Shown: positions 1 to 64,000 of the stretch, in pieces
How positions within the stretch are numbered: position 1 is the stretch's first letter
How the letters are laid out: each line of letters opens with the position of its first letter
Assembly: GCF_028807635.1 (NCBI RefSeq)
Contig: NZ_JARBAX010000001.1
Coordinates: forward strand, 3,955,501-4,019,500
DNA: 64,000 bases
Source of the DNA: Streptomyces spiramyceticus
GTDB lineage: Bacteria > Actinomycetota > Actinomycetes > Streptomycetales > Streptomycetaceae
Direction of reading: 5' to 3'
The notes under the pieces: generated by a model
The model's database searches: none
What the model saw: the letters and a program-made list of their open reading frames with translations, nothing else
What the model was told of the DNA's origin: nothing
Translations under genes and position numbers: made by a program

Positions 1-1
1 C

Positions 2-919
2 GACCGGGTTCGCGGTGCGCTGAAGTCCGTACGCAACGCGGCGGCGGCCCAGGCGGCCAAGCAGAAGCAGGCGTCCCAGGCGCGGTCGCAGGCACAACAG
101 CAGTCGCAGGCCGCGGCCGGGCCGAAACCGCCCGTGCGGGCTCCGCTCACCGATGTCGTGCCGCGTCGCACGCTGGTGATCGTCGCGCTGGTCGCCGCAC
201 TCGCGGTGATCGGCACCGTGCTCGCTGTCGCGCTGAACGGCGGCTCGGACGAGGGCGATCAGGGCAAGTCCAAGGACGGGACGTCCGCTTCGAGCGGCGT
301 CACGGCCGGCGGGGGCGCCAAGAGCGGGGACGAAGGCAAGGAAACGGACAAGGGCAAGGAAGAAGGCCAGGGCCAGGGCAACGCGGACCCGGGCAAGGGC
401 GAGGGCGGCGGTCAGGACACCGGCGGGTCCAAGACGGACGACCCGCCGAAGTCGGACGGGCTGCCCGACGGGTACAAGAAGGTCAGCGACGACCGGTTCC
501 ACTTCACCATGGCGATGCCCGAGGGCTTCGAGCGGAACCGCATAGCAGGCCTGAACTCCGGCGGCATATACAACAAGGACGGCGGATTCCCGCGAGTCCA
601 GGTCGACTTCAATGCCAGCCCCACGGACGACGCCCGCGCCGCCTGGGCGGCGGCGAGGCTGGGTGTCGCCGCGACCAGCACCAACTACAAGCACCTCGGG
701 ATCAGGCCCGTCGACTACAACGGCTATCCCACCACCGCCGACTGGGAGTTCGAGCGCGACCAGCAGGGGCAGCGGGTGCATGTGCTCAACCGCGGCTTCA
801 AGGTGGACGCCCGTCACGGCTACTCCATCATGGTGAGCTGCAAGGCGAGCGAGTGGGACGGCAAGGAGTGCCGGACGCTGCGCGAGACCGCGTTCGACAC
901 GTTCAAGCCCAAGGACTGA
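2..919 (+). CDS. Membrane protein, C-terminal part of a probable Ser/Thr kinase-family protein (5' end outside window)
   Basis: The frame is open from the window edge, so only the last 305 residues are seen. The visible protein starts with a Gln/Ala-rich linker. A single transmembrane segment follows at visible residues about 57-78 (TLVIVALVAALAVIGTVL), then a Gly/Lys/Asp-rich stalk and a globular outer domain of about 150 residues that starts near YKKVSDDRFHFTMAMPEGF. The same linker-TM-stalk-globular layout, with similar outer domains, occurs in the two kinase-family proteins downstream. I therefore infer that the missing N-terminus is a protein kinase domain, but that part cannot be seen. 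A GTG at 134 is only an internal codon. Family membership is inferred; the membrane topology is clear. Confidence 0.7.
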   Translation, partial: DRVRGALKSVRNAAAAQAAKQKQASQARSQAQQQSQAAAGPKPPVRAPLTDVVPRRTLVIVALVAALAVIGTVLAVALNGGSDEGDQGKSKDGTSASSGVTAGGGAKSGDEGKETDKGKEEGQGQGNADPGKGEGGGQDTGGSKTDDPPKSDGLPDGYKKVSDDRFHFTMAMPEGFERNRIAGLNSGGIYNKDGGFPRVQVDFNASPTDDARAAWAAARLGVAATSTNYKHLGIRPVDYNGYPTTADWEFERDQQGQRVHVLNRGFKVDARHGYSIMVSCKASEWDGKECRTLRETAFDTFKPKD

Positions 920-1063
920 CGTACGGAGGGGCCGGGTTGCCAAGACCCGGCGGCACGGTCGGGTCCTGCCCCGTATCGTGAGAGCTCGTGGACTGTACGC
1001 GACCGGAATTGACGGTTTGATGCGGTCCTGGACCGGGGGAACAGCGCGCTCTGGGGAGGCGTC

Positions 1064-3991
1064 GTGGACGACTATGCGGGACGGGTGCTTGCCGACCGCT
1101 ACCGCCTTCCCCTGCCGCCTTCCGACGAGTACGAACTGGTCGAAACCCGGGCCTTCGACACGTATAGCGGGCAGGAAGTCCTCGTCCGCCAAGTGCCGTT
1201 ACCCGAGGTCGTGGACGCGGAGTTCCTGGACGGCGAGGGCGGCGGCGGGGCCGCGGCGCGGGGAGTGCGCCGGGCGGCCGGGCGTACGACACGGCGGCCG
1301 ACCGATCCCGCCGTGCGCCGCGCCATAGAGGCGGCGCAGGCCGCGGCGCAGATCCCCGATCACCCCAGGCTGGACCAGGTCTTCGACGTCTTCGCCGAGG
1401 GCGGTTCGCTGTGGATAGTGAGCGAACTGGTGGCGGCGAGGCCGCTGGCGGCGCTGCTCGCCGAGAGGCCGCTGAACCCTTACCGCGCGGCGGAGATCGC
1501 CGCCGACGTGCTGACCGCGCTGCGGGTGCTGCACGCGCACGGCTGGACCCACCGGAACATCACCGTCCGCACGGTGCTCGTCTGCGACGACGGCCGCATC
1601 GTCCTGACCGGCCTCGCCGCCGGGGCCGCGGAGGAGGCGCTCTGCGGTTACGCCCCCGTGCCGGTGCCGGCGGAGCCGGCGGTGGATGCGGATGAGGACG
1701 ACGGCAGTTGGGGTACGGCTGCCGACCCGGGGAACGCCGGTGCGCCCGGGCACGACGGGATCTCGACCACCGGTGCGGTGGAGGCGGTGCCGTACGCCAG
1801 TGTCCCGCCCGGCATGCGCGCCGCGCTGCCCTCGGGGGACGTCCGCCCGGGTGCGAATCCTGCCGCCGACGTCCGAGCCGCGCGCGCCGGGGCGATCGCG
1901 GCCTACCGCGCGGGCGCCCGTGCGGCGGCCAGGGTCAGCGAGGAGCAGCGGCCTGAGGGCACAGCCCCGCTCCCGGCCCAGCGGCCGTCGCCGCGCCCGG
2001 CCGGAGGCCCGCGTGCGATCAGCCCGTACGTGGACCTGGACGTCGATGCTGGTGCTGGTGCTGGTGCTGGTGCTGGTGCGAGTGCTGGTGCTGGTACCGC
2101 TGCCGGTACCGCGACCGGCGCACGCGGGGCGCTGGGCGCCGGTGGCGGCTGGCACTCCGGGCCGGGCGGGCCCGGTGCATCGGCAGCTAACGACTCGGCG
2201 GCCTCCGCGGGCGGCCGTACAGGCGCCGGGGCAGACTTCGACGAGACCTGGCACGGCGCCGTACCCCGTTCGGGGGCCGGAGACGGATTGCGCGCCGACG
2301 GCCTGCGACACGCGCACCCGCCGCGCGAGCAGGCCGAGGCATTGGCGCCGACGCAGGGCTACGCGCAGGGCCAGGCGGATGCGCAGCCCGGCACGCAGCC
2401 CGGCGTCCCGGCGCAAGCGCGACCCGGCGCTCCCGGCAGCCAGACGACGACCCGTGCGTACGCGCAGCCGTCCGGCGGGCAGGGCACACACGGCGGGCAG
2501 GGCACACACGCCGGGCAGGGCGGGCAAGCTGGACACGGCGGCCAAGGCCAAGGCTCAGCGTCGTCCTCCGCCACCGGGCGCTGGGACGAATACGTTGCCG
2601 GGGGCCACGTTCCCGCGCACCGCGGTCCCGCCACCCCGCTCGCCGCCGAGCGTGCCAGGCAGGCGCGCATCGCCGTCGTCGGCGCCGTCACCGAGCGCTG
2701 GGCGCCCGAGCAGGCGGGCTCTGTGCACGGGAACTGGCAGTTGGCACCGCCCATCGGGCCCTCGACCGACCTCTGGGCGCTGGGCGCCCTCCTCTTCCGT
2801 ACCGTGCAGGGACACGCCCCGTACCCGGAGGACAGCGCCATAGAGCTGGTGCAGCTCGTCTGCGCCGAGCCGCCCGCCTTCGCCGAGGAGTGTGGCCCGC
2901 TGCGGCCCGTCGTCGAGTCGCTGCTGCGCCAGGACCCGACCGAGCGGCCGGACTTCGAGGAGCTGCGCGGCTGGCTGCGTTCGCTCGTACGGTCCGCCCC
3001 CGAGCCGGAGGCCGGGGTGGACGTCGTTCCGCTGCCGTCCGTCGACAGTGCGCGGCTTCCGATCGTGCGCCGCCGGGGTGAGCTCGTACGCAAGCGCCGC
3101 GGCGGCTCGGCAGACGCGCAGCACGGCAGGCACCGGCACAAGAAGGCCAAGGACAGCAGGAACACCGGGACGGGCAGGGAGAACAGACGCGAGAAGGAGC
3201 CCCGGGCAGCCAGAGAGCCGCGGATCAAGGAGCCGCGGATCCAGCCGAAGCAGCGCGGCGGCCCCCGTTCCCTCGGCCGCACACTGCTCGTCGTGATCCT
3301 CCTCGGCCTGGTCGCCGCGCTCGTGTACGCGTTGGCCTTCATGCCGAAGGCCGGTGAAGGGAGCGGGGAAGGCGACCAGGGCGACGCCAAGAACGTCGGT
3401 GACGAGCTGCGCACGAGCGCGCCGCCGACCCCCGGCCCCTCCGGAGGGACCGACTCCGCCCAGCCGCCCCCGCAGCAGACTCCGGACAAGACTCCTTCCT
3501 CGCAGCAGCCGCAGACCTCCGTCCCCGCGTCCGACGTCGCGAAGGGGTACGCGATCCGAAAGGACCCCGAGGGTTTCCAGACCGCCGTGGACAAGGACTG
3601 GGAGCGGCGGCCGATCAACGATGCGGGACAGGTCCGTTATCGCGGCGGCGGCTTCGAGCTGGTGATCGTCCCGGGCAGGGACACCGTCAAGGAGTACGGC
3701 AGCGACCCGATGGACTACCAGCTGAAGAAGGAGCGGGAGCTGCAGGCCGTCCGCGACTCGTCCTGGTCGACCTCGAACGGGCTGCGGCGCATCGACGTGG
3801 GCCGGCAGGTCATGGCAGAGGGCCAGTTCACCTGGCAGGACAGCAGCGGCCGCGATGTGTACGTCCGTAACCTCGCGATCATCGTCGGCGACCGTTACCA
3901 CGTGGTCCAGGTGATCGGCCCCGAGTCGCAGCGCGACGAGGTCACCGAGATCTACGAACAGGCGTCGTCCGCCTACCGGGTGACAGGCTGA
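1064..3991 (+). CDS. Membrane-bound protein pseudokinase with a giant insert in the activation segment
   Basis: 975 residues from a GTG start with GGGGAGG 5 bp upstream. The fold is that of a Ser/Thr kinase, but every catalytic signature is changed. There is no glycine-rich loop. The VAVK lysine is Arg42 (VLVRQ). HRD is H163-R164-N165. DFG is replaced by G183-L184-A185 in IVLTGLAAG. About 335 low-complexity Ala/Gly/Gln/Pro-rich residues (about 200-535) then interrupt the domain before the APE motif returns at 547-549, followed by STDLWALGALLFRTVQGHAPY. After a Lys/Arg-rich stretch come a transmembrane helix (about 737-758), a Pro/Ser stalk and an outer domain related to those of the neighbouring kinases. 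It most likely cannot phosphorylate and acts as a scaffold or as a regulator of the active kinase at 4014. It lies 22 bp upstream of that gene and is probably co-transcribed. Confidence 0.85.
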   Translation: MDDYAGRVLADRYRLPLPPSDEYELVETRAFDTYSGQEVLVRQVPLPEVVDAEFLDGEGGGGAAARGVRRAAGRTTRRPTDPAVRRAIEAAQAAAQIPDHPRLDQVFDVFAEGGSLWIVSELVAARPLAALLAERPLNPYRAAEIAADVLTALRVLHAHGWTHRNITVRTVLVCDDGRIVLTGLAAGAAEEALCGYAPVPVPAEPAVDADEDDGSWGTAADPGNAGAPGHDGISTTGAVEAVPYASVPPGMRAALPSGDVRPGANPAADVRAARAGAIAAYRAGARAAARVSEEQRPEGTAPLPAQRPSPRPAGGPRAISPYVDLDVDAGAGAGAGAGASAGAGTAAGTATGARGALGAGGGWHSGPGGPGASAANDSAASAGGRTGAGADFDETWHGAVPRSGAGDGLRADGLRHAHPPREQAEALAPTQGYAQGQADAQPGTQPGVPAQARPGAPGSQTTTRAYAQPSGGQGTHGGQGTHAGQGGQAGHGGQGQGSASSSATGRWDEYVAGGHVPAHRGPATPLAAERARQARIAVVGAVTERWAPEQAGSVHGNWQLAPPIGPSTDLWALGALLFRTVQGHAPYPEDSAIELVQLVCAEPPAFAEECGPLRPVVESLLRQDPTERPDFEELRGWLRSLVRSAPEPEAGVDVVPLPSVDSARLPIVRRRGELVRKRRGGSADAQHGRHRHKKAKDSRNTGTGRENRREKEPRAAREPRIKEPRIQPKQRGGPRSLGRTLLVVILLGLVAALVYALAFMPKAGEGSGEGDQGDAKNVGDELRTSAPPTPGPSGGTDSAQPPPQQTPDKTPSSQQPQTSVPASDVAKGYAIRKDPEGFQTAVDKDWERRPINDAGQVRYRGGGFELVIVPGRDTVKEYGSDPMDYQLKKERELQAVRDSSWSTSNGLRRIDVGRQVMAEGQFTWQDSSGRDVYVRNLAIIVGDRYHVVQVIGPESQRDEVTEIYEQASSAYRVTG

Positions 3992-4013
3992 GCGCGCACC
4001 GGACAGGACAGCG

Positions 4014-5711
4014 ATGACCACCGAAGGCAACGGACGCCTGATCGCCGGGCGTTATCGGCTCGGCGTGCGGCTCGGTCGTGGCGGCATGGGGACGGTGTGG
4101 CGGGCCACCGACGAGCTGCTCGGCCGACAGGTCGCCGTCAAGGAACTCAATGTCGACATCGGCGCGCACGAGGCAGGCCTGCCTGCCGCCGATGACGTGC
4201 GACCGTGGCGCGAACGCGTACTGCGCGAGGCCAGGACCGTGGCTCAGCTGGTCCACCCCAATGTGATCGTCGTGCACGATGTCGTCGACGACCAGGACAC
4301 CAGGCTCTCCTACATCATCATGGAGCTGATCGACGGCGAATCGCTCGCCGACCGGGTCGCGACGAGCGGTCCCGTCAACACCCGCGAGGCGGCCCGGATC
4401 GGGCTCGCGCTGCTCGGGGCGCTGCGTACGGCCCATGAACACGGTGTACTCCACCGCGACATCAAGCCCGCCAACGTCCTGCTGGAAGCGGACAGCGGAC
4501 GCGTCGTACTCACCGACTTCGGCATCGCGCGGCTCTCCGGAGCCACGACGCTCACCGACTCCGGATCCTTCGTCGGCTCCCCCGAGTACACGGCGCCGGA
4601 GCGCATGGAGGGCGTCGGCGCGGGTCCCGCGTCCGATCTGTGGTCGCTCGGTGTGCTGCTCTGTACGGCGCTGAGCGGCGAATCGCCGTTCCACCGCGAT
4701 TCGTTGGGCGGTGTGCTCAACGCCGTCGTGAACGACGAGATCCGGCCGCCGGCCGCGGCCGGTCCGCTGCTGCCCGTCGTACGCGGCCTGCTGGAGCGGG
4801 ATCCGGAGCGCAGGCTCGGCGTGGAGGAGGCGGAGCGGCTACTGGTCGCGCACCTGGCGGCCGGCGTGACGCCGGAGGCGGCGGCTCAGGCGCCGCCCTA
4901 TTCGCCCACGCAACGGGACGTACCGCTCACCGCGCCGCCGCCCACGGCTGTCCCGGTCCTCGTTCCTGTCCCCGGCCCCGCCCTTGCGGCCGCCGAGCAG
5001 GCGCGGCCACGGGTCGGCCGGATCCGGAGGGCGCTTGTCGCGGGCGCGCTGGTTGCCGCGATGGCGGGGGCGGGGGCGGCGACCGCGATGCTGTTCCTGG
5101 GTGACGGCGCCGGCGGGGAGGGCGCGGGTGGGTCGAACGGCGAGTCCGGCGGACGTACGGACGCTGCTTCTACGCCGCCCACCCCTCCCACCCCTCCCAC
5201 CCGTACCGTCACCTCGACTGCTCCGAGCAGGTCATCGGTCCCGACCGCATCGGTCACGCCCTCCTTCACGCCGCCCGCCGGGTACCGGAGGGTGAGCGAT
5301 CCGGCGGGCTTCTCGCTCGCCGTCCCCGAGGGGTACAACCGGTCGACCGACGACAAGCGGGTCTTCTACATCTCGCCGGACCAGCAGATCAGGATCGGCG
5401 TACGGCAGCAGGCTCCAGTGTCGAGCGGACCGCTGGGCGCGATGCGGCTGTCGCACGCGAACGGGCCCGACACGAACCCCGGTTACCGCGACGGCAAGGT
5501 CACGCCGACCACCTACAACGGACTGACCGCCGCGCTCTGGGAGTTCACGTGGGACGGCTTCGATCCGGAGGACGAGGACCGGCACACGTACGACCTGTGC
5601 TGGGAGGAGGGCGGGCTGATGTACGACGTGTGGGTGTCGGCACCGGTCGGCCGCCAGGACGACGCGAAACGCCACTTCGACACGGCGCTGGATTCATTCA
5701 CCCGCCGGTAG
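4014..5711 (+). CDS. Transmembrane Ser/Thr protein kinase (PknB-type)
   Basis: 565 residues, ATG start 22 bp after the pseudokinase. All kinase motifs are intact: glycine loop LGRGGMGTVW (20-29), VAVK lysine K43, HRDIKPANVLL with catalytic Asp149, DFG Asp168, and TAPERMEG for the APE motif. A Pro-rich linker leads to a transmembrane helix near residues 340-365. A Ser/Thr/Pro stalk and an outer domain of about 150 residues (from GYRRVSDPAGFSLAVPEGY) follow. The outer domain resembles those of the two proteins upstream and has no PASTA repeats, so the ligand is unlikely to be muropeptide bound through PASTA domains. It is presumably the only catalytically competent kinase of this cluster and may signal together with the adjacent pseudokinase. 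Confidence 0.93.
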   Translation: MTTEGNGRLIAGRYRLGVRLGRGGMGTVWRATDELLGRQVAVKELNVDIGAHEAGLPAADDVRPWRERVLREARTVAQLVHPNVIVVHDVVDDQDTRLSYIIMELIDGESLADRVATSGPVNTREAARIGLALLGALRTAHEHGVLHRDIKPANVLLEADSGRVVLTDFGIARLSGATTLTDSGSFVGSPEYTAPERMEGVGAGPASDLWSLGVLLCTALSGESPFHRDSLGGVLNAVVNDEIRPPAAAGPLLPVVRGLLERDPERRLGVEEAERLLVAHLAAGVTPEAAAQAPPYSPTQRDVPLTAPPPTAVPVLVPVPGPALAAAEQARPRVGRIRRALVAGALVAAMAGAGAATAMLFLGDGAGGEGAGGSNGESGGRTDAASTPPTPPTPPTRTVTSTAPSRSSVPTASVTPSFTPPAGYRRVSDPAGFSLAVPEGYNRSTDDKRVFYISPDQQIRIGVRQQAPVSSGPLGAMRLSHANGPDTNPGYRDGKVTPTTYNGLTAALWEFTWDGFDPEDEDRHTYDLCWEEGGLMYDVWVSAPVGRQDDAKRHFDTALDSFTRR

Positions 5712-5715
5712 AGGG

Positions 5716-6149
5716 GTGGGTGAAAGCGCCGCAGGCTCCGCACACCCCTCCCCGCTGGCAACCCGCCCCGCGCGTGCGCCAGGCAGCCCACCCAGGCCGC
5801 TTCGGCGCCCACCGGCCCGCCCAGCGCCACCGCCGCGCCCACCGTCCCCGGCCAGGGCCGTCTCATCGGCGGGCGCTACCGCCTGGTCTCGCGGCTCGGG
5901 CACGGCGGCATGGGTACGGTCTGGCGTGCTCACGACGAGGTCGTGGACCGCGACGTCGCGGTAAAGGAACCGCGCGTGCCGGATCACCTGAGCGAGCGCG
6001 AGCGGCAGAACGTCTGCCTGCGCATGCAGCGCGAGGGCCCGCGCCGCCGCCCGGATCGACCACCCCTCCTTGGTGACGATGCACGACGTGGTTGTCGAGG
6101 ACGGAAGCCATGGATCGTGATGGAGCTGGTGGCGGGACAGAACCTGTGA
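5716..6149 (+). pseudogene. Decayed N-terminal fragment of a fourth Ser/Thr kinase
   Basis: Directly after the intact kinase lies a recognisable kinase start: [37 protein letters not shown]. It follows a Pro/Ala-rich leader whose likely GTG (5716) is in a different frame, which points to an upstream frameshift. Inside the N-lobe one extra G near 6036 shifts the frame. The shifted frame reads as the expected [17 protein letters not shown]. Loss of one A near 6108 restores the original frame for [17 protein letters not shown] at 6147-6149 then ends it, at about residue 95 of a normally 270-residue domain. No catalytic loop follows in any frame. This is a broken, truncated paralogue, and two nearby indels make a single sequencing error unlikely as the whole explanation. 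Confidence 0.8.
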
Positions 6150-6279
6150 GCCGGGTGGCGGCGACGAGCCCCTGATCAGGGGTTATCTGCCAGTGGACAC
6201 TGGCGCGGTGGTGTGGGCCTGGTGAAAAGCCGTTACCGGCGGGTACCAAAAGGCTCCGATCGGGCCTACTCTCGCCCTC

Positions 6280-7899
6280 ATGACGGACTCGAAGGCCCCC
6301 GCAGCGCCTGCCCTCGGCACCAACCCGCTCGCCGCCGCCCCCGCAGGCGCCCGCACCGCGGCCGACGTGGTCACCCCCGAGGTGGTCGCACAGCTCACCC
6401 GCGGAGTGGTCGGTTCCGGCCGTACCGCCAACCACACGCCCTTCACCGGGGAGAAGCTGGCGGACCTGCCCGAGTCCAGCCCCGAGGACGTCGCCACCGC
6501 CTTCGAGCGGGCGCGGGCCGCCCAGCCCGCCTGGGCGGCCACGCCCGTCCGGAAGCGCGCCGCGATCCTGCTCCGCTTCCACGACCTGGTGCTGGAGCGC
6601 CAGGCCGAGGTCCTCGACCTCATACAGCTGGAGACGGGCAAGGCCCGCCTGCACGCGCACGAAGAGGTCCAGGCCGTCGCCATCGCCGCCCGCCACTACG
6701 GGCGCAAGGCCTCCTCCTACCTCAAGCCCAAGCGGCGCACCGGCGCGATTCCGACCCTCACGAAGGTCACCGAGCTGCGCCAGCCGCGCGGTGTCGTCGG
6801 CCAGATCGCACCCTGGAACTACCCGTTCGAGCTGTCCATCGGCGACGCGCTGCCCGCCTTCGTCTCCGGCAACGCCGTCGTGATGAAGCCCGACACCGAG
6901 ACCGCGCTGACCGCCCTGTGGGCCCGTGACCTGCTCGTCGAGGCCGGTCTGCCCGCCGAGGTCTTCCAAGTGGTCCTGGGCGAAGGCCCGGTCGTCGGCC
7001 CCGAGGTCGTCAAGCACGCCGACTACGTCTCCTTCACCGGCTCCACCCGTACGGGCCGCGAGGTCGCCCAGGGTGCGGCCGCCCGTCTCGTCGGCGTATC
7101 CCTCGAACTCGGCGGCAAGAACGCCATGCTGGTCCTGGAGGACGCCGACGTCGAGAAGGCCGCGGCCGGCGCCGTCCGCGCCTGCTTCTCCTCCGCCGGG
7201 CAGCTGTGCATCTCCATCGAGCGGCTGTACGTCCACGAATCGATCGCCGACGACTTCGTTGCCCGGTTCGCCGCCCGTACGAAGGCGATGCGCCTCGGCA
7301 CGGCCCTCGCGTACGGCGCCGACATGGGCTCGCTCGTCGGCGAGCGCCAGCTGGAGAACGTCAAGCGCCACGTCGAAGAGGCCGTCGCGAAGGGCGCCAC
7401 GCTCGTCGCGGGCGGCGTCGCCCGCCCCGACATCGGCCCGCTCTTCTTCGAGCCGACCATCCTGGACGGCGTCGAGGCGCCGATGGCCGTATGCGCCGAG
7501 GAGACCTTCGGCCCGGTCGTTTCCATCTACCGGTTCACCGACGAGGACGACGTCGTGGCGCAGGCCAACGCCACCTCGTACGGTCTGAATTCGAGCGTCT
7601 GGACCAAGAACGGCAAGCGCGGCCACGCGATCGCCGCCCGCCTGCGCACCGGCACGGTCAACATCAACGAGGGCTACGCCCCGGCGTACGGCAGTGTCCA
7701 GGCGCCGATGGGCGGCATGAAGGACTCCGGTCTCGGCCGCCGCCACGGCTCCGAGGGCATCCTCAAGTACACCGAGGCGCAGACCGTCGCCCACCAGCGG
7801 CTGATCCCGATGGCCCCGGCCTTCGGCATGGACGACGAGAAGTACACGGCGTTCATGAGCACAAGCCTCAAGGCGCTCAAGGTTCTGCGTTTCCGCTGA
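6280..7899 (+). CDS. gabD: Succinic semialdehyde dehydrogenase
   Basis: 539 residues of the NAD(P)-dependent aldehyde dehydrogenase superfamily. It oxidises succinic semialdehyde to succinate in the GABA shunt, feeding the TCA cycle. Visible motifs are GQIAPWNYPFE and AVVMKPDTE in the cofactor fold, FTGSTRTGREVA, general base Glu276 in LELGGKN, and nucleophile Cys310 in GQLCIS. The last is preceded by RACFSSAG as in this actinobacterial subgroup. About 45 N-terminal residues precede the usual core. The oxidase gene begins 42 bp downstream on the same strand, so the two are probably one operon. Substrate is assigned from family resemblance and this gene neighbourhood in Streptomyces; other semialdehydes remain possible. 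Confidence 0.85.
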   Translation: MTDSKAPAAPALGTNPLAAAPAGARTAADVVTPEVVAQLTRGVVGSGRTANHTPFTGEKLADLPESSPEDVATAFERARAAQPAWAATPVRKRAAILLRFHDLVLERQAEVLDLIQLETGKARLHAHEEVQAVAIAARHYGRKASSYLKPKRRTGAIPTLTKVTELRQPRGVVGQIAPWNYPFELSIGDALPAFVSGNAVVMKPDTETALTALWARDLLVEAGLPAEVFQVVLGEGPVVGPEVVKHADYVSFTGSTRTGREVAQGAAARLVGVSLELGGKNAMLVLEDADVEKAAAGAVRACFSSAGQLCISIERLYVHESIADDFVARFAARTKAMRLGTALAYGADMGSLVGERQLENVKRHVEEAVAKGATLVAGGVARPDIGPLFFEPTILDGVEAPMAVCAEETFGPVVSIYRFTDEDDVVAQANATSYGLNSSVWTKNGKRGHAIAARLRTGTVNINEGYAPAYGSVQAPMGGMKDSGLGRRHGSEGILKYTEAQTVAHQRLIPMAPAFGMDDEKYTAFMSTSLKALKVLRFR

Positions 7900-7941
7900 T
7901 TCACCCTTTCGGAACCCCCGGGTTCTCAACGAGGAGCGCCA

Positions 7942-9750
7942 ATGTCACAGGAGAGCTCTGTCCGCAGCCAGGAGGCTGAGGACGATTCCGCGTACGACTA
8001 CGACGTCATCGTCGTCGGATCCGGCTTCGGCGGGTCCGTCTCCGCGCTGCGCCTGACGGAGAAGGGCTACCGGGTCGGCGTCCTGGAGGCAGGCCGCCGC
8101 TTCACCCGCGAAACGCTGCCCAAAACCTCCTGGGACATCAAGAACTACCTATGGGCGCCCGCGCTCGGTCTCTTCGGCATCCAGCGCGTGCACCTGCTCG
8201 GGAACGTCATGGTGCTGGCCGGCGCGGGTGTGGGAGGCGGCTCCCTCAACTACGCCAACACGCTGTACGTACCCCCCGCTCCCTTCTTCGAGGACCGTCA
8301 GTGGGCGGGCATCACCGACTGGCAGGACGAGCTGGCGCCGTACTACGACCAGGCCAAGCGCATGCTGGGGGTGCGGCTCAACCCGACCATGACGCCGTCG
8401 GACATACACCTCAAAGCGACCGCCGAGGCCATGGGGGTGGGCGACAGCTTCCACATGGCACCGGTCGGTGTCTTCTTCGGCGACGGGGCGGACGCCGACG
8501 GTCATTCAACGGCCGGGCACGGCAAGGAAGTTCCCGACCCGTACTTCGGCGGCGCGGGCCCGTCCCGCAAGGCCTGCACCGAGTGCGGCGAATGCATGAC
8601 CGGCTGCCGCCACGGGGCCAAGAACACCCTCAACGAGAACTACCTCTACCTCGCCGAGAAGGCCGGAGCCGTCATCCATCCCATGACGTCCGTCGTCGGC
8701 CTCGCCGAACACCCCGACGGCGGCTACCGCGTCACAACCGTCCCGACCGACGCCCGCCGCAAGGCCGAGCCACGTAACCTGCGTGCGCGCAAGGTCGTCG
8801 TCGCAGCCGGTACGTACGGCACGCAGACCCTGCTCCACACCATGAAGGACCGCGGCGACCTGCCCCGCATCTCGGCCAGGCTCGGCGAGCTGACCCGTAC
8901 CAACTCCGAAGCGCTCGTCGGCTCGCAGACCACCGACCGCCGCTACCGCAAGAAGCACGGCGCGGCCAGGGCCGACTTCACGCGGGGCGTCGCCATCACG
9001 TCCTCGATCCACCCCAACGCCAGCACCCACATCGAACCCGTCCGGTACGGCAAGGGCTCCAACGCGATGGGCGCGATGTCCGTCCTCCAGGTCCCGTACG
9101 GCTCCCGGCGGTTCCTCGGCTGGCTCGGAAACGTCGCCAGGCACCCGACGCTGGCCGTCCGCTCCCTCTCCAACCGTCGCTGGTCGGAGCGGACCATCAT
9201 CGGCCTGGTCATGCAGTCCCTGGACAACTCGCTGACGACGTACCGCAAGCCGGGCGGCGTCGGAAAGGGTCTGCTCACGGCCCGGCAGGGGCACGGCGCC
9301 CCGAACCCCAAGCAGATCGAGGAAGGGACCCGGGCGGCGACCCTCCTGGCCGAGGAGATCAACGGCTTCGCCGGATCGAACGTCGGCGAGCTGATCGGCA
9401 CGCCGCTGACCGCGCATTTCCTGGGCGGCTGCCCGATCGGCGCATCCCCGGAGCAGGGCGTCATCGATCCGTACCACCGGCTGTACGGACACCCGGGCAT
9501 CTCGGTCGTCGACGGCGCCGCGGTTTCCGCGAACCTGGGGGTCAACCCGTCTCTGACGATCACCGCACAGGCGGAGCGGGCCATGTCCTACTGGCCCAAC
9601 AAGGGCGAACCGGACATACGCCCGGCCCAGGAGGCGGCGTACGAGCGCCTCGCCGCGGTCGAGCCCAAGTCCCCGGCAGTCCCGGCGGATGCCTTCGGCG
9701 CGCTGAAGCTGCCGTTCCTCGGGATGCCGGCGGTCCCGCCGAAGAAGTGA
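7942..9750 (+). CDS. GMC-family oxidoreductase, ChoD-like, with CX2CX2CX3C motif
   Basis: 602 residues, ATG preceded by GAGG. The N-terminal FAD-binding site is DVIVVGSGFGGS (21-32), ending with VLEAGRR. A second FAD contact region is GAGVGGGSLNYANTLY. The C-terminal active-site region is HFLGGCPIG and, later, SANLGVNPSLTITAQAERA. The family is usually annotated cholesterol oxidase; mycobacterial ChoD shows the same architecture, and its gene also lies near guaA and guaB. An insert KACTECGECMTGCRHG carries Cys212, 215, 218 and 222 with ferredoxin-like spacing and could hold a [4Fe-4S] cluster. No signal peptide is visible, so a cytoplasmic role seems likely. True substrate is unknown. Confidence 0.85.
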   Translation: MSQESSVRSQEAEDDSAYDYDVIVVGSGFGGSVSALRLTEKGYRVGVLEAGRRFTRETLPKTSWDIKNYLWAPALGLFGIQRVHLLGNVMVLAGAGVGGGSLNYANTLYVPPAPFFEDRQWAGITDWQDELAPYYDQAKRMLGVRLNPTMTPSDIHLKATAEAMGVGDSFHMAPVGVFFGDGADADGHSTAGHGKEVPDPYFGGAGPSRKACTECGECMTGCRHGAKNTLNENYLYLAEKAGAVIHPMTSVVGLAEHPDGGYRVTTVPTDARRKAEPRNLRARKVVVAAGTYGTQTLLHTMKDRGDLPRISARLGELTRTNSEALVGSQTTDRRYRKKHGAARADFTRGVAITSSIHPNASTHIEPVRYGKGSNAMGAMSVLQVPYGSRRFLGWLGNVARHPTLAVRSLSNRRWSERTIIGLVMQSLDNSLTTYRKPGGVGKGLLTARQGHGAPNPKQIEEGTRAATLLAEEINGFAGSNVGELIGTPLTAHFLGGCPIGASPEQGVIDPYHRLYGHPGISVVDGAAVSANLGVNPSLTITAQAERAMSYWPNKGEPDIRPAQEAAYERLAAVEPKSPAVPADAFGALKLPFLGMPAVPPKK

Positions 9751-9798
9751 GCGGGCCGAAGAAGCCCAAGAAGCCGAAAAAGTAACAGGGCAGGTAAA

Positions 9799-9830
9799 AG
9801 GGGCTGCACTCCCCTCCGAGTGCAGCCCCT
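9799..9830. terminator. Bidirectional terminator between convergent genes
   Basis: A perfect 13-bp stem (AGGGGCTGCACTC and its complement) with a 6-nt loop lies between the converging oxidase gene (+) and surface-protein gene (-). Short T-rich flanks only. Confidence 0.85.
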
Positions 9831-9854
9831 CTTACCGGCTTGTGACTAGTTCGG

Positions 9855-11048
9855 TCAGGCCTCGGAACCGGCCTTGCGGCGGCGTACGACGACCATCGCA
9901 CCGGCGCCGAGCGCGACGGCCGCGCCGCCCGCCAGGGCGAACATCGGCATCGCGGACGAAGAACCGGTCTCGGCGAGGTTGCCGGTGACCGGGATCTCCT
10001 TGGCCTCACCCTGCGGCTTGATGTCGGCCGGCGGCTTCTCGCCACTCGGCTTCGAGTCCGGGACCTCGCCGGGCTCGCTACCGGCCTTGATGACCGCGAA
10101 CGGGTAGACGTTTCCGTTCTCGAAGCACTTGTACGTCTCGTCCTCGGCGCCGTTGTCGTAACCACCGGCGGCGATCGCGAGGCCGTCACCCGCGGGCGCG
10201 CCCTTGTCGATCATCACGCGGAGATCGACGGTGACCTTCTGGCCCGCGTCGAGCGCGAACTCACCGAAGAAGAAGCCGTTGTTGAACCCGGAGCCTTCGA
10301 AGTCGTTGACCCACTCGCCGGACTCGGGGTCCTTGTACTCGAAGTGGGCGTACTTGTCGACGAGCTTGTCTTCGGGGCCGGCGGAGTCGAGGTACGTGGC
10401 GACGGTGTAGACGCCCAGGCTCTCGATGTCGTTCTTGCCGGTGTTCTTCACGTTGAACGTGAAGTTCTTCCACCCGCTGCCCGCCACGACCTTGCTCGGG
10501 AAGCCGCCGAGGGTGACCTGAATGGAGCCCTCTTCGCAGACCGGGAACTCGTCGTCGCCCGGGTCGGTCGGGTCCTCGTCCTCACCGGGGTCCGTGGCCG
10601 GGTCCTCGTCCGAGGGGTCCTCGTCCGTCGGGTCCGTGGCAGGGTCCTCGTCGCCCGGGTCGGTGGCCGGGTCCGTCTCGTCCGACGGGTCCTCGTCGGC
10701 GGGGTCGGTCTCGTCCGCCGGGTCGGTCGTGTCGGCCGGGTCTTCGTCGGCGGGGTCGGTGGTGTCCGCCGGGTCCGTGGTGTCGGCCGGGTCGGTCTCG
10801 TCGGCCGGGTCGGTGGTGTCGGCCGGGTCGGACGGGTCGGTCGCGTCCGACGGGTCCGTGGCGTCCGACGGGTCGGTGGCCGTGTCCGGGTCCGTGTCGG
10901 CGTCAGGGTCGGTCGCTGTGTCCGGCGTGCTGGTGCTGGTCTCGGCAGAGGGGTCGCCATCGGCGTAGGCGACCGGCGCCGCGAGGAAAGCGGCGGGAGC
11001 TATGACGGCCGTCGCGGCCGCAATGGCCATGGCACGGCGAAGCTTCAT
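9855..11048 (-). CDS. Sortase-anchored surface protein with Asp/Thr/Pro repeats
   Basis: 397 residues. A signal peptide (1-29, cut after AYA) is followed by about 130 residues of near-perfect TDPAD/TDPSD/DEDPAD repeats. A folded domain of about 170 residues follows (from FPVCEEGSIQVTLGGFPSKVVAGSG). The cell-wall sorting signal is LAETG at 358-362, a hydrophobic helix and the tail RRRKAGSEA. LAETG fits the class E sortase motif (LAxTG) of Streptomyces. The acidic repeat is a likely wall-spanning stalk holding the domain outside. The folded domain contains NVKNTGKNDI and VTVDLRVMIDKGAPAG stretches, suggesting an immunoglobulin-like beta sandwich. The ligand is unknown. Start ATG has GAGG upstream. 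The DNA repeat is prone to length change. Confidence 0.88.
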   Translation of the reverse strand: MKLRRAMAIAAATAVIAPAAFLAAPVAYADGDPSAETSTSTPDTATDPDADTDPDTATDPSDATDPSDATDPSDPADTTDPADETDPADTTDPADTTDPADEDPADTTDPADETDPADEDPSDETDPATDPGDEDPATDPTDEDPSDEDPATDPGEDEDPTDPGDDEFPVCEEGSIQVTLGGFPSKVVAGSGWKNFTFNVKNTGKNDIESLGVYTVATYLDSAGPEDKLVDKYAHFEYKDPESGEWVNDFEGSGFNNGFFFGEFALDAGQKVTVDLRVMIDKGAPAGDGLAIAAGGYDNGAEDETYKCFENGNVYPFAVIKAGSEPGEVPDSKPSGEKPPADIKPQGEAKEIPVTGNLAETGSSSAMPMFALAGGAAVALGAGAMVVVRRRKAGSEA

Positions 11049-11228
11049 GTAGACCTCAGAAAGTCTGGCGTACCGCGCAGGAGGCGGTACGAGATGTGAG
11101 AGCCCGCCGTGGTGTGGGGGTGCACGGGTGGCCGTTGGTACGCATGGATGACCTGTGACCGGCGTAAAGGGTTGCGCGGAGTCTTATGAATTTCTCATGT
11201 GGTGTACGTCACACCGCGCCTCAATGCG

Positions 11229-11262
11229 AAGGGCCCCACGGACCGAAGTCCGCGGGGCCCTT
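11229..11262. terminator. Hairpin, terminator-like
   Basis: A 15-bp stem with one mismatch (AAGGGCCCC-A-CGGAC paired with GTCCG-C-GGGGCCCTT) around a CGAA loop, ending in TT. It is 180 bp upstream of the surface-protein start, so it does not end that gene. It may terminate leftward transcription or an unrecognised short transcript. Confidence 0.5.
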
Positions 11263-11571
11263 GGCCGTCAGCACCGACGTCAGGGCAGCGCCGGTGCCGA
11301 GGGGCGGCGCCGGGGGTTGCGCCGCTGGCTCGTGCGGTGGGGCAGGTGCAGTGGTGCGGTAGGTGGAGCACGTGGCCAGGGTGGTGCGCCGGTCGCCGAC
11401 CCGGCGCACAGCGGGCGCTCAAGTGGTGTTGACCAATGGCGGTCGCGGTGCGGGGTGCGGGTGGGCCTGTCTCTGCATCGTGCCGACCGGCCGGGGCCTG
11501 CGCAACAGTTTCGACCACATCTGAAGGCGCTGTCTTAAGGCGCTGAAGGCGGCTGGAGGAGCCGCGGCCGA

Positions 11572-11597
11572 CCGGTTCCGGGCGTCCCCGGAACCGG
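11572..11597. terminator. Hairpin, possible terminator 3' of chorismate mutase
   Basis: An 11-bp perfect stem (CCGGTTCCGGG / CCCGGAACCGG) with a CGTC loop. It lies about 220 bp beyond the stop codon of the leftward chorismate mutase gene and is the first strong hairpin there. Confidence 0.45.
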
Positions 11598-11817
11598 CCG
11601 CCCTACGTGACCGGGCCGCTGTCCCCTGCGGACCGGTCACACGCGCCGGGACGAGGTCCCACGACGCACCTGCGGTGCGCCGCTCGCCCCGGCGTAGCCA
11701 CGCGTGGTTCTTTCCTGCGAGACCGCTCCTGGCTGGTGCGGACACCGGGACCAACGAAGCCCCTCGGGACCCGGTCACGCGCCGTACGGGTGAGGACGTG
11801 CCCGAACTCAGATGCGG

Positions 11818-12108
11818 TCAGATGCGGCCGCGGCACAGCTCCAGCATCGTCATGGCGAGCGCCGTGCCGGGCTTGCCGAGCGCGTCCCTGTAGTGGGCGA
11901 GGACCTCCATCTCGCGGGACAGGTTCACGCGGCGCCCGCCCGAGGTGATCCGGGCCTCCTGGATGACGGCCGAGACGGCCATCCGTTCCTGGATCAGACC
12001 GATGATCCGGTCGTCGAGCGAGTCGATGCGCTCGCGGGCGTTGCCGATGAGGTCGGCGGCCTCGTCGGTGCGGGCGCCGGTCTTCTCAGTGGCGGTGAGG
12101 ATGCTCAT
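11818..12108 (-). CDS. Chorismate mutase, AroQ class
   Basis: 96 residues, all-helical AroQ-type. The enzyme converts chorismate to prephenate, the first committed step to phenylalanine and tyrosine. Seen: [23 protein letters not shown], with the typical R-x3-D-x2-D-x3-L pattern of helix 1, then [34 protein letters not shown] 12108 is chosen because AGGAG lies 8 bp upstream; a GTG 33 bp further up has no RBS. The gene stands alone, divergent from guaA. A leader peptide rich in aromatic residues and a terminator hairpin precede it (see 12175-12334), which suggests attenuation by supply of aromatic amino acids. No ACT domain is present, so direct feedback control is not visible. Confidence 0.9.
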
Positions 12109-12174
12109 GTCCGTAACTCCTGAGGTGAAGGGGTACGGCACCCCGGGCGGCGAACCGGCCGGGAAAAGACAGAA

Positions 12175-12201
12175 CGCCCCGGGCCTTGTCGGCCCGGGGC
12201 G
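12175..12201 (-). terminator. Attenuator terminator in the chorismate mutase leader
   Basis: An 11-bp stem CGCCCCGGGCC / GGCCCGGGGCG with a 5-nt loop. On the minus strand it is followed by TTCTGTCTTTT, an unusually T-rich stretch here. It lies 17 nt after the leader-peptide stop codon and about 66 nt before the chorismate mutase start, the position of a transcription attenuator. Confidence 0.75.
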
Positions 12202-12217
12202 CCTGCGAAGTCGCTTG

Positions 12218-12298
12218 TCAGTTGCTCAAGCAGCTCGACCAATGGCACCGGTCGGACCGGGTGCCATAGGTAAAGAGGAAGCTCAGCTGCTTGTGCAT
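12218..12298 (-). CDS. Leader peptide with aromatic codons controlling chorismate mutase
   Basis: A 26-codon open frame, starting [11 protein letters not shown] and with Trp at codon 20, ending in TGA. Four of 26 residues are aromatic (F7, F9, Y11, W20). F9 and Y11 use TTT and TAT, codons that are rare in this genome. No Shine-Dalgarno precedes the ATG. A promoter-like pair (-35 TTGGCC, 17 bp, -10 CATACT) ends 7 bp before it, so the transcript probably starts at the A of ATG and the peptide is leaderless. A terminator hairpin follows 17 nt after the stop. This is the classical layout of ribosome-mediated attenuation; trp attenuators are known in Streptomyces. A stem formed by codons 12-19 lies between the FLFTY block and Trp20. 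The antiterminator pairing is not obvious by eye. Confidence 0.72.
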
Positions 12299-12305
12299 GG
12301 CGCCC

Positions 12306-12334
12306 AGTATGGCCCGGTCCCGCCGGTCGGCCAA
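12306..12334 (-). promoter_or_regulatory. Promoter of the chorismate mutase leader
   Basis: On the minus strand -35 TTGGCC (12329-12334) and -10 CATACT (12306-12311) are separated by exactly 17 bp. The -10 ends 7 bp before the leader-peptide ATG, predicting a leaderless transcript. Confidence 0.6.
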
Positions 12335-12378
12335 TTCCGGGTTCGGATGGTGAGACAAGGGGAATGCGGCGCCGCCGT

Positions 12379-12384
12379 TAGAAT
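12379..12384 (+). promoter_or_regulatory. -10 element of the guaA promoter
   Basis: TAGAAT matches the consensus at five of six positions and lies 40 bp before the guaA start. No good -35 is visible at 17-18 bp. Confidence 0.5.
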
Positions 12385-12424
12385 CGACAACAACGACTCC
12401 CCTTCACCGCCGGAAGGCCGCCCC

Positions 12425-14008
12425 GTGCCAGCAGTGCCCCCCGCCGCCCCCGACGCCGTCCTCGTTGTCGACTTCGGCGCGCAGTACGCCCAGCTCATCG
12501 CCCGCCGTGTCCGTGAGGCCCGGGTCTACAGCGAGATCGTCCCGAGCACCATGCCGGTGGCGGAGATGCTGGCCAAGAACCCCAAGGCGATCATCCTCTC
12601 CGGTGGTCCGTCCTCCGTGTACGCCGAGGGCGCCCCGACCCTCGACCGCGAGATCTTCGAGTCCGGGGTCCCCGTCTTCGGCATGTGCTACGGCTTCCAG
12701 CTGATGGCCACGACGCTCGGCGGCACCGTCGACGACAACGGTGCGCGCGAGTACGGACGTACCCCTCTCGCCGTCTCCAAGACCGGCTCCACGCTCTTCG
12801 AGGGCACCCCCACCGAGCAGTCGGTGTGGATGTCGCACGGCGACGCCTGCTCGGCCGCGCCCGAGGGCTTCACCGTCACCGCGTCCACGGACGTCGTGCC
12901 GGTCGCCGCCTTCGAGAACGACGAGAAGAAGCTGTACGGCGTGCAGTACCACCCCGAGGTGATGCACTCCACGCACGGCCAGCAGGTCCTGGAGCACTTC
13001 CTCTACCGGGGCGCGGGCATCGAGCCCGACTGGACCACGCACAACGTCGTCGAGGAGCAGATCGCCGCCATCCAGGCGCAGGTCGGCACCAAGCGCGCCA
13101 TCTGCGGTCTGTCGGGCGGCGTGGATTCGGCGGTCGCGGCAGCGCTCGTGCAGAAGGCCATCGGCGACCAGCTGACCTGCGTGTACGTCGACCACGGTCT
13201 GATGCGCAAGGGCGAGACCGAGCAGGTCGAGAAGGACTTCGTCGCGGCGACCGGCATCCAGCTGAAGGTCGTCGACGCGCAGGAGCGCTTCCTGAGCGCG
13301 CTCGCCGGGGTCTCCGACCCCGAGGAGAAGCGGAAGATCATCGGCCGCGAGTTCATCCGCGTCTTCGAGCAGGCCCAGGCGGAGATCGTCGCCGAGGCCG
13401 GCGCGGAGGGCGAGGACGTCGCGTTCCTCGTGCAGGGCACGCTCTACCCGGACGTGGTCGAGTCCGGCGGCGGCACCGGCACCGCGAACATCAAGTCCCA
13501 CCACAACGTGGGCGGCCTCCCCGAGGACCTGGAGTTCGAGCTCGTCGAGCCGCTGCGCCAGCTCTTCAAGGACGAGGTCCGGATGGTCGGCCAGGAGCTC
13601 GGCCTCCCGGAGGAGATCGTCCAGCGCCAGCCGTTCCCCGGCCCCGGCCTCGGTATCCGCATCGTCGGTGAGGTCACGAAGGAGCGCCTCGACCTGCTGC
13701 GCGAAGCCGACGCGATCGCCCGCGAAGAGCTGACGGCGGCCGGTCTGGACCGCGACATCTGGCAGTGCCCGGTGGTGCTGCTCGCGGACGTACGGTCCGT
13801 TGGTGTCCAGGGTGACGGCCGGACGTACGGCCACCCGATCGTGCTGCGCCCGGTCTCGTCCGAGGACGCGATGACGGCGGACTGGACGCGGATGCCGTAC
13901 GACGTACTGGCGAAGATCTCGACCCGCATCACGAACGAGGTCGCGGACGTGAACCGGGTGGTGCTCGACGTGACGTCGAAGCCGCCGGGCACGATCGAGT
14001 GGGAGTAG
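12425..14008 (+). CDS. guaA: GMP synthase (glutamine-hydrolysing)
   Basis: 527 residues. It makes GMP from XMP, ATP and glutamine in the cytoplasm, the last step of guanine nucleotide synthesis. The N-terminal class I glutamine amidotransferase domain begins [22 protein letters not shown] and has the triad Cys88 (FGMCYGFQ), His176 and Glu178 (YHPE). The ATP pyrophosphatase domain shows the P-loop SGGVDS at 230-235. The C-terminal dimerisation domain contains [17 protein letters not shown] and ends KPPGTIEWE, the universal GuaA terminus. GTG 12425 follows GGAAGG by 7 bp; an in-frame GTG at 12434 is the alternative. The open frame extends far upstream, but those codons have no GuaA homology. 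Divergent from the chorismate mutase unit. Confidence 0.97.
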
Positions 14009-14127
14009 TCCCCGCTCAGCAAGGTCAACGCCGACGCCGTCGCTCATTCGTTTGGGTGGCGGCGTCGTCGTATCTCCTGGGTACGCTGGCCGTACGGACG
14101 AGAATCCCGTCCACGGGAGGACTCCTC

Positions 14128-14223
14128 ATGACCGCTGAGCTCGCGCACCCCTGGCCGGTGCCGCCGCAGGACGGGTACACCGTGGACGACCTGCTGACGC
14201 TGACGGCCATCGGCAATATGTAA
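14128..14223 (+). pseudogene. N-terminal remnant of a Uma2-family protein
   Basis: A 31-codon frame with a good RBS (GGGAGG 7 bp before ATG). It encodes MTAELAHPWPVPPQDGYTVD, then DLLTLTAIGNM and a stop. The first 25 residues match my recollection of how Streptomyces Uma2 (DUF820, nuclease-fold) proteins begin, which normally run to about 190 residues. After the stop no frame continues the family. It is best read as a truncated relic that kept its translation start. A genuine 31-residue peptide cannot be excluded. Confidence 0.55.
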
Positions 14224-14265
14224 ACACTCTTCTCAGTTGGGGTGCCGCGAGGTAGCTTCCCGCGC

Positions 14266-15054
14266 ATGACCGAGATGCCCGCGCCCGTCCCCGTCGACCA
14301 GCTGCAATTCGCGATGCCGCCCACCCATGCGACCGCCGCCGAGGAACGCCGGTACCGCAAGGAACGGCTCGCCGCGGCGTTCAGGCTTTTCGGGCGGTAC
14401 GGGTACGAGGAAGGGGTCTCGGGGCACATCACCGCGCGCGACCCGCACTACCCCGACTGCTTCTGGGTGAATCCCTTCGGTCTCGCCTTCGCGGACATGA
14501 CCGTGAGCGATCTGATCCTCGTCAACGGGGAGGGCCAGGTCGTCGAAGGCAGCCGCCACGTCAACCAGGCGGCCTTCACGGTCCATGCCCAGGTGCACCG
14601 GGCCAGGCCGGACGTCGTGGCCGTCGCGCACACCCACTCCGTCCACGGCCGGGCCCTGTCCGCGCTCGGCGAGCTGCTCGACCCGATCACCCAGGAAGCC
14701 TGTGCTTTCTACGAGGACCACGCTCTGTACGACGCGTACACCGGAGTGTCCGTGGACGAGGAGGAAGGGCGCTGGATCGCCGGTGCGCTCGGCGCCAACA
14801 AGGCCGTCATCCTGCGCAATCACGGGCTGCTGACCGTCGGGGACTCGGTGGACGCGGCGGCCTGGTGGTTCATCTCGATGGAGCGCTCCTGTCAGGTGCA
14901 GCTTGCGGCGAGGGCGGCGGGCAGGCCCGTGCTGATCGACCACAAGGACGCGGTCGCCACCCGCGAGCAGCTCGGAAGTGATCTTGTTGCGTGGATCAAC
15001 CACCAGCCGCTGTGGCGGCAGATCAGCCGCGCCGAGCCCGAACTGCTGGTGTAG
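14266..15054 (+). CDS. Class II aldolase/adducin-family protein
   Basis: 262 residues from ATG 14266; a GTG at 14242 is an alternative. The fold is that of fuculose-1-phosphate aldolase and adducin heads. Seen: GHITARDPHYPDCFWVNPFGLAFADMT (substrate-binding start), zinc-ligand histidines His122 and His124 in VAHTHSVHGRA, and the third in LRNHGLLTVG (His186). The phosphate-aldolase glutamate before the HTHS motif is not evident; that stretch reads NQAAFTVHAQVHRARPD. It may therefore be a decarboxylase, epimerase-like or non-aldolase member. Substrate unknown. It stands alone between the Uma2 relic and a membrane protein; no operon partner is visible. Confidence 0.8.
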   Translation: MTEMPAPVPVDQLQFAMPPTHATAAEERRYRKERLAAAFRLFGRYGYEEGVSGHITARDPHYPDCFWVNPFGLAFADMTVSDLILVNGEGQVVEGSRHVNQAAFTVHAQVHRARPDVVAVAHTHSVHGRALSALGELLDPITQEACAFYEDHALYDAYTGVSVDEEEGRWIAGALGANKAVILRNHGLLTVGDSVDAAAWWFISMERSCQVQLAARAAGRPVLIDHKDAVATREQLGSDLVAWINHQPLWRQISRAEPELLV

Positions 15055-15138
15055 CTCATACGGCTGGTTGCGCGCGGTGTTCTCTTCGTACGGCACAATT
15101 TCCGGACAGCGTGGGGGAGTTCTCTTCGACGGGTTCGA

Positions 15139-16425
15139 ATGACAAGGGCGGCGTTTTCCGTGGCGGTGCAAGAGGCGAGACAGAGCACGCACAGTGGTGG
15201 CTGCATGTGCGGTGACTGCCCGCACGGTGCGCGTGAGGGCCACCGTCGCGCGGTGGCGGAATTCCTTGCCAAGCGGGACGGCCTGGCCGCCGGCCAGGGG
15301 CTGCCCGCCGCCGTCGCGCACTCCACGGGCGCCTCGCGCCAGTGGGTGTCCGACGAGCTGACCCAGTCGGCCCGCGCGGTCGCCGAACGCAGCCGTGAGG
15401 CGGGCGAGGCGTGGCTGCAACTGGTGTGGCGGAGCACGCTGTTCGTGGTGTGGGGCGGGGTGATCGTGCTCGTACTCGCGCAGGCGTTCACCGCCATCGG
15501 CGCCGGATGGACGACCGCGCGTACGGCGGGGATGCTGGCCGGGCTCATCACCGCCGCCCTGCTGACCGTTGCGGCACGTGTGCACCGGGCGCGCGGCGGG
15601 CTCCTCGCGCCGATCATCGGCGAGGACAACCGGCTGTCCACCTCACGGGCCGTCGCCGCGGCCTGGGTGCTGCTCGTCGTCTTCGCGGTGCTGGTCATCG
15701 CGATCCAGCTGGCCGGCGCGTCCGACCACGCCGACCGTGACGCGCTCATCGCGGGCCTCGAACTCGCCCGTGGCGTCGGCATGGTGACCGTCCTCGCCCT
15801 GACCTGCGGAATCGCCGTCCTCGTACGCCACGTGGTGACCGTACGCATCCTCGCGCAGCGCCTCCAGAAGGTACGGGCCGACCGCCCCCGCGCCGCCGAC
15901 CTTCTCACCGACGACGCGGGCCGGGGCAGCTTCGCCGACGTGCAGTACGTCCTGGTGAGCGCGGTCGCCGTCGTCTTCGCGGCGGTGCGGCTGGCCCGGC
16001 GCCCCGAGCAGCTGCCCGACCTGCCGTGGGGCCTCGCCCTGCTGGTGGCCGTGTCGGCGGCGACGTACTTCGCGGGCAAGTACGCGGAGGGCGGGCGTCC
16101 GGTCATCCTCTCCGTCGTACGGGCCAGGGAGGCGGGCGATCTGGACGCGCCCATCCGTACCGGCGACGACATCGAGATCCGGGGCGCGGGATTCGTACCG
16201 CCGGGCGCGCAGACGCCCGACCGGTTGGCCAAGATGGTCGTACGGATCGGCACGGTGCACGTCCATGTGCCGCTGATTCCGGTGCCGGGCGGCTTCTCCA
16301 ACCCGACGGACACGGTGCTGACGGTGCCGGTGCCGGTGGAGGTGGAGCCCGGGCGGGTCGACGTACAAGTGATCACTGCGGCGGGTGCGGAGACCGACCG
16401 GGTGACGATCGACGTCACTGACTGA
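15139..16425 (+). CDS. Multi-pass membrane protein of unknown function with N-terminal Cys cluster
   Basis: 428 residues; I do not recognise a named family. The N-terminus carries GGCMCGDCPHG (C-x-C-x2-C, a possible metal site) and an amphipathic region. About six hydrophobic segments follow: FVVWGGVIVLVLAQAF, AGLITAALLTVAARV, AWVLLVVFAVLVIAIQLAG, VGMVTVLALTCGIAVL, VLVSAVAVVFAAVRL and LALLVAVSAATYFAG. The last 110 residues (from GGRPVILSVVRAREAGDLD) are soluble and read IRTGDDIEIRGAGFVPPG ... VTIDVTD, like an IPT/TIG-type beta sandwich. Start ATG has no clear RBS; GTG 15160 is an alternative. Single gene, same strand as its neighbours. Confidence 0.75.
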   Translation: MTRAAFSVAVQEARQSTHSGGCMCGDCPHGAREGHRRAVAEFLAKRDGLAAGQGLPAAVAHSTGASRQWVSDELTQSARAVAERSREAGEAWLQLVWRSTLFVVWGGVIVLVLAQAFTAIGAGWTTARTAGMLAGLITAALLTVAARVHRARGGLLAPIIGEDNRLSTSRAVAAAWVLLVVFAVLVIAIQLAGASDHADRDALIAGLELARGVGMVTVLALTCGIAVLVRHVVTVRILAQRLQKVRADRPRAADLLTDDAGRGSFADVQYVLVSAVAVVFAAVRLARRPEQLPDLPWGLALLVAVSAATYFAGKYAEGGRPVILSVVRAREAGDLDAPIRTGDDIEIRGAGFVPPGAQTPDRLAKMVVRIGTVHVHVPLIPVPGGFSNPTDTVLTVPVPVEVEPGRVDVQVITAAGAETDRVTIDVTD

Positions 16426-16559
16426 GCCGACTTGCGCCCCACTTGGGCCGACTTGAATCCCTTCTTGAGCCCGACCGGTGCTGCATACGTATGCCTCTTC
16501 GAGGGGCGCGGGGAGAATCAGCCCCGCGCCGCAAGGGCGTTTGGGAGAGGCGGACCACC

Positions 16560-17090
16560 ATGGCTCACGGCGGCTATTCGACCGGCGGCATCATGACGGA
16601 CATGGGCGAGGGCCCGCGCGGGCGTGGCGGCTGGAAGGCGACCGCGAGCCGGTACGCGCTCCTGCCGCTTCGGGTCTTCCTCGGTGTCACCTTCATCTAC
16701 GCGGGCCTGGACAAGATCACCGACGACGTCTTCCTCTCCGCGAGCGGCACCGGCTCGATCGGCGAGATGATGAACGCGGTACGCGACAGCGCGGCGATCC
16801 CGGAGATGGTCGACCTGGCCCTGAAGAACCCGGAGGGGTTCGGCCTCGCCATCGGGGCCGGTGAAATCGCCGTCGGCATCGGCACATTGACCGGCCTGCT
16901 CGCACGGCTCGCCGCGCTCGGCGGGGCGCTGATCTCGCTGAGCCTGTGGCTGACCGTGAGCTGGCAGACCGAGCCGTACTACTACGGGAACGACCTGGCC
17001 TACCTGATGGCGTGGCTGCCGCTGCTGCTGGCGGGAGCATCCGTGCTGTCCGTCGACGCCGCCCTGGCGGCGCGACGGCGCAGGCCGTAG
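16560..17090 (+). CDS. DoxX-family membrane protein
   Basis: 176 residues, four predicted transmembrane segments. The DoxX signature is seen in LLPLRVFLGVTFIYAGLDKITD and IGAGEIAVGIGTLTGLLARLAALGGALISLSLW. The product is an inner-membrane protein often linked to quinone or thiosulfate redox chemistry; the substrate here is unknown. ATG 16560 is preceded by GGGAGAGG 9 bp upstream, better than the upstream in-frame starts. The 3' end overlaps the convergent gene on the minus strand by 91 bp. Confidence 0.85.
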   Translation: MAHGGYSTGGIMTDMGEGPRGRGGWKATASRYALLPLRVFLGVTFIYAGLDKITDDVFLSASGTGSIGEMMNAVRDSAAIPEMVDLALKNPEGFGLAIGAGEIAVGIGTLTGLLARLAALGGALISLSLWLTVSWQTEPYYYGNDLAYLMAWLPLLLAGASVLSVDAALAARRRRP

Positions 17091-17368
17091 CTCACCCAGG
17101 TCGCCGCGCCCGCGAGCAGCAGCCCGAAGCAGACCGCCGGAAGCGCCACGTAGGACGGGGTCTGCCAGGCGCCCGCGGCGTCACCGAGGTACGCGCCGGC
17201 CGTGCCCGCCATCACCAGTCCGAGGATCAGCTTGCCGGGACGGAACTCGTGCCGGAAGCGGGAGCGCCGCCGCTCAGGACTGGTGCTGTGGTTCGCGCTG
17301 CTGTGGTTCTGGTCGCGGTGGTTGTCGGGGCGGCGGTTCTCGCTGCTGTCGTTCTCACCGTGCGGCAC
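17000..17368 (-). CDS. Small membrane protein downstream of the PspC protein
   Basis: 122 residues: a polar His/Asn/Ser-rich head, then two transmembrane helices (PGKLILGLVMAGTAGAYLGD and YVALPAVCFGLLLAGAATWV), a basic stretch LRRRAARAA and a Ser-rich tail. The GTG start (17368) overlaps the end of the PspC gene by 14 bp with GGAGGTGA just upstream, so translation is coupled. It is presumably part of the same envelope-stress unit. Its 3' end lies 91 bp inside the convergent DoxX gene. Confidence 0.75.
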   Translation of the reverse strand: MPHGENDSSENRRPDNHRDQNHSSANHSTSPERRRSRFRHEFRPGKLILGLVMAGTAGAYLGDAAGAWQTPSYVALPAVCFGLLLAGAATWVSYGLRRRAARAASTDSTDAPASSSGSHAIR

Positions 17369-18692
17369 GGGTCACCTCCACCTGTCCTACGCCGACTTCC
17401 AGGTGCAGCTCAAGCGTCCCGGCGGGCTTGGTGCCCTTGTCCTGGGGCGCCTTGAGCGTCTTCTGCGTATCCACACCTGTCCGGATGTCGAAGTCCTGCC
17501 GCCTCTCCCCGGGCAGCTGTACGTCGCCCAGGCCCACGTCGATGTCCGTCTCCACGGTCGCGCCCCTCGGTACGACGACCTTGGCCTGCCCGGCGCCGAC
17601 CTGCACCCGGGTGGTGACCGTCCCGTCGGGCGGGATGCGTACGCCGCTGAGGTCGAGCGTGCCGATGCCGGACCCGAGTTCGTACACCGGCTGTACGGAC
17701 GCGGCCGTCGTGGGCTTCCAGTCCGTACGCATCCAGTCCGTCGTGATCTCCTTCGGCAGCGCGGCCGACCCGGCCAGCAGGGCCGCCGTGACCATGGTGA
17801 GCAGGATCGTGCCGAGTCCCGTACGCCCGCGGAAGGCGCTGACCGCTATGCCGAGGCCGAAGACGGCGAGTGCGCAGGAGAGGCCGATCTGAAGGCTCGT
17901 ACCGAACGGCTGCGCGTCCCACGACAGGCCGGTGCCGAGCCCGCCCGCGAGTACGGCCAGCAGGAACACCCGGCCGCCGATGCCGCGCGGCCCGCGCGTC
18001 GCCGGGTCGCGGCGCGGCTGCTGCTGCGGCGGGCGGCCCGGCTGCGGGGACGGACCCGTGGCCGGAGGCGGTACGTCGTCCACGGCCGCGCCCTCGGGGC
18101 CCCACAGGTAACCGATGCCGACCGGGCCCGTCGTGCCGTCCTTGATGATCGGGTCCCGCCACCACGAGGGGGCGCCGGGAACGGGCGGCGGCTGCGTCTC
18201 GGGCGGCGCGACCGCCACGGCCTGTGCGGCCACCGGGTCGAGCGGGCCGGTCTCGGGGTCGGCGTGGCGGCGGCGCTGGGACCAGTACGTTGCGCCGGTG
18301 AGGGCGATCGACAGCATCACGGCGAAGCCGAGAACGCTGCCGTTGCTCAGCATCGACAGGAACAGGCCGCAGCCGACCAGGGCGAACAGCACGGCGACGA
18401 GCGTGGCCCCGTCGACGCGGCCCGTCAGCAGCCGACGGGCCTCGTTCTCGTCCTCGCCGTCGAGCGGGATGAACAGCCAGGCGAAGCCGTAGAAGATCAG
18501 GCCGATGCCCCCGGTCACAGCCAGGACGCCGAGCCCGATACGGAAAATCACCGGGTCGAGGTCGAAATGCCGGCCGAGCCCGCCGCACACGCCGCCCACG
18601 ACCTTCTGCCGCTTGATGCGGCGCAGCGGCGGCTGACCCGGGCCCGGTTCGGCGTCGGCGCCCACCGGGGCGGCCTGCTGCGCATCTGTCAT
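17355..18692 (-). CDS. PspC-domain envelope protein with LiaF-like C-terminal domain
   Basis: 445 residues. The N-terminal PspC domain (about 22-78) reads RRIKRQKVVGGVCGGLGRHF and continues to IFYGFAWLFIPL. Several more transmembrane helices follow (VAVLFALVGCGLFLSML, VLGFAVMLSIALTGA, GRVFLLAVLAGGLGTGL, LGTILLTMVTAALLAGSAAL), with a Pro/Gln-rich cytoplasmic loop between. The C-terminus is a beta-rich region (GSGIGTLDLSGVRIPPDGTV, then VQVGAGQAKVVVPRGATVET) typical of LiaF/DUF2154-type domains. Divergent from a PspC-bearing sensor kinase and its response regulator. The set resembles LiaF-LiaS-LiaR, in which the F protein restrains the kinase until cell-envelope damage occurs. The reading frame is open far upstream, but ATG 18692 begins the homologous part. 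Confidence 0.88.
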   Translation of the reverse strand: MTDAQQAAPVGADAEPGPGQPPLRRIKRQKVVGGVCGGLGRHFDLDPVIFRIGLGVLAVTGGIGLIFYGFAWLFIPLDGEDENEARRLLTGRVDGATLVAVLFALVGCGLFLSMLSNGSVLGFAVMLSIALTGATYWSQRRRHADPETGPLDPVAAQAVAVAPPETQPPPVPGAPSWWRDPIIKDGTTGPVGIGYLWGPEGAAVDDVPPPATGPSPQPGRPPQQQPRRDPATRGPRGIGGRVFLLAVLAGGLGTGLSWDAQPFGTSLQIGLSCALAVFGLGIAVSAFRGRTGLGTILLTMVTAALLAGSAALPKEITTDWMRTDWKPTTAASVQPVYELGSGIGTLDLSGVRIPPDGTVTTRVQVGAGQAKVVVPRGATVETDIDVGLGDVQLPGERRQDFDIRTGVDTQKTLKAPQDKGTKPAGTLELHLEVGVGQVEVTRAAR

Positions 18693-18872
18693 GGGTCCAT
18701 GGTGACGGGCGGTTCGGCGCGGCGGGACCATCGGCGACCCTGGACGATCCCTGATTTCGACCCCGAGAGGGCTTTTCGGCACGTGGTGCGGGATACGTAG
18801 CGGGATACGTAAGGGACACGTAGGGGACCGACCCTGATGCCCCTGCCTGCCCGTACATGTGACTATCGGGAC

Positions 18873-20165
18873 ATGCCAGTCGCCACGCCCCGCCGGGCCA
18901 CCAGCTCCCGCGCCCCCGAACCGGAGGAGCCGCAGCCGCGCAAGCTGTACCGCAGCGCCGAAGGGCGGATGCTGGGCGGCGTGGCGCGCGGGCTCGCCGG
19001 GCATCTCGGGCTGCCGGTGGTGTGGGTACGGATCGTCTTCCTGGCGCTCTTCCTCGCGGACGGCATGGGCGCGCTGCTGTACGCCGTCTTCTGGTTCGTC
19101 GTCCCGCTGGGCGTGGGAGGTGTCGACGCGCCGCGCTCGGTCTTCGAGACCACGCTCGACGGGCGCCGCAGGCTGCGCAAACCCGACAAGGGCCAGGTCT
19201 TCGCGCTCTTCGCGCTGCTCGTCGGCGCCGTCACCTTCGTCAGCAACGTCCAGGTGGGCGGCAACGCCGGACGGTACATCTGGCCGACGCTGCTGATCGG
19301 TCTCGGCGTGGTCCTCGTATGGCGCCAGGCGGACAACGCGCGCCGCGCCCACTGGATGGAGATCGGCCGCCGCCGCCGGATGCTGCAGATCGCGCGCGGC
19401 ATGGCGGGCGTCGCCCTGGTCGGCATGGGCCTGACCGCGTTCCTGGTGGTACGCGGCTCCGCGGCGCAACTGGGCAACGTACTGACGGCGGCGCTCGCGG
19501 TGCTCGTGGGCATCGCACTGCTGGCGGGTCCCTGGCTCGTACGCATGACCCAGGACCTCTCCGAGGAGCGCCTGATGCGCATCCGCGCGCAGGAACGCGC
19601 CGAGGTGGCCGCCCACGTCCACGACTCCGTCCTCCACACCCTCACCCTGATCCAGCGCAACGCGGAGGATGCGGGCGAAGTACGCCGCCTGGCCCGCGCG
19701 CAGGAACGCGAGCTCCGCAACTGGCTGTACAAGCCCGAGGGCACGGGCAAGGAGGAGTCGGAGGAGCCCGCCACCCTCGCGGAGGCGGTGAAGCGCTCGG
19801 CTGCCGAGGTCGAGGACAAGCACGGCGTACCGCTGGAGGTCGTGGTCGTCGGCGACTGCCCCCTCGACGACAAACTGGCCGCCCAGATGCAGGCCGCACG
19901 CGAGGCGATGGTCAACGCCGCCAAGTACGGTGGCGAGGGCGGAGCGGTGCAGGTCTACGCGGAGGTCGAGGGCCGGACGGTCTTCGTCTCCGTACGGGAC
20001 CGGGGACCCGGGTTCGATCTGGATTCGGTGCCTGGCGACCGTATGGGCGTACGAGAATCAATCATCGGCCGTATGCAGCGCAACGGCGGTACGGCGAGGC
20101 TGCGTTCCGCGCCCGACGGGGGCACGGAAGTCGAGCTTGAGATGGAGAGGGCGGCGGACGCATGA
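18873..20165 (+). CDS. PspC-domain sensor histidine kinase (LiaS-like)
   Basis: 430 residues from ATG 18873. The N-terminal PspC domain (24-80) is KLYRSAEGRMLGGVARGLAGH and continues to YAVFWFVVPLG. Further transmembrane helices (about 108-123, 137-150, 176-193, 205-224) precede a HisKA_3 dimerisation domain with phosphoacceptor His250 in AAHVHDSVLHTLTLIQ. The ATPase domain shows the N box AAREAMVNAAKYGG and the G box DRGPGFDLDSVPGDRMGVRESI. It autophosphorylates and passes phosphate to the regulator encoded immediately downstream (ATGA overlap). The PspC domain presumably senses membrane state directly. Divergent from the PspC/LiaF-like gene, with a shared 180-bp control region. Confidence 0.93.
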   Translation: MPVATPRRATSSRAPEPEEPQPRKLYRSAEGRMLGGVARGLAGHLGLPVVWVRIVFLALFLADGMGALLYAVFWFVVPLGVGGVDAPRSVFETTLDGRRRLRKPDKGQVFALFALLVGAVTFVSNVQVGGNAGRYIWPTLLIGLGVVLVWRQADNARRAHWMEIGRRRRMLQIARGMAGVALVGMGLTAFLVVRGSAAQLGNVLTAALAVLVGIALLAGPWLVRMTQDLSEERLMRIRAQERAEVAAHVHDSVLHTLTLIQRNAEDAGEVRRLARAQERELRNWLYKPEGTGKEESEEPATLAEAVKRSAAEVEDKHGVPLEVVVVGDCPLDDKLAAQMQAAREAMVNAAKYGGEGGAVQVYAEVEGRTVFVSVRDRGPGFDLDSVPGDRMGVRESIIGRMQRNGGTARLRSAPDGGTEVELEMERAADA

Positions 20166-20860
20166 CCGAGGCAAGCGGGGCAAGCGGGGACGGCGTGGAG
20201 CGCAGGGTACGAGTGGTGCTGGTGGACGACCACCGGATGTTCCGTACGGGCGTGCAGGCGGAGATCGGCCAGACCGAGACGACGGGCGTCGAGGTCGTCG
20301 GCGAGGCCGCCGACGTCGACCAGGCGGTCACCGTCATCACGGCGACACGGCCCGAGGTCGTCCTGCTCGACGTACATCTCCCGGGCGGCGGCGGCGTCGA
20401 AGTCCTGCGCCGCTGCGCGCCGATGATGGGGGCGGCGGAGAATGCGGTGCGCTTCCTGGCCCTGTCGGTGTCGGACGCGGCGGAGGACGTGATCGGCGTG
20501 ATCCGGGGCGGGGCGCGCGGCTACGTCACGAAGACCATCACGGGCGCGGACCTGGTGGACTCCATCTTCCGCGTCCAGGACGGCGACGCGGTCTTCTCAC
20601 CGCGCCTTGCGGGCTTCGTACTCGACGCGTTCGCTTCGACGGACGCGCCGCCGGTGGACGAGGACCTGGACCGGCTGACGCAGCGGGAGAGGGAGGTGCT
20701 GCGGCTGATCGCGCGTGGTTACGCGTACAAGGAGATCGCGAAGCAGCTCTTCATCTCGGTGAAGACGGTCGAGTCGCATGTGTCCGCGGTCCTGCGCAAG
20801 CTGCAGCTGTCGAACAGGCATGAGCTGACGCGCTGGGCGACGGCCCGCCGCCTGGTCTGA
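20162..20860 (+). CDS. LuxR/NarL-family response regulator
   Basis: 232 residues. The receiver domain has acidic pair VDD (21-23), phosphoacceptor Asp70 in VVLLDVHLP, and the switch lysine in GYVTKTITGADL. The C-terminal LuxR helix-turn-helix is LTQREREVLRLIARGYAYKE and IAKQLFISVKTVESHVSAVL. The start overlaps the sensor-kinase stop codon (ATGA), indicating translational coupling. It is the cognate regulator of the PspC kinase and probably controls the divergent PspC/LiaF-like operon. Four residues separate the start from the Gly/Ser-rich segment that precedes the domain. Confidence 0.95.
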   Translation: MTEASGASGDGVERRVRVVLVDDHRMFRTGVQAEIGQTETTGVEVVGEAADVDQAVTVITATRPEVVLLDVHLPGGGGVEVLRRCAPMMGAAENAVRFLALSVSDAAEDVIGVIRGGARGYVTKTITGADLVDSIFRVQDGDAVFSPRLAGFVLDAFASTDAPPVDEDLDRLTQREREVLRLIARGYAYKEIAKQLFISVKTVESHVSAVLRKLQLSNRHELTRWATARRLV

Positions 20861-20897
20861 CGTATCTGATCTGTCCGACCCGTCTGACCTGTTTGAC

Positions 20898-21470
20898 CTA
20901 TTCCAGGTGCTTACGGGCATCCATCAGGGCAAAGCCGAGGAGGTTGAGCCCGCGCCAGGTGGCGGCCGATGCGGCCCGTTCGTCGTCGGCTGCGAGGCCG
21001 ATGCCCCAGACCCGGTCGAGGGGGCTGGCTTCGACCAGGACGCGGTTGCGGGTCGCGCCGAGGTACTCACGCAGTGCGTCGTGCCGGCCGAACTTGGCGA
21101 TGTTGCCGCGCACGACGATGCCGTAGCGGTGCTCGCGCCACGTCTTCTCGTCGAAGTTGCGGATCCGGCGGCCCAGGGCCTTGGCCTCGGCGGGATGCTT
21201 GGTGTCGAGAACCTTGGTGGCGATTGCGGGATCGTCGAACAGCCACGCCTTGTGGGCCATCATGTAGTGCTCGGCGGAGCGGTAGGTGTGGCCGTCCTCG
21301 ACGAAGTCCACGGGCCACCACTGGCTGAGACAGCCGGGACCGGCGGCGGCGCCGCGGGTGGGCCGGTGGCCCCAGAAGTAGTGGTAGCGGAGGGGCCGTT
21401 CGGTGCTCTGTTCTGCTGCGATGGCCTCCTCTACGGACATGGGAAGCGGTGTGTGACGGTCGTTCAACAT
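20898..21470 (-). CDS. NADAR-family N-glycosidase-like protein
   Basis: 190 residues of the NADAR (NAD- and ADP-ribose-associated; YbiA/RibX) family. Seen: LRYHYFWGHRPTRG, LSQWWPVDFVEDGHTYRSAEHYMMAHKAWLFDD and VVRGNIAKFGRHDALREYL, with the family's conserved acidic and aromatic residues. Known members cleave N-glycosidic bonds in riboflavin intermediates or reverse ADP-ribosylation of guanine. Which applies here cannot be told. ATG 21470 lacks a Shine-Dalgarno; TATGTA lies 11 bp upstream, compatible with a very short leader. A second ATG 51 bp downstream is possible. Convergent with the response-regulator gene. Confidence 0.85.
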   Translation of the reverse strand: MLNDRHTPLPMSVEEAIAAEQSTERPLRYHYFWGHRPTRGAAAGPGCLSQWWPVDFVEDGHTYRSAEHYMMAHKAWLFDDPAIATKVLDTKHPAEAKALGRRIRNFDEKTWREHRYGIVVRGNIAKFGRHDALREYLGATRNRVLVEASPLDRVWGIGLAADDERAASAATWRGLNLLGFALMDARKHLE

Positions 21471-21692
21471 TGACGCACCGTTACATACCTGCGCCGACGG
21501 CCTCAAGCGAATTGACCTCGAACCACACCGTTTTGCTGATCCTGCACGCACGCAACTGGTGCGCCCCACCCACTGAGCCGCGCGCCCAGGCAGCGAAAGC
21601 CGAGCGGCGAATTCAGCTGCTCCGGGGCCCGGCTCCCGGGGGCGGCCCCACAGCAGAAGCAACCAACGCCCCCGGCCGGCGCGCGACTGATG

Positions 21693-22412
21693 TCAGTTGC
21701 AGCAGTCGCACCCAGTACGGCAGCCACAGCCATCGGCCTCGGCCTGCGGCGGCGCCGGCACAGCGGCGGCGGCGGGGGCTGCGCAGCAGGTTTTGCCCTG
21801 CCAGGCGTCCCTCCCCTCCTTGGCCGCCACCGCTGCGATCGCGAGCGCCGCGATCGGGTCGGCCCATGACCAGCCCAGGGTGGCGTTGAGTACCAGGCCG
21901 ACCAGCAGTACGGCCGACAAGTACGTGCACAGCAGGGTCTGCTTCGAATCGGCGACCGCCGACGCCGAGCCGAGTTCGCGCCCCGCCCTGCGCTGGGCGG
22001 CCGACAGGACCGGCATCACCGCCAGCGACAGGGCGGCGAGCACGATGCCGGGGACGGAGCGCTCGGCCTCGCCGGTGCCGGCCAGTGCGCGTACGGCGTC
22101 GAACGTGACGTAGGTGGCCAGCGCGAAGAACGACACGGCGATGATCCGCAGCGTGGTCTTCTCCCGCGCCTCGCGCACGGCATGATCACGGGCGGAGAAC
22201 TGCCAGGCGACCGCCGCGGCGGAGGAGACCTCGACGACCGAGTCCAGGCCGAACCCGACCAGGGCGGTGGAAGAGGCGATCGTGCCCGCGGTGATGGCCA
22301 CAGCCGCCTCGACGAGGTTATAGGTGATCGTGGCGGCAACCAGTATTCGTACACGGCGAGTGAGCGCATCCCGGCGGGTCGGCGCCGGACCGGTGGATGT
22401 CTCCGCGCTCAT
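21693..22412 (-). CDS. CDF-like cation efflux protein with Cys-rich tail
   Basis: 239 residues with about six transmembrane helices: VRILVAATITYNLVEAAVAI, STALVGFGLDSVVEVSSAAA, LRIIAVSFFALATYVTFDAV, GIVLAALSLAVMPVLSAA, LLCTYLSAVLLVGLVLNATL and DPIAALAIAAVAAKEGRD. The Asp/Glu residues in GLDSVVEVS and WADP are candidate ion ligands. The C-terminal cytoplasmic tail holds eight Cys in about 33 residues (TCCAAP, GCGCRTGCDCCN), a likely metal-binding extension. The ATG lies 1 bp after the stop of the CmtR-like repressor gene, so both form one operon. The likely role is export of Cd(II), Pb(II) or another thiophilic ion. Confidence 0.85.
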   Translation of the reverse strand: MSAETSTGPAPTRRDALTRRVRILVAATITYNLVEAAVAITAGTIASSTALVGFGLDSVVEVSSAAAVAWQFSARDHAVREAREKTTLRIIAVSFFALATYVTFDAVRALAGTGEAERSVPGIVLAALSLAVMPVLSAAQRRAGRELGSASAVADSKQTLLCTYLSAVLLVGLVLNATLGWSWADPIAALAIAAVAAKEGRDAWQGKTCCAAPAAAAVPAPPQAEADGCGCRTGCDCCN

Positions 22413-22413
22413 G

Positions 22414-22749
22414 TCAGCAGCAGCCCTTGTCGTCGGCGTCGACGCAAGTACGGTCGGTCTCCACCGCCACCACGGCGGTGCGCAGGTCGTCCAGCGCGTG
22501 ACCGAGGCGGGGGTCGGCCAGCTCGTAGCGGGTGCGACGGCCCACGGGGACGGCGATGACCAGGCCGCAGTCGCGCAGGCAGGCCAGGTGGTTCGACAGC
22601 CGGGTGCGGGAGATCCCGAGCGCCTCGGCAAGGTCGGACGGATGGGCGGGCGCCTGGCGCAGGGCGAGCAGCAGCCGGCAGCGGATCGGGTCGGCGAGCG
22701 CGCGGCCGAACCGCACCAGCACCTCGACGTCGGAAGCGAGAGTCAGCAC
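22414..22749 (-). CDS. ArsR-family metal sensor, CmtR-like
   Basis: 111 residues, winged helix of the ArsR/SmtB type (DPIRCRLLLALRQAPAHPSD, then ALGISRTRLSNHLACLRDCG). Cys57, Cys61 and Cys102 fall exactly at the residue numbers of the three metal ligands of M. tuberculosis CmtR, a Cd(II)/Pb(II) sensor, and the helix sequence NHLACLRDCG is nearly the same. Cys110-Cys111 extend the tail. It is expected to repress its own operon and release DNA on binding Cd or Pb. GTG 22749 starts the homologous frame. A perfect 16-bp palindrome lies 19 bp upstream. Confidence 0.9.
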   Translation of the reverse strand: MLTLASDVEVLVRFGRALADPIRCRLLLALRQAPAHPSDLAEALGISRTRLSNHLACLRDCGLVIAVPVGRRTRYELADPRLGHALDDLRTAVVAVETDRTCVDADDKGCC

Positions 22750-22768
22750 AGCAACGACAGTACATGGA

Positions 22769-22784
22769 TTTCTGAATTCAGAAA
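22769..22784. promoter_or_regulatory. Candidate CmtR operator
   Basis: Perfect palindrome TTTCTGAATTCAGAAA, AT-rich in a GC-rich genome, 19 bp upstream of the repressor GTG. A TACTGT -10-like hexamer lies between palindrome and start, so a bound repressor would cover the -35 region. Confidence 0.7.
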
Positions 22785-22842
22785 ACCTTGGATCCCGATG
22801 GAACCACCGAGCGTAGATCAGCCTCTGGCTAGTGAGTCAGAC

Positions 22843-22897
22843 CCAATATGCAGCCAGTACGCAGCCAGTACGCACCCAGTACGCACCCGATACGCAT
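22843..22897. repeat. Five 11-bp direct repeats upstream of the VOC gene
   Basis: Five head-to-tail units with consensus CCAGTACGCAC; units 2-4 are nearly identical and units 1 and 5 degenerate. The 11-bp period is about one helical turn, so all copies face one side of the DNA. They end 28 bp before the GTG of the VOC gene. The unit is not a multiple of three, so it is not a coding repeat. Confidence 0.8.
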
Positions 22898-22924
22898 CAG
22901 CCGTACCAACTCTCCGGAGGACAC

Positions 22925-23311
22925 GTGAAGATCACCGCCACCGCCATATCGCTGACCGTCGACGACGTACCCGCCTCGGCCGCCTTCCTCACCACCCACT
23001 TCGGTTTCCAGGAGGCCATGGCTGCCGACGGCTTCGCTTCGCTCACGCGGGAGGACGCGGTGAACGTGATCTTCCTGAAGCGGGGGGTCGAGGTACTGCC
23101 CGAGGGGTTCCGGGATCAGCACGCGGCCGGGGTGATCGTCGCGTTCACCGTCGACGACCTTCCGGCGGAGTACGAGCGGCTCAAGGGCGCGGGCGTCGAC
23201 ATCAGCATGGAGCTGCGTGAAGAGCCGTGGGGCGAGCGCCTTTTCCAGGTCACTGACCCCAACGGCGTGATCATCCAGCTCGTCGACTGGGTCACCCCCG
23301 CCGGGGAGTGA
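22925..23311 (+). CDS. VOC-family (glyoxalase/bleomycin-resistance fold) protein
   Basis: 128 residues. It shows VKITATAISLTVDDVPASAA and FLTTHFGFQEAMAADGFASL in the first beta-alpha-beta module, and FTVDDLPAEYERLKGAGVDI, WGERLFQVTDPNGVIIQLVDW in the second. The metal-site Glu or His usual in dioxygenase and lyase members is not clearly conserved. Function is undefined; antibiotic binding or small-molecule metabolism are possible. GTG 22925 has GGAGG 5 bp upstream; the in-frame ATG at 22832 lies within the direct repeats and is rejected. Confidence 0.88.
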   Translation: MKITATAISLTVDDVPASAAFLTTHFGFQEAMAADGFASLTREDAVNVIFLKRGVEVLPEGFRDQHAAGVIVAFTVDDLPAEYERLKGAGVDISMELREEPWGERLFQVTDPNGVIIQLVDWVTPAGE

Positions 23312-23335
23312 CCCGCGTACCCGCCCCGGGCCCGT

Positions 23336-24409
23336 CTACGCCGGCCGCGTCGCACCCGCGTACGGCATCTCGTCGATCGGCGCGACGCGGACCGGGGCGC
23401 CGGGGCGGGGGGCGTGGATCATCTGGCCGTCGCCGATGTAGAGGCCTACGTGGGTGATGCCGGAGTAGAAGAAGACCAGGTCGCCGGGGGCGAGTTGGGA
23501 GCGTGGGATGCGCTGCCCGGCGTTGATCTGGGTGTACGTCGTACGGGGGAGGGCCACGCCCGCTGCGTGCCAGGCTGCCTGCGTAAGGCCCGAGCAGTCG
23601 AAGGCGGAGGGGCCCGTGGCGCCCCAGACGTAGGGCTTGCCGATGGCTCCGTAGGCGAACGAAATCGCTTCTGCGGCCCGGGCGTTCGGGGCCTGGACCG
23701 GACCCGCGCCGCGTGTGGCGGCGCGGTCGGCACGTGGGGCGGCGGAGGAGTTTCCGTGGCCGTCCTCGGCGGCGTACTGCGCGCGCTGAGCCGCGGTCAG
23801 CCGGGACAGGAGGTCCTCGGCAGCGCCGATCCTGTCCTGGATCGTCGCCTTGTTCTTCCTCAGTGCTGCCTGGTGGGACTTGAGTTCTTCGAGGCGGTCG
23901 TCCGCCTCGCCGCGCAGCCTGCTGATCTCGCCGAGCTGCCGGCGGATCCCCGTGACGGCCGCGGACTGCCGGTCACCGGCGCGGTCGGCGATCGAGGCGC
24001 GCTCCAGGTACTGGTCCGGATCGGAACTCAGCGCGACCTGCACGGCCGGGTCGATGGCGCCCGTACGGTACTGGGCGGTGGCGAGCGAACCGAGCGCGTT
24101 GCGCGAGGCGTTGAGCCGGTCGGTCCTGCGGGCGGCTTCGTCGCGCAGCTCGTCCAGCGACTCGCGGGCCTCGCCCGCCTTCTCCTTCGCGCCGTTGTAC
24201 TTCTCGGTTGCGACCTCGGCATCGTGGTAGAGCTGGTCGACCTTGGCCTTCACCTGAGCGGGGGTGAGGGCGGGCTCCGCGTGTCCGACACCCTCGAAGG
24301 CGGTGGCGCTCGCGGCTCCGGCGAGGGCGAGGGTGGCGGCGGTGCGGGCGGTACTGCCGGTGAGCGTGCGCTGCTTGGGCTTTCGGTGCGCGGCCACGAG
24401 GGCGTCCAC
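23336..24409 (-). CDS. Secreted NlpC/P60 peptidoglycan endopeptidase (paralogue 1)
   Basis: 357 residues. The N-terminus begins AAHRKPKQRT and a hydrophobic segment TAATLALAGAASATAFEG, giving a signal peptide cut near residue 44. A long coiled coil (about 50-210) of the kind that restrains such enzymes follows, then the catalytic NlpC/P60 domain with Cys272 (FDCSGLTQ), His320 (ITHVGLYIGDG) and His332. It hydrolyses stem peptides of the cell wall. The GTG start matches the paralogue at 25315 in position relative to GGAAGGA and the HRKP motif. No riboswitch is seen upstream, unlike the paralogue. Confidence 0.92.
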   Translation of the reverse strand: MDALVAAHRKPKQRTLTGSTARTAATLALAGAASATAFEGVGHAEPALTPAQVKAKVDQLYHDAEVATEKYNGAKEKAGEARESLDELRDEAARRTDRLNASRNALGSLATAQYRTGAIDPAVQVALSSDPDQYLERASIADRAGDRQSAAVTGIRRQLGEISRLRGEADDRLEELKSHQAALRKNKATIQDRIGAAEDLLSRLTAAQRAQYAAEDGHGNSSAAPRADRAATRGAGPVQAPNARAAEAISFAYGAIGKPYVWGATGPSAFDCSGLTQAAWHAAGVALPRTTYTQINAGQRIPRSQLAPGDLVFFYSGITHVGLYIGDGQMIHAPRPGAPVRVAPIDEMPYAGATRPA

Positions 24410-24439
24410 GTCCTTCCGTCCTGTACGTCGTCCGTTCGC

Positions 24440-24483
24440 GTCCGGCGGCGGTCCGCCACAGGGGGAGCGGGCCGCCGCCGGAC
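24440..24483. other. Strong hairpin upstream of NlpC/P60 paralogue 1
   Basis: A 12-bp stem GTCCGGCGGCGG / CCGCCGCCGGAC with a 20-nt loop, starting 31 bp upstream of the GTG. It could affect translation or be part of the 5' UTR; it does not match the c-di-AMP riboswitch of the paralogue. Confidence 0.45.
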
Positions 24484-24715
24484 TTTCGGCGGTAGGCGGC
24501 CGACTGCCGCTCCGGGGAGGGGCGGCGGTGGGGAGCCGGTCACCTGGGAGGGACGCTAAACCGGAGGTCACGGGAGAGCGACGGAATAGCCGACAGTGAC
24601 TGAATTAGGTGATGTGGTGATCGTGAGTGACAACTGGGCTCACGGGGGAGCGGGGTGTTCCCCTACTTCCGTGACCGATGTGGCGAATGAGGGGTACCTG
24701 GGCGCCCGGTGCTGC

Positions 24716-24822
24716 TAGGGCGTGTCCGGCGGATCAGGCCGGCTTCAGGGGGCGGCGCCATATCAGCGCAGATGTGCGTGCCAAGCCCCGCGGCCCAGGC
24801 ATGATCCGCCGGACACGCCCTA
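24716..24822. mobile_element. MITE-like element with 21-bp terminal inverted repeats
   Basis: 107 bp bounded by perfect 21-bp inverted repeats, TAGGGCGTGTCCGGCGGATC plus A on the left (24716-24736) and its complement on the right (24802-24822). The ends show TA on both sides, as expected if TA is the duplicated target (IS630/IS5-like habit). It codes for nothing. I recall AGGGCGTGTCCG ends as frequent in Streptomyces genomes near transposase genes. The right repeat reaches into the promoter region of the next gene. Confidence 0.65.
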
Positions 24823-24838
24823 AGGCCATGGCTAGGCT
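24810..24838 (+). promoter_or_regulatory. Promoter of the small membrane protein, partly inside the MITE
   Basis: -35 CGGACA (24810-24815, inside the right terminal repeat), 17-bp spacer, -10 TAGGCT (24833-24838), then 7 bp to ATG 24846. This predicts a leaderless transcript. Confidence 0.5.
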
Positions 24839-24845
24839 CCGGCCC

Positions 24846-25199
24846 ATGCACGTACTGATCAATGTCTTCGTCGGCCTGCACATCATCGGAATCGCCTCGC
24901 TGCTCGGCGGCTTCCTGACCCAGATGAAGGCCATGGGCGAGGGCACGGCCCGTTTCACCCCGGCGATGCTGCACGGCGCGCTGACGATGCTGGTCACGGG
25001 CGTGGCGCTGGTGGGGCTCAACCAGGCGGACGGCCAGGCGGTGAACAACCTCAAGATCGGGATCAAGCTGGCGATCCTCGTGGTGATCCTGGGCCTGGTG
25101 TACGTCAAGCGGGACGACGAGAAGATCGAGAAGGCGCTCTTCGGCGCGGTCGGCGGACTGACCGTCGCCAACATCTTCATCGCGGTGCTCTGGACCTGA
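24846..25199 (+). CDS. Small four-helix membrane protein
   Basis: 117 residues: MHVLINVFVGLHIIGIASLL, then FLTQMKAMGEG, MLHGALTMLVTGVALVGLNQ, IKLAILVVILGLVYVKRDDE and a final helix AVGGLTVANIFIAVLW. Four predicted transmembrane segments with short loops. It is an integral membrane protein without a motif I can name. ATG 24846 is preceded at 7 bp by TAGGCT, so it is probably leaderless; the in-frame ATG at 24828 would sit within the promoter. Confidence 0.75.
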   Translation: MHVLINVFVGLHIIGIASLLGGFLTQMKAMGEGTARFTPAMLHGALTMLVTGVALVGLNQADGQAVNNLKIGIKLAILVVILGLVYVKRDDEKIEKALFGAVGGLTVANIFIAVLWT

Positions 25200-25243
25200 G
25201 CCGGCCGGGAGGCGGAGCGCCTGCGGGTGGCTCAGGTCCAGAG
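25188..25243 (+). terminator. Terminator spanning the stop codon of the small membrane protein
   Basis: A 15-bp inverted repeat, CTCTGGACCTGAGCC and its complement, with the TGA stop inside the left arm and a minor stem in the 26-nt loop. No T-run. Confidence 0.6.
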
Positions 25244-25314
25244 TCGGTGCGGGCCGGCGGACCGGGCGGGTCGGCGGACCGGCGGACTTCCCGACCAGTG
25301 GGCCGACCGGCGGA

Positions 25315-26544
25315 TCAAGCCGGTCGTACGCTGCCGTAGATCGGCATGTAGTAGATCGACTCCTCGCGGACGTACGCTCCGGGCTTCGGGGCGTGGATCA
25401 TCTTGCCGTTGCCGATATAGATCCCTACGTGGCTGATGTCGTCGTAGAAGAAGACCAGGTCGCCCGGCTTGAGGTTCTCGGTAGCGACGCGCGTGCCGAC
25501 CTCGACCTGGTCCCAGGTGGTGCGGGGGAGGTCGACCCCGGCGGCCTTCCAGGCGTCCTGGGTCAGGCCGGAGCAGTCGTACGAACTGGGGCCCGTGGCG
25601 CCCCAGACGTAGGGCTTGCCAATCTGGGCGCGGGCGAAAGCAATGACCTTCTCGGCCTTGGCGGCGTACGCGTCACCGGCGTCGGTTCCGGTTCCCGTCC
25701 CTGTGCCTGTTCCGGTCCCGCTCCCGGTGCCTGTGCCCGTACCGGTTCCCGTATCCGGATCGTCCTGCTGCGCCTCTTCCTGCTGGCGGCGGCGCTCCGC
25801 CTCGGCCTTCGCCTCGGCTTCCGCCTTGGCCTTGGCCTCCGCCTTGCGCCGCGCCTCCGCTTCCCTCTTCTTCTCCAGCTCCGCGAGCCGGGCCTTCTCC
25901 TCCGCCGTCAGCTGTGACAGCAGCTCGCGTGCCTGGCCGAGCTTGCGCTGTACATCCTGCTTGGCGGTCTTGAGGGAGGCCTGCGACTCCGTGAGGCTCT
26001 CCAGGCTCTTCGACGCCTCGGCGCGCTCCTTCGACGCCTCGGCCTGCTTCTTCTCGAAGTCGGTGACATCCGCCTGCTGACGGTCCGTCATCCGGTCCAT
26101 CATCTGGTTCTGATCGAAGTACGCCTGCGGGCTGTCCGCGAGGAGCAGCGCGGCGGTCGGGGTGATTGCACCCGTCCGGTACTGCGCGGCCGCGTAGTTG
26201 CCCAGCTTGCGCCGGGCCTCGTTCAGCTTCTCGGTGCGCTTGGCCACGGCGTCGAGCAGGCCGTCCACCGACTTCCGCTGCTGCTCGGTGGCTTCCTTCG
26301 ACTTGTTGTACTTCTGCGTCGCGGTGCCGGCCTGGCGGTAGAGGTCGTCGACCTTCTTCTGTACCTCTTCGACCGTCGGCTTGGGCTCGGCCGGGGAGAT
26401 CGGCGCTACAGGAGCGGCCGGCGCAGCACCGGCGCTCTGGGCGAGCAGGCCGACGGAGGCGAGAGCGGCCGTCGATATACCGAGGGCGGGCGCGGCGGTG
26501 CGTGTGCGATTGCGCGGTTTGCGATGCGACGCCAAGGTCGGCAT
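25315..26544 (-). CDS. Secreted NlpC/P60 peptidoglycan endopeptidase (paralogue 2), c-di-AMP riboswitch-controlled
   Basis: 409 residues. A signal peptide (MPTLASHRKPRNRT, hydrophobic ALGISTAALASVGLLAQ, cut near residue 40) is followed by a long coiled coil (about 55-260, ending in Lys/Ala/Glu-rich heptads). A (GT)n linker (265-288) and a C-terminal NlpC/P60 domain follow, with Cys324 (YDCSGLTQ), His372 and His384. It cleaves cell-wall stem peptides. It is paralogous to the gene at 23336. A ydaO-type c-di-AMP riboswitch directly upstream links it to the muralytic enzymes regulated by c-di-AMP in Streptomyces (the RpfA/Swl group). The (GT)n linker is encoded by a repeat likely to vary in length. 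Confidence 0.94.
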   Translation of the reverse strand: MPTLASHRKPRNRTRTAAPALGISTAALASVGLLAQSAGAAPAAPVAPISPAEPKPTVEEVQKKVDDLYRQAGTATQKYNKSKEATEQQRKSVDGLLDAVAKRTEKLNEARRKLGNYAAAQYRTGAITPTAALLLADSPQAYFDQNQMMDRMTDRQQADVTDFEKKQAEASKERAEASKSLESLTESQASLKTAKQDVQRKLGQARELLSQLTAEEKARLAELEKKREAEARRKAEAKAKAEAEAKAEAERRRQQEEAQQDDPDTGTGTGTGTGSGTGTGTGTGTGTDAGDAYAAKAEKVIAFARAQIGKPYVWGATGPSSYDCSGLTQDAWKAAGVDLPRTTWDQVEVGTRVATENLKPGDLVFFYDDISHVGIYIGNGKMIHAPKPGAYVREESIYYMPIYGSVRPA

Positions 26545-26552
26545 CTCCTTCC

Positions 26553-26706
26553 GTGGACCGCCTACCGGGTTAGCTGTCGGGTTCGGGCGGAACGGAAGGC
26601 TGCCCTACGGTCCGTGGGAAGTACGTACCGATTCACCCCAGGTGGTGCGTGTGGGTCCCCGGTTCCGAACTGCCATGTGGCAGCACGGATTCGGCGTGGG
26701 CCGCCC
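26553..26706 (-). ncRNA. ydaO-type c-di-AMP riboswitch
   Basis: On the minus strand, 5' to 3', the conserved ydaO blocks appear in order: GCCGAATCCGTGCTG, GGGGACCC, GGGGTGAATCG, and CCGAACCCGACAGCTAACCC followed by GGTAGGCGG. It ends about 9-14 nt before the GGAAGGAG of the NlpC/P60 gene. Known members bind c-di-AMP and turn off wall-hydrolase genes. Borders are approximate. Confidence 0.92.
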
Positions 26707-27090
26707 GCTCCGACGCCGTTCGCCGGTGGGGGTACGAGCCGCCCGTCGCTGCACGTTAGCCAACTCCCGTTACTACTGGGAAGTCTGATGTTCGAAATGC
26801 CCGATACATTTTCGTGACCTTTGCGGTCGGGGTGATCGGGGTGGGCGCTGCGGGGAAGGTGGAGGGGTGCCGCGGCTGGTACCTCGGGGGTGTACGAGGT
26901 GGGCGCGTGGGTCGCGCGCGGCGGTGCCGAGTGCGGTGCGGGCCGCCCCTCCACCCGCCCCCTCCCGCCTTCGCTCCGCGGCGTGGTCAACGTCACAAAC
27001 GCCGGATTACGGGTCCCCTCCCGCCCGAAGTGAGGGGAGCAGGGGAATCCGGGGCGGGCTGTCGGCGGTCGCGCCTAAGCTTGGTAGACG
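26707..27090. other. Intergenic region between riboswitch and pcrA
   Basis: No gene supported. It contains the promoter region of the riboswitch transcript (AT-richer stretch near 26760-26815) and the upstream region of pcrA. TAAGCT lies 9 bp before the pcrA ATG and could be a -10 of a short-leader transcript; no Shine-Dalgarno is present. Confidence 0.5.
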
Positions 27091-29556
27091 ATGAGCAGCC
27101 TCTTTGACGACAGCTTCCTGGCCGACCTCCAGCCCACGGAGGAATCGGCCCCGCCGCCCCCCGAGGACACCTCCCCGGAGGAGGTCCCGCACGACCTCTT
27201 CGGCGGTGCTTTCGACGTGCCCCCGGCGGCCAGGGACACGTACTACAGGGACGGCGCCCCGCGCCCCGCCGTGGACGCCGCCGCGCTGCTCGACGGCCTG
27301 AACGAAGAGCAGCGCGCCGCTGTCGTGCACGCCGGGTCGCCGCTGCTCATCGTGGCCGGCGCGGGCTCGGGCAAGACCCGGGTCCTGACCCACCGGATCG
27401 CGTACCTGCTGGCCAAGCGGGGTGTGCACCCCGGCCAGATCCTGGCGATCACCTTCACCAACAAGGCCGCGGGCGAGATGAAGGAGCGCGTCGAGGACCT
27501 CGTGGGTCCGCGCGCGGGCCACATGTGGGTCTCCACCTTCCACAGCGCGTGCGTGCGCATCCTGCGCCGCGAGTCGAAGAAGCTCGGCTTCACGTCCTCG
27601 TTCTCGATCTACGACGCCGCCGACTCGAAGCGCCTGATGGCGCTCGTCTGCCGCGATCTCGACCTCGACCCGAAGCGCTTCCCGCCCAAGGCCTTCAGCG
27701 CCAAGGTCTCGAACCTGAAGAACGAGCTGATAGACGAAGAGGCCTTCGCGGGCCAGGCCGCCGACGGCTTCGAGAAGACGCTGGCGCAGGCGTACGCGAT
27801 GTATCAGGCGCGGCTGCGCGAGGCCAATGCCCTGGACTTCGACGACATCATCATGACCACGGTGCATCTGCTCCAGGCGTTCCCGGACGTCGCCGAGCAC
27901 TACCGGATGCGCTTCCGTCACGTCATGGTCGACGAGTACCAGGACACCAACCACGCTCAGTACACGCTCGTGCGCGAGCTGGTAGGTCCTTCGGGCGAGG
28001 ACCGGGCGCCGGCCGAGCTGTGCGTCGTCGGTGACGCCGACCAGTCGATCTACGCCTTCCGCGGTGCCACCATCCGCAACATCCTCCAGTTCGAGGAGGA
28101 CTATCCGGACGCGAAGACGATCCTGCTGGAGCAGAACTACCGCTCGACGCAGACCATCCTCACCGCGGCCAACGCGGTCATCGAGCGGAACGAGAACCGC
28201 CGACCCAAGAACCTGTGGACGGAAGCCGGTGCCGGTTCCCTGATCACGGGATACGTGGCGGACACCGAGCACGACGAGGCCCAGTTCGTCGCCGAGGAGA
28301 TCGACCGGCTGACGGACGCGGGCGACGCGAAGGCCGGCGACGTCGCCGTCTTCTACCGTACGAACGCCCAGTCCCGTGTCTTCGAAGAGATCTTCATCCG
28401 GGTTGGCCTGCCGTACAAGGTCGTCGGCGGCGTCCGCTTCTACGAGCGCAAGGAGGTCCGGGACGTCCTGGCGTATCTGCGCGTCCTGGCGAACCCGGAG
28501 GACACCGTTCCGCTGCGCCGCATTCTGAACGTACCGAAGCGGGGCATCGGTGACCGCGCCGAGGCGATGATCGACGCACTGTCGCTGCGCGAGAAGATCA
28601 CCTTCCCGCAGGCGCTGCGGCGCGTGGACGAGGCGTACGGCATGGCGGCGCGCTCGGCCAACGCCGTGAAGCGCTTCAATACGCTGATGGAAGAGCTCCG
28701 TACGGTCGTGGAGTCGGGAGCCGGGCCCGCCACGGTGCTGGAGGCCGTTCTCGAACGGACTGGTTACCTCGCCGAGTTGCAGGCCTCGACCGACCCGCAG
28801 GACGAGACGCGCATCGAGAACCTTCAGGAGCTGGCCGCTGTTGCCCTGGAGTTCGAGCAGGAGCGCGAGGGCGACGAGCCCGGGACGCTGGCCGAATTCC
28901 TGGAGAGGGTCGCGCTCGTCGCCGACTCCGACCAGATCCCCGACGAGGACGAGGACGGGTCCGGTGTCATCACGCTGATGACGCTGCACACCGCCAAGGG
29001 CCTCGAGTTCCCGGTGGTGTTCCTGACAGGCATGGAGGACGGCGTCTTCCCGCACATGCGCGCGCTCGGCCAGACCAAGGAGCTGGAGGAGGAGCGGCGG
29101 CTCGCGTACGTCGGCATCACGCGCGCCCGCGAACGGCTCTACCTCACGCGGTCGACGATGCGCAGTGCGTGGGGGCAGCCTTCGTACAACCCGCCGTCGC
29201 GCTTCCTGGAGGAGATCCCGGAGACGCATCTGACGTGGAAGCGGAAGGGTGCGCAGGTCGTGGCGGGTTCGAGCGCCGGATCGGGTTCGATGTCCGGCGT
29301 CGCTTCGTCGCTTTCGGCCTCGCTGTCCTCGCGGTCGCGGTCCGGCGGTGGCGCTTCGGGGTTCGCGACGCGTCGGGCTTCGGACAAGCCGGTGATCTCG
29401 CTTTCGGTCGGTGACCGGGTCACGCACGACCAGTTCGGGCTCGGCACCGTGATGACGGTGACCGGGACTGGTGCGGACGCGCAGGCGACGATCGACTTCG
29501 GCGACGAGCGGCCGAAGAAGCTGCTGCTGCGGTACGCGCCGGTCGAGAAGCTGTAG
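27091..29556 (+). CDS. pcrA: ATP-dependent DNA helicase PcrA/UvrD type
   Basis: 821 residues, superfamily 1A helicase for nucleotide excision repair and for clearing recombination intermediates and stalled forks. Seen: Q motif LNEEQRAAV (70-78), Walker A GAGSGKT (90-96), motif Ia AITFTNKAAGEMKERV, motif II VDEYQDTNHAQYTLV, motif III CVVGDADQSIYAFRGA, motif IV LEQNYRST, motif V TLHTAKGLEFPVVFLTGMEDG and motif VI RRLAYVGITRARERLYL. The C-terminal tail GDRVTHDQFGLGTVMTVTGT is the PcrA Tudor-like domain that binds RNA polymerase. A 69-residue acidic N-terminal extension precedes the core. ATG 27091 has no Shine-Dalgarno. Single gene. Confidence 0.96.
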   Translation: MSSLFDDSFLADLQPTEESAPPPPEDTSPEEVPHDLFGGAFDVPPAARDTYYRDGAPRPAVDAAALLDGLNEEQRAAVVHAGSPLLIVAGAGSGKTRVLTHRIAYLLAKRGVHPGQILAITFTNKAAGEMKERVEDLVGPRAGHMWVSTFHSACVRILRRESKKLGFTSSFSIYDAADSKRLMALVCRDLDLDPKRFPPKAFSAKVSNLKNELIDEEAFAGQAADGFEKTLAQAYAMYQARLREANALDFDDIIMTTVHLLQAFPDVAEHYRMRFRHVMVDEYQDTNHAQYTLVRELVGPSGEDRAPAELCVVGDADQSIYAFRGATIRNILQFEEDYPDAKTILLEQNYRSTQTILTAANAVIERNENRRPKNLWTEAGAGSLITGYVADTEHDEAQFVAEEIDRLTDAGDAKAGDVAVFYRTNAQSRVFEEIFIRVGLPYKVVGGVRFYERKEVRDVLAYLRVLANPEDTVPLRRILNVPKRGIGDRAEAMIDALSLREKITFPQALRRVDEAYGMAARSANAVKRFNTLMEELRTVVESGAGPATVLEAVLERTGYLAELQASTDPQDETRIENLQELAAVALEFEQEREGDEPGTLAEFLERVALVADSDQIPDEDEDGSGVITLMTLHTAKGLEFPVVFLTGMEDGVFPHMRALGQTKELEEERRLAYVGITRARERLYLTRSTMRSAWGQPSYNPPSRFLEEIPETHLTWKRKGAQVVAGSSAGSGSMSGVASSLSASLSSRSRSGGGASGFATRRASDKPVISLSVGDRVTHDQFGLGTVMTVTGTGADAQATIDFGDERPKKLLLRYAPVEKL

Positions 29557-29602
29557 CGGCTGTCGGCCGCCGGCCGTCGTAGCGGGGGAGGGTGGTTCGG
29601 TT

Positions 29603-31180
29603 TTACGTCGGGCTGAGGCTGTGGCTGCGGAGCCACGGCAGCGGGTCGACGGCCGAGTCGCCGCCGGGGCGCACCTCGAAGTGGAGGTGCGGGCCGGTGG
29701 AGTTGCCCGAGTTGCCGGAGTAGGCGATGACGTCGCCCGCCTGGACCGAGCCGGAGCGGACCTTTGTGCTGCTGAGGTGGCAGTACCAGGTCTCCGTGCC
29801 GTCGGCGGCGGTCACTATGGCCATGTTTCCGTAGGCGGTGTTGTACTGCGTGCGGACCGTGCCGTCGGTCGAGGCCATCACCGGTGTGCCGTACGAGACG
29901 GGGAAGTCGATGCCGGAGTGCACGGACATCCAGTTGACCCCGGCCTGGCCGTAGTACGCGCTGAGGCCCTCCTGCTCGACCGGCAGCGCGAACTTGGGGC
30001 GGGCGGCCTCCTTGCGGGCGGCCTCCTCGGCCTTGCGCTTCTTCTCGGCGGCCTGGCGGGCCCTGAGGTCGATGCGCTCTTGCGTACGGCTGGCGCGGTC
30101 GGCGAAGTCGTCGGCATCCGCGCTGAGGTTGGCGAGCTGGGTGTCCAGCTTGTTGTTCACGGCCACAGGTTTGACCGAACCCGGGTCGGCGGCGGAGGCC
30201 GTGGTGGCGGTGCCCTTCTTCTCCTCGGGCGCGCCGGTCCCGACGCCGCTGACCGATGCCGCGGCGATACCGGCGACGCCCATCACGCAGGCGGAGGGCA
30301 CGGCGACGGTGAAGAGGGCGGAGCGCTTGGCGGGGGTGCGGCGGCGGCTGCGGCTCGCGGAGCGGCGGGCGGAGCGGGGGCCGACGGATACTGATGCGAC
30401 GGGCGTTGCGGAGGCGAGTTCGCCTTCGTGGCCCGCCGGTTCGTCTTCCGGTTCGTCTCCCGGCTGGGCCTCGGGCGTGTCGTACGGCTCGGGTTCAGGT
30501 TCGTACGCATGACCGTACGGCTGCTCGTAGGCGTCGGGCGTGTCGTGGGTGACTTGGGTGTCGTGCGCCGTGTCGTGCGTTGCCTCGTACACCGCAGGTG
30601 TCTCGACCAGGTCGACCGCCGGGAACTCGGCTGTCTCGTAGGAGACTTGCTGCTGGGGCGGGATGGTGGCATACGCACCGGTATGGCTGGTGGTGGGTGC
30701 GGTGTGGTCCGTGTGGCCGGTGTTCCAGGCGGTGGTGTCGTACGCGCCGGTGTCGTATCCCGGTGCCGTGTTCCAGTGGCCGGTGGTGTCCGCGGCCTGT
30801 GTGAACTGCGCCGTTTCGTACTGGCCGGTCTCGTACTGGCCGTTTTCGTATGGGCCGGTCTCGTATGAGCCGGTCCCGAACTGCCCTGTCTGGTTCCAGG
30901 CGTTGGAGTCCCACTGGCCGGTGGACTGTGCCGGAATGTCCGTGGTTGTCTGATAGCCGGTGGTGGCCCAGGTTCCGGTGGTGTCGTACTGCTGCGTGCC
31001 GTAGGCGTCGTAACTCTGCGCCTGGCCGCCCGTTGTGTCCCACTGGGTGGAGTCGTACTGACCGCTGTGGCCTGCCCCGTAGTGGCTTTCCGTGTCGGGG
31101 AGCGCGCCGAAGAGGGGGTCTGTCTGGAAGCTGCCGGTGGAGTAGCCGTCGTACCCGGCGTGGGCGTGCTGGTCGTCCAC
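29603..31180 (-). CDS. M23 (LytM) metallopeptidase with repetitive cytoplasmic tail
   Basis: 525 residues from GTG 31180 (TTG 31183 possible). Residues 1-250 are low-complexity, rich in Tyr, Thr, Gln, Gly and Asp, with the theme Y-[ED]-[TN]-G-[QPS] (GSYETGPYENGQYETGQYET). An acidic Pro/Glu stretch and a basic RRSASRSRRRTPAKRS region follow. One transmembrane segment (SALFTVAVPSACVMGVAGIA), a coiled coil and the M23 domain at the C-terminus come next. Zinc motifs are HSGIDFP (H-x3-D) and HLHFEVR (H-x-H). It is a type II membrane or exported endopeptidase that cuts peptidoglycan cross-links or acts in division. The 250-residue N-terminal tail would be cytoplasmic and disordered, which is unusual. 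Confidence 0.9.
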   Translation of the reverse strand: MDDQHAHAGYDGYSTGSFQTDPLFGALPDTESHYGAGHSGQYDSTQWDTTGGQAQSYDAYGTQQYDTTGTWATTGYQTTTDIPAQSTGQWDSNAWNQTGQFGTGSYETGPYENGQYETGQYETAQFTQAADTTGHWNTAPGYDTGAYDTTAWNTGHTDHTAPTTSHTGAYATIPPQQQVSYETAEFPAVDLVETPAVYEATHDTAHDTQVTHDTPDAYEQPYGHAYEPEPEPYDTPEAQPGDEPEDEPAGHEGELASATPVASVSVGPRSARRSASRSRRRTPAKRSALFTVAVPSACVMGVAGIAAASVSGVGTGAPEEKKGTATTASAADPGSVKPVAVNNKLDTQLANLSADADDFADRASRTQERIDLRARQAAEKKRKAEEAARKEAARPKFALPVEQEGLSAYYGQAGVNWMSVHSGIDFPVSYGTPVMASTDGTVRTQYNTAYGNMAIVTAADGTETWYCHLSSTKVRSGSVQAGDVIAYSGNSGNSTGPHLHFEVRPGGDSAVDPLPWLRSHSLSPT

Positions 31181-31395
31181 CAACTTCTCTCTCGCCTCGG
31201 CAAATCAGGACCTGTGGGGGCTGGGGTCCCGGGAGGGGCCCCAGAGGCAAAGCAGTGGCGCGACTGTACCCGGCGGTAAGGGACGGCGACAATCTTCGCC
31301 AGGAATTGAGGGCACCGGAATCGGGCATTCGGCCGTCTTTTGGCGGACGGCGGGCACAGCTTTGATCCTACGTTCGACGAGTGTTCGACTGCGGT

Positions 31396-32256
31396 TCAGG
31401 CGACCGAGACCGAGCCCGACGCTCCTGCGGCCGCGTCCTGAGTCTGGAGCGCCTGCCGGATGCCGGCGGCGACTGCCGGGTGTACGGGCAGGGCGAGATG
31501 GCCGATTCCTGTCACTCGGACGTTCTGCACGATGAGGTCCTGGTGCGTGACGCAGGCCGTCTCCACGGGGAGCATCAACTGGTCGAGATCGCTCCAGAAG
31601 CTCACGAACCGGGTGCGGCAGCCGGGAGCCGGCCTGCGGAGCTCCTCGATCACGTCGGAGCCGGGGCGCATCTGCCGCACGATGGGGTGGGCGCTCATGG
31701 GTGGGGCCACTGTGGTGCCCGAGTGCGGGGTGCCGAGGGTGACAAGGGTGCGTACCCGGATGTCGCCGCCGAGCCTCTGCACGTAATAGCGGGCGATCAA
31801 GCCGCCGAGGCTGTGGCCGACGATGTCGACCTCGGTGTGGCCCGTACGCTCGCGGATCTCGTCGACATGGCGGGCGAGCAGCTCGGCTGCGGTGCGGATG
31901 TCGCAGGTCAGCGGTGAGTAGTTGAGCGACTCCAGGTGGCGCCAGCCGTGCCGGGCGAGGGAGCGGCGCAGCAGGACGAAGACGGACCGGTTGTCCACGA
32001 AGCCGTGGAGCAGGACGACGGGCAGGTGGTCCGGTCCGGACGTGGGCAGCCGGGAGGCTTCGGGCGGGATCGGAGCGACCGGCTCGGGGAGCGGGGCGGG
32101 GGCGTCCCGGCGCTCCTGGGCAATGCCCGACGGGTAGAGAAACAGGTGCCCGGCGAGGATCGCCAGCTCCAGGGCGGTTGCTCTCAGGAACGCGGCGGAC
32201 AGTCGTATCTGGCGCAGGCGGGGCGGAAAGAAAAAGAAGAAGGGTAAGACCCTCAT
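31396..32256 (-). CDS. Secreted or membrane-anchored alpha/beta-hydrolase (lipase)
   Basis: 286 residues from ATG 32256 (GGGAGG 6 bp upstream). An N-terminal Phe-rich hydrophobic stretch (VLPFFFFFPP) and a second one (LELAILAGHLFLYPSG) act as a signal or anchor. The hydrolase core starts PVVLLHGFVDNRSVFVLLRR. Nucleophile elbow GHSLGG holds Ser149, the acid is Asp223 or Asp225 (SFWSDLDQLM) and the base His253 (GIGHLAL). The sequence resembles class I.7/LipA-type triacylglycerol lipases (PGAP1-like). The reading frame runs open upstream for 550 codons, but nothing there is homologous. Single gene. Confidence 0.88.
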   Translation of the reverse strand: MRVLPFFFFFPPRLRQIRLSAAFLRATALELAILAGHLFLYPSGIAQERRDAPAPLPEPVAPIPPEASRLPTSGPDHLPVVLLHGFVDNRSVFVLLRRSLARHGWRHLESLNYSPLTCDIRTAAELLARHVDEIRERTGHTEVDIVGHSLGGLIARYYVQRLGGDIRVRTLVTLGTPHSGTTVAPPMSAHPIVRQMRPGSDVIEELRRPAPGCRTRFVSFWSDLDQLMLPVETACVTHQDLIVQNVRVTGIGHLALPVHPAVAAGIRQALQTQDAAAGASGSVSVA

Positions 32257-32607
32257 GGCCGACCTCCCGAACGGCACGCGGGGTGGCGGCTCTGTCCCCC
32301 GTGGGCCCTCATGGGGTGCCGGGCCGAGACGCTCAGCGGCCGTACCACCGTGCCGGGCGGCTGACGGCACGGTGGTACGGCGACCTCGTTGCGGCTCCCC
32401 TTGCGATCGCCCCCGACTGCTGCTGTTGCTGCCCTTTGTGGCAGGAGCGACGCATAGCGAACATGTCCCACGTGTGATTTCCCCCTCCCTATCCACCGTG
32501 AAACGGCCGGTTGCGGGATGCTGGAGATAACGTTCGTTCACTTCCCCGTCCTTTTCAGGTGCGGGGGCGCGTGCCAATGACGGCGCAGTCGGTACATGGA
32601 GGCAGTG
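32257..32607. other. Intergenic region between lipase and icmB
   Basis: Divergent control region. It holds a strong 16-bp hairpin (32339-32381). AT-richer sequence near 32450-32535 probably carries the icmB promoter. No gene seen. Confidence 0.6.
32339..32381. terminator. Hairpin between divergent lipase and icmB genes
   Basis: Perfect 16-bp stem GCCGTACCACCGTGCC and complement with an 11-nt loop. Its place between divergent starts suggests an insulator or a 5'-UTR structure rather than a gene end. Confidence 0.55.
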
Positions 32608-33021
32608 ATGGGTGTGACCGGGCCGATCCGCGTGGTGGTCGCCAAGCCGGGACTCGACGGGCACGATCGCGGGGCGAAGGTCATCGCGCGTGCGCTGCGC
32701 GACGCCGGTATGGAGGTCATCTACACCGGACTTCACCAGACGCCCGAGCAGATTGTGGACACCGCCATCCAGGAGGACGCCGACGCGATCGGCCTGTCCA
32801 TCCTCTCCGGCGCGCACAACACGCTCTTTGTGAAGGTCATCGAGCTGCTCAAGCAGCGCGACGCGGAGGACATCAAGGTCTTCGGCGGCGGCATCATCCC
32901 GGAGGCGGACATCGCGCCGCTGAAGGCGCAGGGTGTCGCGGAGATCTTCACGCCGGGCGCGACGACGCAGTCGATCGTCGAGTGGGTCAACAGCCACGTC
33001 CGCCAGGCGGCGCAGGCGTAG
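32608..33021 (+). CDS. icmB: Isobutyryl-CoA/methylmalonyl-CoA mutase small (cobalamin-binding) subunit
   Basis: 137 residues, the stand-alone adenosylcobalamin-binding subunit of an acyl-CoA mutase. It pairs with a large subunit encoded elsewhere to interconvert isobutyryl-CoA and n-butyryl-CoA. The base-off motif D-x-H-x2-G is seen in [12 protein letters not shown]. The Rossmann-like B12 fold continues with [31 protein letters not shown] and [11 protein letters not shown]. It ends [23 protein letters not shown] 32608 has GGAGG 5 bp upstream; ATG 32596 overlaps that RBS. The IcmB name follows small-subunit size and the Streptomyces neighbourhood. A methylmalonyl-CoA mutase partner cannot be excluded. 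Confidence 0.9.
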
Positions 33022-33181
33022 GCGCCGCCGCAATACGGGGGGCCGGACACCGGAGAGGCTGGGCACCGGAGGGGCCTTGGCGTTCCTGCCCGTGGTGTCC
33101 TCGTCCCCGGGCGCAGTACTTGGGGGAGTCCGAGGACTGGGGCCCCCGCGGTGGCCCTCACGCGGCGGCAGCCGCAAAATG

Positions 33182-35029
33182 TCACCGCGGGAAGGGGCGG
33201 GGCGGGGTAGCTCCGCTTCCCGCCACGGGCTGCGGCGTCCCGTGCAGCTCCGCGAGCATCGCCGCCCTGAAGCGCAACGTGCCGACCAGCCGCTGGAACG
33301 CTTCCGACCAGTACCCACCGGCCCCGGGCGACGCGTCCTCCTGCTCGTCCGGCGTCGTCGTGAGTATTTCGAGGCGGCCCGCTTCGCCGGGGTCCAGGCA
33401 GCGCTCGGCCAGGCCCATGACCCCGCTGAAGCTCCACGGGTAACTCCCGGCGTCCCGCGCGATGTCGAGCGCGTCGACCACCGAACGGCCGAGCGGCTCC
33501 GCCCAGGGCACGGTGCAGACCCCGAGCAGCTGGAAGGCCTCGGAAAGGCCGTGCGCCGCGATGAACGCCGCCACCCACTCCGCCCGCTCCCCCTCGGGCA
33601 GCGTCGCCAGCAACTTCGAGCGCTCCGCGAGCGATGACGTGCCGGGACCGGTGTCCGGGGGTGTGGAGGGTGCGCCGAGCAGCGCCCGGGACCAGGCGGC
33701 GTCCCGCTGGCGCACCGCCGCCCGGCACCAGGCGGCGTGCAGCTCCTCCCGCCAGCCGTCGGCCACCGGCAGGGCGACGATCTCCTGCGGCGTACGGCCG
33801 CCGAGCCGGTGCGTCCACGCGGACAGCGGAGCCGACTCCACCAACTGGCCCAGCCACCATGATCGTTCGCCCCGCCCGGCCGGGGGCTTCGGCACGACGC
33901 CGTCGCGCTGCATGTCCGCATCGCATTCGTGCGGCGCCTCCACGGCGATGCGCTCGCCGCCCCTCATGCGGTCGGAGCGGTCCAGGCTGACGCACGTGGT
34001 GGCACGGGCAGCCATCCGGCCGGCCAGGGCCGAGCCGGGCAGGGCGGAGAGCAGTTCGGCGGCGGTGGAGCGCACATTGCGGCTGCGGTCGGACAGCGCC
34101 TGTTCCAGGAACGGCTCGTCCGCGTCGCAGAGGCCGGTGCGCAGCGAGTCGAGGAACATCAGGCGGTCCTCGGCCCGCTCGGTGGGCCACGTCGTGGCGA
34201 GCAGCGCGAGCGCGGCGCCCGATTCGTGCGCCCGTACGGCGGCGAGGAGGCCGACGCGCTCCGCGAACAGGCCCTCCTCCCACAGACGTCGTACGGCGGC
34301 CGCGTCTTGGGGGTCAGGCAGTGAGGCGCCGCCCGACGCACCGCGCAGGGCGAACCGCCAGTCGGCATTGAGCCCGGCCAGCCACAGTCCGCGCGGCCCG
34401 GCGAAGGTCAGGGCGTGCGGCCGCAGGTCCGTACGGGCGCGGGCGGCGTCCAGCAGTGCGGGCAGCAGGGCCGGTGGTGCCTGATGGCGGCACCGGTTGG
34501 CAGCGGCGAGCCACTGAGGGAGCAGCTCGGTGAGGTCGGGCGTCGTGCCACGACGCCCTCCGGCGCCGGCGGGCGACGCCGAACGGCCGGCCAGCAGCTG
34601 GGCGAGGCGGCGCCGGGCGGCCGGGGGCAGCTCGGGACGCGGATCGTGGGGCGCGGGCTCGGGGCGCGCGGCGGCGGGCGCGGGGAGCAGACCGGCCCTG
34701 CGCCGTACGGTCTGGTGCGCGGCGGCATCCAGCAGCGCGACCGGTGCTTCCTTGCCGGGGGCGGCGGCGGGCGGCGTCCGTCGGTCGGTGCCGAGCAGGG
34801 CCACGGTGACGAGCTCCTCCCACGCAGTAGTTTCCCAGGCGCCGGGGGCGGTGGCTGGGGCGTCAGCGGCGGTGGTGCCGGCGCTGGCGGTGCCCGCGGT
34901 TGTGGTGAGTGCGGTGGCGGTGCCTGCCGTGGCGGTGCGTGCAGCGGTGGTGGTGGCGCCTGCGGTAGTAGTGCCTGCCGTGGTGGTGCCTGCGGCGGTA
35001 GTGGCTGTCGTGCTCGTGGTGCTGGTCAT
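33182..35029 (-). CDS. DUF5691-family protein of the MoxR-VWA-SWIM locus
   Basis: 615 residues. Residues 2-65 are almost only Thr and Ala (TTTAGTTTAGATTTAART), then ATAPGAWETTAWEELVTVAL begins the conserved part (LLGTDRRTPP). The remainder is alpha-helical and Leu/Ala-rich, with HEAT-like pairs (DRLMFLDSLRTGLCDADEPF, LEQALSDRSRNVRSTAAELL). It ends EAFQRLVGTLRFRAAMLAEL. No catalytic motif is seen. The start is ATG 35029 with GGAGG, 17 bp downstream of the SWIM gene, clearly one operon. It lies beside the divergent MoxR-DUF5682-VWA operon, and such genes accompany each other, so it is likely a helical scaffold or substrate adaptor. The Thr/Ala extension is unusual and repeat-encoded. Confidence 0.82.
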   Translation of the reverse strand: MTSTTSTTATTAAGTTTAGTTTAGATTTAARTATAGTATALTTTAGTASAGTTAADAPATAPGAWETTAWEELVTVALLGTDRRTPPAAAPGKEAPVALLDAAAHQTVRRRAGLLPAPAAARPEPAPHDPRPELPPAARRRLAQLLAGRSASPAGAGGRRGTTPDLTELLPQWLAAANRCRHQAPPALLPALLDAARARTDLRPHALTFAGPRGLWLAGLNADWRFALRGASGGASLPDPQDAAAVRRLWEEGLFAERVGLLAAVRAHESGAALALLATTWPTERAEDRLMFLDSLRTGLCDADEPFLEQALSDRSRNVRSTAAELLSALPGSALAGRMAARATTCVSLDRSDRMRGGERIAVEAPHECDADMQRDGVVPKPPAGRGERSWWLGQLVESAPLSAWTHRLGGRTPQEIVALPVADGWREELHAAWCRAAVRQRDAAWSRALLGAPSTPPDTGPGTSSLAERSKLLATLPEGERAEWVAAFIAAHGLSEAFQLLGVCTVPWAEPLGRSVVDALDIARDAGSYPWSFSGVMGLAERCLDPGEAGRLEILTTTPDEQEDASPGAGGYWSEAFQRLVGTLRFRAAMLAELHGTPQPVAGSGATPPRPFPR

Positions 35030-35046
35030 CGGGGCCCTCCGTACGG

Positions 35047-36426
35047 TCAGGTGTCGATGAGCGGGACTGTTTCCGCCGAGCCTTCGGGCCAGGCCGTCAG
35101 TGGGGTGAAGCCGCGGTGGCCGCACTCGCCGAAGACCGTGACCGGGCCGCCGCCGGACAGGGCGGTGAGCTTCCACAGCCCGGGCCGGGACAGTGCCCTG
35201 GGGTCCACGGGCAGCGCCGCTCCTCCCCCAGAGCCTTCGGCCAGTTGCCAGCCGTCGCCGGACGGGACCGGTATGACGTCGCTCAGAGTCACCGGCCAGG
35301 CCTCCAGCCAGGGATCGTCCCTCAACGCCCTCCCGTAGGCGCTGAGGGCTTCGGCCGTGCCCCGGCCGGGCGGTGGCGCGTCGATTGCGACCGGGGCGCC
35401 GAACCGCTCACCGACGTCGGCCCGGAGCTGGCCCGCGCCGGGGTAGTAGGTGAGCTCGGTGTCGAGCATCAGGCCCACGGGCAGGGCGATTTCGGGTGCG
35501 CGGCCCGCGGCGCCGAAAGACAGCACCAGCGCCGTACGCCCCGATTCCTTGCCGTACAGCCATATGCGGCGCGTGACGAGCTTTCCGTCCGGGGTGTCGT
35601 ACTGCGCCAGCACCAGCCAGCGGTCCCGCACCGGCGGGCCCGCTGCGGGTGCGGTGAGGCCGACGCGCGTCCGCACGGTCGCGGCCAGCGGCTCCGGCAG
35701 CCGGTCGCGGCCCAGCCAGGCCACGTCCAGCAGGTGCAACATCGCGCACTCCTCCAGCAGCCGCACCGGCCAGCCCGGTCCCGACGCCGGTATCGCACCC
35801 AAATCCCGTACCCGAGCGGCCAGTCCTGGTGCCTGTGCATCGACCATGCGGGCGGCCGTCTCCTCCCACATCGCGTACCCCGTCTGCTCGGCGGCGGCGA
35901 GACCGCCGCGCAGCAGGTCGGTCAGTCGTTGCTCCAGCTCTGTGGCCCCCATGGTGATCCGCTCGGCCCGGCGCTCGGCCCTGCGCCTGGCCGCCTCCGG
36001 GTCGGCCGCCCCGCCGGATGTCCCCTCGCCTTCCCCGGACTTCGCGTCCGGCGAACCCGCCTTGCGCCCGGCCTTCTCGCTGCGCGCAGCCAGCCATTCA
36101 CGGGCCCAGTCGGGCACCTCCGAATCCCGCACGGTCGGATCGTCCGCAGCCCACAGCAGCAGCAGCCCCAGCGCGTGCTTGCACGGGAACTTCCGGCTCG
36201 GGCAACTGCACTTGTACGCCGGGCTGCCGCCCGCCGTATCGACCACCGTCCGATAGGGCTTGCTGCCGCTGCCCTTGCAGAGCCCCCAGACGGCTCCTGA
36301 ACCGCTGCTCCCCGCCTCCGACCACGACCCGGCCGTGCCGAGCCTGCTTCCCGTCTTGCGTGACGCATCGTCAGGAGCCAAAGCCAGCACCTGTTCCGCA
36401 GTCCAGCGCACCCCCTGCTGATTCAT
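35047..36426 (-). CDS. SWIM zinc-finger protein of the MoxR-VWA locus
   Basis: 459 residues from ATG 36426 (MNQQGVRWTAEQVLALAPDD). A SWIM zinc finger C-x-C-x6-C-x-H is seen as Cys73, Cys75, Cys82, His84 in YKCSCPSRKFPCKHALGLLL. A basic/acidic linker (about 110-150) and a region of about 300 residues without named motifs follow, ending near FGECGHRGFTPLTAWPEGSA. SWIM fingers bind DNA or proteins. E. coli YehQ is a SWIM protein in a comparable gene set. Operon partner: DUF5691, 17 bp downstream. The divergent side holds MoxR, DUF5682 and VWA genes, with a lipoprotein gene between. Confidence 0.85.
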   Translation of the reverse strand: MNQQGVRWTAEQVLALAPDDASRKTGSRLGTAGSWSEAGSSGSGAVWGLCKGSGSKPYRTVVDTAGGSPAYKCSCPSRKFPCKHALGLLLLWAADDPTVRDSEVPDWAREWLAARSEKAGRKAGSPDAKSGEGEGTSGGAADPEAARRRAERRAERITMGATELEQRLTDLLRGGLAAAEQTGYAMWEETAARMVDAQAPGLAARVRDLGAIPASGPGWPVRLLEECAMLHLLDVAWLGRDRLPEPLAATVRTRVGLTAPAAGPPVRDRWLVLAQYDTPDGKLVTRRIWLYGKESGRTALVLSFGAAGRAPEIALPVGLMLDTELTYYPGAGQLRADVGERFGAPVAIDAPPPGRGTAEALSAYGRALRDDPWLEAWPVTLSDVIPVPSGDGWQLAEGSGGGAALPVDPRALSRPGLWKLTALSGGGPVTVFGECGHRGFTPLTAWPEGSAETVPLIDT

Positions 36427-36571
36427 GGGAAAGACGCTACGGGCCACCACTGACAATGGGCTCCCACCTGCGGTTTCGCCGGGTGTAGGCGGCCGGAGTC
36501 GGCGTATCATGACTGCACTTCGCCCCCTTGACGGGCGCGAGGTCCTGAAGCTGAAAACCGGGGGGTCCCTC

Positions 36572-36976
36572 ATGAACCGCATCGTCCGCGCAGCCGTCTG
36601 CGCCACCGCCGTCACCGGCCTCGCTCTCGGCCTGGGCGCCTGCGCCACGACCGTCGACGAGGTCGACAAGGCGGTCAACGAGACGTACGAAGTCACGTAC
36701 GAGGTCACGGGCAAGAGCGTCGAATCCATCGAGTACACGGGCGGCGAGGGCACGGCCATGAACCCGAAGATGGAGTCGGCCAAGAAGCCCACGCTGCCGT
36801 GGAAGAAGACGGTCACGCTCCGCGGCATCATGGCGCCCGCCGTCTCGCCGATCAGCATCGACGGCTCGGCCGATCTGACCTGCAAGGTCATCTACAAGGG
36901 CGAGACGATCAAGGAAGCGAAGGGCGAGAAGGCCATGGTCGGTGGCTGCGTCGCGGTCTCGCCGATCGCGAAGTAA
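36572..36976 (+). CDS. MmpS-like lipoprotein
   Basis: 134 residues. Signal peptide with lipobox LGLGAC (Cys24 lipidated), then DEVDKAVNETYEVTYEVTGK, SVESIEYTGGEGTAMN, LPWKKTVTLRGIMAPAVSP and DLTCKVIYKGETIKEAKGEK, ending GGCVAVSPIAK. This is the beta-sandwich of MmpS-type proteins, which in mycobacteria assist MmpL exporters. No MmpL gene is visible here. The gene stands between the two arms of the SWIM/MoxR locus, 103 bp upstream of moxR on the same strand, and could be read into it. Whether this is functional or accidental is unclear. Confidence 0.75.
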   Translation: MNRIVRAAVCATAVTGLALGLGACATTVDEVDKAVNETYEVTYEVTGKSVESIEYTGGEGTAMNPKMESAKKPTLPWKKTVTLRGIMAPAVSPISIDGSADLTCKVIYKGETIKEAKGEKAMVGGCVAVSPIAK

Positions 36977-37078
36977 CCTCCGGGCTCTGCCATTTGGGCC
37001 CTGACCTGCGATGACGGTCGATTGTCAGTGGCGTGGTGCACGGTGGATCCCACATCCGGGAAATCTGGAGGGGGATCC

Positions 37079-38227
37079 ATGACCGTGCCCGAAATCAAGC
37101 CCGTCGACGGTGTCGCCAGTACCGGCAGCGCCGCCGGTGCGGACAGCGTCGAGGCCCTGCGGCCGCACGCCGAGGACGCGTTCGCCGACGAGCTCAAGGC
37201 GCTGGCCGCGGCCGACGACCGGGCGCGGCCCGCCAGATGGCAGTTGTCGCCGTGGGCCGTCGCCACGTACCTGCTCGGCGGGACACTGACCGACGGCACG
37301 GTGATCACGCCCAAGTACGTGGGCCCGCGCCGGATCGTCGAAGTCGCCGTCACCACGCTCGCCACCGACCGGGCCCTGCTGCTGCTCGGCGTCCCCGGCA
37401 CCGCGAAGACCTGGGTCTCCGAGCACCTCGCCGCCGCCGTCAGCGGCGACTCCACGCTGCTCGTGCAGGGCACCGCCGGTACGCCCGAGGAAGCCATTCG
37501 CTACGGCTGGAACTACGCCCGGCTGCTCGCGCACGGACCGAGCCGCGACGCCCTCGTGCCCAGCCCCGTCATGCGGGCCATGGCCGACGGCATGACAGCG
37601 CGGGTCGAAGAGCTCACCCGCATCCCGGCCGACGTGCAGGACACCCTGATCACGATCTTGTCGGAAAAGACGCTGCCCATCCCCGAGTTGGGGCAGGAGC
37701 AGCAGGCAGTACGCGGTTTCAATCTCATCGCCACCGCCAATGACCGCGACCGGGGGGTCAACGACCTCTCCAGCGCTCTGCGCCGGCGCTTCAACACGGT
37801 CGTCCTGCCGCTGCCCGCGACGGCCGACGCGGAGGTCGACATCGTGTCGCGCCGCGTCGACCAGATCGGGCGCTCCCTCGATCTGCCGGCCGCGCCCGAC
37901 GGCTTCGACGAGATCCGGCGTGTGGTCACCGTCTTCCGCGAGCTGCGGGACGGCGTCACGGCCGACGGGCGTACGAAGGTCAAGTCCCCTTCGGGCACGC
38001 TTTCCACGGCGGAGGCGATCTCCGTCGTCACCGGCGGCCTCGCCCTCGCCGCGCACTTCGGGGACGGCGTCCTGCGCTCCGGCGACGTCGCGGCCGGGAT
38101 TCTTGGTGCGGTGGTGCGCGACCCGGCGGCGGACCGCGTCATCTGGCAGGAGTACCTGGAGACGGTCGTCCGCGAGCGTGACGGCTGGAAGGACTTCTAC
38201 CGCGCCTGCCGGGAGGTCTCGGGATGA
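37079..38227 (+). CDS. MoxR-type AAA+ ATPase (YehL-like)
   Basis: 382 residues from ATG 37079 with GGAGGGG upstream. Walker A GVPGTAKT at 104-111. The Walker B region reads ARVEELTRIPADVQDTLITI, with Glu-Glu in place of the usual Asp-Glu. Sensor 1 is LIATANDRDRGVNDLSSALR and the arginine-finger region RRRFNTVVLPLP. This variant resembles E. coli YehL rather than RavA. MoxR ATPases work with VWA proteins to remodel or insert cofactors into protein complexes. The DUF5682 gene overlaps its stop by 4 bp (ATGA), and VWA follows in the same way, so the three are strictly coupled. Confidence 0.92.
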   Translation: MTVPEIKPVDGVASTGSAAGADSVEALRPHAEDAFADELKALAAADDRARPARWQLSPWAVATYLLGGTLTDGTVITPKYVGPRRIVEVAVTTLATDRALLLLGVPGTAKTWVSEHLAAAVSGDSTLLVQGTAGTPEEAIRYGWNYARLLAHGPSRDALVPSPVMRAMADGMTARVEELTRIPADVQDTLITILSEKTLPIPELGQEQQAVRGFNLIATANDRDRGVNDLSSALRRRFNTVVLPLPATADAEVDIVSRRVDQIGRSLDLPAAPDGFDEIRRVVTVFRELRDGVTADGRTKVKSPSGTLSTAEAISVVTGGLALAAHFGDGVLRSGDVAAGILGAVVRDPAADRVIWQEYLETVVRERDGWKDFYRACREVSG

Positions 38228-40614
38228 CGGGTGGCCCTCTGCTGCTGGGCGTGCGCCACCACGGGCCCGGTTCGGCCCGCGCGGTGCGGGGCGCGCTCGA
38301 CGCGGCGCGGCCCCGCGCCGTACTGATCGAGGGACCGCCCGAGGGCGACGCGCTGCTGGCGCTGGCGGCGGACGATGCGATGCGCCCGCCCGTGGCCCTG
38401 CTGGCGCATGTCACGGACGACCCGGGGCGGGCCGCGTTCTGGCCGCTGGCCGAGTTCTCCCCGGAGTGGGTCGCGATCCGCTGGGCGCTGGGGCACGACG
38501 TCCCGGTGCGTTTCATGGACCTTCCGGCGGCGCACTCGCTGGCGCTCGCGGAGGAGACGGGGGACTCGGCCGAAGCCGACGCCGGCTCGGGGGAGGATCC
38601 GGCGATCGATCCCCTTGCGGTGCTCGCGGAGGCCGCTGGGTACGACGACCCGGAGCGGTGGTGGGAGGACGTCGTCGAGCACCGCGGGGGCGGCGTGGGA
38701 GGCGGCGATCCGTTCGCGCCCTTCGGTGCGCTCGCCGAGGCCATGGGCGCGCTGCGTGAGATGCACGGCGACGGCGGGCACCCCCGCGACCGTGTGCGCG
38801 AGGCGTACATGCGCCTCCAACTCCGCTCCGCACGCAGGGAGTACGGCGCCGACATCGCGGTCGTCTGCGGTGCCTGGCACGTGCCCGCGCTCGGTGACAA
38901 GGTCGCCACCGCCACGGCGGACCGGGCGATGCTCAAGGGCCTGCCCAAGGTCAAGGCCGAGATGACCTGGGTGCCCTGGACCCACCGCAGGCTCGCCCGA
39001 CGCAGCGGATACGGCGCGGGCATCGACTCGCCCGGCTGGTACGGGCACCTCTTCGGCGCTCCTGACCGGCCCGTCGAGCGCTGGATGACCAAGGTCGCCG
39101 GGCTCCTGCGGGACGAGGACCGGATGGTCTCCTCCGCCCATGTCATCGAAGCCGTCCGGCTCGCCGAAACCCTCGCCGCCATGCGCGGCCGCCCCCTCGC
39201 GGGCCTGACCGAGACGACCGACGCCGTCCGCGCGGTGATGTGCGAGGGCTCCGACGTCCCGCTCGCGCTCGTACGCGACCGGCTCGTCGTGGGAGACGTA
39301 CTCGGCGAGGTCCCGGACGCGGCGCCCGCCGTGCCGTTGCAGCGCGACCTGACCAGGTCGCAGCGCAGCCTGCGACTCAAAGCTGAGGCGCAGGACCGCG
39401 AGTTGGAACTCGACCTGCGCAGGGACACCGACGCGGCCCGCAGCCGACTGCTGCACCGGCTGCGGCTCCTGTCCATCGGCTGGGGCGAGCCCGCGGCGTC
39501 GCGCGGGAGTACGGGTACGTTCCGGGAGAGCTGGCGGCTGCGCTGGGAGCCGGAGCTGTCGGTGCGGGTCGCGGAGGCCGGGGTGTGGGGCACCACCGTG
39601 CTCTCCGCCGCCACTGCCAAGGCCGAAACACAGGCTGCCTCGGCCACAGCACTCGCCGATGTCACCGCTCTCGCCGAGCGGTGCCTCCTGGCCGAACTGC
39701 CCGACGCCCTCCCGGTGGTGATGCGGGCCCTGGCCGACCGCGCCGCGCTGGACGCGGATGTCGGCCACCTCGCCCAGGCGCTGCCCGCCCTCGCCCGGTC
39801 CCTGCGGTACGGCGACGTGCGCGGCACGGACACGGCCGCGCTCGGTGAGGTGGCGGCGGGGCTGGCCGAGCGGATCTGCGTAGGGCTGCCGCCCGCCTGT
39901 ACGGGACTCGACGCGGACGGCGCGGCAGAGATGCGCCGCCATGTCGACGCGGTCCACACAGCGATCGGTCTCCTGGCGGAGACGACGGCGGGCGACGATG
40001 CCGACCTGCGCGGGCGTTGGGCGGGCGTGCTGCGCAAGCTGGCCGCGCGGGAAACCGTGGGCGGGGTGATACGCGGGCGGGCCGTGCGGTTGCTGCTGGA
40101 CGACGGGCGGCTCGGGGAGGACGAAGCAGCGCGCTTCATGGGGCTCGCCCTTTCCCCGGGCACGCTGCCGGCCGACGCCGCGGCTTGGGTCGAGGGCTTC
40201 GTCGGCGGAGCGGCGGGCGGCGGAATGCTCCTCGTGCACGACGAGCGGCTGCTGGGTCTGGTCGACGCCTGGCTCACCGGCGTGTCCGACGACGCCTTCA
40301 TCGACGTACTGCCGCTGCTGCGCCGCACGTTCTCGGCGTACGAGCCGGGAGTACGGCGGACTTTGGGCGAACTGGTCAGACGCGGCCCGTCGGCCGAACG
40401 CCAGGCGAGATCGGAGGCCGGCGCACCCGGTTTCGGCCCGGGGCTCGACGAGGAGCGCGCGGACGCTGTGGTGCCGGTGCTGCGGCTGTTGCTGGGCGAC
40501 ACGGATGGCGAGGGCGAGGTGACGGGCGAGGCGGTGGCGCGCGAGGTGGCGGGCGACGGGGTGAGTGACGTGGTGGATGACCTGGTGGACGACCTGGCGG
40601 GGGAGGCCCGATGA
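38224..40614 (+). CDS. DUF5682-family protein (YehM-like), possible Tiki/TraB-type hydrolase domain
   Basis: 796 residues. N-terminal signatures LLGVRHHGPGS (Arg11-His12-His13), VLIEGPPEGD (36-42) and VVCGAWHVPAL (His219) match in order the G-x2-H, E-G and GxxH motifs of the TraB/ChaN/EreA (Tiki) superfamily. I infer a metal-dependent hydrolase-like head of about 270 residues. The remaining 500 residues are helical and Ala/Leu/Arg-rich with no motif, ending in an acidic Glu/Asp/Val repeat. It corresponds in position to E. coli YehM between an AAA+ and a VWA gene. Start ATG overlaps moxR by 4 bp and its stop overlaps the VWA start by 4 bp. Function untested as far as I know. Confidence 0.8.
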   Translation: MTGGPLLLGVRHHGPGSARAVRGALDAARPRAVLIEGPPEGDALLALAADDAMRPPVALLAHVTDDPGRAAFWPLAEFSPEWVAIRWALGHDVPVRFMDLPAAHSLALAEETGDSAEADAGSGEDPAIDPLAVLAEAAGYDDPERWWEDVVEHRGGGVGGGDPFAPFGALAEAMGALREMHGDGGHPRDRVREAYMRLQLRSARREYGADIAVVCGAWHVPALGDKVATATADRAMLKGLPKVKAEMTWVPWTHRRLARRSGYGAGIDSPGWYGHLFGAPDRPVERWMTKVAGLLRDEDRMVSSAHVIEAVRLAETLAAMRGRPLAGLTETTDAVRAVMCEGSDVPLALVRDRLVVGDVLGEVPDAAPAVPLQRDLTRSQRSLRLKAEAQDRELELDLRRDTDAARSRLLHRLRLLSIGWGEPAASRGSTGTFRESWRLRWEPELSVRVAEAGVWGTTVLSAATAKAETQAASATALADVTALAERCLLAELPDALPVVMRALADRAALDADVGHLAQALPALARSLRYGDVRGTDTAALGEVAAGLAERICVGLPPACTGLDADGAAEMRRHVDAVHTAIGLLAETTAGDDADLRGRWAGVLRKLAARETVGGVIRGRAVRLLLDDGRLGEDEAARFMGLALSPGTLPADAAAWVEGFVGGAAGGGMLLVHDERLLGLVDAWLTGVSDDAFIDVLPLLRRTFSAYEPGVRRTLGELVRRGPSAERQARSEAGAPGFGPGLDEERADAVVPVLRLLLGDTDGEGEVTGEAVAREVAGDGVSDVVDDLVDDLAGEAR

Positions 40615-41804
40615 GCGTGAAGGGCAGGGACGTAGGGGCGGCACCGGCGGATGCGTCGGTGACGTCGGAGCGGCTTCGGCGGTGGCGGCTTGTGTTGGGT
40701 GGCGGGGAGGGGGATGGGACCGGGTGCTCGCTCACCGGGCGGGACAGTTCCATGGACGGAGCGCTCAGTTCGCTCTACGGCGGTGGGCGCGACGCGGGCC
40801 GCAGCCGATCCGCCGGGCTCGGCGCTTCCGCGCCGTCCGTCGCGCGCTGGCTCGGCGACATCCGTACGTACTTCCCCAGCTCCGTCGTCCAGGTCATGCA
40901 GCGCGACGCCATAGAGCGGCTCGGGCTTTCGGCGCTGCTGCTGGAGCCGGAAATGCTGGAAGCCGTCGAGGCCGACGTCCATCTCGTCGGGACGCTGCTC
41001 TCGCTCAACAAGGCGATGCCCGAGACGACCAAGGTGACCGCGCGCGCGGTCGTTCGCAGGGTCGTTGAGGATGTGGAGAAGCGGCTTGCCACCCGTACCA
41101 GGGCCACTCTGACCGGCGCCCTCGACCGCAGTGCCCGCGTCAGCCGCCCCCGGCATCGGGACATCGACTGGGACCGTACGATCCGGGCCAACCTCAAGAA
41201 TTACCTTCCGGAGTACCGGACTGTCGTTCCCGAGCGGCTCGTCGGGTACGGCCGCGCTTCGCAGTCCGTGAAGAAGGACGTCGTCCTGTGCATCGACCAG
41301 TCGGGGTCGATGGCCGCATCCGTCGTCTACGCCTCCGTCTTCGGCGCGGTCCTTGCCTCCATGCGCTCGATCGCCACCCGCCTCGTGGTCTTCGACACGG
41401 CCGTCGTCGATCTCACCGACCAGCTGGACGACCCGGTCGACGTGCTCTTCGGCACACAGCTCGGCGGCGGTACGGACATCAACCGGGCCCTCGCGTACTG
41501 CCAGTCGCAGATCACGCGGCCTGCCGACACCGTCGTCGTGCTGATCAGCGACCTCTACGAGGGCGGGATACGGGACGAGATGCTGAAGCGGGTAGCGGCG
41601 ATGAAGGCGTCGGGAGTGCAGTTCGTCGCGCTGCTCGCGCTCTCCGACGAGGGCGCCCCGGCGTACGACCGTGAGCACGCGGCGGCTCTCGCGGCGCTGG
41701 GCGCACCCGCTTTCGCCTGTACGCCCGACCTCTTTCCGGAGGTGATGGCGGCGGCAATCGAGAAACGACCACTGCCCATACCGGACATGGTGACTCATCA
41801 GTAA
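40611..41804 (+). CDS. VWA-domain protein (YehP-like), partner of MoxR
   Basis: 397 residues. The N-terminal half is basic and helical (SARVSRPRHRDIDWDRTIRA). The C-terminal von Willebrand A domain has a full MIDAS: D229-Q-S231-G-S233 (VLCIDQSGSMAASVVYASVF), Thr288 in LGGGTDINRAL, and Asp in VVLISDLYEGG. No signal peptide or TM, so it is cytoplasmic. In MoxR systems the VWA protein binds the ATPase hexamer and recruits the client. E. coli YehP is the likely counterpart. Start ATG overlaps the DUF5682 stop by 4 bp. It ends the rightward operon. Confidence 0.92.
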   Translation: MSVKGRDVGAAPADASVTSERLRRWRLVLGGGEGDGTGCSLTGRDSSMDGALSSLYGGGRDAGRSRSAGLGASAPSVARWLGDIRTYFPSSVVQVMQRDAIERLGLSALLLEPEMLEAVEADVHLVGTLLSLNKAMPETTKVTARAVVRRVVEDVEKRLATRTRATLTGALDRSARVSRPRHRDIDWDRTIRANLKNYLPEYRTVVPERLVGYGRASQSVKKDVVLCIDQSGSMAASVVYASVFGAVLASMRSIATRLVVFDTAVVDLTDQLDDPVDVLFGTQLGGGTDINRALAYCQSQITRPADTVVVLISDLYEGGIRDEMLKRVAAMKASGVQFVALLALSDEGAPAYDREHAAALAALGAPAFACTPDLFPEVMAAAIEKRPLPIPDMVTHQ

Positions 41805-41899
41805 CACAAGACTTGCGTAACCCCGGGAGTCTCGTGCGAGCATCACCCCCGTCGTTCCCTTCGTCGTTCCCTCCCTCGTTTCTGAAGGATTCCGGTCCC

Positions 41900-42772
41900 T
41901 TGACTGCCGTAGTCGCTCCACCCGCCGCTGCCCTGCGCGTAATGCGCCGGGCGGCCGGGCGGCGTGCGCTGCAGGTGGTGCTGGTGCTCGGCGGACTGCT
42001 GGCGCTCGGGTTCCTGTGGGGCGGGCAGGCGTACGCCGCCGAATCGCCGACGCCGGCTCGTGACGCAGAATCGGCCGTTGCCGGCGCCGTCGTGGCTCCG
42101 GTCGAGGAGCAGTCGACCCGGCCTGTGCACAAGGGCGCCGAGGCCGTGCGAGAGGCCGCGGAGTCGGTGACCGTCGTGGCTCAGCCGGTGATTGGGGTCG
42201 CGCAGCGCGCCACCCGGCCCGTCGGCGAGGTGGCCGAACAGGTCGACAGGCGGCTGCCCATGAACGAACCGCCCGCGGCGGAGCTGCCGGTCGTGCCGAA
42301 GGCGCCTGGGATACCCGGGGCGTCGGAGCTTCCCGCGGCGTCGCCGGTTCCGGATCCGTCCTCGGACGGTGCGGAGGAGGCTGCGCACCTGGGCACCGGC
42401 GAGCGGGCGCAGCGGGGCGCGAGTGGGGGCGTAACCCTGCCCGTAGCGCACAAGGCCGGTGTGGGCGACAGGTCGTACCTGTCCCTGTACCTGGCAGGTG
42501 GTTGGGGCGAGTCGGTCCCCGACGGGCATCGGGATGGCTACCGGAGCCCGGACGTTCCTCGGTACGGCCAGGCGCCTGTGCAGGCGCCCGGCGGGCCGTG
42601 CCGTGACGGCGTACGACCGGCGGCCGGTGACGTGAGCGCGCCGCGTTCCGGTGATCAGGCGGCCGCGTTCGCCGGGGACGCCCGTTTCGGACTCGTGCGC
42701 GGGGCCGCGCTTCCGGCGACCGCCGCACCGACCTGCGAACAACCTGACGAAATTCTCGAATTCCCCGGCTAG
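41900..42772 (+). CDS. Secreted Ala/Pro/Gly-rich protein
   Basis: 290 residues if TTG 41900 (AAGGA 10 bp upstream) is used; GTG 41834 with GGGAG 4 bp upstream would add 22. A basic start (RVMRRAAGRR) and hydrophobic ALQVVLVLGGLLALGFLWGG form a signal peptide cut after QAYA. The mature protein is Ala/Val/Pro-rich with AESVTVVAQPVIGVAQRATR, low in predicted structure, and two Cys near the C-terminus (GGPCRDG, APTCEQP). No family recognised. The next gene, 108 bp on, encodes another exported Ala/Val-rich protein with similar QPV-x-G-V phrases, so the two may be related envelope proteins. Confidence 0.6.
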   Translation: MTAVVAPPAAALRVMRRAAGRRALQVVLVLGGLLALGFLWGGQAYAAESPTPARDAESAVAGAVVAPVEEQSTRPVHKGAEAVREAAESVTVVAQPVIGVAQRATRPVGEVAEQVDRRLPMNEPPAAELPVVPKAPGIPGASELPAASPVPDPSSDGAEEAAHLGTGERAQRGASGGVTLPVAHKAGVGDRSYLSLYLAGGWGESVPDGHRDGYRSPDVPRYGQAPVQAPGGPCRDGVRPAAGDVSAPRSGDQAAAFAGDARFGLVRGAALPATAAPTCEQPDEILEFPG

Positions 42773-42880
42773 GGCAGACCGTCCCCCGCTCAATGACCTG
42801 CCGCGCGGGGGCGGGACAGGTCTGCCCGCCATCCGGAAATCTCCGGCCAGCCGAACGAATTCGAAGGATCTGACGCAAGC

Positions 42881-43777
42881 ATGAACAAGAACATCCGCCG
42901 TTCCATAGCCGTCGCCGCCACCGCCGGTGGTATGTGGGCCCTCGGTACCGCTGCCGCGAGCGCGTCCGAGCTGTCCGTCTCGGTGCCGCTCTCCACGCCC
43001 GACACGGCAGCCGACGCGGTCGAGGACCTCAAGGAGGTTGACGTCGACGTCGAGGTCGACACCAACGTCGTCCAGGACACCAAGGCCGCCACGCAGGACG
43101 TTCGCCAGGACGTGCGCCACGAGGTGCGTCACGACCTGCCCGCCGCCCCCTCCGTGGCTGATGTGCCCGACGCGGCCGACGCCCAGGGCGAGGTGGACTA
43201 CCTCTTCGGGCCGCTCTCCGCCTTCGCGCCCGACCTCGAGCAGGCCCCCGACCGCGCCGAGGGTGCGGTCACCGCCGCCTCCCCGTTCGTCGACGCCGCC
43301 GCTCAGGACGTCCTGCCGCCCATCGCCGCCCGGGCCGTGAACAGCGCGCTGCCCGTCGCCGGTCAGGCGGTCGGCGACGCCGGCGGTCTCGCCCAGGGCG
43401 CGGTCGCCGATGTGACGCCCTTCGCGGGCGGCGTCGCGAGCGACGTCCAGCCGTTCGCCGGTGGCGTCGCCTCCGAGGTCGGCCCGTTCGCGGGCGGCGT
43501 CCAGGGGGCGGCCCAGCCGTTCGTCGAGACCGTCGTCAACCAGGTCCAGCCCGTCGTGCACGGCGTCGGCGGCAGCGCCGGCAACCTTGCGTACGGTGTC
43601 GCCGGCGACGTGACGCCGTTCGCCGGGGGCGTCGTGTCCGACGTCCAGCCGTTCGCGCAGGACATGTACGGCACGGTCGACTCGACCCCGCTCGCCGGCA
43701 ACGCGATCTCCGGCGCCCAGGGCACGGCGACCACGGTCACCCCGGGCTACGCGTCGTACGTCACCCAGGGGATCTGA
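42881..43777 (+). CDS. Secreted protein with PFAGGV repeats
   Basis: 298 residues. Signal peptide MNKNIRRSIAVAATAGGMWA, cut near ASA at 28-30. An acidic Val/Asp stretch (EVDVDVEVDTNVVQDTKAAT) follows. The C-terminal half has an 11-residue repeat, [VA]x-[DE]-V-x-PFAGGV, seen at VTPFAGGVASDVQPFAGGVA, then EVGPFAGGVQ, and again VTPFAGGVVSDVQPFAQ. No sorting signal or transmembrane tail is present, so it is released or held non-covalently. Family not recognised. Paired with the secreted protein upstream. Confidence 0.75.
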   Translation: MNKNIRRSIAVAATAGGMWALGTAAASASELSVSVPLSTPDTAADAVEDLKEVDVDVEVDTNVVQDTKAATQDVRQDVRHEVRHDLPAAPSVADVPDAADAQGEVDYLFGPLSAFAPDLEQAPDRAEGAVTAASPFVDAAAQDVLPPIAARAVNSALPVAGQAVGDAGGLAQGAVADVTPFAGGVASDVQPFAGGVASEVGPFAGGVQGAAQPFVETVVNQVQPVVHGVGGSAGNLAYGVAGDVTPFAGGVVSDVQPFAQDMYGTVDSTPLAGNAISGAQGTATTVTPGYASYVTQGI

Positions 43778-43784
43778 GGCAGGG

Positions 43785-43840
43785 CATCCGTCGCGTGACA
43801 CCCGTCGCGTGACATCCGTCGCGTGTCACCCGACGCGCGG
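43785..43840. repeat. Four 14-bp tandem repeats
   Basis: Head-to-tail CAYCCGTCGCGTGA, four copies; the first three differ at one or two positions and the fourth is degenerate. It starts 8 bp after a stop codon. Non-coding; too short and ungapped for CRISPR. Confidence 0.8.
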
Positions 43841-43884
43841 CGTCTGCCGCGGGACGTCTGACAGGCGGGTCCGATGTTCCTTCC

Positions 43885-43918
43885 CCGGGCGGTCTCCATT
43901 GGGGTGGAGGCCGCCCGG
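43885..43918 (+). terminator. Terminator of the PFAGGV-repeat protein gene
   Basis: A 14-bp stem with one mismatch (CCGGGCGGTCTCCA / TGGAGGCCGCCCGG) and a 6-nt loop, about 110 bp after the stop. Confidence 0.7.
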
Positions 43919-43969
43919 CTCTGTGTCCACTGCTGTGTCCTCCTCCGAGCCCTGCCGACCTGTTCACAT

Positions 43970-44009
43970 GTGTGATCTGTGACAGGTATCACCGCTCAGG
44001 TGTGATCTG
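43970..44009. promoter_or_regulatory. Paired GTGTGATCTG direct repeats in the sucC control region
   Basis: Identical 10-mers at 43970-43979 and 44000-44009, 30 bp apart (about three helical turns), upstream of the candidate -10. Possible operator for a TCA-cycle regulator. Confidence 0.45.
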
Positions 44010-44174
44010 CGATTTAGGGTCCTACGGCACACGGGGATAACCTGCGAGACGGACATGCCGCGTACCGGAACCGTGTACGCCTCCCTTGTGACAGTGCCGT
44101 CACGTTGCCCTTCGCGGCACGCCCATCGCATTCAAAGCAACGAACCGCGATCACCAGAAAAGGGACGGACGCGC

Positions 44175-45356
44175 GTGGACCTGTTCGAGTACCAGGCGAG
44201 GGACCTCTTCGCCAAGCACGGTGTACCGGTGCTGGCCGGTGAAGTCATCGAAACGCCTGAGGCGGCGCGCGAGGCCACCGAGCGGCTGGGCGGCAAGTCG
44301 GTCGTCAAGGCGCAGGTGAAGGTCGGCGGCCGCGGCAAGGCCGGCGGCGTCAAGCTTGCCGCCACCCCGGACGAGGCCGTCGCCCGCGCGACGGACATTC
44401 TCGGCATGGACATCAAGGGCCACACGGTCCACAAGGTGATGATCGCCGAGACCGCGCCCGAGATCGCCGAGGAGTACTACGTTTCGTACCTCCTCGACCG
44501 CACCAACCGCACCTTCCTCGCCATGGCGTCCGTTCAGGGCGGCATGGACATCGAGGAGGTTGCGGAGAAGACCCCCGAGGCCCTCGCGAAGGTCCCGGTC
44601 AACGCCAATGACGGCGTGACGATCGAGAAGGCCCGCGAGATCGTCGCCCAGGCGAAGTTCCCGGCCGAGGTTGCCGAGCAGGTCGCCGAGGTTCTGGTGA
44701 CGCTGTGGGACACCTTCGTCGCCGAGGACGCGCTCCTCGTCGAGGTCAACCCGCTCGCGAAGGTCGCCGACGGCCGCATCATCGCCCTCGACGGCAAGGT
44801 GTCTCTCGACGAGAACGCCGACTTCCGCCAGCCCGACCACGAGGCGCTCGAGGACAAGGCCGCAGCCAACCCGCTCGAGGCTGCCGCCAAGGCCAAGAAC
44901 CTCAACTACGTCAAGCTCGACGGCGAGGTCGGCATCATCGGTAACGGTGCCGGTCTGGTCATGTCGACCCTGGACGTCGTCGCGTACGCCGGTGAGAACC
45001 ACGGCAACGTGAAGCCCGCCAACTTCCTCGACATCGGTGGCGGCGCCTCCGCCGAGGTCATGGCGAACGGCCTGGAGATCATCCTCGGCGACCCGGACGT
45101 CAAGTCCGTGTTCGTCAACGTCTTCGGTGGCATCACCGCTTGCGACGAGGTCGCCAACGGCATCGTTCAGGCCCTGGCGCTGCTCAAGTCCAAGGGCGAG
45201 GACGTCACCAAGCCGCTGGTCGTGCGCCTCGACGGCAACAACGCGGACCTGGGTCGCAAGATCCTCTCCGACGCCAACCACCCGCTCGTGCAGCGCGTGG
45301 ACACCATGGACGGCGCGGCCGACAAGGCCGCCGAGCTCGCCGCGGCTGCGAAGTAA
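44175..45356 (+). CDS. sucC: Succinyl-CoA synthetase beta subunit
   Basis: 393 residues from GTG 44175. With SucD it converts succinyl-CoA, phosphate and ADP to succinate, CoA and ATP in the TCA cycle. The ATP-grasp domain starts [20 protein letters not shown] and has [20 protein letters not shown]. The C-terminal CoA-ligase domain has [31 protein letters not shown] and [15 protein letters not shown]. Length and motifs are standard. The sucD ATG is 21 bp downstream, one operon. The long 5' region holds the direct-repeat pair described separately. Confidence 0.97.
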
Positions 45357-45377
45357 GGGACGAGGGACACCACAACC

Positions 45378-46262
45378 ATGGCTATCTTCCTCACCAAGGA
45401 CAGCAAGGTCATCGTCCAGGGGATGACCGGTGCCACGGGCATGAAGCACACCAAGCTCATGCTGGCTGACGGCACCAACATCGTCGGCGGCGTGAACCCG
45501 CGCAAGGCCGGCACGACCGTCGACTTCGACGGCACCGAGGTTCCGGTCTTCGGCTCCGTCAAGGAAGCGATGGAGAAGACCGGCGCCGATGTGTCGGTTC
45601 TCTTCGTGCCGCCGGCGTTCGCCAAGGCCGCGGTCGTCGAGGCGATCGACGCCGAGATCGGTCTCGCCGTCGTCATCACCGAGGGCATCGCGGTGCACGA
45701 CTCCGCCGCGTTCTGGTCGTACGCCTCCAGCAAGGGCAACAAGACGCGGATCATCGGCCCGAACTGCCCCGGTCTCATCACCCCGGGCCAGTCCAACGCC
45801 GGCATCATCCCGGGCGACATCACCAAGCCCGGCCGCATCGGTCTCGTGTCCAAGTCCGGCACGCTGACCTACCAGATGATGTACGAGCTCCGTGACCTCG
45901 GCTTCTCGTCCGCCGTCGGCATCGGTGGCGACCCGGTCATCGGTACGACGCACATCGACGCCCTCGCTGCGTTCGAGGCCGACCCCGACACCGACCTGAT
46001 CGTCATGATCGGTGAGATCGGTGGCGACGCGGAGGAGCGTGCGGCCGACTACATCGCGAAGAACGTGACCAAGCCGGTCGTCGGCTACGTCGCGGGCTTC
46101 ACCGCGCCGGAGGGCAAGACCATGGGTCACGCCGGTGCGATCGTTTCCGGTTCTTCTGGCACCGCACAGGCCAAGAAGGAGGCCCTTGAGGCCGCGGGCG
46201 TCAAGGTCGGCAAGACGCCGACCGAGACGGCCAAGCTGGCGCGTGCGATTCTTGCCGGCTGA
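45378..46262 (+). CDS. sucD: Succinyl-CoA synthetase alpha subunit
   Basis: 294 residues. The N-terminal CoA-binding Rossmann domain has [20 protein letters not shown] and the C-terminal domain has the phosphorylated His251 in [16 protein letters not shown]. Phosphate is shuttled through this His between CoA ester and nucleotide. [14 protein letters not shown] and SKSGTLTYQ are further family marks. Second gene of the sucCD operon. A convergent-gene terminator follows at 46340. Confidence 0.98.
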
Positions 46263-46339
46263 CATCCGGTGTGCTGCTTTGCCGGCTGACGCTGGTTGAT
46301 ACCGCTTTGCGGTGACTGTCCAGCTTTGCGCTGACTGTG

Positions 46340-46373
46340 CGGGCCCGTACCTCCCTTGTGGGGTACGGGCCCG
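46340..46373. terminator. Bidirectional terminator between sucD and the XRE-sigma gene
   Basis: 12-bp perfect stem CGGGCCCGTACC / GGTACGGGCCCG with a 10-nt loop, 7 bp from the end of the convergent gene. Just before it, GCTTTGC-based phrases recur three times (46273-46340). Confidence 0.8.
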
Positions 46374-46380
46374 CCCGCGT

Positions 46381-47958
46381 TCACTGGGCTTCCGGTGCCA
46401 GGCGGTGCGGGCCGTTCATGGGTTCCGCGCGGAGTTTGTCGCGCAGTTCCTTGTCCTCCGGTGACAGGTTCTGCGGGCCGCCCCTGACCGGGACGCCGAT
46501 GATCGGTTTGCCCGGGGAGGGCGGAGGCTCGTACCGCGTGGGGGCGTTGACCACCGTGAACGCCGTCGCTCCGACGATCAGTGCAGTGAACGCGAGGGCC
46601 GCTCTTGTCCAGAAGCTCGTCTTGCGCTCGCTGCCTGTCCGTACGGCGCGGGCGGGTACCAGCCCGATCTTTGGGACGGCTTGGTCGAGGGCGTGCAGGC
46701 GTTGCTGGAGCAGCGCGGACAGTTCGGCGGGTGTCGCCGCCTCTGCGAGTTCCGGCAGCCGTTCGATCAGCGCCGCGCGTGCGTTGAGGAGGCGGCTCGC
46801 GGCCGCGGGGGTGCTGGCCTCGGTCTCGGCCGCCGTATCGGGGAGGTCCAGGCCCAGTCCGTCGTACAGGAGCAGCGCGCGGCGGTGCGTGGGGCGCAGG
46901 CGCAGCAGGGCGTCGAGCAGCGCCCGGGTGGCGGGGTCGGTGGGGGGCCGGTCGGGGTGCTTGTGGGCGCGGCGCAGCCGGTGCCAGGGGGCCATCGCGT
47001 ACTCGTACGCCGCTGCGCGCGCCCAGCCTGCGGGGTCCCGGTCCGTCGCCACCTCGGGCCAGCGCTGCCAGGCGAGGTGGAAGGCGTACTCGACGGACTC
47101 CTGCGCCAGGCGGCGGCGTCCGGTCAGGAGGTAGGCCTGGCGCAGGAGGGCCGGGGCGGAGCGGACGTACAGGGCGTCGAAGGCTTCGGCGGCGGTGCGG
47201 GGCGGGGGCGTGAGGTCGGGGGCGGGCGCGAGGGGAGTGGCGTCTGGGGTCGGTGCAGTGTCTTGGGGTGTGGTGTCGGGGTGTGGTGCGGTGTCTGTTG
47301 GTGTGGCGTCGGGTTCAGGCGCGAGGGGAGTGGCGTCCGCGTCCGGGGTCGGTGCGTCCTGGGGCGTCGCGTCGGGGTGTGGTGCGGTGTCCTGGGGCGT
47401 GGCGTCGGGGGGCGTGGCGGTTTCTGGCGTCGGGGCGTCCGGGGCCGGTGCGGTGTCCTGGGGCGGGGCGTCCGGGGGCGGTGCCGTTTCCGGTGGCGTT
47501 GCGTCTGAGGGCGTGGCGGTTTGCGTCGTGTCCGGGGGCGGTTCGTCTTGTGTGGGTGTGGTGGGCGTGGGTGCGGTGGCTTCGGGGGCGGTGCCGCGCT
47601 GGGGCGTCTCCTCGGGTGCCGAACGGGCGGGGGGGTGTGTTTGTACGCCGCCCAAACTGTGTTCGACACCCTGCGGGGAGTGCCCCTGCACGTCCCCTCC
47701 CGGCGGCTCCGTGTCCGCAACGGCGTCGGGCTTTTTCTCCCTCTCCGCGCTGATGGTGGACAGGAGTTTCGCGTACGCCGCGCGTTTGCGGCCCTTCGGA
47801 CTCGTGCGGCCCGACTCCCACGAACGGAGCGTCTCGCGCCTCACACCCAGGGCGGCTGCGAGCTGCTCCAGGGACATTGCTTTCGCTTGGCGCAGCCTGC
47901 GCCGCTCCTTGGGAGAGGGGAGGGGGGCGGCCGAGGGGGTGTGGGCGCTCTGTGTCAT
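46381..47958 (-). CDS. XRE-type HTH fused to an ECF sigma-like domain and a membrane anchor
   Basis: 525 residues. The N-terminal helix-turn-helix reads MSLEQLAAALGVRRETLRSW, followed by ESGRTSPKGRKRAAYAKLLS. Then comes a Pro/Thr/Asp-rich linker of about 170 residues with tandem PDATPQDTAP-like units. An ECF sigma region-2-like segment (AFDALYVRSAPALLRQAYLL, then GRRRLAQESVEYAFHLAWQR) and a region-4-like part (LLRLRPTHRRALLLYDGLGL) follow. Near the C-terminus is one transmembrane helix (AALAFTALIVGATAFTVV) and a short outer tail. The two DNA-binding parts face inward and the tail outward, suggesting a membrane-tethered regulator. ATG 47958; an upstream in-frame start is less good. The linker DNA is repetitive. 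Confidence 0.82.
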   Translation of the reverse strand: MTQSAHTPSAAPLPSPKERRRLRQAKAMSLEQLAAALGVRRETLRSWESGRTSPKGRKRAAYAKLLSTISAEREKKPDAVADTEPPGGDVQGHSPQGVEHSLGGVQTHPPARSAPEETPQRGTAPEATAPTPTTPTQDEPPPDTTQTATPSDATPPETAPPPDAPPQDTAPAPDAPTPETATPPDATPQDTAPHPDATPQDAPTPDADATPLAPEPDATPTDTAPHPDTTPQDTAPTPDATPLAPAPDLTPPPRTAAEAFDALYVRSAPALLRQAYLLTGRRRLAQESVEYAFHLAWQRWPEVATDRDPAGWARAAAYEYAMAPWHRLRRAHKHPDRPPTDPATRALLDALLRLRPTHRRALLLYDGLGLDLPDTAAETEASTPAAASRLLNARAALIERLPELAEAATPAELSALLQQRLHALDQAVPKIGLVPARAVRTGSERKTSFWTRAALAFTALIVGATAFTVVNAPTRYEPPPSPGKPIIGVPVRGGPQNLSPEDKELRDKLRAEPMNGPHRLAPEAQ

Positions 47959-48074
47959 GAAGGGCTCCCCGCGGCGCTGTACCAAGCGAAAAAGTACATA
48001 AACGTATATTGGGCGACACGGCAGTCATTCGCCTGTTACGCGGAATAAGCGCGTGTCGTTGGCAGCATGGCCGC

Positions 48075-50159
48075 GTGACTCAAGTGACTGGCCCTCTGTT
48101 GCCGTCCGTGCACAGCCGCCCTTCGGCGCAGGCCGCCTGTTTTGTACGGGGGGCCATCGCGGCGGGGCTCGGGCTGGGCTCGCTGGCCGCGGTGGTGATG
48201 GTGCTGTGGATCAGCTCGCCGTACCCCGACAGCGGGCCCGGCGCTGCACTGCACGTCGCCGCCGGGCTGTGGCTGCTCGCCCACGGCACGGAACTCGTCC
48301 GGTACGACACGCTCTCCGGTGCCCCCGCGCCGGTCGGGCTGACCCCGATGATGCTTTTCGTGCTGCCGGTGTGGCTGGCGCACCGGGCCGCCCGGGATGC
48401 GCTGGAGCCGGAGGAGGGGCGTGCGAAGCCGTCGGCGGGCGTTGCCTTCTGGGGCGTGACGAGCGGGTACCTGGTGGTCGGTGCGGGCGCGTTGCTCTAC
48501 GCGTCGGGCGGGCCGCTGCCCGCCGCGCCGCTCAGCGCCGCGCTCCATCTGCCTCTTGTTGCGGCGACGGCCGCAGCCGCTGGGGTGTGGACGGCCTGTG
48601 GGCGTCCGCGCGGCCCCCTGCCGCGCTGGGTGCCGCAGCGCGTGCGGGAGGCCCTTGCGCGCTCCCGGACCAGGGCTGCGGTTCTGGCCGGGGGCGCCGG
48701 GGTTGTGGCGCTGGTGGGCGGTGGCGCGCTGCTATTGGTGGCCTCGCTGGTGTGGCACACGAGGTCGGCACAGGGCGCGTTTCTGCAGCTCGCGGGGGCT
48801 TGGTCGGGCCGGCTCGCGTTGATGCTGCTGGTTGTGGCTCTGGTGCCGAACGCCGCTGTGTGGGGCGCCGCGTACGGTCTCGGGCCCGGCTTCGCCCTCG
48901 GTACGGGTGCCACGGCGACGCCGCTGGTCGTGGCGGGCACCCCTGCGCAGCCGCACTTCCCGCTGCTCGCGGCACTCCCGGGCGAGGGGGTGGCGTCACC
49001 CGTGGCCTGGGCCTCGCTCGCGGTGCCGCTCGGCGCGGCGGGCGCGGTCGCGTGGTTCACGGTGGCTACGGCGGCGCCTCCGTACGCCCTGCGCGAGGAA
49101 GCGTGGGGCTGGCGGGACACGGCGCTCACGGCGGCGCTGGCGGGCGTCGGCTGCGGGGTCGCCGCCGCGGCACTCGCGGCGCTGGCCGGCGGGCCGCTGG
49201 GCGTGGGGGACCTGACGCAGTTCGGGCCCGTGTGGTGGCGTACGGGCGCTGCGGCGCTGGTGTGGACGGTCGCACTCGGAGTCCCGGGCGCACTGACCCT
49301 GCGCGCCTGGCGGCTGCGCGAACGTGCGCCGCAGTCATGGTGGGGGCGGCGGGGTGCGCGGGCGGAGAAGGCAGGGGAGGGCGAGAGGACGCCGTGGTGG
49401 CGGAGGGGGAGCCGGGCAGCCGTGCCGAAGGCCGGGCCCTCTACGGAGGGGACGCCGCAGCGGCGAAGGACTGGGACGTCGGCGGATACGGGCGCTCTGG
49501 TCGAGTCGACGCCGTGGTGGCGCAGAGGCCGGAGGGTCTCCGTGCAGGCCGGCAAGGCAGCTGCCCCCGCTCCTGAGGGGTCGGTGGCGGGGCGGGGTGG
49601 GGGCCGTGCGGGTGTTGGCGGTGTCGAGCCCGTGGGCAGTGGGTCGGTTCGTGCTGGTCTCAAGGAGTCCGCCGCGGCGGCCGGCGAATCGTCCCCGTGG
49701 TGGTGCGTAGGCCGGGGTACGGCGGGTGCGGTTGTCGGTGGCGGTGAGCCCCCTGCTCGGCGACGTGGGGCAAGGGCCTCCGTACAGGTCGGCGACACGA
49801 CCATCCCTGCTCCTGCCGAGCCGAAGGGCGCGGGTGTCGGCGGGGCCGCTGCTGGGGTGCGCGCGGGAGGGGGCTCCCGTGGTGCGGGTGCCCCTGAAGC
49901 CGCTGTTGCGCCCGGCGAATCGTCCCCGTGGTGGCGCCGGGGTACCGCAGGCGCGGGTGCCGGTGATCCTGGGGCCACTGCTCAGCCGCCCGGGGCCGGA
50001 GGGCCGGGGGTGGGTGGCGCCCAGCAGGCCGAGGTCGCTTCCCGTGCTTCCGGCAGGTCCTCGGCCTGGTGTCGCCCTGGTGGTCGTGAGGCCCGTCCCG
50101 GTGGCCGGGACAGTGGGCACCTGCCCTCCCCGGGCCCGGGCGTCGCCGGGGAGCGCTGA
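48075..50159 (+). CDS. DUF6350-type multi-pass membrane protein with WWRRG-repeat tail
   Basis: 694 residues from GTG 48075; TTG 48009 is possible. Nine or so transmembrane helices fill residues 20-430, with the conserved phrase [20 protein letters not shown] near the N-terminus, recognisable as the actinobacterial DUF6350 family. Function unknown. The C-terminal 260 residues are cytoplasmic, basic and repetitive: degenerate units [ST]PWWRRG recur at about 30-90 residue intervals ([49 protein letters not shown]), embedded in Gly/Ala-rich spacers. The tail is much longer than I expect for the family. The gene precedes the purine genes, as in other Streptomyces. Confidence 0.8.
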
Positions 50160-50163
50160 GCGG

Positions 50164-50970
50164 CTACTCCTTCACGCCGAAGATCGGGCGCAGAGACTCT
50201 GGCAGCAGGTCATTGCAGGCCACCTGTGCGGTTTGGGTGAGGGAGTCCTCCACGCACGTGTAGTAGTCGCGGTAGACGAGCTGCACAGTGAAGGTCGTCG
50301 CCACGATCGCCAGCGCCAGCACCGCCGTCACCAGGCCACTCACCGCCGCCGTCGTCTGCGGCCTGTTGCTGGTGCCGGCACCCGCCTGGGGCTCCGCCGG
50401 AGACTGGCCGGCAGCCGCCTCCTGGCGATCGCGCGGCTTCGCGCGCAGTGAGCTGATGCCCCAGTAGAGCGCGAGCGTCCCGAGCAGCAGTGCCACCTCG
50501 GGCAGGTCGAAGAGGGCGAAGAAGAAGGCCCACATGCCGGAGAGCAGGGCGTAACGGGCCCGCCGCTGCATGGGGTCCGTCGGATCCCAGCGCATGCCTG
50601 TGCCGCCGTTGCCGCTCGGTCCTTCGGGGCCCCCCTGGCGTCCGCCGGGCCCGCCGAAACCGCCGCTCTGGCGCCCCGGCTGGCGCGGGCTCCACTGGCT
50701 GCCCCCGTTCGGCCGTTCCTCCGGCGAGGAGCCGGTGGAGCCTTCAGGGTTCTTGCTGCCAGGCTCGTCGTTGGACGGCTTGCGCGGCTGCCACGGCTGG
50801 TCCGGCCTGCCCTCGGGCGGCGGCGCGAACGGATTGTCGTCACCCTGCGGCGACGAGGGCGGGGTCGACGAGGACTGGCGTTCCCGCAGCAGCCACTGAG
50901 AACCGCCCTGTCCCGCATACGACTCGGACAGCGGCCTGCGGAGAGCCGCGCGGCGGCGTCGGTCCGTCAT
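50164..50970 (-). CDS. Membrane protein with Gln/Pro/Gly-rich cytoplasmic N-terminus
   Basis: 268 residues. Residues 1-130 are polar and disordered ([40 protein letters not shown]). [20 protein letters not shown] begins the membrane part: [28 protein letters not shown] and, after a loop, [20 protein letters not shown]. It ends with a small outer segment containing two Cys ([20 protein letters not shown]). Conserved in Streptomyces next to purN to my knowledge; function unknown. Convergent with the DUF6350 gene, 4 bp apart, and divergent from purN. Confidence 0.78.
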
Positions 50971-51024
50971 CTGGTGAACGTCTTCCCCTCAGACCCCGTG
51001 CACAGAGGGTCTTGTGTCGTCTGT

Positions 51025-51064
51025 TCCCGTCCGGAGACGGAATGTTTCCGTCCATAAACGGAAC
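51025..51064. promoter_or_regulatory. Two inverted-repeat operator-like sites upstream of purN
   Basis: A 15-mer CGTCCGGAGACGGAA at 51028 recurs as CGTCCATAAACGGAA at 51049, 21 bp apart (two helical turns). Each copy centres on an inverted repeat of the form TTCC(C)GT-n-ACGGAA. Situated between divergent promoters. Confidence 0.55.
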
Positions 51065-51231
51065 CTGTCCCCTGACGCTACCTCCCGGCCGTGCACCCGT
51101 CCCGTGGGGGCCGCTCGGTGTGCCGGTATCGTTGCCGACGGTCGGCGTCTTCGTAGAGTTCCCCGTATCGGGGGGCGTGATTCGTTCGTACGACCACACA
51201 AACCGCACCACCCGCGAGAAAGAGCCCCGCC

Positions 51232-51885
51232 GTGGCCTCCCCGCCGTCCCCGCCCTTCCCGCCGTCCGCCCGCACACCGGCCCGCCTTGTCGTCCTGGTC
51301 TCCGGTTCGGGTACGAACCTTCAGGCCCTCCTCGACGCCATCGGCGACGACCCCGCCGCCTACGGCGCGCAGATCGTGGCCGTAGGCGCCGACCGGGACG
51401 GAAGCGCGGGTCTGGAGCGTGCCGAACGCGCCGGGCTGCCGACCTTCGTCTGCCGCGTCAGGGACTACCCCACCCGCGAGGAGTGGGACCTGGCGCTGGC
51501 CGAGGCCACAGCGGCGTACGAGCCCGATCTGGTCGTCTCCGCGGGCTTCATGAAAATCGTGGGGAAGGAATTCCTCGCGCGCTTCGGCGGGCGGTTCGTG
51601 AACACCCACCCCGCCCTGCTGCCCAGCTTTCCCGGAGCCCACGGCGTACGCGACGCTCTCGCGTACGGCGCGAAGGTCACCGGGTGCACCGTCCACTTCG
51701 TCGACGACGGTGTCGACACCGGCCCGATCATCGCGCAGGGCGTGGTCGAGGTGCGGGACGAGGACGACGAAGCCGCTCTTCACGAGCGCATCAAGGAAGT
51801 CGAGCGACGGCTGCTCGTCGATGTCGTGGGGCGCATGGCCCGTAACGGCTTTCACATTGAGGGACGAAAGGTAGTTGTCAAGTGA
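51232..51885 (+). CDS. purN: Phosphoribosylglycinamide formyltransferase
   Basis: 217 residues. It transfers a formyl group from 10-formyl-THF to GAR in purine synthesis. Start GTG 51232 gives a 16-residue Ser/Pro-rich leader before [20 protein letters not shown]. Catalytic residues: Asn124 and His126 in [17 protein letters not shown], and Asp162 in [11 protein letters not shown]. The stop overlaps the purH GTG by 4 bp (GTGA), so translation is coupled. Folate cofactor supply comes from folD, 6 kb away. Confidence 0.97.
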
Positions 51886-53462
51886 CCGCCGAAGGTACGA
51901 AGCGGCCCATCCGCCGCGCGTTGGTCAGCGTCTACGACAAGACGGGTCTTGAGGAGCTGGCCCGAGGTCTGCACGAGGCCGGGGTGACCCTGGTCTCCAC
52001 CGGCTCCACGGCCGGGAAGATCGCCGCGGCCGGTGTGCCCGTCACCAAGGTCGAGGAGCTCACCGGCTTCCCCGAGTGCCTGGACGGCCGCGTCAAGACG
52101 CTGCACCCGCGCGTGCACGCCGGCATCCTCGCCGACCTGCGGCTCGACGCGCACCGCGCGCAGCTGGACGAGCTCGGCGTCGAGCCCTTCGACCTCGTCG
52201 TCGTCAACCTCTACCCGTTCAAGGAGACCGTCGCCTCCGGCGCGACTCCCGACGAGTGCGTCGAGCAGATCGACATCGGCGGCCCGTCGATGGTGCGCGC
52301 CGCCGCCAAGAACCACCCGTCCGTCGCGGTCGTCACCAGCCCCGAGCGGTACGCCGACGTGCTCGAAGCCGCCAAGGGCGGCGGTTTCGACCTGACGACG
52401 CGCAAGCGCCTCGCGGCGGAGGCCTTCCAGCACACGGCGGCGTACGACGTCGCTGTCGCGTCCTGGTTCGCCGCCGACTACGCGGCGGCGGACGACAGCG
52501 GCTTCCCGGACTTCCTCGGTGCGACGTACGAGCGCAAGAACGTCCTCCGTTACGGCGAGAACCCGCACCAGCCCGCCGCGCTCTACGCGTCCGGTACGGG
52601 CGGCCTCGCCGAAGCCGCGCAGCTGCACGGCAAGGAGATGTCGTACAACAACTTCACCGACACGGAGGCCGCGCGGCGTGCCGCGTACGACCAGGCCGAG
52701 CCCTGTGTCGCGATCATCAAGCACGCCAACCCGTGCGGCATCGCGGTCGGTCAGGACGTGGCCGAGGCGCACCGCAAGGCGCACGCATGCGACCCGCTGT
52801 CCGCCTTCGGCGGCGTGATCGCCGTCAACCGGCCGGTCTCCGTGGCGATGGCCGAGCAGGTCGCCGAGATCTTCACCGAGGTCGTCGTCGCGCCCGGCTA
52901 CGAGGACGGCGCGGTCGAGGTGCTCGCCCGCAAGAAGAACATCCGCGTGCTCGTCTGCCCCGACGCCCCGTCCGACGTGGTCGCCCGCGACAGCTATATG
53001 GACTTTAAGGCGATCGACGGCGGCGCGCTGCTTCAGGTCACCGACCGCCTCCAGGCCGAGGGCGACGACCCGTCGAGCTGGACGCTCGCGGCCGGCGAGG
53101 CGCTGTCCGAGGGCGACCTCGCCGAGCTGGCCTTCGCCTGGCGTGCCTGCCGCGCCGTGAAGTCCAACGCGATCCTGCTCGCCAAGGACGGTGCCTCCGT
53201 CGGCGTCGGCATGGGGCAGGTCAACCGTGTCGACTCCGCGAAGCTCGCGGTGGAGCGGGCGGGGGAGGAGCGGGCGCAGGGTTCGTACGCGGCTTCCGAC
53301 GCGTTCTTCCCGTTCCCGGACGGGCTCGAAGTCCTGCTGAACGCCGGGGTCAAGGCCGTGGTGCAGCCGGGCGGTTCGGTCCGTGACGAGCTGGTCGTCG
53401 AGGCCGCGAAGAAGGCGGGCGCGACGATGTACTTCACCGGCACGCGCCACTTCTTCCACTGA
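51882..53462 (+). CDS. purH: Bifunctional AICAR transformylase/IMP cyclohydrolase
   Basis: 526 residues, catalysing the last two steps to IMP. The N-terminal MGS-like IMP cyclohydrolase domain has [32 protein letters not shown] and [14 protein letters not shown]. The C-terminal transformylase domain has Lys280-His281 in [13 protein letters not shown] and ends [20 protein letters not shown], then [12 protein letters not shown]. Full length. Cotranscribed with purN. Confidence 0.98.
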
Positions 53463-53480
53463 TTCGCACGCGCTGCAAGG

Positions 53481-53514
53481 GAAGGCCGCGTCCCCTTTCG
53501 GGGGCGCGGCCTTC
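53481..53514 (+). terminator. Terminator of purNH
   Basis: Ten-bp outer stem GAAGGCCGCG / CGCGGCCTTC continued by CCCC/GGGG across a small bulge, 18 bp after the purH stop. Confidence 0.8.
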
Positions 53515-53638
53515 CTGTCGTGCGCGCAACCTCTGACTTCACAGGTGCCGGGAGAGGCACCACCGGTGGTTCGCTCTTCTCACGGCGAAGTTTCGGTGTC
53601 CACGGGGGGTACCGAGGGCCGTGACGAGAGGAACCAAA

Positions 53639-54037
53639 GTGCACAAGTTCCAGGGGAAGGCCGCCGCGCTTCTGATCGCGTCCGCGGCCACGGTGGGAAC
53701 CCTCGCAATGTCGTCGCCGGCGTCCGCCGCCACGTCGGGGCAGGTGGCTGTCGCGTCGCAGGATTCGGCGGCGCGGGCCGTGTGCAGCTCGTGGCGCACG
53801 ATCAGGACCAGTCAGGGCAAGCTCGTCTACAAGGAGTGCCGGACGAAGGTCAACGGCAGGTACTACTCCAAGGTCAACGGCCGGGTGGACGACACGAGGC
53901 CCGGCAACGGCCGCTGCGTCTACGCCACCATCAGGATCGGCTCGTACAAGCAGACCGAGCGTGACTGCGGCACCGGCTACAACAACTTCAAGACCGGCTG
54001 GAAGCGCGGAGCCGACGCCAGGGTGACCCTGGGCTGA
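53639..54037 (+). CDS. Small secreted protein, basic, four Cys
   Basis: 132 residues from GTG 53639 (GAGAGGAAC just upstream; GTG 53621 is in frame). Signal peptide VHKFQGKAAALLIASAATVG, cut after ASA near 30. The mature part is basic and Tyr/Thr/Arg-rich with four Cys (AVCSSW, YKECRT, GRCVYAT, RDCGTG), probably two disulfides: QGKLVYKECRTKVNGRYYSK and VYATIRIGSYKQTERDCG. It looks like a small beta-sandwich; no family recognised. It faces the kinase gene convergently across a perfect palindrome. Confidence 0.75.
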   Translation: MHKFQGKAAALLIASAATVGTLAMSSPASAATSGQVAVASQDSAARAVCSSWRTIRTSQGKLVYKECRTKVNGRYYSKVNGRVDDTRPGNGRCVYATIRIGSYKQTERDCGTGYNNFKTGWKRGADARVTLG

Positions 54038-54067
54038 CCCGGCCGGCAGCCCGCGGCTGAAGCCTGT

Positions 54068-54107
54068 GACGGGCCCTGCCGGACGCCGGCGTCCGGCAGG
54101 GCCCGTC
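54068..54107. terminator. Perfect 40-bp palindromic bidirectional terminator
   Basis: GACGGGCCCTGCCGGACGCC followed directly by its exact complement; no mismatch in 20 bp. It lies between converging genes, 30 and 14 bp from their ends. Confidence 0.85.
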
Positions 54108-54121
54108 CGCACCGCGGCGTG

Positions 54122-55567
54122 TCAGCAGTGCGTGATCCAGCGATGCGACAGCGGCGCGTACTCGCCCGTCAGATTGCCCTGCGTGTTCACCGTGGAGCAG
54201 CCGATCCGCGCGTCGCCCTTGACCGCCCGGTCGTCGCCGTACGCCTTGGGCTTCCAGTCGCGCTCCCAGTAGAACGCGAGATCGTGGGTCTTCCTCGACT
54301 CCTGGTCGTTGTTGAAGACCGACCGCACATTCCGGGTGCGGCTCCACTCGCACGTCTCGCGACCCGAACGCCAGTCCTTGTCGTTGCCGCGCCAACTGCA
54401 CATGAGCCCGTTGCCGTTGCGCTCGCTGAAGAAGCACACGGAACCCGCCTCGCAGCGGTGGTACCCGTACGTCACAGGCTCCTCCCGCAGCGCGGTCGTC
54501 AGCGCGACAGTGAGCGCCGCCGCCCCTGTCGCCGCGATCGCTGCCATGTACGCCGGGCGCAGTCCCCTGCCTCTACGGAAACGGAAACGGAAACGGGAAC
54601 GGGAACGGGAACCCAGCCGGGGCAGTTTCGCCGAACGCGCCGCACCCGCCGCCTCTTCCACCCGGCGCAGCAGCGAGGCCGTGTCCTGCCCGGCCCGCTC
54701 CTCGTGCGTACGGGCGAGGCAGTCGGTGACGATCTGCCGCCACTCGGCGGGCAGTTCGGCGGAGAGCCGCAGATCGTCGGCGCCGCGCGCATAGCGGACC
54801 GCCGCGTCCCTGCGAGCCGCCGGCGTGCCGCCCGGCAACGGTGGCGTACCGGTGAGCACGAAGTGTGCGAGGACGCCGAAGGCCCAGATGTCGGCGGTGG
54901 GGCGGATCTGCTGGCCGTGCTCGCCCATCTCGGCCCAGAGCAGCTCCGGCGGTGTGTAGTCGGGTGTCGCGAAGGCCGCTGTGTAGGCGTGCGTACCGTC
55001 CATCTCGGCCGCCATGTTGAAATCACCCAGGCGTGCGGAACCATCCGCCATGAGCAGGACGTTGGCTGTTTTGAGATCACCGTGGACCCAGCCCGCGTGG
55101 TGGAGCTGGTGCAGGCCCTCGCAGATCTGGGCGAGCAGCGCGGGGCCCGTCGGCGGGCGGGGCGACCGGGCCAGCAGCTCGTCCAGCGACGTCTCGGCCC
55201 GTTCGAGTACGAGCACGGTGGCGCCGTCGAGTCCGGGCTGCGCGGCGTCGTCCACCGTCAGCGCCTCGTACATCCGGATCAGCCGGGGATGGCGGAGCCT
55301 GCGGTGCAACGCCAGCTCGCGCTCGGCGAGCTCCTGCAAGTGGCGCAGCTGCCGGGGCGTACGGGTCCCGGTCGGCAGGAACTTCAGCGCGGCCCGCCGG
55401 GGCAGTCCGGCGGCCTGCCCCGGCCCCGCGGGCCCCGCGACGCGCCGGGCCGCGTAGACGCCGGCGAAGGCCCCGGACGCGAGGTGCTCGCCGACCTCCC
55501 AGCGCCCGACCCGGTAGCCCTTGGGTACGGCGACGGCGACGGTGGAGTGCGGCGGCCGGCCGGTCAC
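54122..55567 (-). CDS. Transmembrane Ser/Thr kinase with crystallin/I36-like outer domain
   Basis: 481 residues. Kinase domain: GEHLASGAFAGVY loop, Lys62 (AALKFL), catalytic Asp164 in HGDLKTANVLL (Gly for Arg in HRD), metal-binding Asp182 in GDFN (Asn for Gly), then TPDYTPPELLW. HGD/DFN are departures from the consensus, but the catalytic residues remain, so activity is plausible. The Arg/Phe-rich juxtamembrane region (SRSRSRFRFRFRRGRG) is encoded by a hexanucleotide repeat. One TM (MAAIAATGAAALTVALTTAL) is followed by a 110-residue outer domain with six Cys (YGYHRCEAGSVCFFSERNGN and on), like peptidase inhibitor I36/crystallin folds. The GTG overlaps the FHA gene stop by 4 bp, so the two are coupled. 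Confidence 0.88.
   Translation of the reverse strand: MTGRPPHSTVAVAVPKGYRVGRWEVGEHLASGAFAGVYAARRVAGPAGPGQAAGLPRRAALKFLPTGTRTPRQLRHLQELAERELALHRRLRHPRLIRMYEALTVDDAAQPGLDGATVLVLERAETSLDELLARSPRPPTGPALLAQICEGLHQLHHAGWVHGDLKTANVLLMADGSARLGDFNMAAEMDGTHAYTAAFATPDYTPPELLWAEMGEHGQQIRPTADIWAFGVLAHFVLTGTPPLPGGTPAARRDAAVRYARGADDLRLSAELPAEWRQIVTDCLARTHEERAGQDTASLLRRVEEAAGAARSAKLPRLGSRSRSRFRFRFRRGRGLRPAYMAAIAATGAAALTVALTTALREEPVTYGYHRCEAGSVCFFSERNGNGLMCSWRGNDKDWRSGRETCEWSRTRNVRSVFNNDQESRKTHDLAFYWERDWKPKAYGDDRAVKGDARIGCSTVNTQGNLTGEYAPLSHRWITHC
54575..54612. repeat. Hexanucleotide repeat in the kinase juxtamembrane region
   Basis: ACGGAA three times, then ACGGGA-type units three times, coding on the minus strand for alternating Arg-Phe and Arg-Ser. 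A six-base unit keeps the frame when copies are gained or lost. Confidence 0.85.
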
Positions 55568-56385
55568 GGCTGCACCTTCGCGGCCTGCCCGAGGGACGGG
55601 AGGCCGCGCAGATCGGTCTCCCGTACGAGGTCGAAGCGCAGCGCGAGCGAGACCAGCGACTCCTTCTTGCCGTTCAGGCGGGGCCCGCAGTCACCTGTGT
55701 CCGGGGCGGGCTTGAGCCGCAGCTTCACCGCCAGGTAGTCGATGTTCCACTGCACAGCGGCCCGGTTGGCCGACGGCCAGCCGGGCCGCAGCCGCTCGAC
55801 GACCTGCCCCATCGTCGGCAGCGGCGCGTGCGGCTCGCCGCGCAGCCGCGGCTCGCACAGTGCGGTCAGTACGGCGAAGTAGCGCTTGGAGCGGTCGAGC
55901 GCGAACGCCGGTGTGGTGGCTGCTCCTTCCGTCGCTCCCGCCCGTTCGCGCGGCCCGCTCACGTAATCGTGCCGGGGCGCCCACACCTCGAAGCTGAGCA
56001 GGTCCCCGGCGGCGGGCAGTACCACCCGCGAGAACTCGAACGGCACGGGTGCGTCGAGTCGGCCCGGCGCCACCTTGATGTGCTCGCCGGCCCCCTCCGG
56101 GTTCTCGACGACGTACGTCTGGCGGGCGCTGAGGTTGCTGAGTACCCAGTAGGCGCCGTTCGCCGTGATCTCCCCGGCCGAACGGGAGACTCCGTCGTGC
56201 GCGATGGAGAGCCACTTGACGCCGCTGACTCCGCCGCCCCCGTTGACCCCGTCGGCTCCGTCCGCGCGCTGGCCGCCGACGGGCGGGCCGGAAGAGCGTC
56301 CGAAGAGCAGGGTCTCGCCCGGTTCGAGCCGGACCTGGTCTCGCGGTCCCGCGCTGTGTGCGGGCACCACAATGATGCTGTGCAT
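55564..56385 (-). CDS. FHA-domain protein coupled to the kinase
   Basis: 273 residues. The N-terminal FHA domain: LEPGETLLFGRSSGPPV (Gly-Arg-Ser), WLSIAHDGVSRSAGEI (Ser and His of the phosphothreonine pocket), and WVLSNLSARQTYVVENPEG (Asn). The C-terminal half is helical, about 110 residues: RSKRYFAVLTALCEPRLRGE, VVERLRPGWPSANRAAVQWN and IDYLAVKLRLKP, perhaps a winged-helix. The FHA domain should bind the phosphorylated kinase, whose gene follows with a 4-bp overlap. The C-terminal part may then contact DNA or a partner. Start ATG 56385. Confidence 0.87.
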   Translation of the reverse strand: MHSIIVVPAHSAGPRDQVRLEPGETLLFGRSSGPPVGGQRADGADGVNGGGGVSGVKWLSIAHDGVSRSAGEITANGAYWVLSNLSARQTYVVENPEGAGEHIKVAPGRLDAPVPFEFSRVVLPAAGDLLSFEVWAPRHDYVSGPRERAGATEGAATTPAFALDRSKRYFAVLTALCEPRLRGEPHAPLPTMGQVVERLRPGWPSANRAAVQWNIDYLAVKLRLKPAPDTGDCGPRLNGKKESLVSLALRFDLVRETDLRGLPSLGQAAKVQP

Positions 56386-56450
56386 CTCTGGTTCCTTCCC
56401 CCGATGGACCAGCCAGACAGCCTAGGGAGAAAAGGGCGGCCGGAGAAAGG

Positions 56451-56488
56451 CCGAAGGCCGCAATTCCCCTAGGAATTGCGGCCTTCGG
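56451..56488 (-). terminator. Terminator between CD225-type gene and FHA gene
   Basis: Perfect 17-bp stem CCGAAGGCCGCAATTCC and complement with a CCTA loop, 17 bp beyond the stop of the leftward CD225-type gene. Confidence 0.9.
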
Positions 56489-56505
56489 TACCGTCAGTGC
56501 TGTTG

Positions 56506-57114
56506 TCAGAAGCGCGGGCGGTTGAACCAGGCGCCGCCGTCCTGCTTGCCGACGAACACGGCGATCAGGATCGCGAGAACCGTGTGCACCAGGCCGACCA
56601 GGACGAACGGGTAGATGCCGAGGATCGCGGTGATGATGCCGAACACCAGCGCGGTGATGCGGATGCCGTTGCCGCCGCTGCCGAACTTCACGGCGAGGAA
56701 GATCGCGAGCGCGCCCCACAGCAGGATCACGATGGTGGCGGCCCACAGGCCACCGGTCGAGTAGTCGGCCAGCTGCTGGAACTGGACCTCGTCCTTGAGG
56801 GCCGGGTCGTCCTGCGCAGCGCCGATGGTGGCCGCGGAGAGACCGCAGAGGATCGCGCCGAGGACCTGGAAGCCCGCGATGACGTACAGCATGACGCGGG
56901 CGGCCTTCACGCCACCCGGCATCTCCTGCGGGACGCCGGGGTAGCCGCCGCCTGCGTAAGCCTGCTGGACCGGGGGCGCCTGCGGGTAGCCGTAGCCGGG
57001 CTGGCCCTGCGGCGGTACGCCCTGCGGGGCCTGCTGCGGGTAGCCGTAGCCGGGCTGGCCCTGCTGGGGCTGCTGGCCCTGGGCGTACGGGTTGTTCGGG
57101 TCGCCGAAGCTCAT
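56506..57114 (-). CDS. CD225/dispanin-like membrane protein with Gln/Pro/Tyr-rich head
   Basis: 202 residues. Head with repeats [16 protein letters not shown] and [12 protein letters not shown]; then transmembrane segments [60 protein letters not shown] and [14 protein letters not shown]. The layout resembles DUF4190/CD225-type proteins that Streptomyces carry in many copies; function unknown. Start ATG has GGAGG upstream. It is divergent from folD. Confidence 0.8.
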
Positions 57115-57360
57115 GGCGGGTTTCCTCCGTTGGAAGTGCTGGGGACGACGCGGCCGGCGCGGAAGGAACTGCACCATGACAAGCCGTCTGCCCCCCGCCG
57201 CTGCCCGCGGCACTGCGCCGATCATCGTCGTAGCTGTGTCGTTAATTTGTCCAGTCGGTATCCGTATGTGTTGTGCAAGTGCAACCTCGCAGGCGCTCGC
57301 GGGGCCGGTCTCGTAGGCCGGATTGGAACCAGAGCGGGTCCATCCGCGAGGATGGGCGGC

Positions 57361-58236
57361 ATGACCGCCCAGATTCTCGATGGCAAGGCCACCGCAGCCG
57401 CGATCAAGTCCGACCTGACCGCCCGCGTGGCGGACCTCCTGGCCAAGGGCATCGTCCCCGGGCTGGGCACTCTGCTGGTCGGCGACGACCCGGGCAGCAA
57501 GTGGTATGTCGCGGGCAAGCACCGCGACTGCGCCCAGGTCGGCATCGCGTCGATTCAGCGCGAACTGCCCGCGACCGCCTCCCAGGAGGAGATCGAGGCG
57601 GTTGTACGGGAGCTCAACGAGAACCCGGAATGCACGGGTTACATCGTCCAGCTCCCCCTCCCCAAGGGCATCGACACCAACCGCGTCCTGGCCCTCATGG
57701 ACCCGGCCAAGGACGCCGACGGCCTGCACCCGATGAGCCTCGGCAAGCTCGTGATCGGCGAGCCGGGCCCGCTGCCCTGCACGCCGTACGGCATCGTCCA
57801 GCTGCTCCGTCACCACGGCGTGGAGATCAACGGTGCGAACGTCGTGGTCGTAGGCCGCGGCATCACCATCGGCCGACCCATGCCGCTGGTCCTGACCCGC
57901 AAGTCCGAGAACGCGACCGTGACGCAGTGCCACACCGGTACGCGCGACCTGGCCGCGCACCTCAAGCAGGCGGACATCATCATCGCCGCGGCGGGTGTGC
58001 CGCACTTGATCAAGCCCGAGGACGTCAAGCCGGGCGCGGCCGTGCTCGACGTCGGCGTCAGCCGCGACGAGGACGGCAAGATCGTCGGCGATGTCCACCC
58101 GGGCGTCACCGAGGTGGCCGGCTGGGTCGCCCCGAACCCGGGCGGTGTCGGCCCGATGACGCGCGCCCAGCTGCTGGTCAACGTGGTGGAGGCGGCTGAG
58201 CGAGCCGCTGCCGACGCCGAAGCTGCCGCGAGCTGA
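57361..58236 (+). CDS. folD: Methylenetetrahydrofolate dehydrogenase/cyclohydrolase
   Basis: 291 residues. It interconverts 5,10-methylene-, methenyl- and 10-formyl-THF with NADP+, supplying the one-carbon units used by PurN and PurH. Seen: [20 protein letters not shown] (catalytic Lys in the Y-x3-K region), [43 protein letters not shown] (NADP site) and [20 protein letters not shown] (FolD signature). ATG 57361 with GAGG 8 bp upstream. The DUF3017 gene follows 20 bp downstream. Confidence 0.97.
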
Positions 58237-58256
58237 GCGGGAAGGAAGCGCCTCCC

Positions 58257-59126
58257 ATGGGTGCCAGTACGAGCAGTCCGGACGACTCGGCGACCGCCCG
58301 CCGGGGCGCCGCCGACGCGGTGCAGGACGCAGGCCCGGAGGACACGGCCTCCCCCACTCTCGGCTCCGCTCGAGCGGGGGGACCCCCAGCCGGCGCCGTC
58401 GCCGCCCCTGCGGCGGCCCCCGAACCGCAGCGGCCCGCCCCCGGGCCGGGCGCCCCTGAGGGCGCCGCGCTTGAGGACGACCTGCCTCGGGGCGGGGACG
58501 CGGGGCTTGCGGGTTCTGCGGCCCACGGGCCGGACGGCCCCCGGTCCGACGGCCGTGCGGCCGCCGAGTCCGACGGTGCCGAGGCTGAGGGCTTCGGCCA
58601 GGATCGCCGTACGGCTTCCGAGCCTGACGGCTCTGCGGCTTCCGAGTCCGACGGCCCCGGGCCCGAAGGCTCCGGCCGCGAACGTGGCACGGCTCCCGTG
58701 CCCGCAGCGACCGCCGCGCCCGTCCGTGCCGCCTCGCGGCGCTTTCCGCTCTTCACCCGCGACACCGCACGCCCCGAGGGCGGCGGTCGCGCCGCGCCCG
58801 GGGGCGCTGCCGCGCCGGTCCGGCAGTGGCCGTTCCTGACCGTCCTGGGGGCGGTGGCGCTCGGGCTGCTGCTCGTGGGCGTCAACGCCTTCGGCATCGG
58901 CTTCCGGCTCGGCACGCTGCTGATCGGTCTGGCCCTGATCGGCGGCGCCGTGCTGCGCCGGCTGATCCCGTCGGTGGGCATGCTGGCGGTGCGTTCGCGC
59001 TTCACCGACATGGCGACGTACGGACTGCTGGGCATCGTCATCGTGCTGCTCGCACTGATGGCGCAGCCCCAACCGTGGCTGGAAATCCCGTTCCTGGAGT
59101 CGGCGGTCCGCTTCACCGTGCGCTAG
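58257..59126 (+). CDS. DUF3017-family membrane protein with long disordered N-terminus
   Basis: 289 residues. The C-terminal 100 residues form the DUF3017 domain with three transmembrane helices: WPFLTVLGAVALGLLLVGVN, FRLGTLLIGLALIGGAVLRR, and YGLLGIVIVLLALMAQPQPW. The first 190 are Ala/Gly/Ser/Asp-rich and disordered, with repeated EPDGSAASESDG phrases. A recurrent Streptomyces repeat element at about 58350-58390 lies inside this part and is translated through. Conserved just downstream of folD in Streptomyces, 20 bp gap, so probably cotranscribed. Function unknown. Confidence 0.82.
   Translation: MGASTSSPDDSATARRGAADAVQDAGPEDTASPTLGSARAGGPPAGAVAAPAAAPEPQRPAPGPGAPEGAALEDDLPRGGDAGLAGSAAHGPDGPRSDGRAAAESDGAEAEGFGQDRRTASEPDGSAASESDGPGPEGSGRERGTAPVPAATAAPVRAASRRFPLFTRDTARPEGGGRAAPGGAAAPVRQWPFLTVLGAVALGLLLVGVNAFGIGFRLGTLLIGLALIGGAVLRRLIPSVGMLAVRSRFTDMATYGLLGIVIVLLALMAQPQPWLEIPFLESAVRFTVR
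58350..58390. repeat. Streptomyces palindromic repeat inside the DUF3017 gene
   Basis: TCCCCCACTCTCGGCTCCGC followed by TCGAGCGGGGGGACCCCCAG. The ends TCCCCC/GGGGGA pair and GCTCGAGC forms the centre. I recall this element in many copies between Streptomyces genes. Here it lies in a reading frame and adds about 13 residues. Confidence 0.6.
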
Positions 59127-59204
59127 AGGTCTGTCCCGTACGCTCGGACCGCTGTCATCCGGCCTCGCCGACCCAGCCGAAGCGTGAGAGGGATGTTCCG
59201 CCTC

Positions 59205-60443
59205 ATGGCCAAGATCAAGGTAGTCAACCCCGTCGTCGAGCTCGACGGCGACGAGATGACCCGCATCATCTGGTCCTTCATCAAGGACAAGCTGATCCTT
59301 CCGTACCTCGACGTCGAGCTGAAGTACTTCGACCTGGGCATCGAGCACCGCGACGCCACCAACGACCAGGTGACCGTCGATGCCGCCAACGCCATCAAGG
59401 AGCACGGCGTCGGCGTCAAATGCGCGACGATCACGCCGGACGAGGCCCGGGTCGCCGAGTTCAAGCTCAAGGCGATGCACCGCTCGCCGAACGGCACGAT
59501 CCGCGACATCCTCGGCGGCGTGATCTTCCGTGAGCCGATCATCATGGAGAACGTGCCGAGGCTCGTCCCCGGCTGGACCAAGCCGATCGTCGTCGGCCGT
59601 CACACCTTCGGCGACCAGTACCGCGCGACCGACCTGAAGGTCCCCGGCGAGGGCACCCTCACCATGACCTTCACCCCGAAGGACGGCTCGGAGCCGATCG
59701 AGCTGGAGGTGTACGAGTTCCCGGGCGCCGGTGTCGCGCTGTCCATGTACAACCTGGACGCGTCGATCCGCGACTTCGCGCGCGCCTCGTTCGCGTACGG
59801 CCTGAGCCGGAACTTCCCGGTCTACATGTCCACGAAGAACACGATCCTCAAGAAGTACGACGGTCGCTTCAAGGACCTCTTCCAGGAGGTCTTCGACGCC
59901 GAGTTCAAGGACCGGTTCGACGCGAAGGGGCTCACCTACGAGCACCGCCTCATCGACGACATGGTCGCCGCGGTCATGAAGTGGGAGGGCGGCTACGTCT
60001 GGGCGTGCAAGAACTACGACGGTGACGTCCAGTCAGACATCGTCGCCCAGGGGTTCGGCTCACTCGGCCTGATGACCTCGGTCCTCATGTCCCCCGACGG
60101 CAGGACCATCGAGGCCGAGGCCGCGCACGGGACCGTCACCCGTCACTACCGTCAGCACCAGGCGGGCAAGGCGACGTCGACCAACCCGATCGCGTCGATC
60201 TTCGCCTGGACCCGCGCTCTGGCCCATCGCGGCAAGCTGGACGGCACCCCCGAGGTCACGAGGTTCGCGCAGACGCTGGAGCAGGTCTGTGCCGAGACCG
60301 TCGAGGGCGGCCAGATGACGAAGGACCTGGCGCTGCTCGTCTCCAAGGACCAGCCGTGGCTGACGACCGAGAAGTTCCTCGACGCGCTCGACGAGAACCT
60401 GCAGAAGAAGATGGCGGCCGCCGACTACGGCTCCGGGGCCTGA
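59205..60443 (+). CDS. icd: NADP-dependent isocitrate dehydrogenase, eukaryote-like homodimeric type
   Basis: 412 residues from ATG 59205 (GAGAGGG 12 bp upstream; ATG 59193 and GTG 59184 are in frame). It makes 2-oxoglutarate, CO2 and NADPH from isocitrate. N-terminal [20 protein letters not shown], the substrate loop [20 protein letters not shown], catalytic [40 protein letters not shown] and the NADP region [20 protein letters not shown] are all as in mitochondrial IDH2-type enzymes. This differs from the monomeric IDH common in actinobacteria. A terminator follows the gene. mdh and sucCD are close by. Confidence 0.93.
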
Positions 60444-60880
60444 TCCGCCTGATCCGTCTGATGAGCGAACACGACGGCGCCCGTCCTCTCCCCCGAGGAG
60501 GACGGGCGCCGTCACTTGCTTAAGCGTCATGGACGCGCCAAAAGCGATCAAGGGCTGGTTACGCCCTGTAGCACGGAGGTGACCATTCCGGCACCGCGCG
60601 AACACCGCGCAACAGGGGGGTTACGGGCGGATCCGGGAGGCGGCAGATGGGACACTGTCCAGGGAATTCGGGACCGGGGGCGTGCAAGGGGGCTCGCCGG
60701 AGTCCTGAATGCTCCCGTGCGCTCCCACCCGAGGAACTGACATCCTGGCTTTGCGCATCCCTCTGAGTAGTTCTGAGTAGTCCGGAGTTCCGGAACGACG
60801 CGGACTGCGGAGGGCGGGGCAGGGGGAGCACGAGAGCACGGGGCACATCAGGCACATATGGGGGGACAAGGGGGGAAGCA
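60444..60880. other. Intergenic region upstream of the XRE/DUF2690 gene
   Basis: It contains the icd terminator. Two adjacent 10-bp repeats TCTGAGTAGT (60762-60781) follow, immediately next to the palindrome TCCGGAGTTCCGGA (60781-60794), 87 bp before the start. No gene seen. Confidence 0.6.
60473..60513 (+). terminator. Terminator of icd
   Basis: Perfect 16-bp stem GACGGCGCCCGTCCTC / GAGGACGGGCGCCGTC, 9-nt loop, 30 bp after the stop. Confidence 0.9.
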
Positions 60881-61975
60881 ATGCCTCGTTGGAAAGCTCT
60901 ACCGGAGGAACTCGACCCACAGGTCAGGGAATTCGCGAGCCAGTTGCGTCGGCTCGTCGACCGGAGCGGTCTCAGCATCGCGGCGGTGGCGGACCGGACC
61001 GGGTACAGCAAGACGTCCTGGGAGCGCTATCTGAACGGCCGGCTGCTCGCGCCGAAGGGCGCGGTTGTGGCCCTGGCCGAGGTGACCGGTACGAACTCGG
61101 GCCACCTGACCACGATGTGGGAGCTCGCGGAGCGCGCCTGGAGCCGTTCCGAGATGCGCCACGACATGACGATGGAAGCCATACGGATCTCCCAGGCACG
61201 CGCCGCGCTGGGTGAGTTCGGCCAGAGTCCCGCGCCCGTCAAGGGCGGCAGGACCGCACGGCGCACCGCCACGGACTCCGCCCCCGGACCGGCTGCCGCG
61301 GGCGTCGGAACCGGTGCGAGCTCCTTCGGCAGTGCGGGCCTCGGCTCCGTGGGTACGGGCACGGGTGGCCGTGTGCCGGTCACCGCGCCGCCCGGATCCG
61401 GGGTACCGCCGCAGTCGCCTCCCGGCGGTTTCGGCGGCGGCTCCGGCTCGCCGGACGGCCGTCGCAGGCGCAGGAAGGTGACGATGTTCCTCGCGGGCGT
61501 CGTCGGCGCGCTCCTGGTCATAGCCGCGGCCGCGCTGCTGACCGACCTCGGCGGCAAGGACAAGGACCCCGTCGCGAACACCAAGCCCACGCCCAGCCCG
61601 ACCACTTCGGCGCCCGAGCTGCCGCTCGGCGTCAAGTGCAGTGGCGACGACTGCACGGGCGAGGACCCGGAGAACATGGGCTGCGGCGGCGAGTTCGCCA
61701 GGACGGCGTCCAGCGTGACCGTGGGCACCGCCCTCGTCGAGGTCCGGTACAGCAAGACATGCGGGGCGGCGTGGGCACGTATCACCCAGGCCACACCCGG
61801 CGACAAGGTGCAGGTCACGTCGGCCTCCGAGGCCGGTGAGAAGGGCCAGAACGGCACGGTCGACGCGGACAAGGACGCGTACACACCGATGGTCGCCGTC
61901 ACCAAGGCCGCTGACGCGAAGGCCTGCGCCACCCTGACGACCGGCGTGAAGGGCTGCACCACCACGCAGGAGTGA
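60881..61975 (+). CDS. Membrane-tethered XRE regulator with DUF2690 outer domain
   Basis: 364 residues. An N-terminal helix-turn-helix: FASQLRRLVDRSGLSIAAVA, DRTGYSKTSWERYLNGRLLA, then an amphipathic helix region MRHDMTMEAIRISQARAALG. A Gly/Ser/Pro linker (110-190), one transmembrane helix (TMFLAGVVGALLVIAAAALL), a Pro/Thr stalk and an outer domain of about 115 residues follow. Four or more Cys (VKCSGDDCTGEDPENMGCGG, SKTCGAAWARI, AKACATLTTGVKGCTTTQE) mark a DUF2690 fold. Signal across the membrane to DNA is the natural reading. GGGGGGAAGCA precedes the ATG. Confidence 0.85.
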   Translation: MPRWKALPEELDPQVREFASQLRRLVDRSGLSIAAVADRTGYSKTSWERYLNGRLLAPKGAVVALAEVTGTNSGHLTTMWELAERAWSRSEMRHDMTMEAIRISQARAALGEFGQSPAPVKGGRTARRTATDSAPGPAAAGVGTGASSFGSAGLGSVGTGTGGRVPVTAPPGSGVPPQSPPGGFGGGSGSPDGRRRRRKVTMFLAGVVGALLVIAAAALLTDLGGKDKDPVANTKPTPSPTTSAPELPLGVKCSGDDCTGEDPENMGCGGEFARTASSVTVGTALVEVRYSKTCGAAWARITQATPGDKVQVTSASEAGEKGQNGTVDADKDAYTPMVAVTKAADAKACATLTTGVKGCTTTQE

Positions 61976-63278
<1,303 letters not shown>

Positions 63279-63298
63279 TACGACCCTTTACGCGCGGA

Positions 63299-63329
63299 GG
63301 TCCCGGCCCACTTGGGTGGCCGGGACCTT
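63299..63329 (+). terminator. Rho-independent terminator of mdh
   Basis: Eleven-bp stem AGGTCCCGGCC / GGCCGGGACCT with a 9-nt loop, followed by TTTT, the best T-tract in the window. Confidence 0.93.
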
Positions 63330-63363
63330 TTGCGTTCCCGCGCCAACTCCCGCCCTTCAGTTT

Positions 63364-63391
63364 GTACTTCGACTCCGGTATGTAGTACTTC
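63364..63391. promoter_or_regulatory. Two GTACTTC direct repeats before the XRE gene
   Basis: GTACTTC at 63364 and 63385, 21 bp apart (two turns), overlapping likely promoter hexamers (TATGTA at 63379). Second copy ends 7 bp before the ATG. Candidate autoregulatory operator. Confidence 0.5.
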
Positions 63392-63397
63392 TTATAC

Positions 63398-63643
63398 ATG
63401 AGCGAGCAGGTACACAACAGGCTGGCGATGGTCCGGGCCGAGCGCAAGGTGTCCCGGCAGGCGTTGGCCGAGGCGGTCGGGGTGCACTACCAGACCATCG
63501 GGTACATCGAGCGAGGGCAGTACAACCCGAGTCTCGACCTCGCCCTGAAAGTCGCCGAGTTCTTCGAACTGCCGGTGGAGGCGCTGTTCTCCCTCCGGCC
63601 GTTCCGGCCGCTCACTGATGAGGTCTACGGGAGGAAGCAGTAA
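63398..63643 (+). CDS. Small XRE-family regulator
   Basis: 81 residues, nearly all one helix-turn-helix: NRLAMVRAERKVSRQALAEA, VGVHYQTIGYIERGQYNPSL, then LALKVAEFFELPVEALFSLR. This is the short HTH type paired with membrane proteins. No Shine-Dalgarno precedes the ATG; a short-leader or leaderless transcript is likely. Its stop overlaps the ATG of the next gene (TAATG), so the two are coupled. Confidence 0.9.
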   Translation: MSEQVHNRLAMVRAERKVSRQALAEAVGVHYQTIGYIERGQYNPSLDLALKVAEFFELPVEALFSLRPFRPLTDEVYGRKQ

Positions 63644-64000
63644 TGACCGCAGTTGCAGGAACGGGTGCTGGCGCAGGCGCCAAGGGCACGCGCTACGACC
63701 GGCGCATGTTCGCGCTGATGAACCGGCCGGAGGGCGCCGCCCTCCACGCCACGGCGAGCCGCAGGCGGATCGTCGTCGGCGCCCATGTGCTGCTGACCGT
63801 CGCCTCTGTGGCGGCGTGGAACCTGGTCGTCTTCGGGGAGCGCCAGGTGTGGGCCCTCGTCGTCACGTTCGCGCTGCTCCTGCCCTGGTGCTTCGCGACC
63901 GGCGTGATCAACAGTGCCACCCGCGGCCTCCTCGAACTGCGCGGCCGCGTTCTGGACGAGCGGCAGCTCGCCGAGCGCGACCGGGCCCGCGCGCGTGCGC
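63643..64000 (+). CDS. Membrane protein coupled to the XRE regulator (3' end outside window)
   Basis: The first 119 residues are visible. A Gly/Ala-rich start and YDRRMFALMNRPEGAALHAT are followed by two transmembrane helices (VVGAHVLLTVASVAAWNLVV and VWALVVTFALLLPWCFATGV) and a cytoplasmic segment RGLLELRGRVLDERQLAERD. It starts inside the TAA stop of the XRE gene. The XRE/membrane-protein pairing is common in actinobacteria, with the membrane protein perhaps controlling the regulator. Family not identified. Confidence 0.8.
   Translation, partial: MTAVAGTGAGAGAKGTRYDRRMFALMNRPEGAALHATASRRRIVVGAHVLLTVASVAAWNLVVFGERQVWALVVTFALLLPWCFATGVINSATRGLLELRGRVLDERQLAERDRARARA

Follow-up and report, generated by a model that had tools for sequence, protein, structure and literature searches.

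A five-gene unit of Streptomyces spiramyceticus with DNA-damage-type promoter motifs and its likely relation to Deinococcus ddrTUVWX

The window analyzed here, a 64,000-nucleotide stretch of Streptomyces spiramyceticus contig NZ_JARBAX010000001.1, includes two divergent gene groups separated by an intergenic region with two promoter motifs (Table 1). A first-pass annotation had described this arrangement as a MoxR, DUF5682 and VWA group facing a DUF5691 and SWIM pair. All five genes were found as described, and their coordinates reproduce exactly the 4-bp overlaps at the MoxR/DUF5682 and DUF5682/VWA junctions and the 17-bp gap between SWIM and DUF5691. As the start of SWIM we chose the ATG that is 30 bp away when counted from the promoter motif's first base. 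Pfam assignments were AAA_5 for MoxR (E = 3.1e-36), DUF5682 (5.6e-299), VWA_CoxE (1.6e-61), SWIM (3.5e-6) and DUF5691 (6.3e-175). The unusual Walker B sequence VEEL of MoxR is real and is a signature of the family, as all 31 MoxR proteins compared, representing all types and including YehL, have Glu-Glu. The AlphaFold model of DUF5691 (mean pLDDT 83.6) is in agreement with the helical repeats previously suggested for this protein.

Table 1. Genes and promoter motifs of the unit (positions within the window)
Feature	Position	Strand	Remarks
DUF5691 protein, 615 aa, predicted helical repeats	33182..35029	-	Second gene of the leftward operon; candidate ddrU counterpart by position
SWIM zinc-finger protein, 459 aa, CSCPSRKFPCKH finger	35047..36426	-	First gene of the leftward operon; candidate ddrT counterpart by position and annotation
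RecA-NDp/PafBC-type motif facing SWIM, TTGTCAGTG-N8-TAGCGT	36434..36456	-	7 bases upstream of the start codon, geometry as for a leaderless transcript
RecA-NDp/PafBC-type motif facing MoxR, TTGTCAGTG-N8-CACGGT	37022..37044	+	34 bases before the ATG
MoxR-type AAA+ ATPase, 382 aa, Walker A GVPGTAKT, Walker B variant VEEL	37079..38227	+	
DUF5682 protein, 796 aa	38224..40614	+	N-terminal domain, probably TraB-like alpha/beta; C-terminal helical solenoid
VWA (CoxE-like) protein, 397 aa	40611..41804	+	Metal-binding site retained (DQSGS and GGGTD)

The expectation that these genes co-occur was borne out in a survey of 198 Actinomycetota genomes. DUF5682 was present in 17 of them and DUF5691 scored over the cut-off in 16, all within those 17, and the association is therefore more than chance; three DUF5691 matches below the cut-off fall in genomes without DUF5682. 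Among 80 named MoxR-bearing loci (79 Actinomycetota and one Chloroflexota), which are the top 80 out of at least 590 in the named collection and are thus skewed to near relatives, all five genes were found in 69, with 53 divergent and 16 colinear arrangements (SWIM-DUF5691-MoxR-DUF5682-VWA). Contig ends interrupt ten of the 11 remaining loci, and L099 has no VWA gene within the 1.4 kb left. The divergent order was found in Streptomycetaceae and the colinear order elsewhere. The same set is also found in four other phyla, in Deinococcus taeanensis, Hymenobacter, Rhizobium, Methylosinus and Chloroflexota. In several Streptomyces, DUF5682 and VWA form a single protein, and in Hymenobacter and Nocardia testacea SWIM and DUF5691 do so; the Hymenobacter fusion keeps the finger and shares 38% identity with the window SWIM. 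Since they are sometimes one polypeptide, SWIM and DUF5691 are expected to act together. Within Streptomyces the unit is near-universal (143 of 150), occupies a single place and is vertically kept; sucC was within reach in 53 of the 80 loci. Alignments A1, A4 and A5 were made with chosen subsets of the proteins. Taken as a whole, the five genes almost certainly constitute a conserved unit.

The nearest known unit by gene order and annotation is ddrTUVWX of D. deserti (Deide_18730 to Deide_18690), which is described, in the excerpts of two papers, as an IrrE/DdrO-controlled, radiation-induced operon of unknown function with a SWIM protein first, a MoxR-like ATPase third and a CoxE-like VWA protein last (PMC5552922, PMC2669436). 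According to the same excerpts, irradiation raised expression of the SWIM gene more than 10-fold and that of 18720, 18710 and 18690 more than 5-fold in an IrrE-dependent manner; an RDRM lies upstream of the operon, as is the case for D. gobiensis, D. maricopensis and D. peraridilitoris; and the operon is missing from D. radiodurans and D. geothermalis (PMC5552922, PMC2669436). From their positions, Deide_18720 would be DUF5691 and Deide_18700 would be DUF5682, and the matches listed include DUF5682 from both D. maricopensis and D. peraridilitoris. Two of these points count against a shared damage-related role: Deide_18700 is not named among the induced genes in those excerpts, and D. radiodurans is radiation-resistant yet lacks the operon (PMC5552922). 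D. taeanensis has all five genes found at our locus, arranged as in the colinear operons of actinobacteria and with an extra 78-aa ORF, and a site that agrees with the published consensus for DdrO (PMC8533742, in part) at 13 of 15 positions is located at 4733-4747, 20 bp before SWIM. Common descent of the core ATPase is indicated by the MoxR tree, where the window type, Deinococcus and the other relatives from outside the phylum form one clade of 17 rows with 100/100 support. The Streptomycetaceae unit differs in being split into two divergent operons and in its apparent regulatory signal, a RecA-NDp/PafBC motif where Deinococcus has an RDRM/DdrO site.

Alignment of 42 short SWIM-MoxR intergenic regions from Streptomycetaceae showed two facing copies of ATTGTCAGTG, which we take to be the RecA-NDp/PafBC promoter. 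In the wording of Gamulin 2004 the motif reportedly reads TTGTCRGTG-N8-TANNNT; the SWIM-facing copy in the window has the TA, while the MoxR-facing copy has CA in its place. The strict pattern matched 32 sites in the 7.08-Mb genome, two of them at this locus, and the reversed control matched none. Thirty sites could be assigned a locus (the other two got none), with the downstream genes chosen by script rather than by annotation. A DNA-metabolism gene was next in 11 of the 30: DNA polymerase IV (dinB), RarA, an HHH_RecD2 protein, PolA, an AlkZ-like glycosylase, DnaX, rpsF followed by ssb, an Lhr-type helicase, RecA, a DEAD helicase and topoisomerase IV A. The remaining 19 comprise the two at this locus and 17 next to a WGR protein, a HEPN protein, metabolic genes and unknowns, part of which will be chance matches; an L-2-hydroxyglutarate oxidase and a sigma factor are among the motif-linked genes.

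The promoter motifs are conserved in near relatives. Of 62 Streptomycetaceae loci 49 were used, as the SWIM call was cut or mis-started in the other 13, and all 49 have at least one copy (both in 43, MoxR-facing only in four, SWIM-facing only in two) against a background outside the promoters of 52 matches per 1.88 million strand bases. On the SWIM side the motif is at exactly -29 in 40 of the 49, and the gap of about 7 bases between the -10 element and the start codon fits leaderless transcripts. Of 16 full colinear actinobacterial loci, 14 also carry the core motif, 28-30 bp ahead of SWIM, where about 0.003 would be expected per locus; L139, which has no SWIM on its contig, was left out of this count, and the Chloroflexota locus L143 had no motif. 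Paralogous Streptomyces operons lie behind the motif as well (type C, 5/5; type B, 1/1; type D, clearly in L064, with a motif at the same place in L065, whose first ORF is ambiguous). Patterns for heat-shock and other regulators (HAIR, CIRCE, SOS, SigR, SigH/B-like, ClgR, Zur and DtxR) gave no match in the intergenic regions of the 49 loci and the window, one SOS-like match in L126 excepted.

Farther away the signal fades, which counts against the damage link. Eight more distant Actinomycetota loci (L051-L058) had no strict match upstream nor any other damage motif tried; 11 Chloroflexota loci gave one LexA-like and two poorly placed matches only; and neither the RecA-NDp/PafBC motif nor any other damage motif tried was found upstream in Rhizobium, Methylosinus, Agrobacterium or E. 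coli, the LexA and RDRM patterns being negative in Iodobacter as well. A near-match to the RecA-NDp/PafBC motif is visible in L058, and Hymenobacter L200 has one 13/15 RDRM-like match 189 bp upstream. According to the excerpted texts, PafBC works through RecA-NDp and the motif reaches beyond mycobacteria (PMC6789036, PMC8223512), and it is found upstream of S. coelicolor recA and a UV-inducible gene (PMC5087735). Against our interpretation stands an initial search which suggested that S. venezuelae has not conserved the PafBC motif of M. smegmatis (PMC9380542). Judging from these promoter sequences, the unit is very probably under DNA-damage regulation in Actinomycetia. Because an actinobacterial RecA-NDp motif and a Deinococcus DdrO site precede the same genes, one unit seems to be under two unrelated damage regulators, a PafBC-type one in Actinomycetia and DdrO in Deinococcus.

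The set had also been matched to E. coli yehL, yehM, yehP and yehQ. The correspondence was confirmed for MoxR, DUF5682 and VWA, which are homologous to YehL, YehM and YehP (40%, 26% and 36% pairwise identity, respectively), but not for SWIM, which had no significant pairwise match to YehQ (best E = 0.33). DUF5691 had none to YehQ or YehI either, and orthology of all the genes was rejected on these comparisons. E. coli yehI-yehL-yehM-yehP-yehQ shares the Glu-Glu Walker B, the CoxE-like VWA, a SWIM protein and, in YehM, the same invariant residues as the window DUF5682. It differs in having DUF4132 (YehI) instead of DUF5691, a SWIM protein that is not recognizably the same, no LexA box by the patterns tried, and a MoxR that groups with its Agrobacterium, Iodobacter and Streptomyces relatives, separate from the window clade. 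E. coli yehLMP is thus a sister branch of the window type, not its ortholog. Throughout this sister type DUF4132 stands where the window type has DUF5691, and in Agrobacterium it bears a WGR domain.

The RHH, EGPP and AWHVP motifs from which DUF5682 had been assigned to the Tiki/TraB/ChaN hydrolases are present and conserved, and H12, H13, E36, D99, R192, E193 and H219 are invariant in 48 of 48 sequences. The assignment itself was sustained in part. The best structure match of the N-terminal domain was a probable TraB-family structure, with a middling Z and an unnamed chain, and H12, H13, E36 and H219 supply the conserved His-Glu pair of Tiki/TraB in every row. Like the Tiki/TraB/erythromycin-esterase superfamily, the domain has a conserved His after strand 1 and after the last strand, a Glu after strand 2, and R-x-x-x-M, and probably an alpha/beta core. 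It differs in its long C-terminal solenoid and in the absence of the full 2His/2Glu set that, in the excerpted source, marks active Ere-type enzymes (PMC6254334): no Glu stands two residues ahead of the first His, the window protein having V10 and R11 at that place and column 11 being R, C or A. Profile similarity was also lacking, as comparison with Ere-like proteins and YbaP gave no match (0.2%). The incomplete set, the quality of the structure match and the profile result all weigh against a TraB-like hydrolase. A search of the PDB by sequence gave no relative of DUF5682 or DUF5691, and no TraB family member was found in 61 Chloroflexota genomes. Based on the model and the conserved residues, DUF5682 is probably Tiki/TraB-like, and the predicted fold and the conservation tilt the balance slightly toward a hydrolase.

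MoxR and VWA have the features of MoxR-VWA pairs (GVPGTAKT, VEEL with its Asp to Glu change, DQSGS and GGGTD). They resemble NorQ/NorD, CoxD/CoxE and RavA/ViaA in joining a motor to a VWA partner, with weak ViaA and NorQ profile matches, and differ in the Walker B Glu-Glu, in DUF5682 as third component and in the added SWIM-repeat pair. Motors of this kind pull on a linker and remodel their targets (PMC13036017, in part), and by homology and analogy to NorQ/NorD the MoxR ring and its VWA partner would very probably form such a motor.

We consider it reasonably likely that the unit corresponds in Streptomyces to ddrTUVWX and encodes an ATP-driven machine induced by DNA damage. After DNA damage, PafBC would turn on both operons through the facing motifs; SWIM and DUF5691 may together be an adaptor that binds clients or nucleic acids; and the motor would feed or open the client for DUF5682, whose conserved His/Glu/Asp/Arg pocket would most likely hydrolyze a protein or peptide bond. 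The likeliest clients would be proteins that have stalled on DNA, are linked to it or are damaged along with it, although a DNA-associated client is itself a tentative proposal. Eukaryotes deal with DNA-protein crosslinks by the SPRTN/Wss1-p97 route, which would be a functional analogue. That DUF5682 and MoxR-VWA extract proteins from damaged DNA and then cleave them is speculative, and it is equally doubtful that SWIM-DUF5691, or WGR-DUF4132 in the sister types, is the damage-site adaptor for that reaction.

Other explanations were considered. MoxR and VWA could be a maturation chaperone that inserts metal into DUF5682 or activates it, the damage link being the time of need. NorQ/NorD and CoxD/CoxE activate the metalloenzyme of an adjoining gene (PMC13036017, PMC7159879, excerpts), the PDB entries matched by the MoxR profile include NorQ, the gene order with its 4-bp overlaps puts DUF5682 in the client place, and a chaperone pair was proposed for 18710 and 18690 in the D. 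deserti genome paper (PMC2669436, in part). This explanation, which is compatible with the damage-induced machine as its first step, leaves SWIM, DUF5691 and the large helical half of DUF5682 unaccounted for and relies on a putative metal site; as the whole account we find it unlikely. General protein quality control independent of DNA, with the motif as a broader stress signal, would agree with the chaperone-like roles of MoxR proteins (PMC3893208, in part) and with the motif on unrelated genes such as those of the oxidase and the sigma factor. However, the motif is densest here on DNA-metabolism genes, and in Deinococcus the unit is under DdrO, an unrelated regulator (PMC5552922, in part), making this reading improbable.

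The first-pass suggestion of a quality-control or defense device thus stands as far as an ATP-driven machine is concerned, but a mobile defense role found no support. MoxR-VWA ternary conflict systems (VMAP, iSTAND, FtsH, beta-propeller) do combine MoxR and VWA with a third component (PMC7159879, in part), WYL-type regulators also control phage defense (PMC9122589, in part), and some copies of the unit are on plasmids, one of them adjoining a restriction-modification cluster. These families were nonetheless rejected, as the bpMoxR score of MoxR was 23.7 bits, below the Pfam cut-off of 27, and the Pfam scan of the five proteins found neither VMAP, iSTAND nor other third components of such systems. 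PADLOC had no model for four of the proteins and only weak ones for MoxR, two narrow scans of viral contigs gave no relative, and the unit is near-universal, single-place and vertical in Streptomyces, as is its sister in E. coli (5162/5426). A damage-triggered conflict system against phages or other invaders is therefore a poor candidate, and an origin in a defense island or phage is unsupported by PADLOC and the viral scans.

The unit is already named, and unexplained, in Deinococcus. Our searches of the open-licence literature did not turn up its DNA-damage promoters in actinobacteria, a link between the Deinococcus and Streptomyces literatures or the DUF5682 active-site set; they also yielded no functional paper on yehL/M/P/Q, DUF4132 with MoxR, or DUF5682/DUF5691. 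Nearly all Streptomyces and, in the sister form, nearly all E. coli carry these genes. Because two unrelated damage regulators appear to control one unit, a list of DUFs becomes a testable DNA-damage machine, in which DUF5682 has a likely active site open to mutation, and ddrTUVWX is linked to widely used laboratory organisms. If the speculative extraction and cleavage of proteins on damaged DNA were true, types A to D, parallel versions within the one genus Streptomyces and each behind a DNA-damage motif, would together with E. coli yehLMPQ be one family of such machines. One Streptomyces locus, L063, has a yeh-type copy with yehI-, L-, M-, P- and Q-like genes.

Between the two facing DNA-damage-type promoter motifs that precede SWIM and MoxR lies a small open reading frame encoding a lipoprotein-like product, for which a search of NCBIfam returned no match. 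Because the SWIM-MoxR gap spans merely 136-278 bp in most relatives (42 of the 49 Streptomycetaceae loci of divergent order), this reading frame looks like an insertion that does not belong to the five-gene unit. Extra small reading frames, with zero Pfam matches, separate MoxR from DUF5682 in the Deinococcus taeanensis and Hymenobacter copies. In one Streptomyces locus (L099), a VWA gene was not found in the 1.4 kb left between DUF5682 and the contig end, whereas its relatives have one.

Small open reading frames within or beside the unit
Feature	Location	Strand	Remark
Lipoprotein-like ORF	36572-36976 (window)	+	between the facing promoter motifs
Extra ORF, Deinococcus copy	L199:8756-8992		between MoxR and DUF5682
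Extra ORF, Hymenobacter copy	L200:8362-8973		between MoxR and DUF5682

The strict PafBC-type motif occurs 32 times in the whole genome containing the window, versus 0 for the reversed control, and a looser pattern is in excess by 2 to 5 times or more in relatives. This abundance contrasts with a statement in a 2022 paper that the motif is apparently not conserved in S. venezuelae (PMC9380542). One relative's genome (G500) has 109 matches to the looser pattern, many of them near-identical 23-mers scattered along its contig; this looks like amplification of the motif along with a repeat.

A gene for a WGR-domain protein with beta-propeller repeats lies directly downstream of a strict RecA-NDp-type motif (G000:C1:1090900, L225, in the genome of the window). 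Streptomyces genomes also carry up to three paralogous MoxR-DUF5682-VWA operons each (types B, C and D; L060-L066, L203, L249-L252). Several of these contain a DUF5682-VWA fusion and are accompanied by DUF4132 or other very large partner proteins, and DNA-damage-type motifs are found upstream of the operons.
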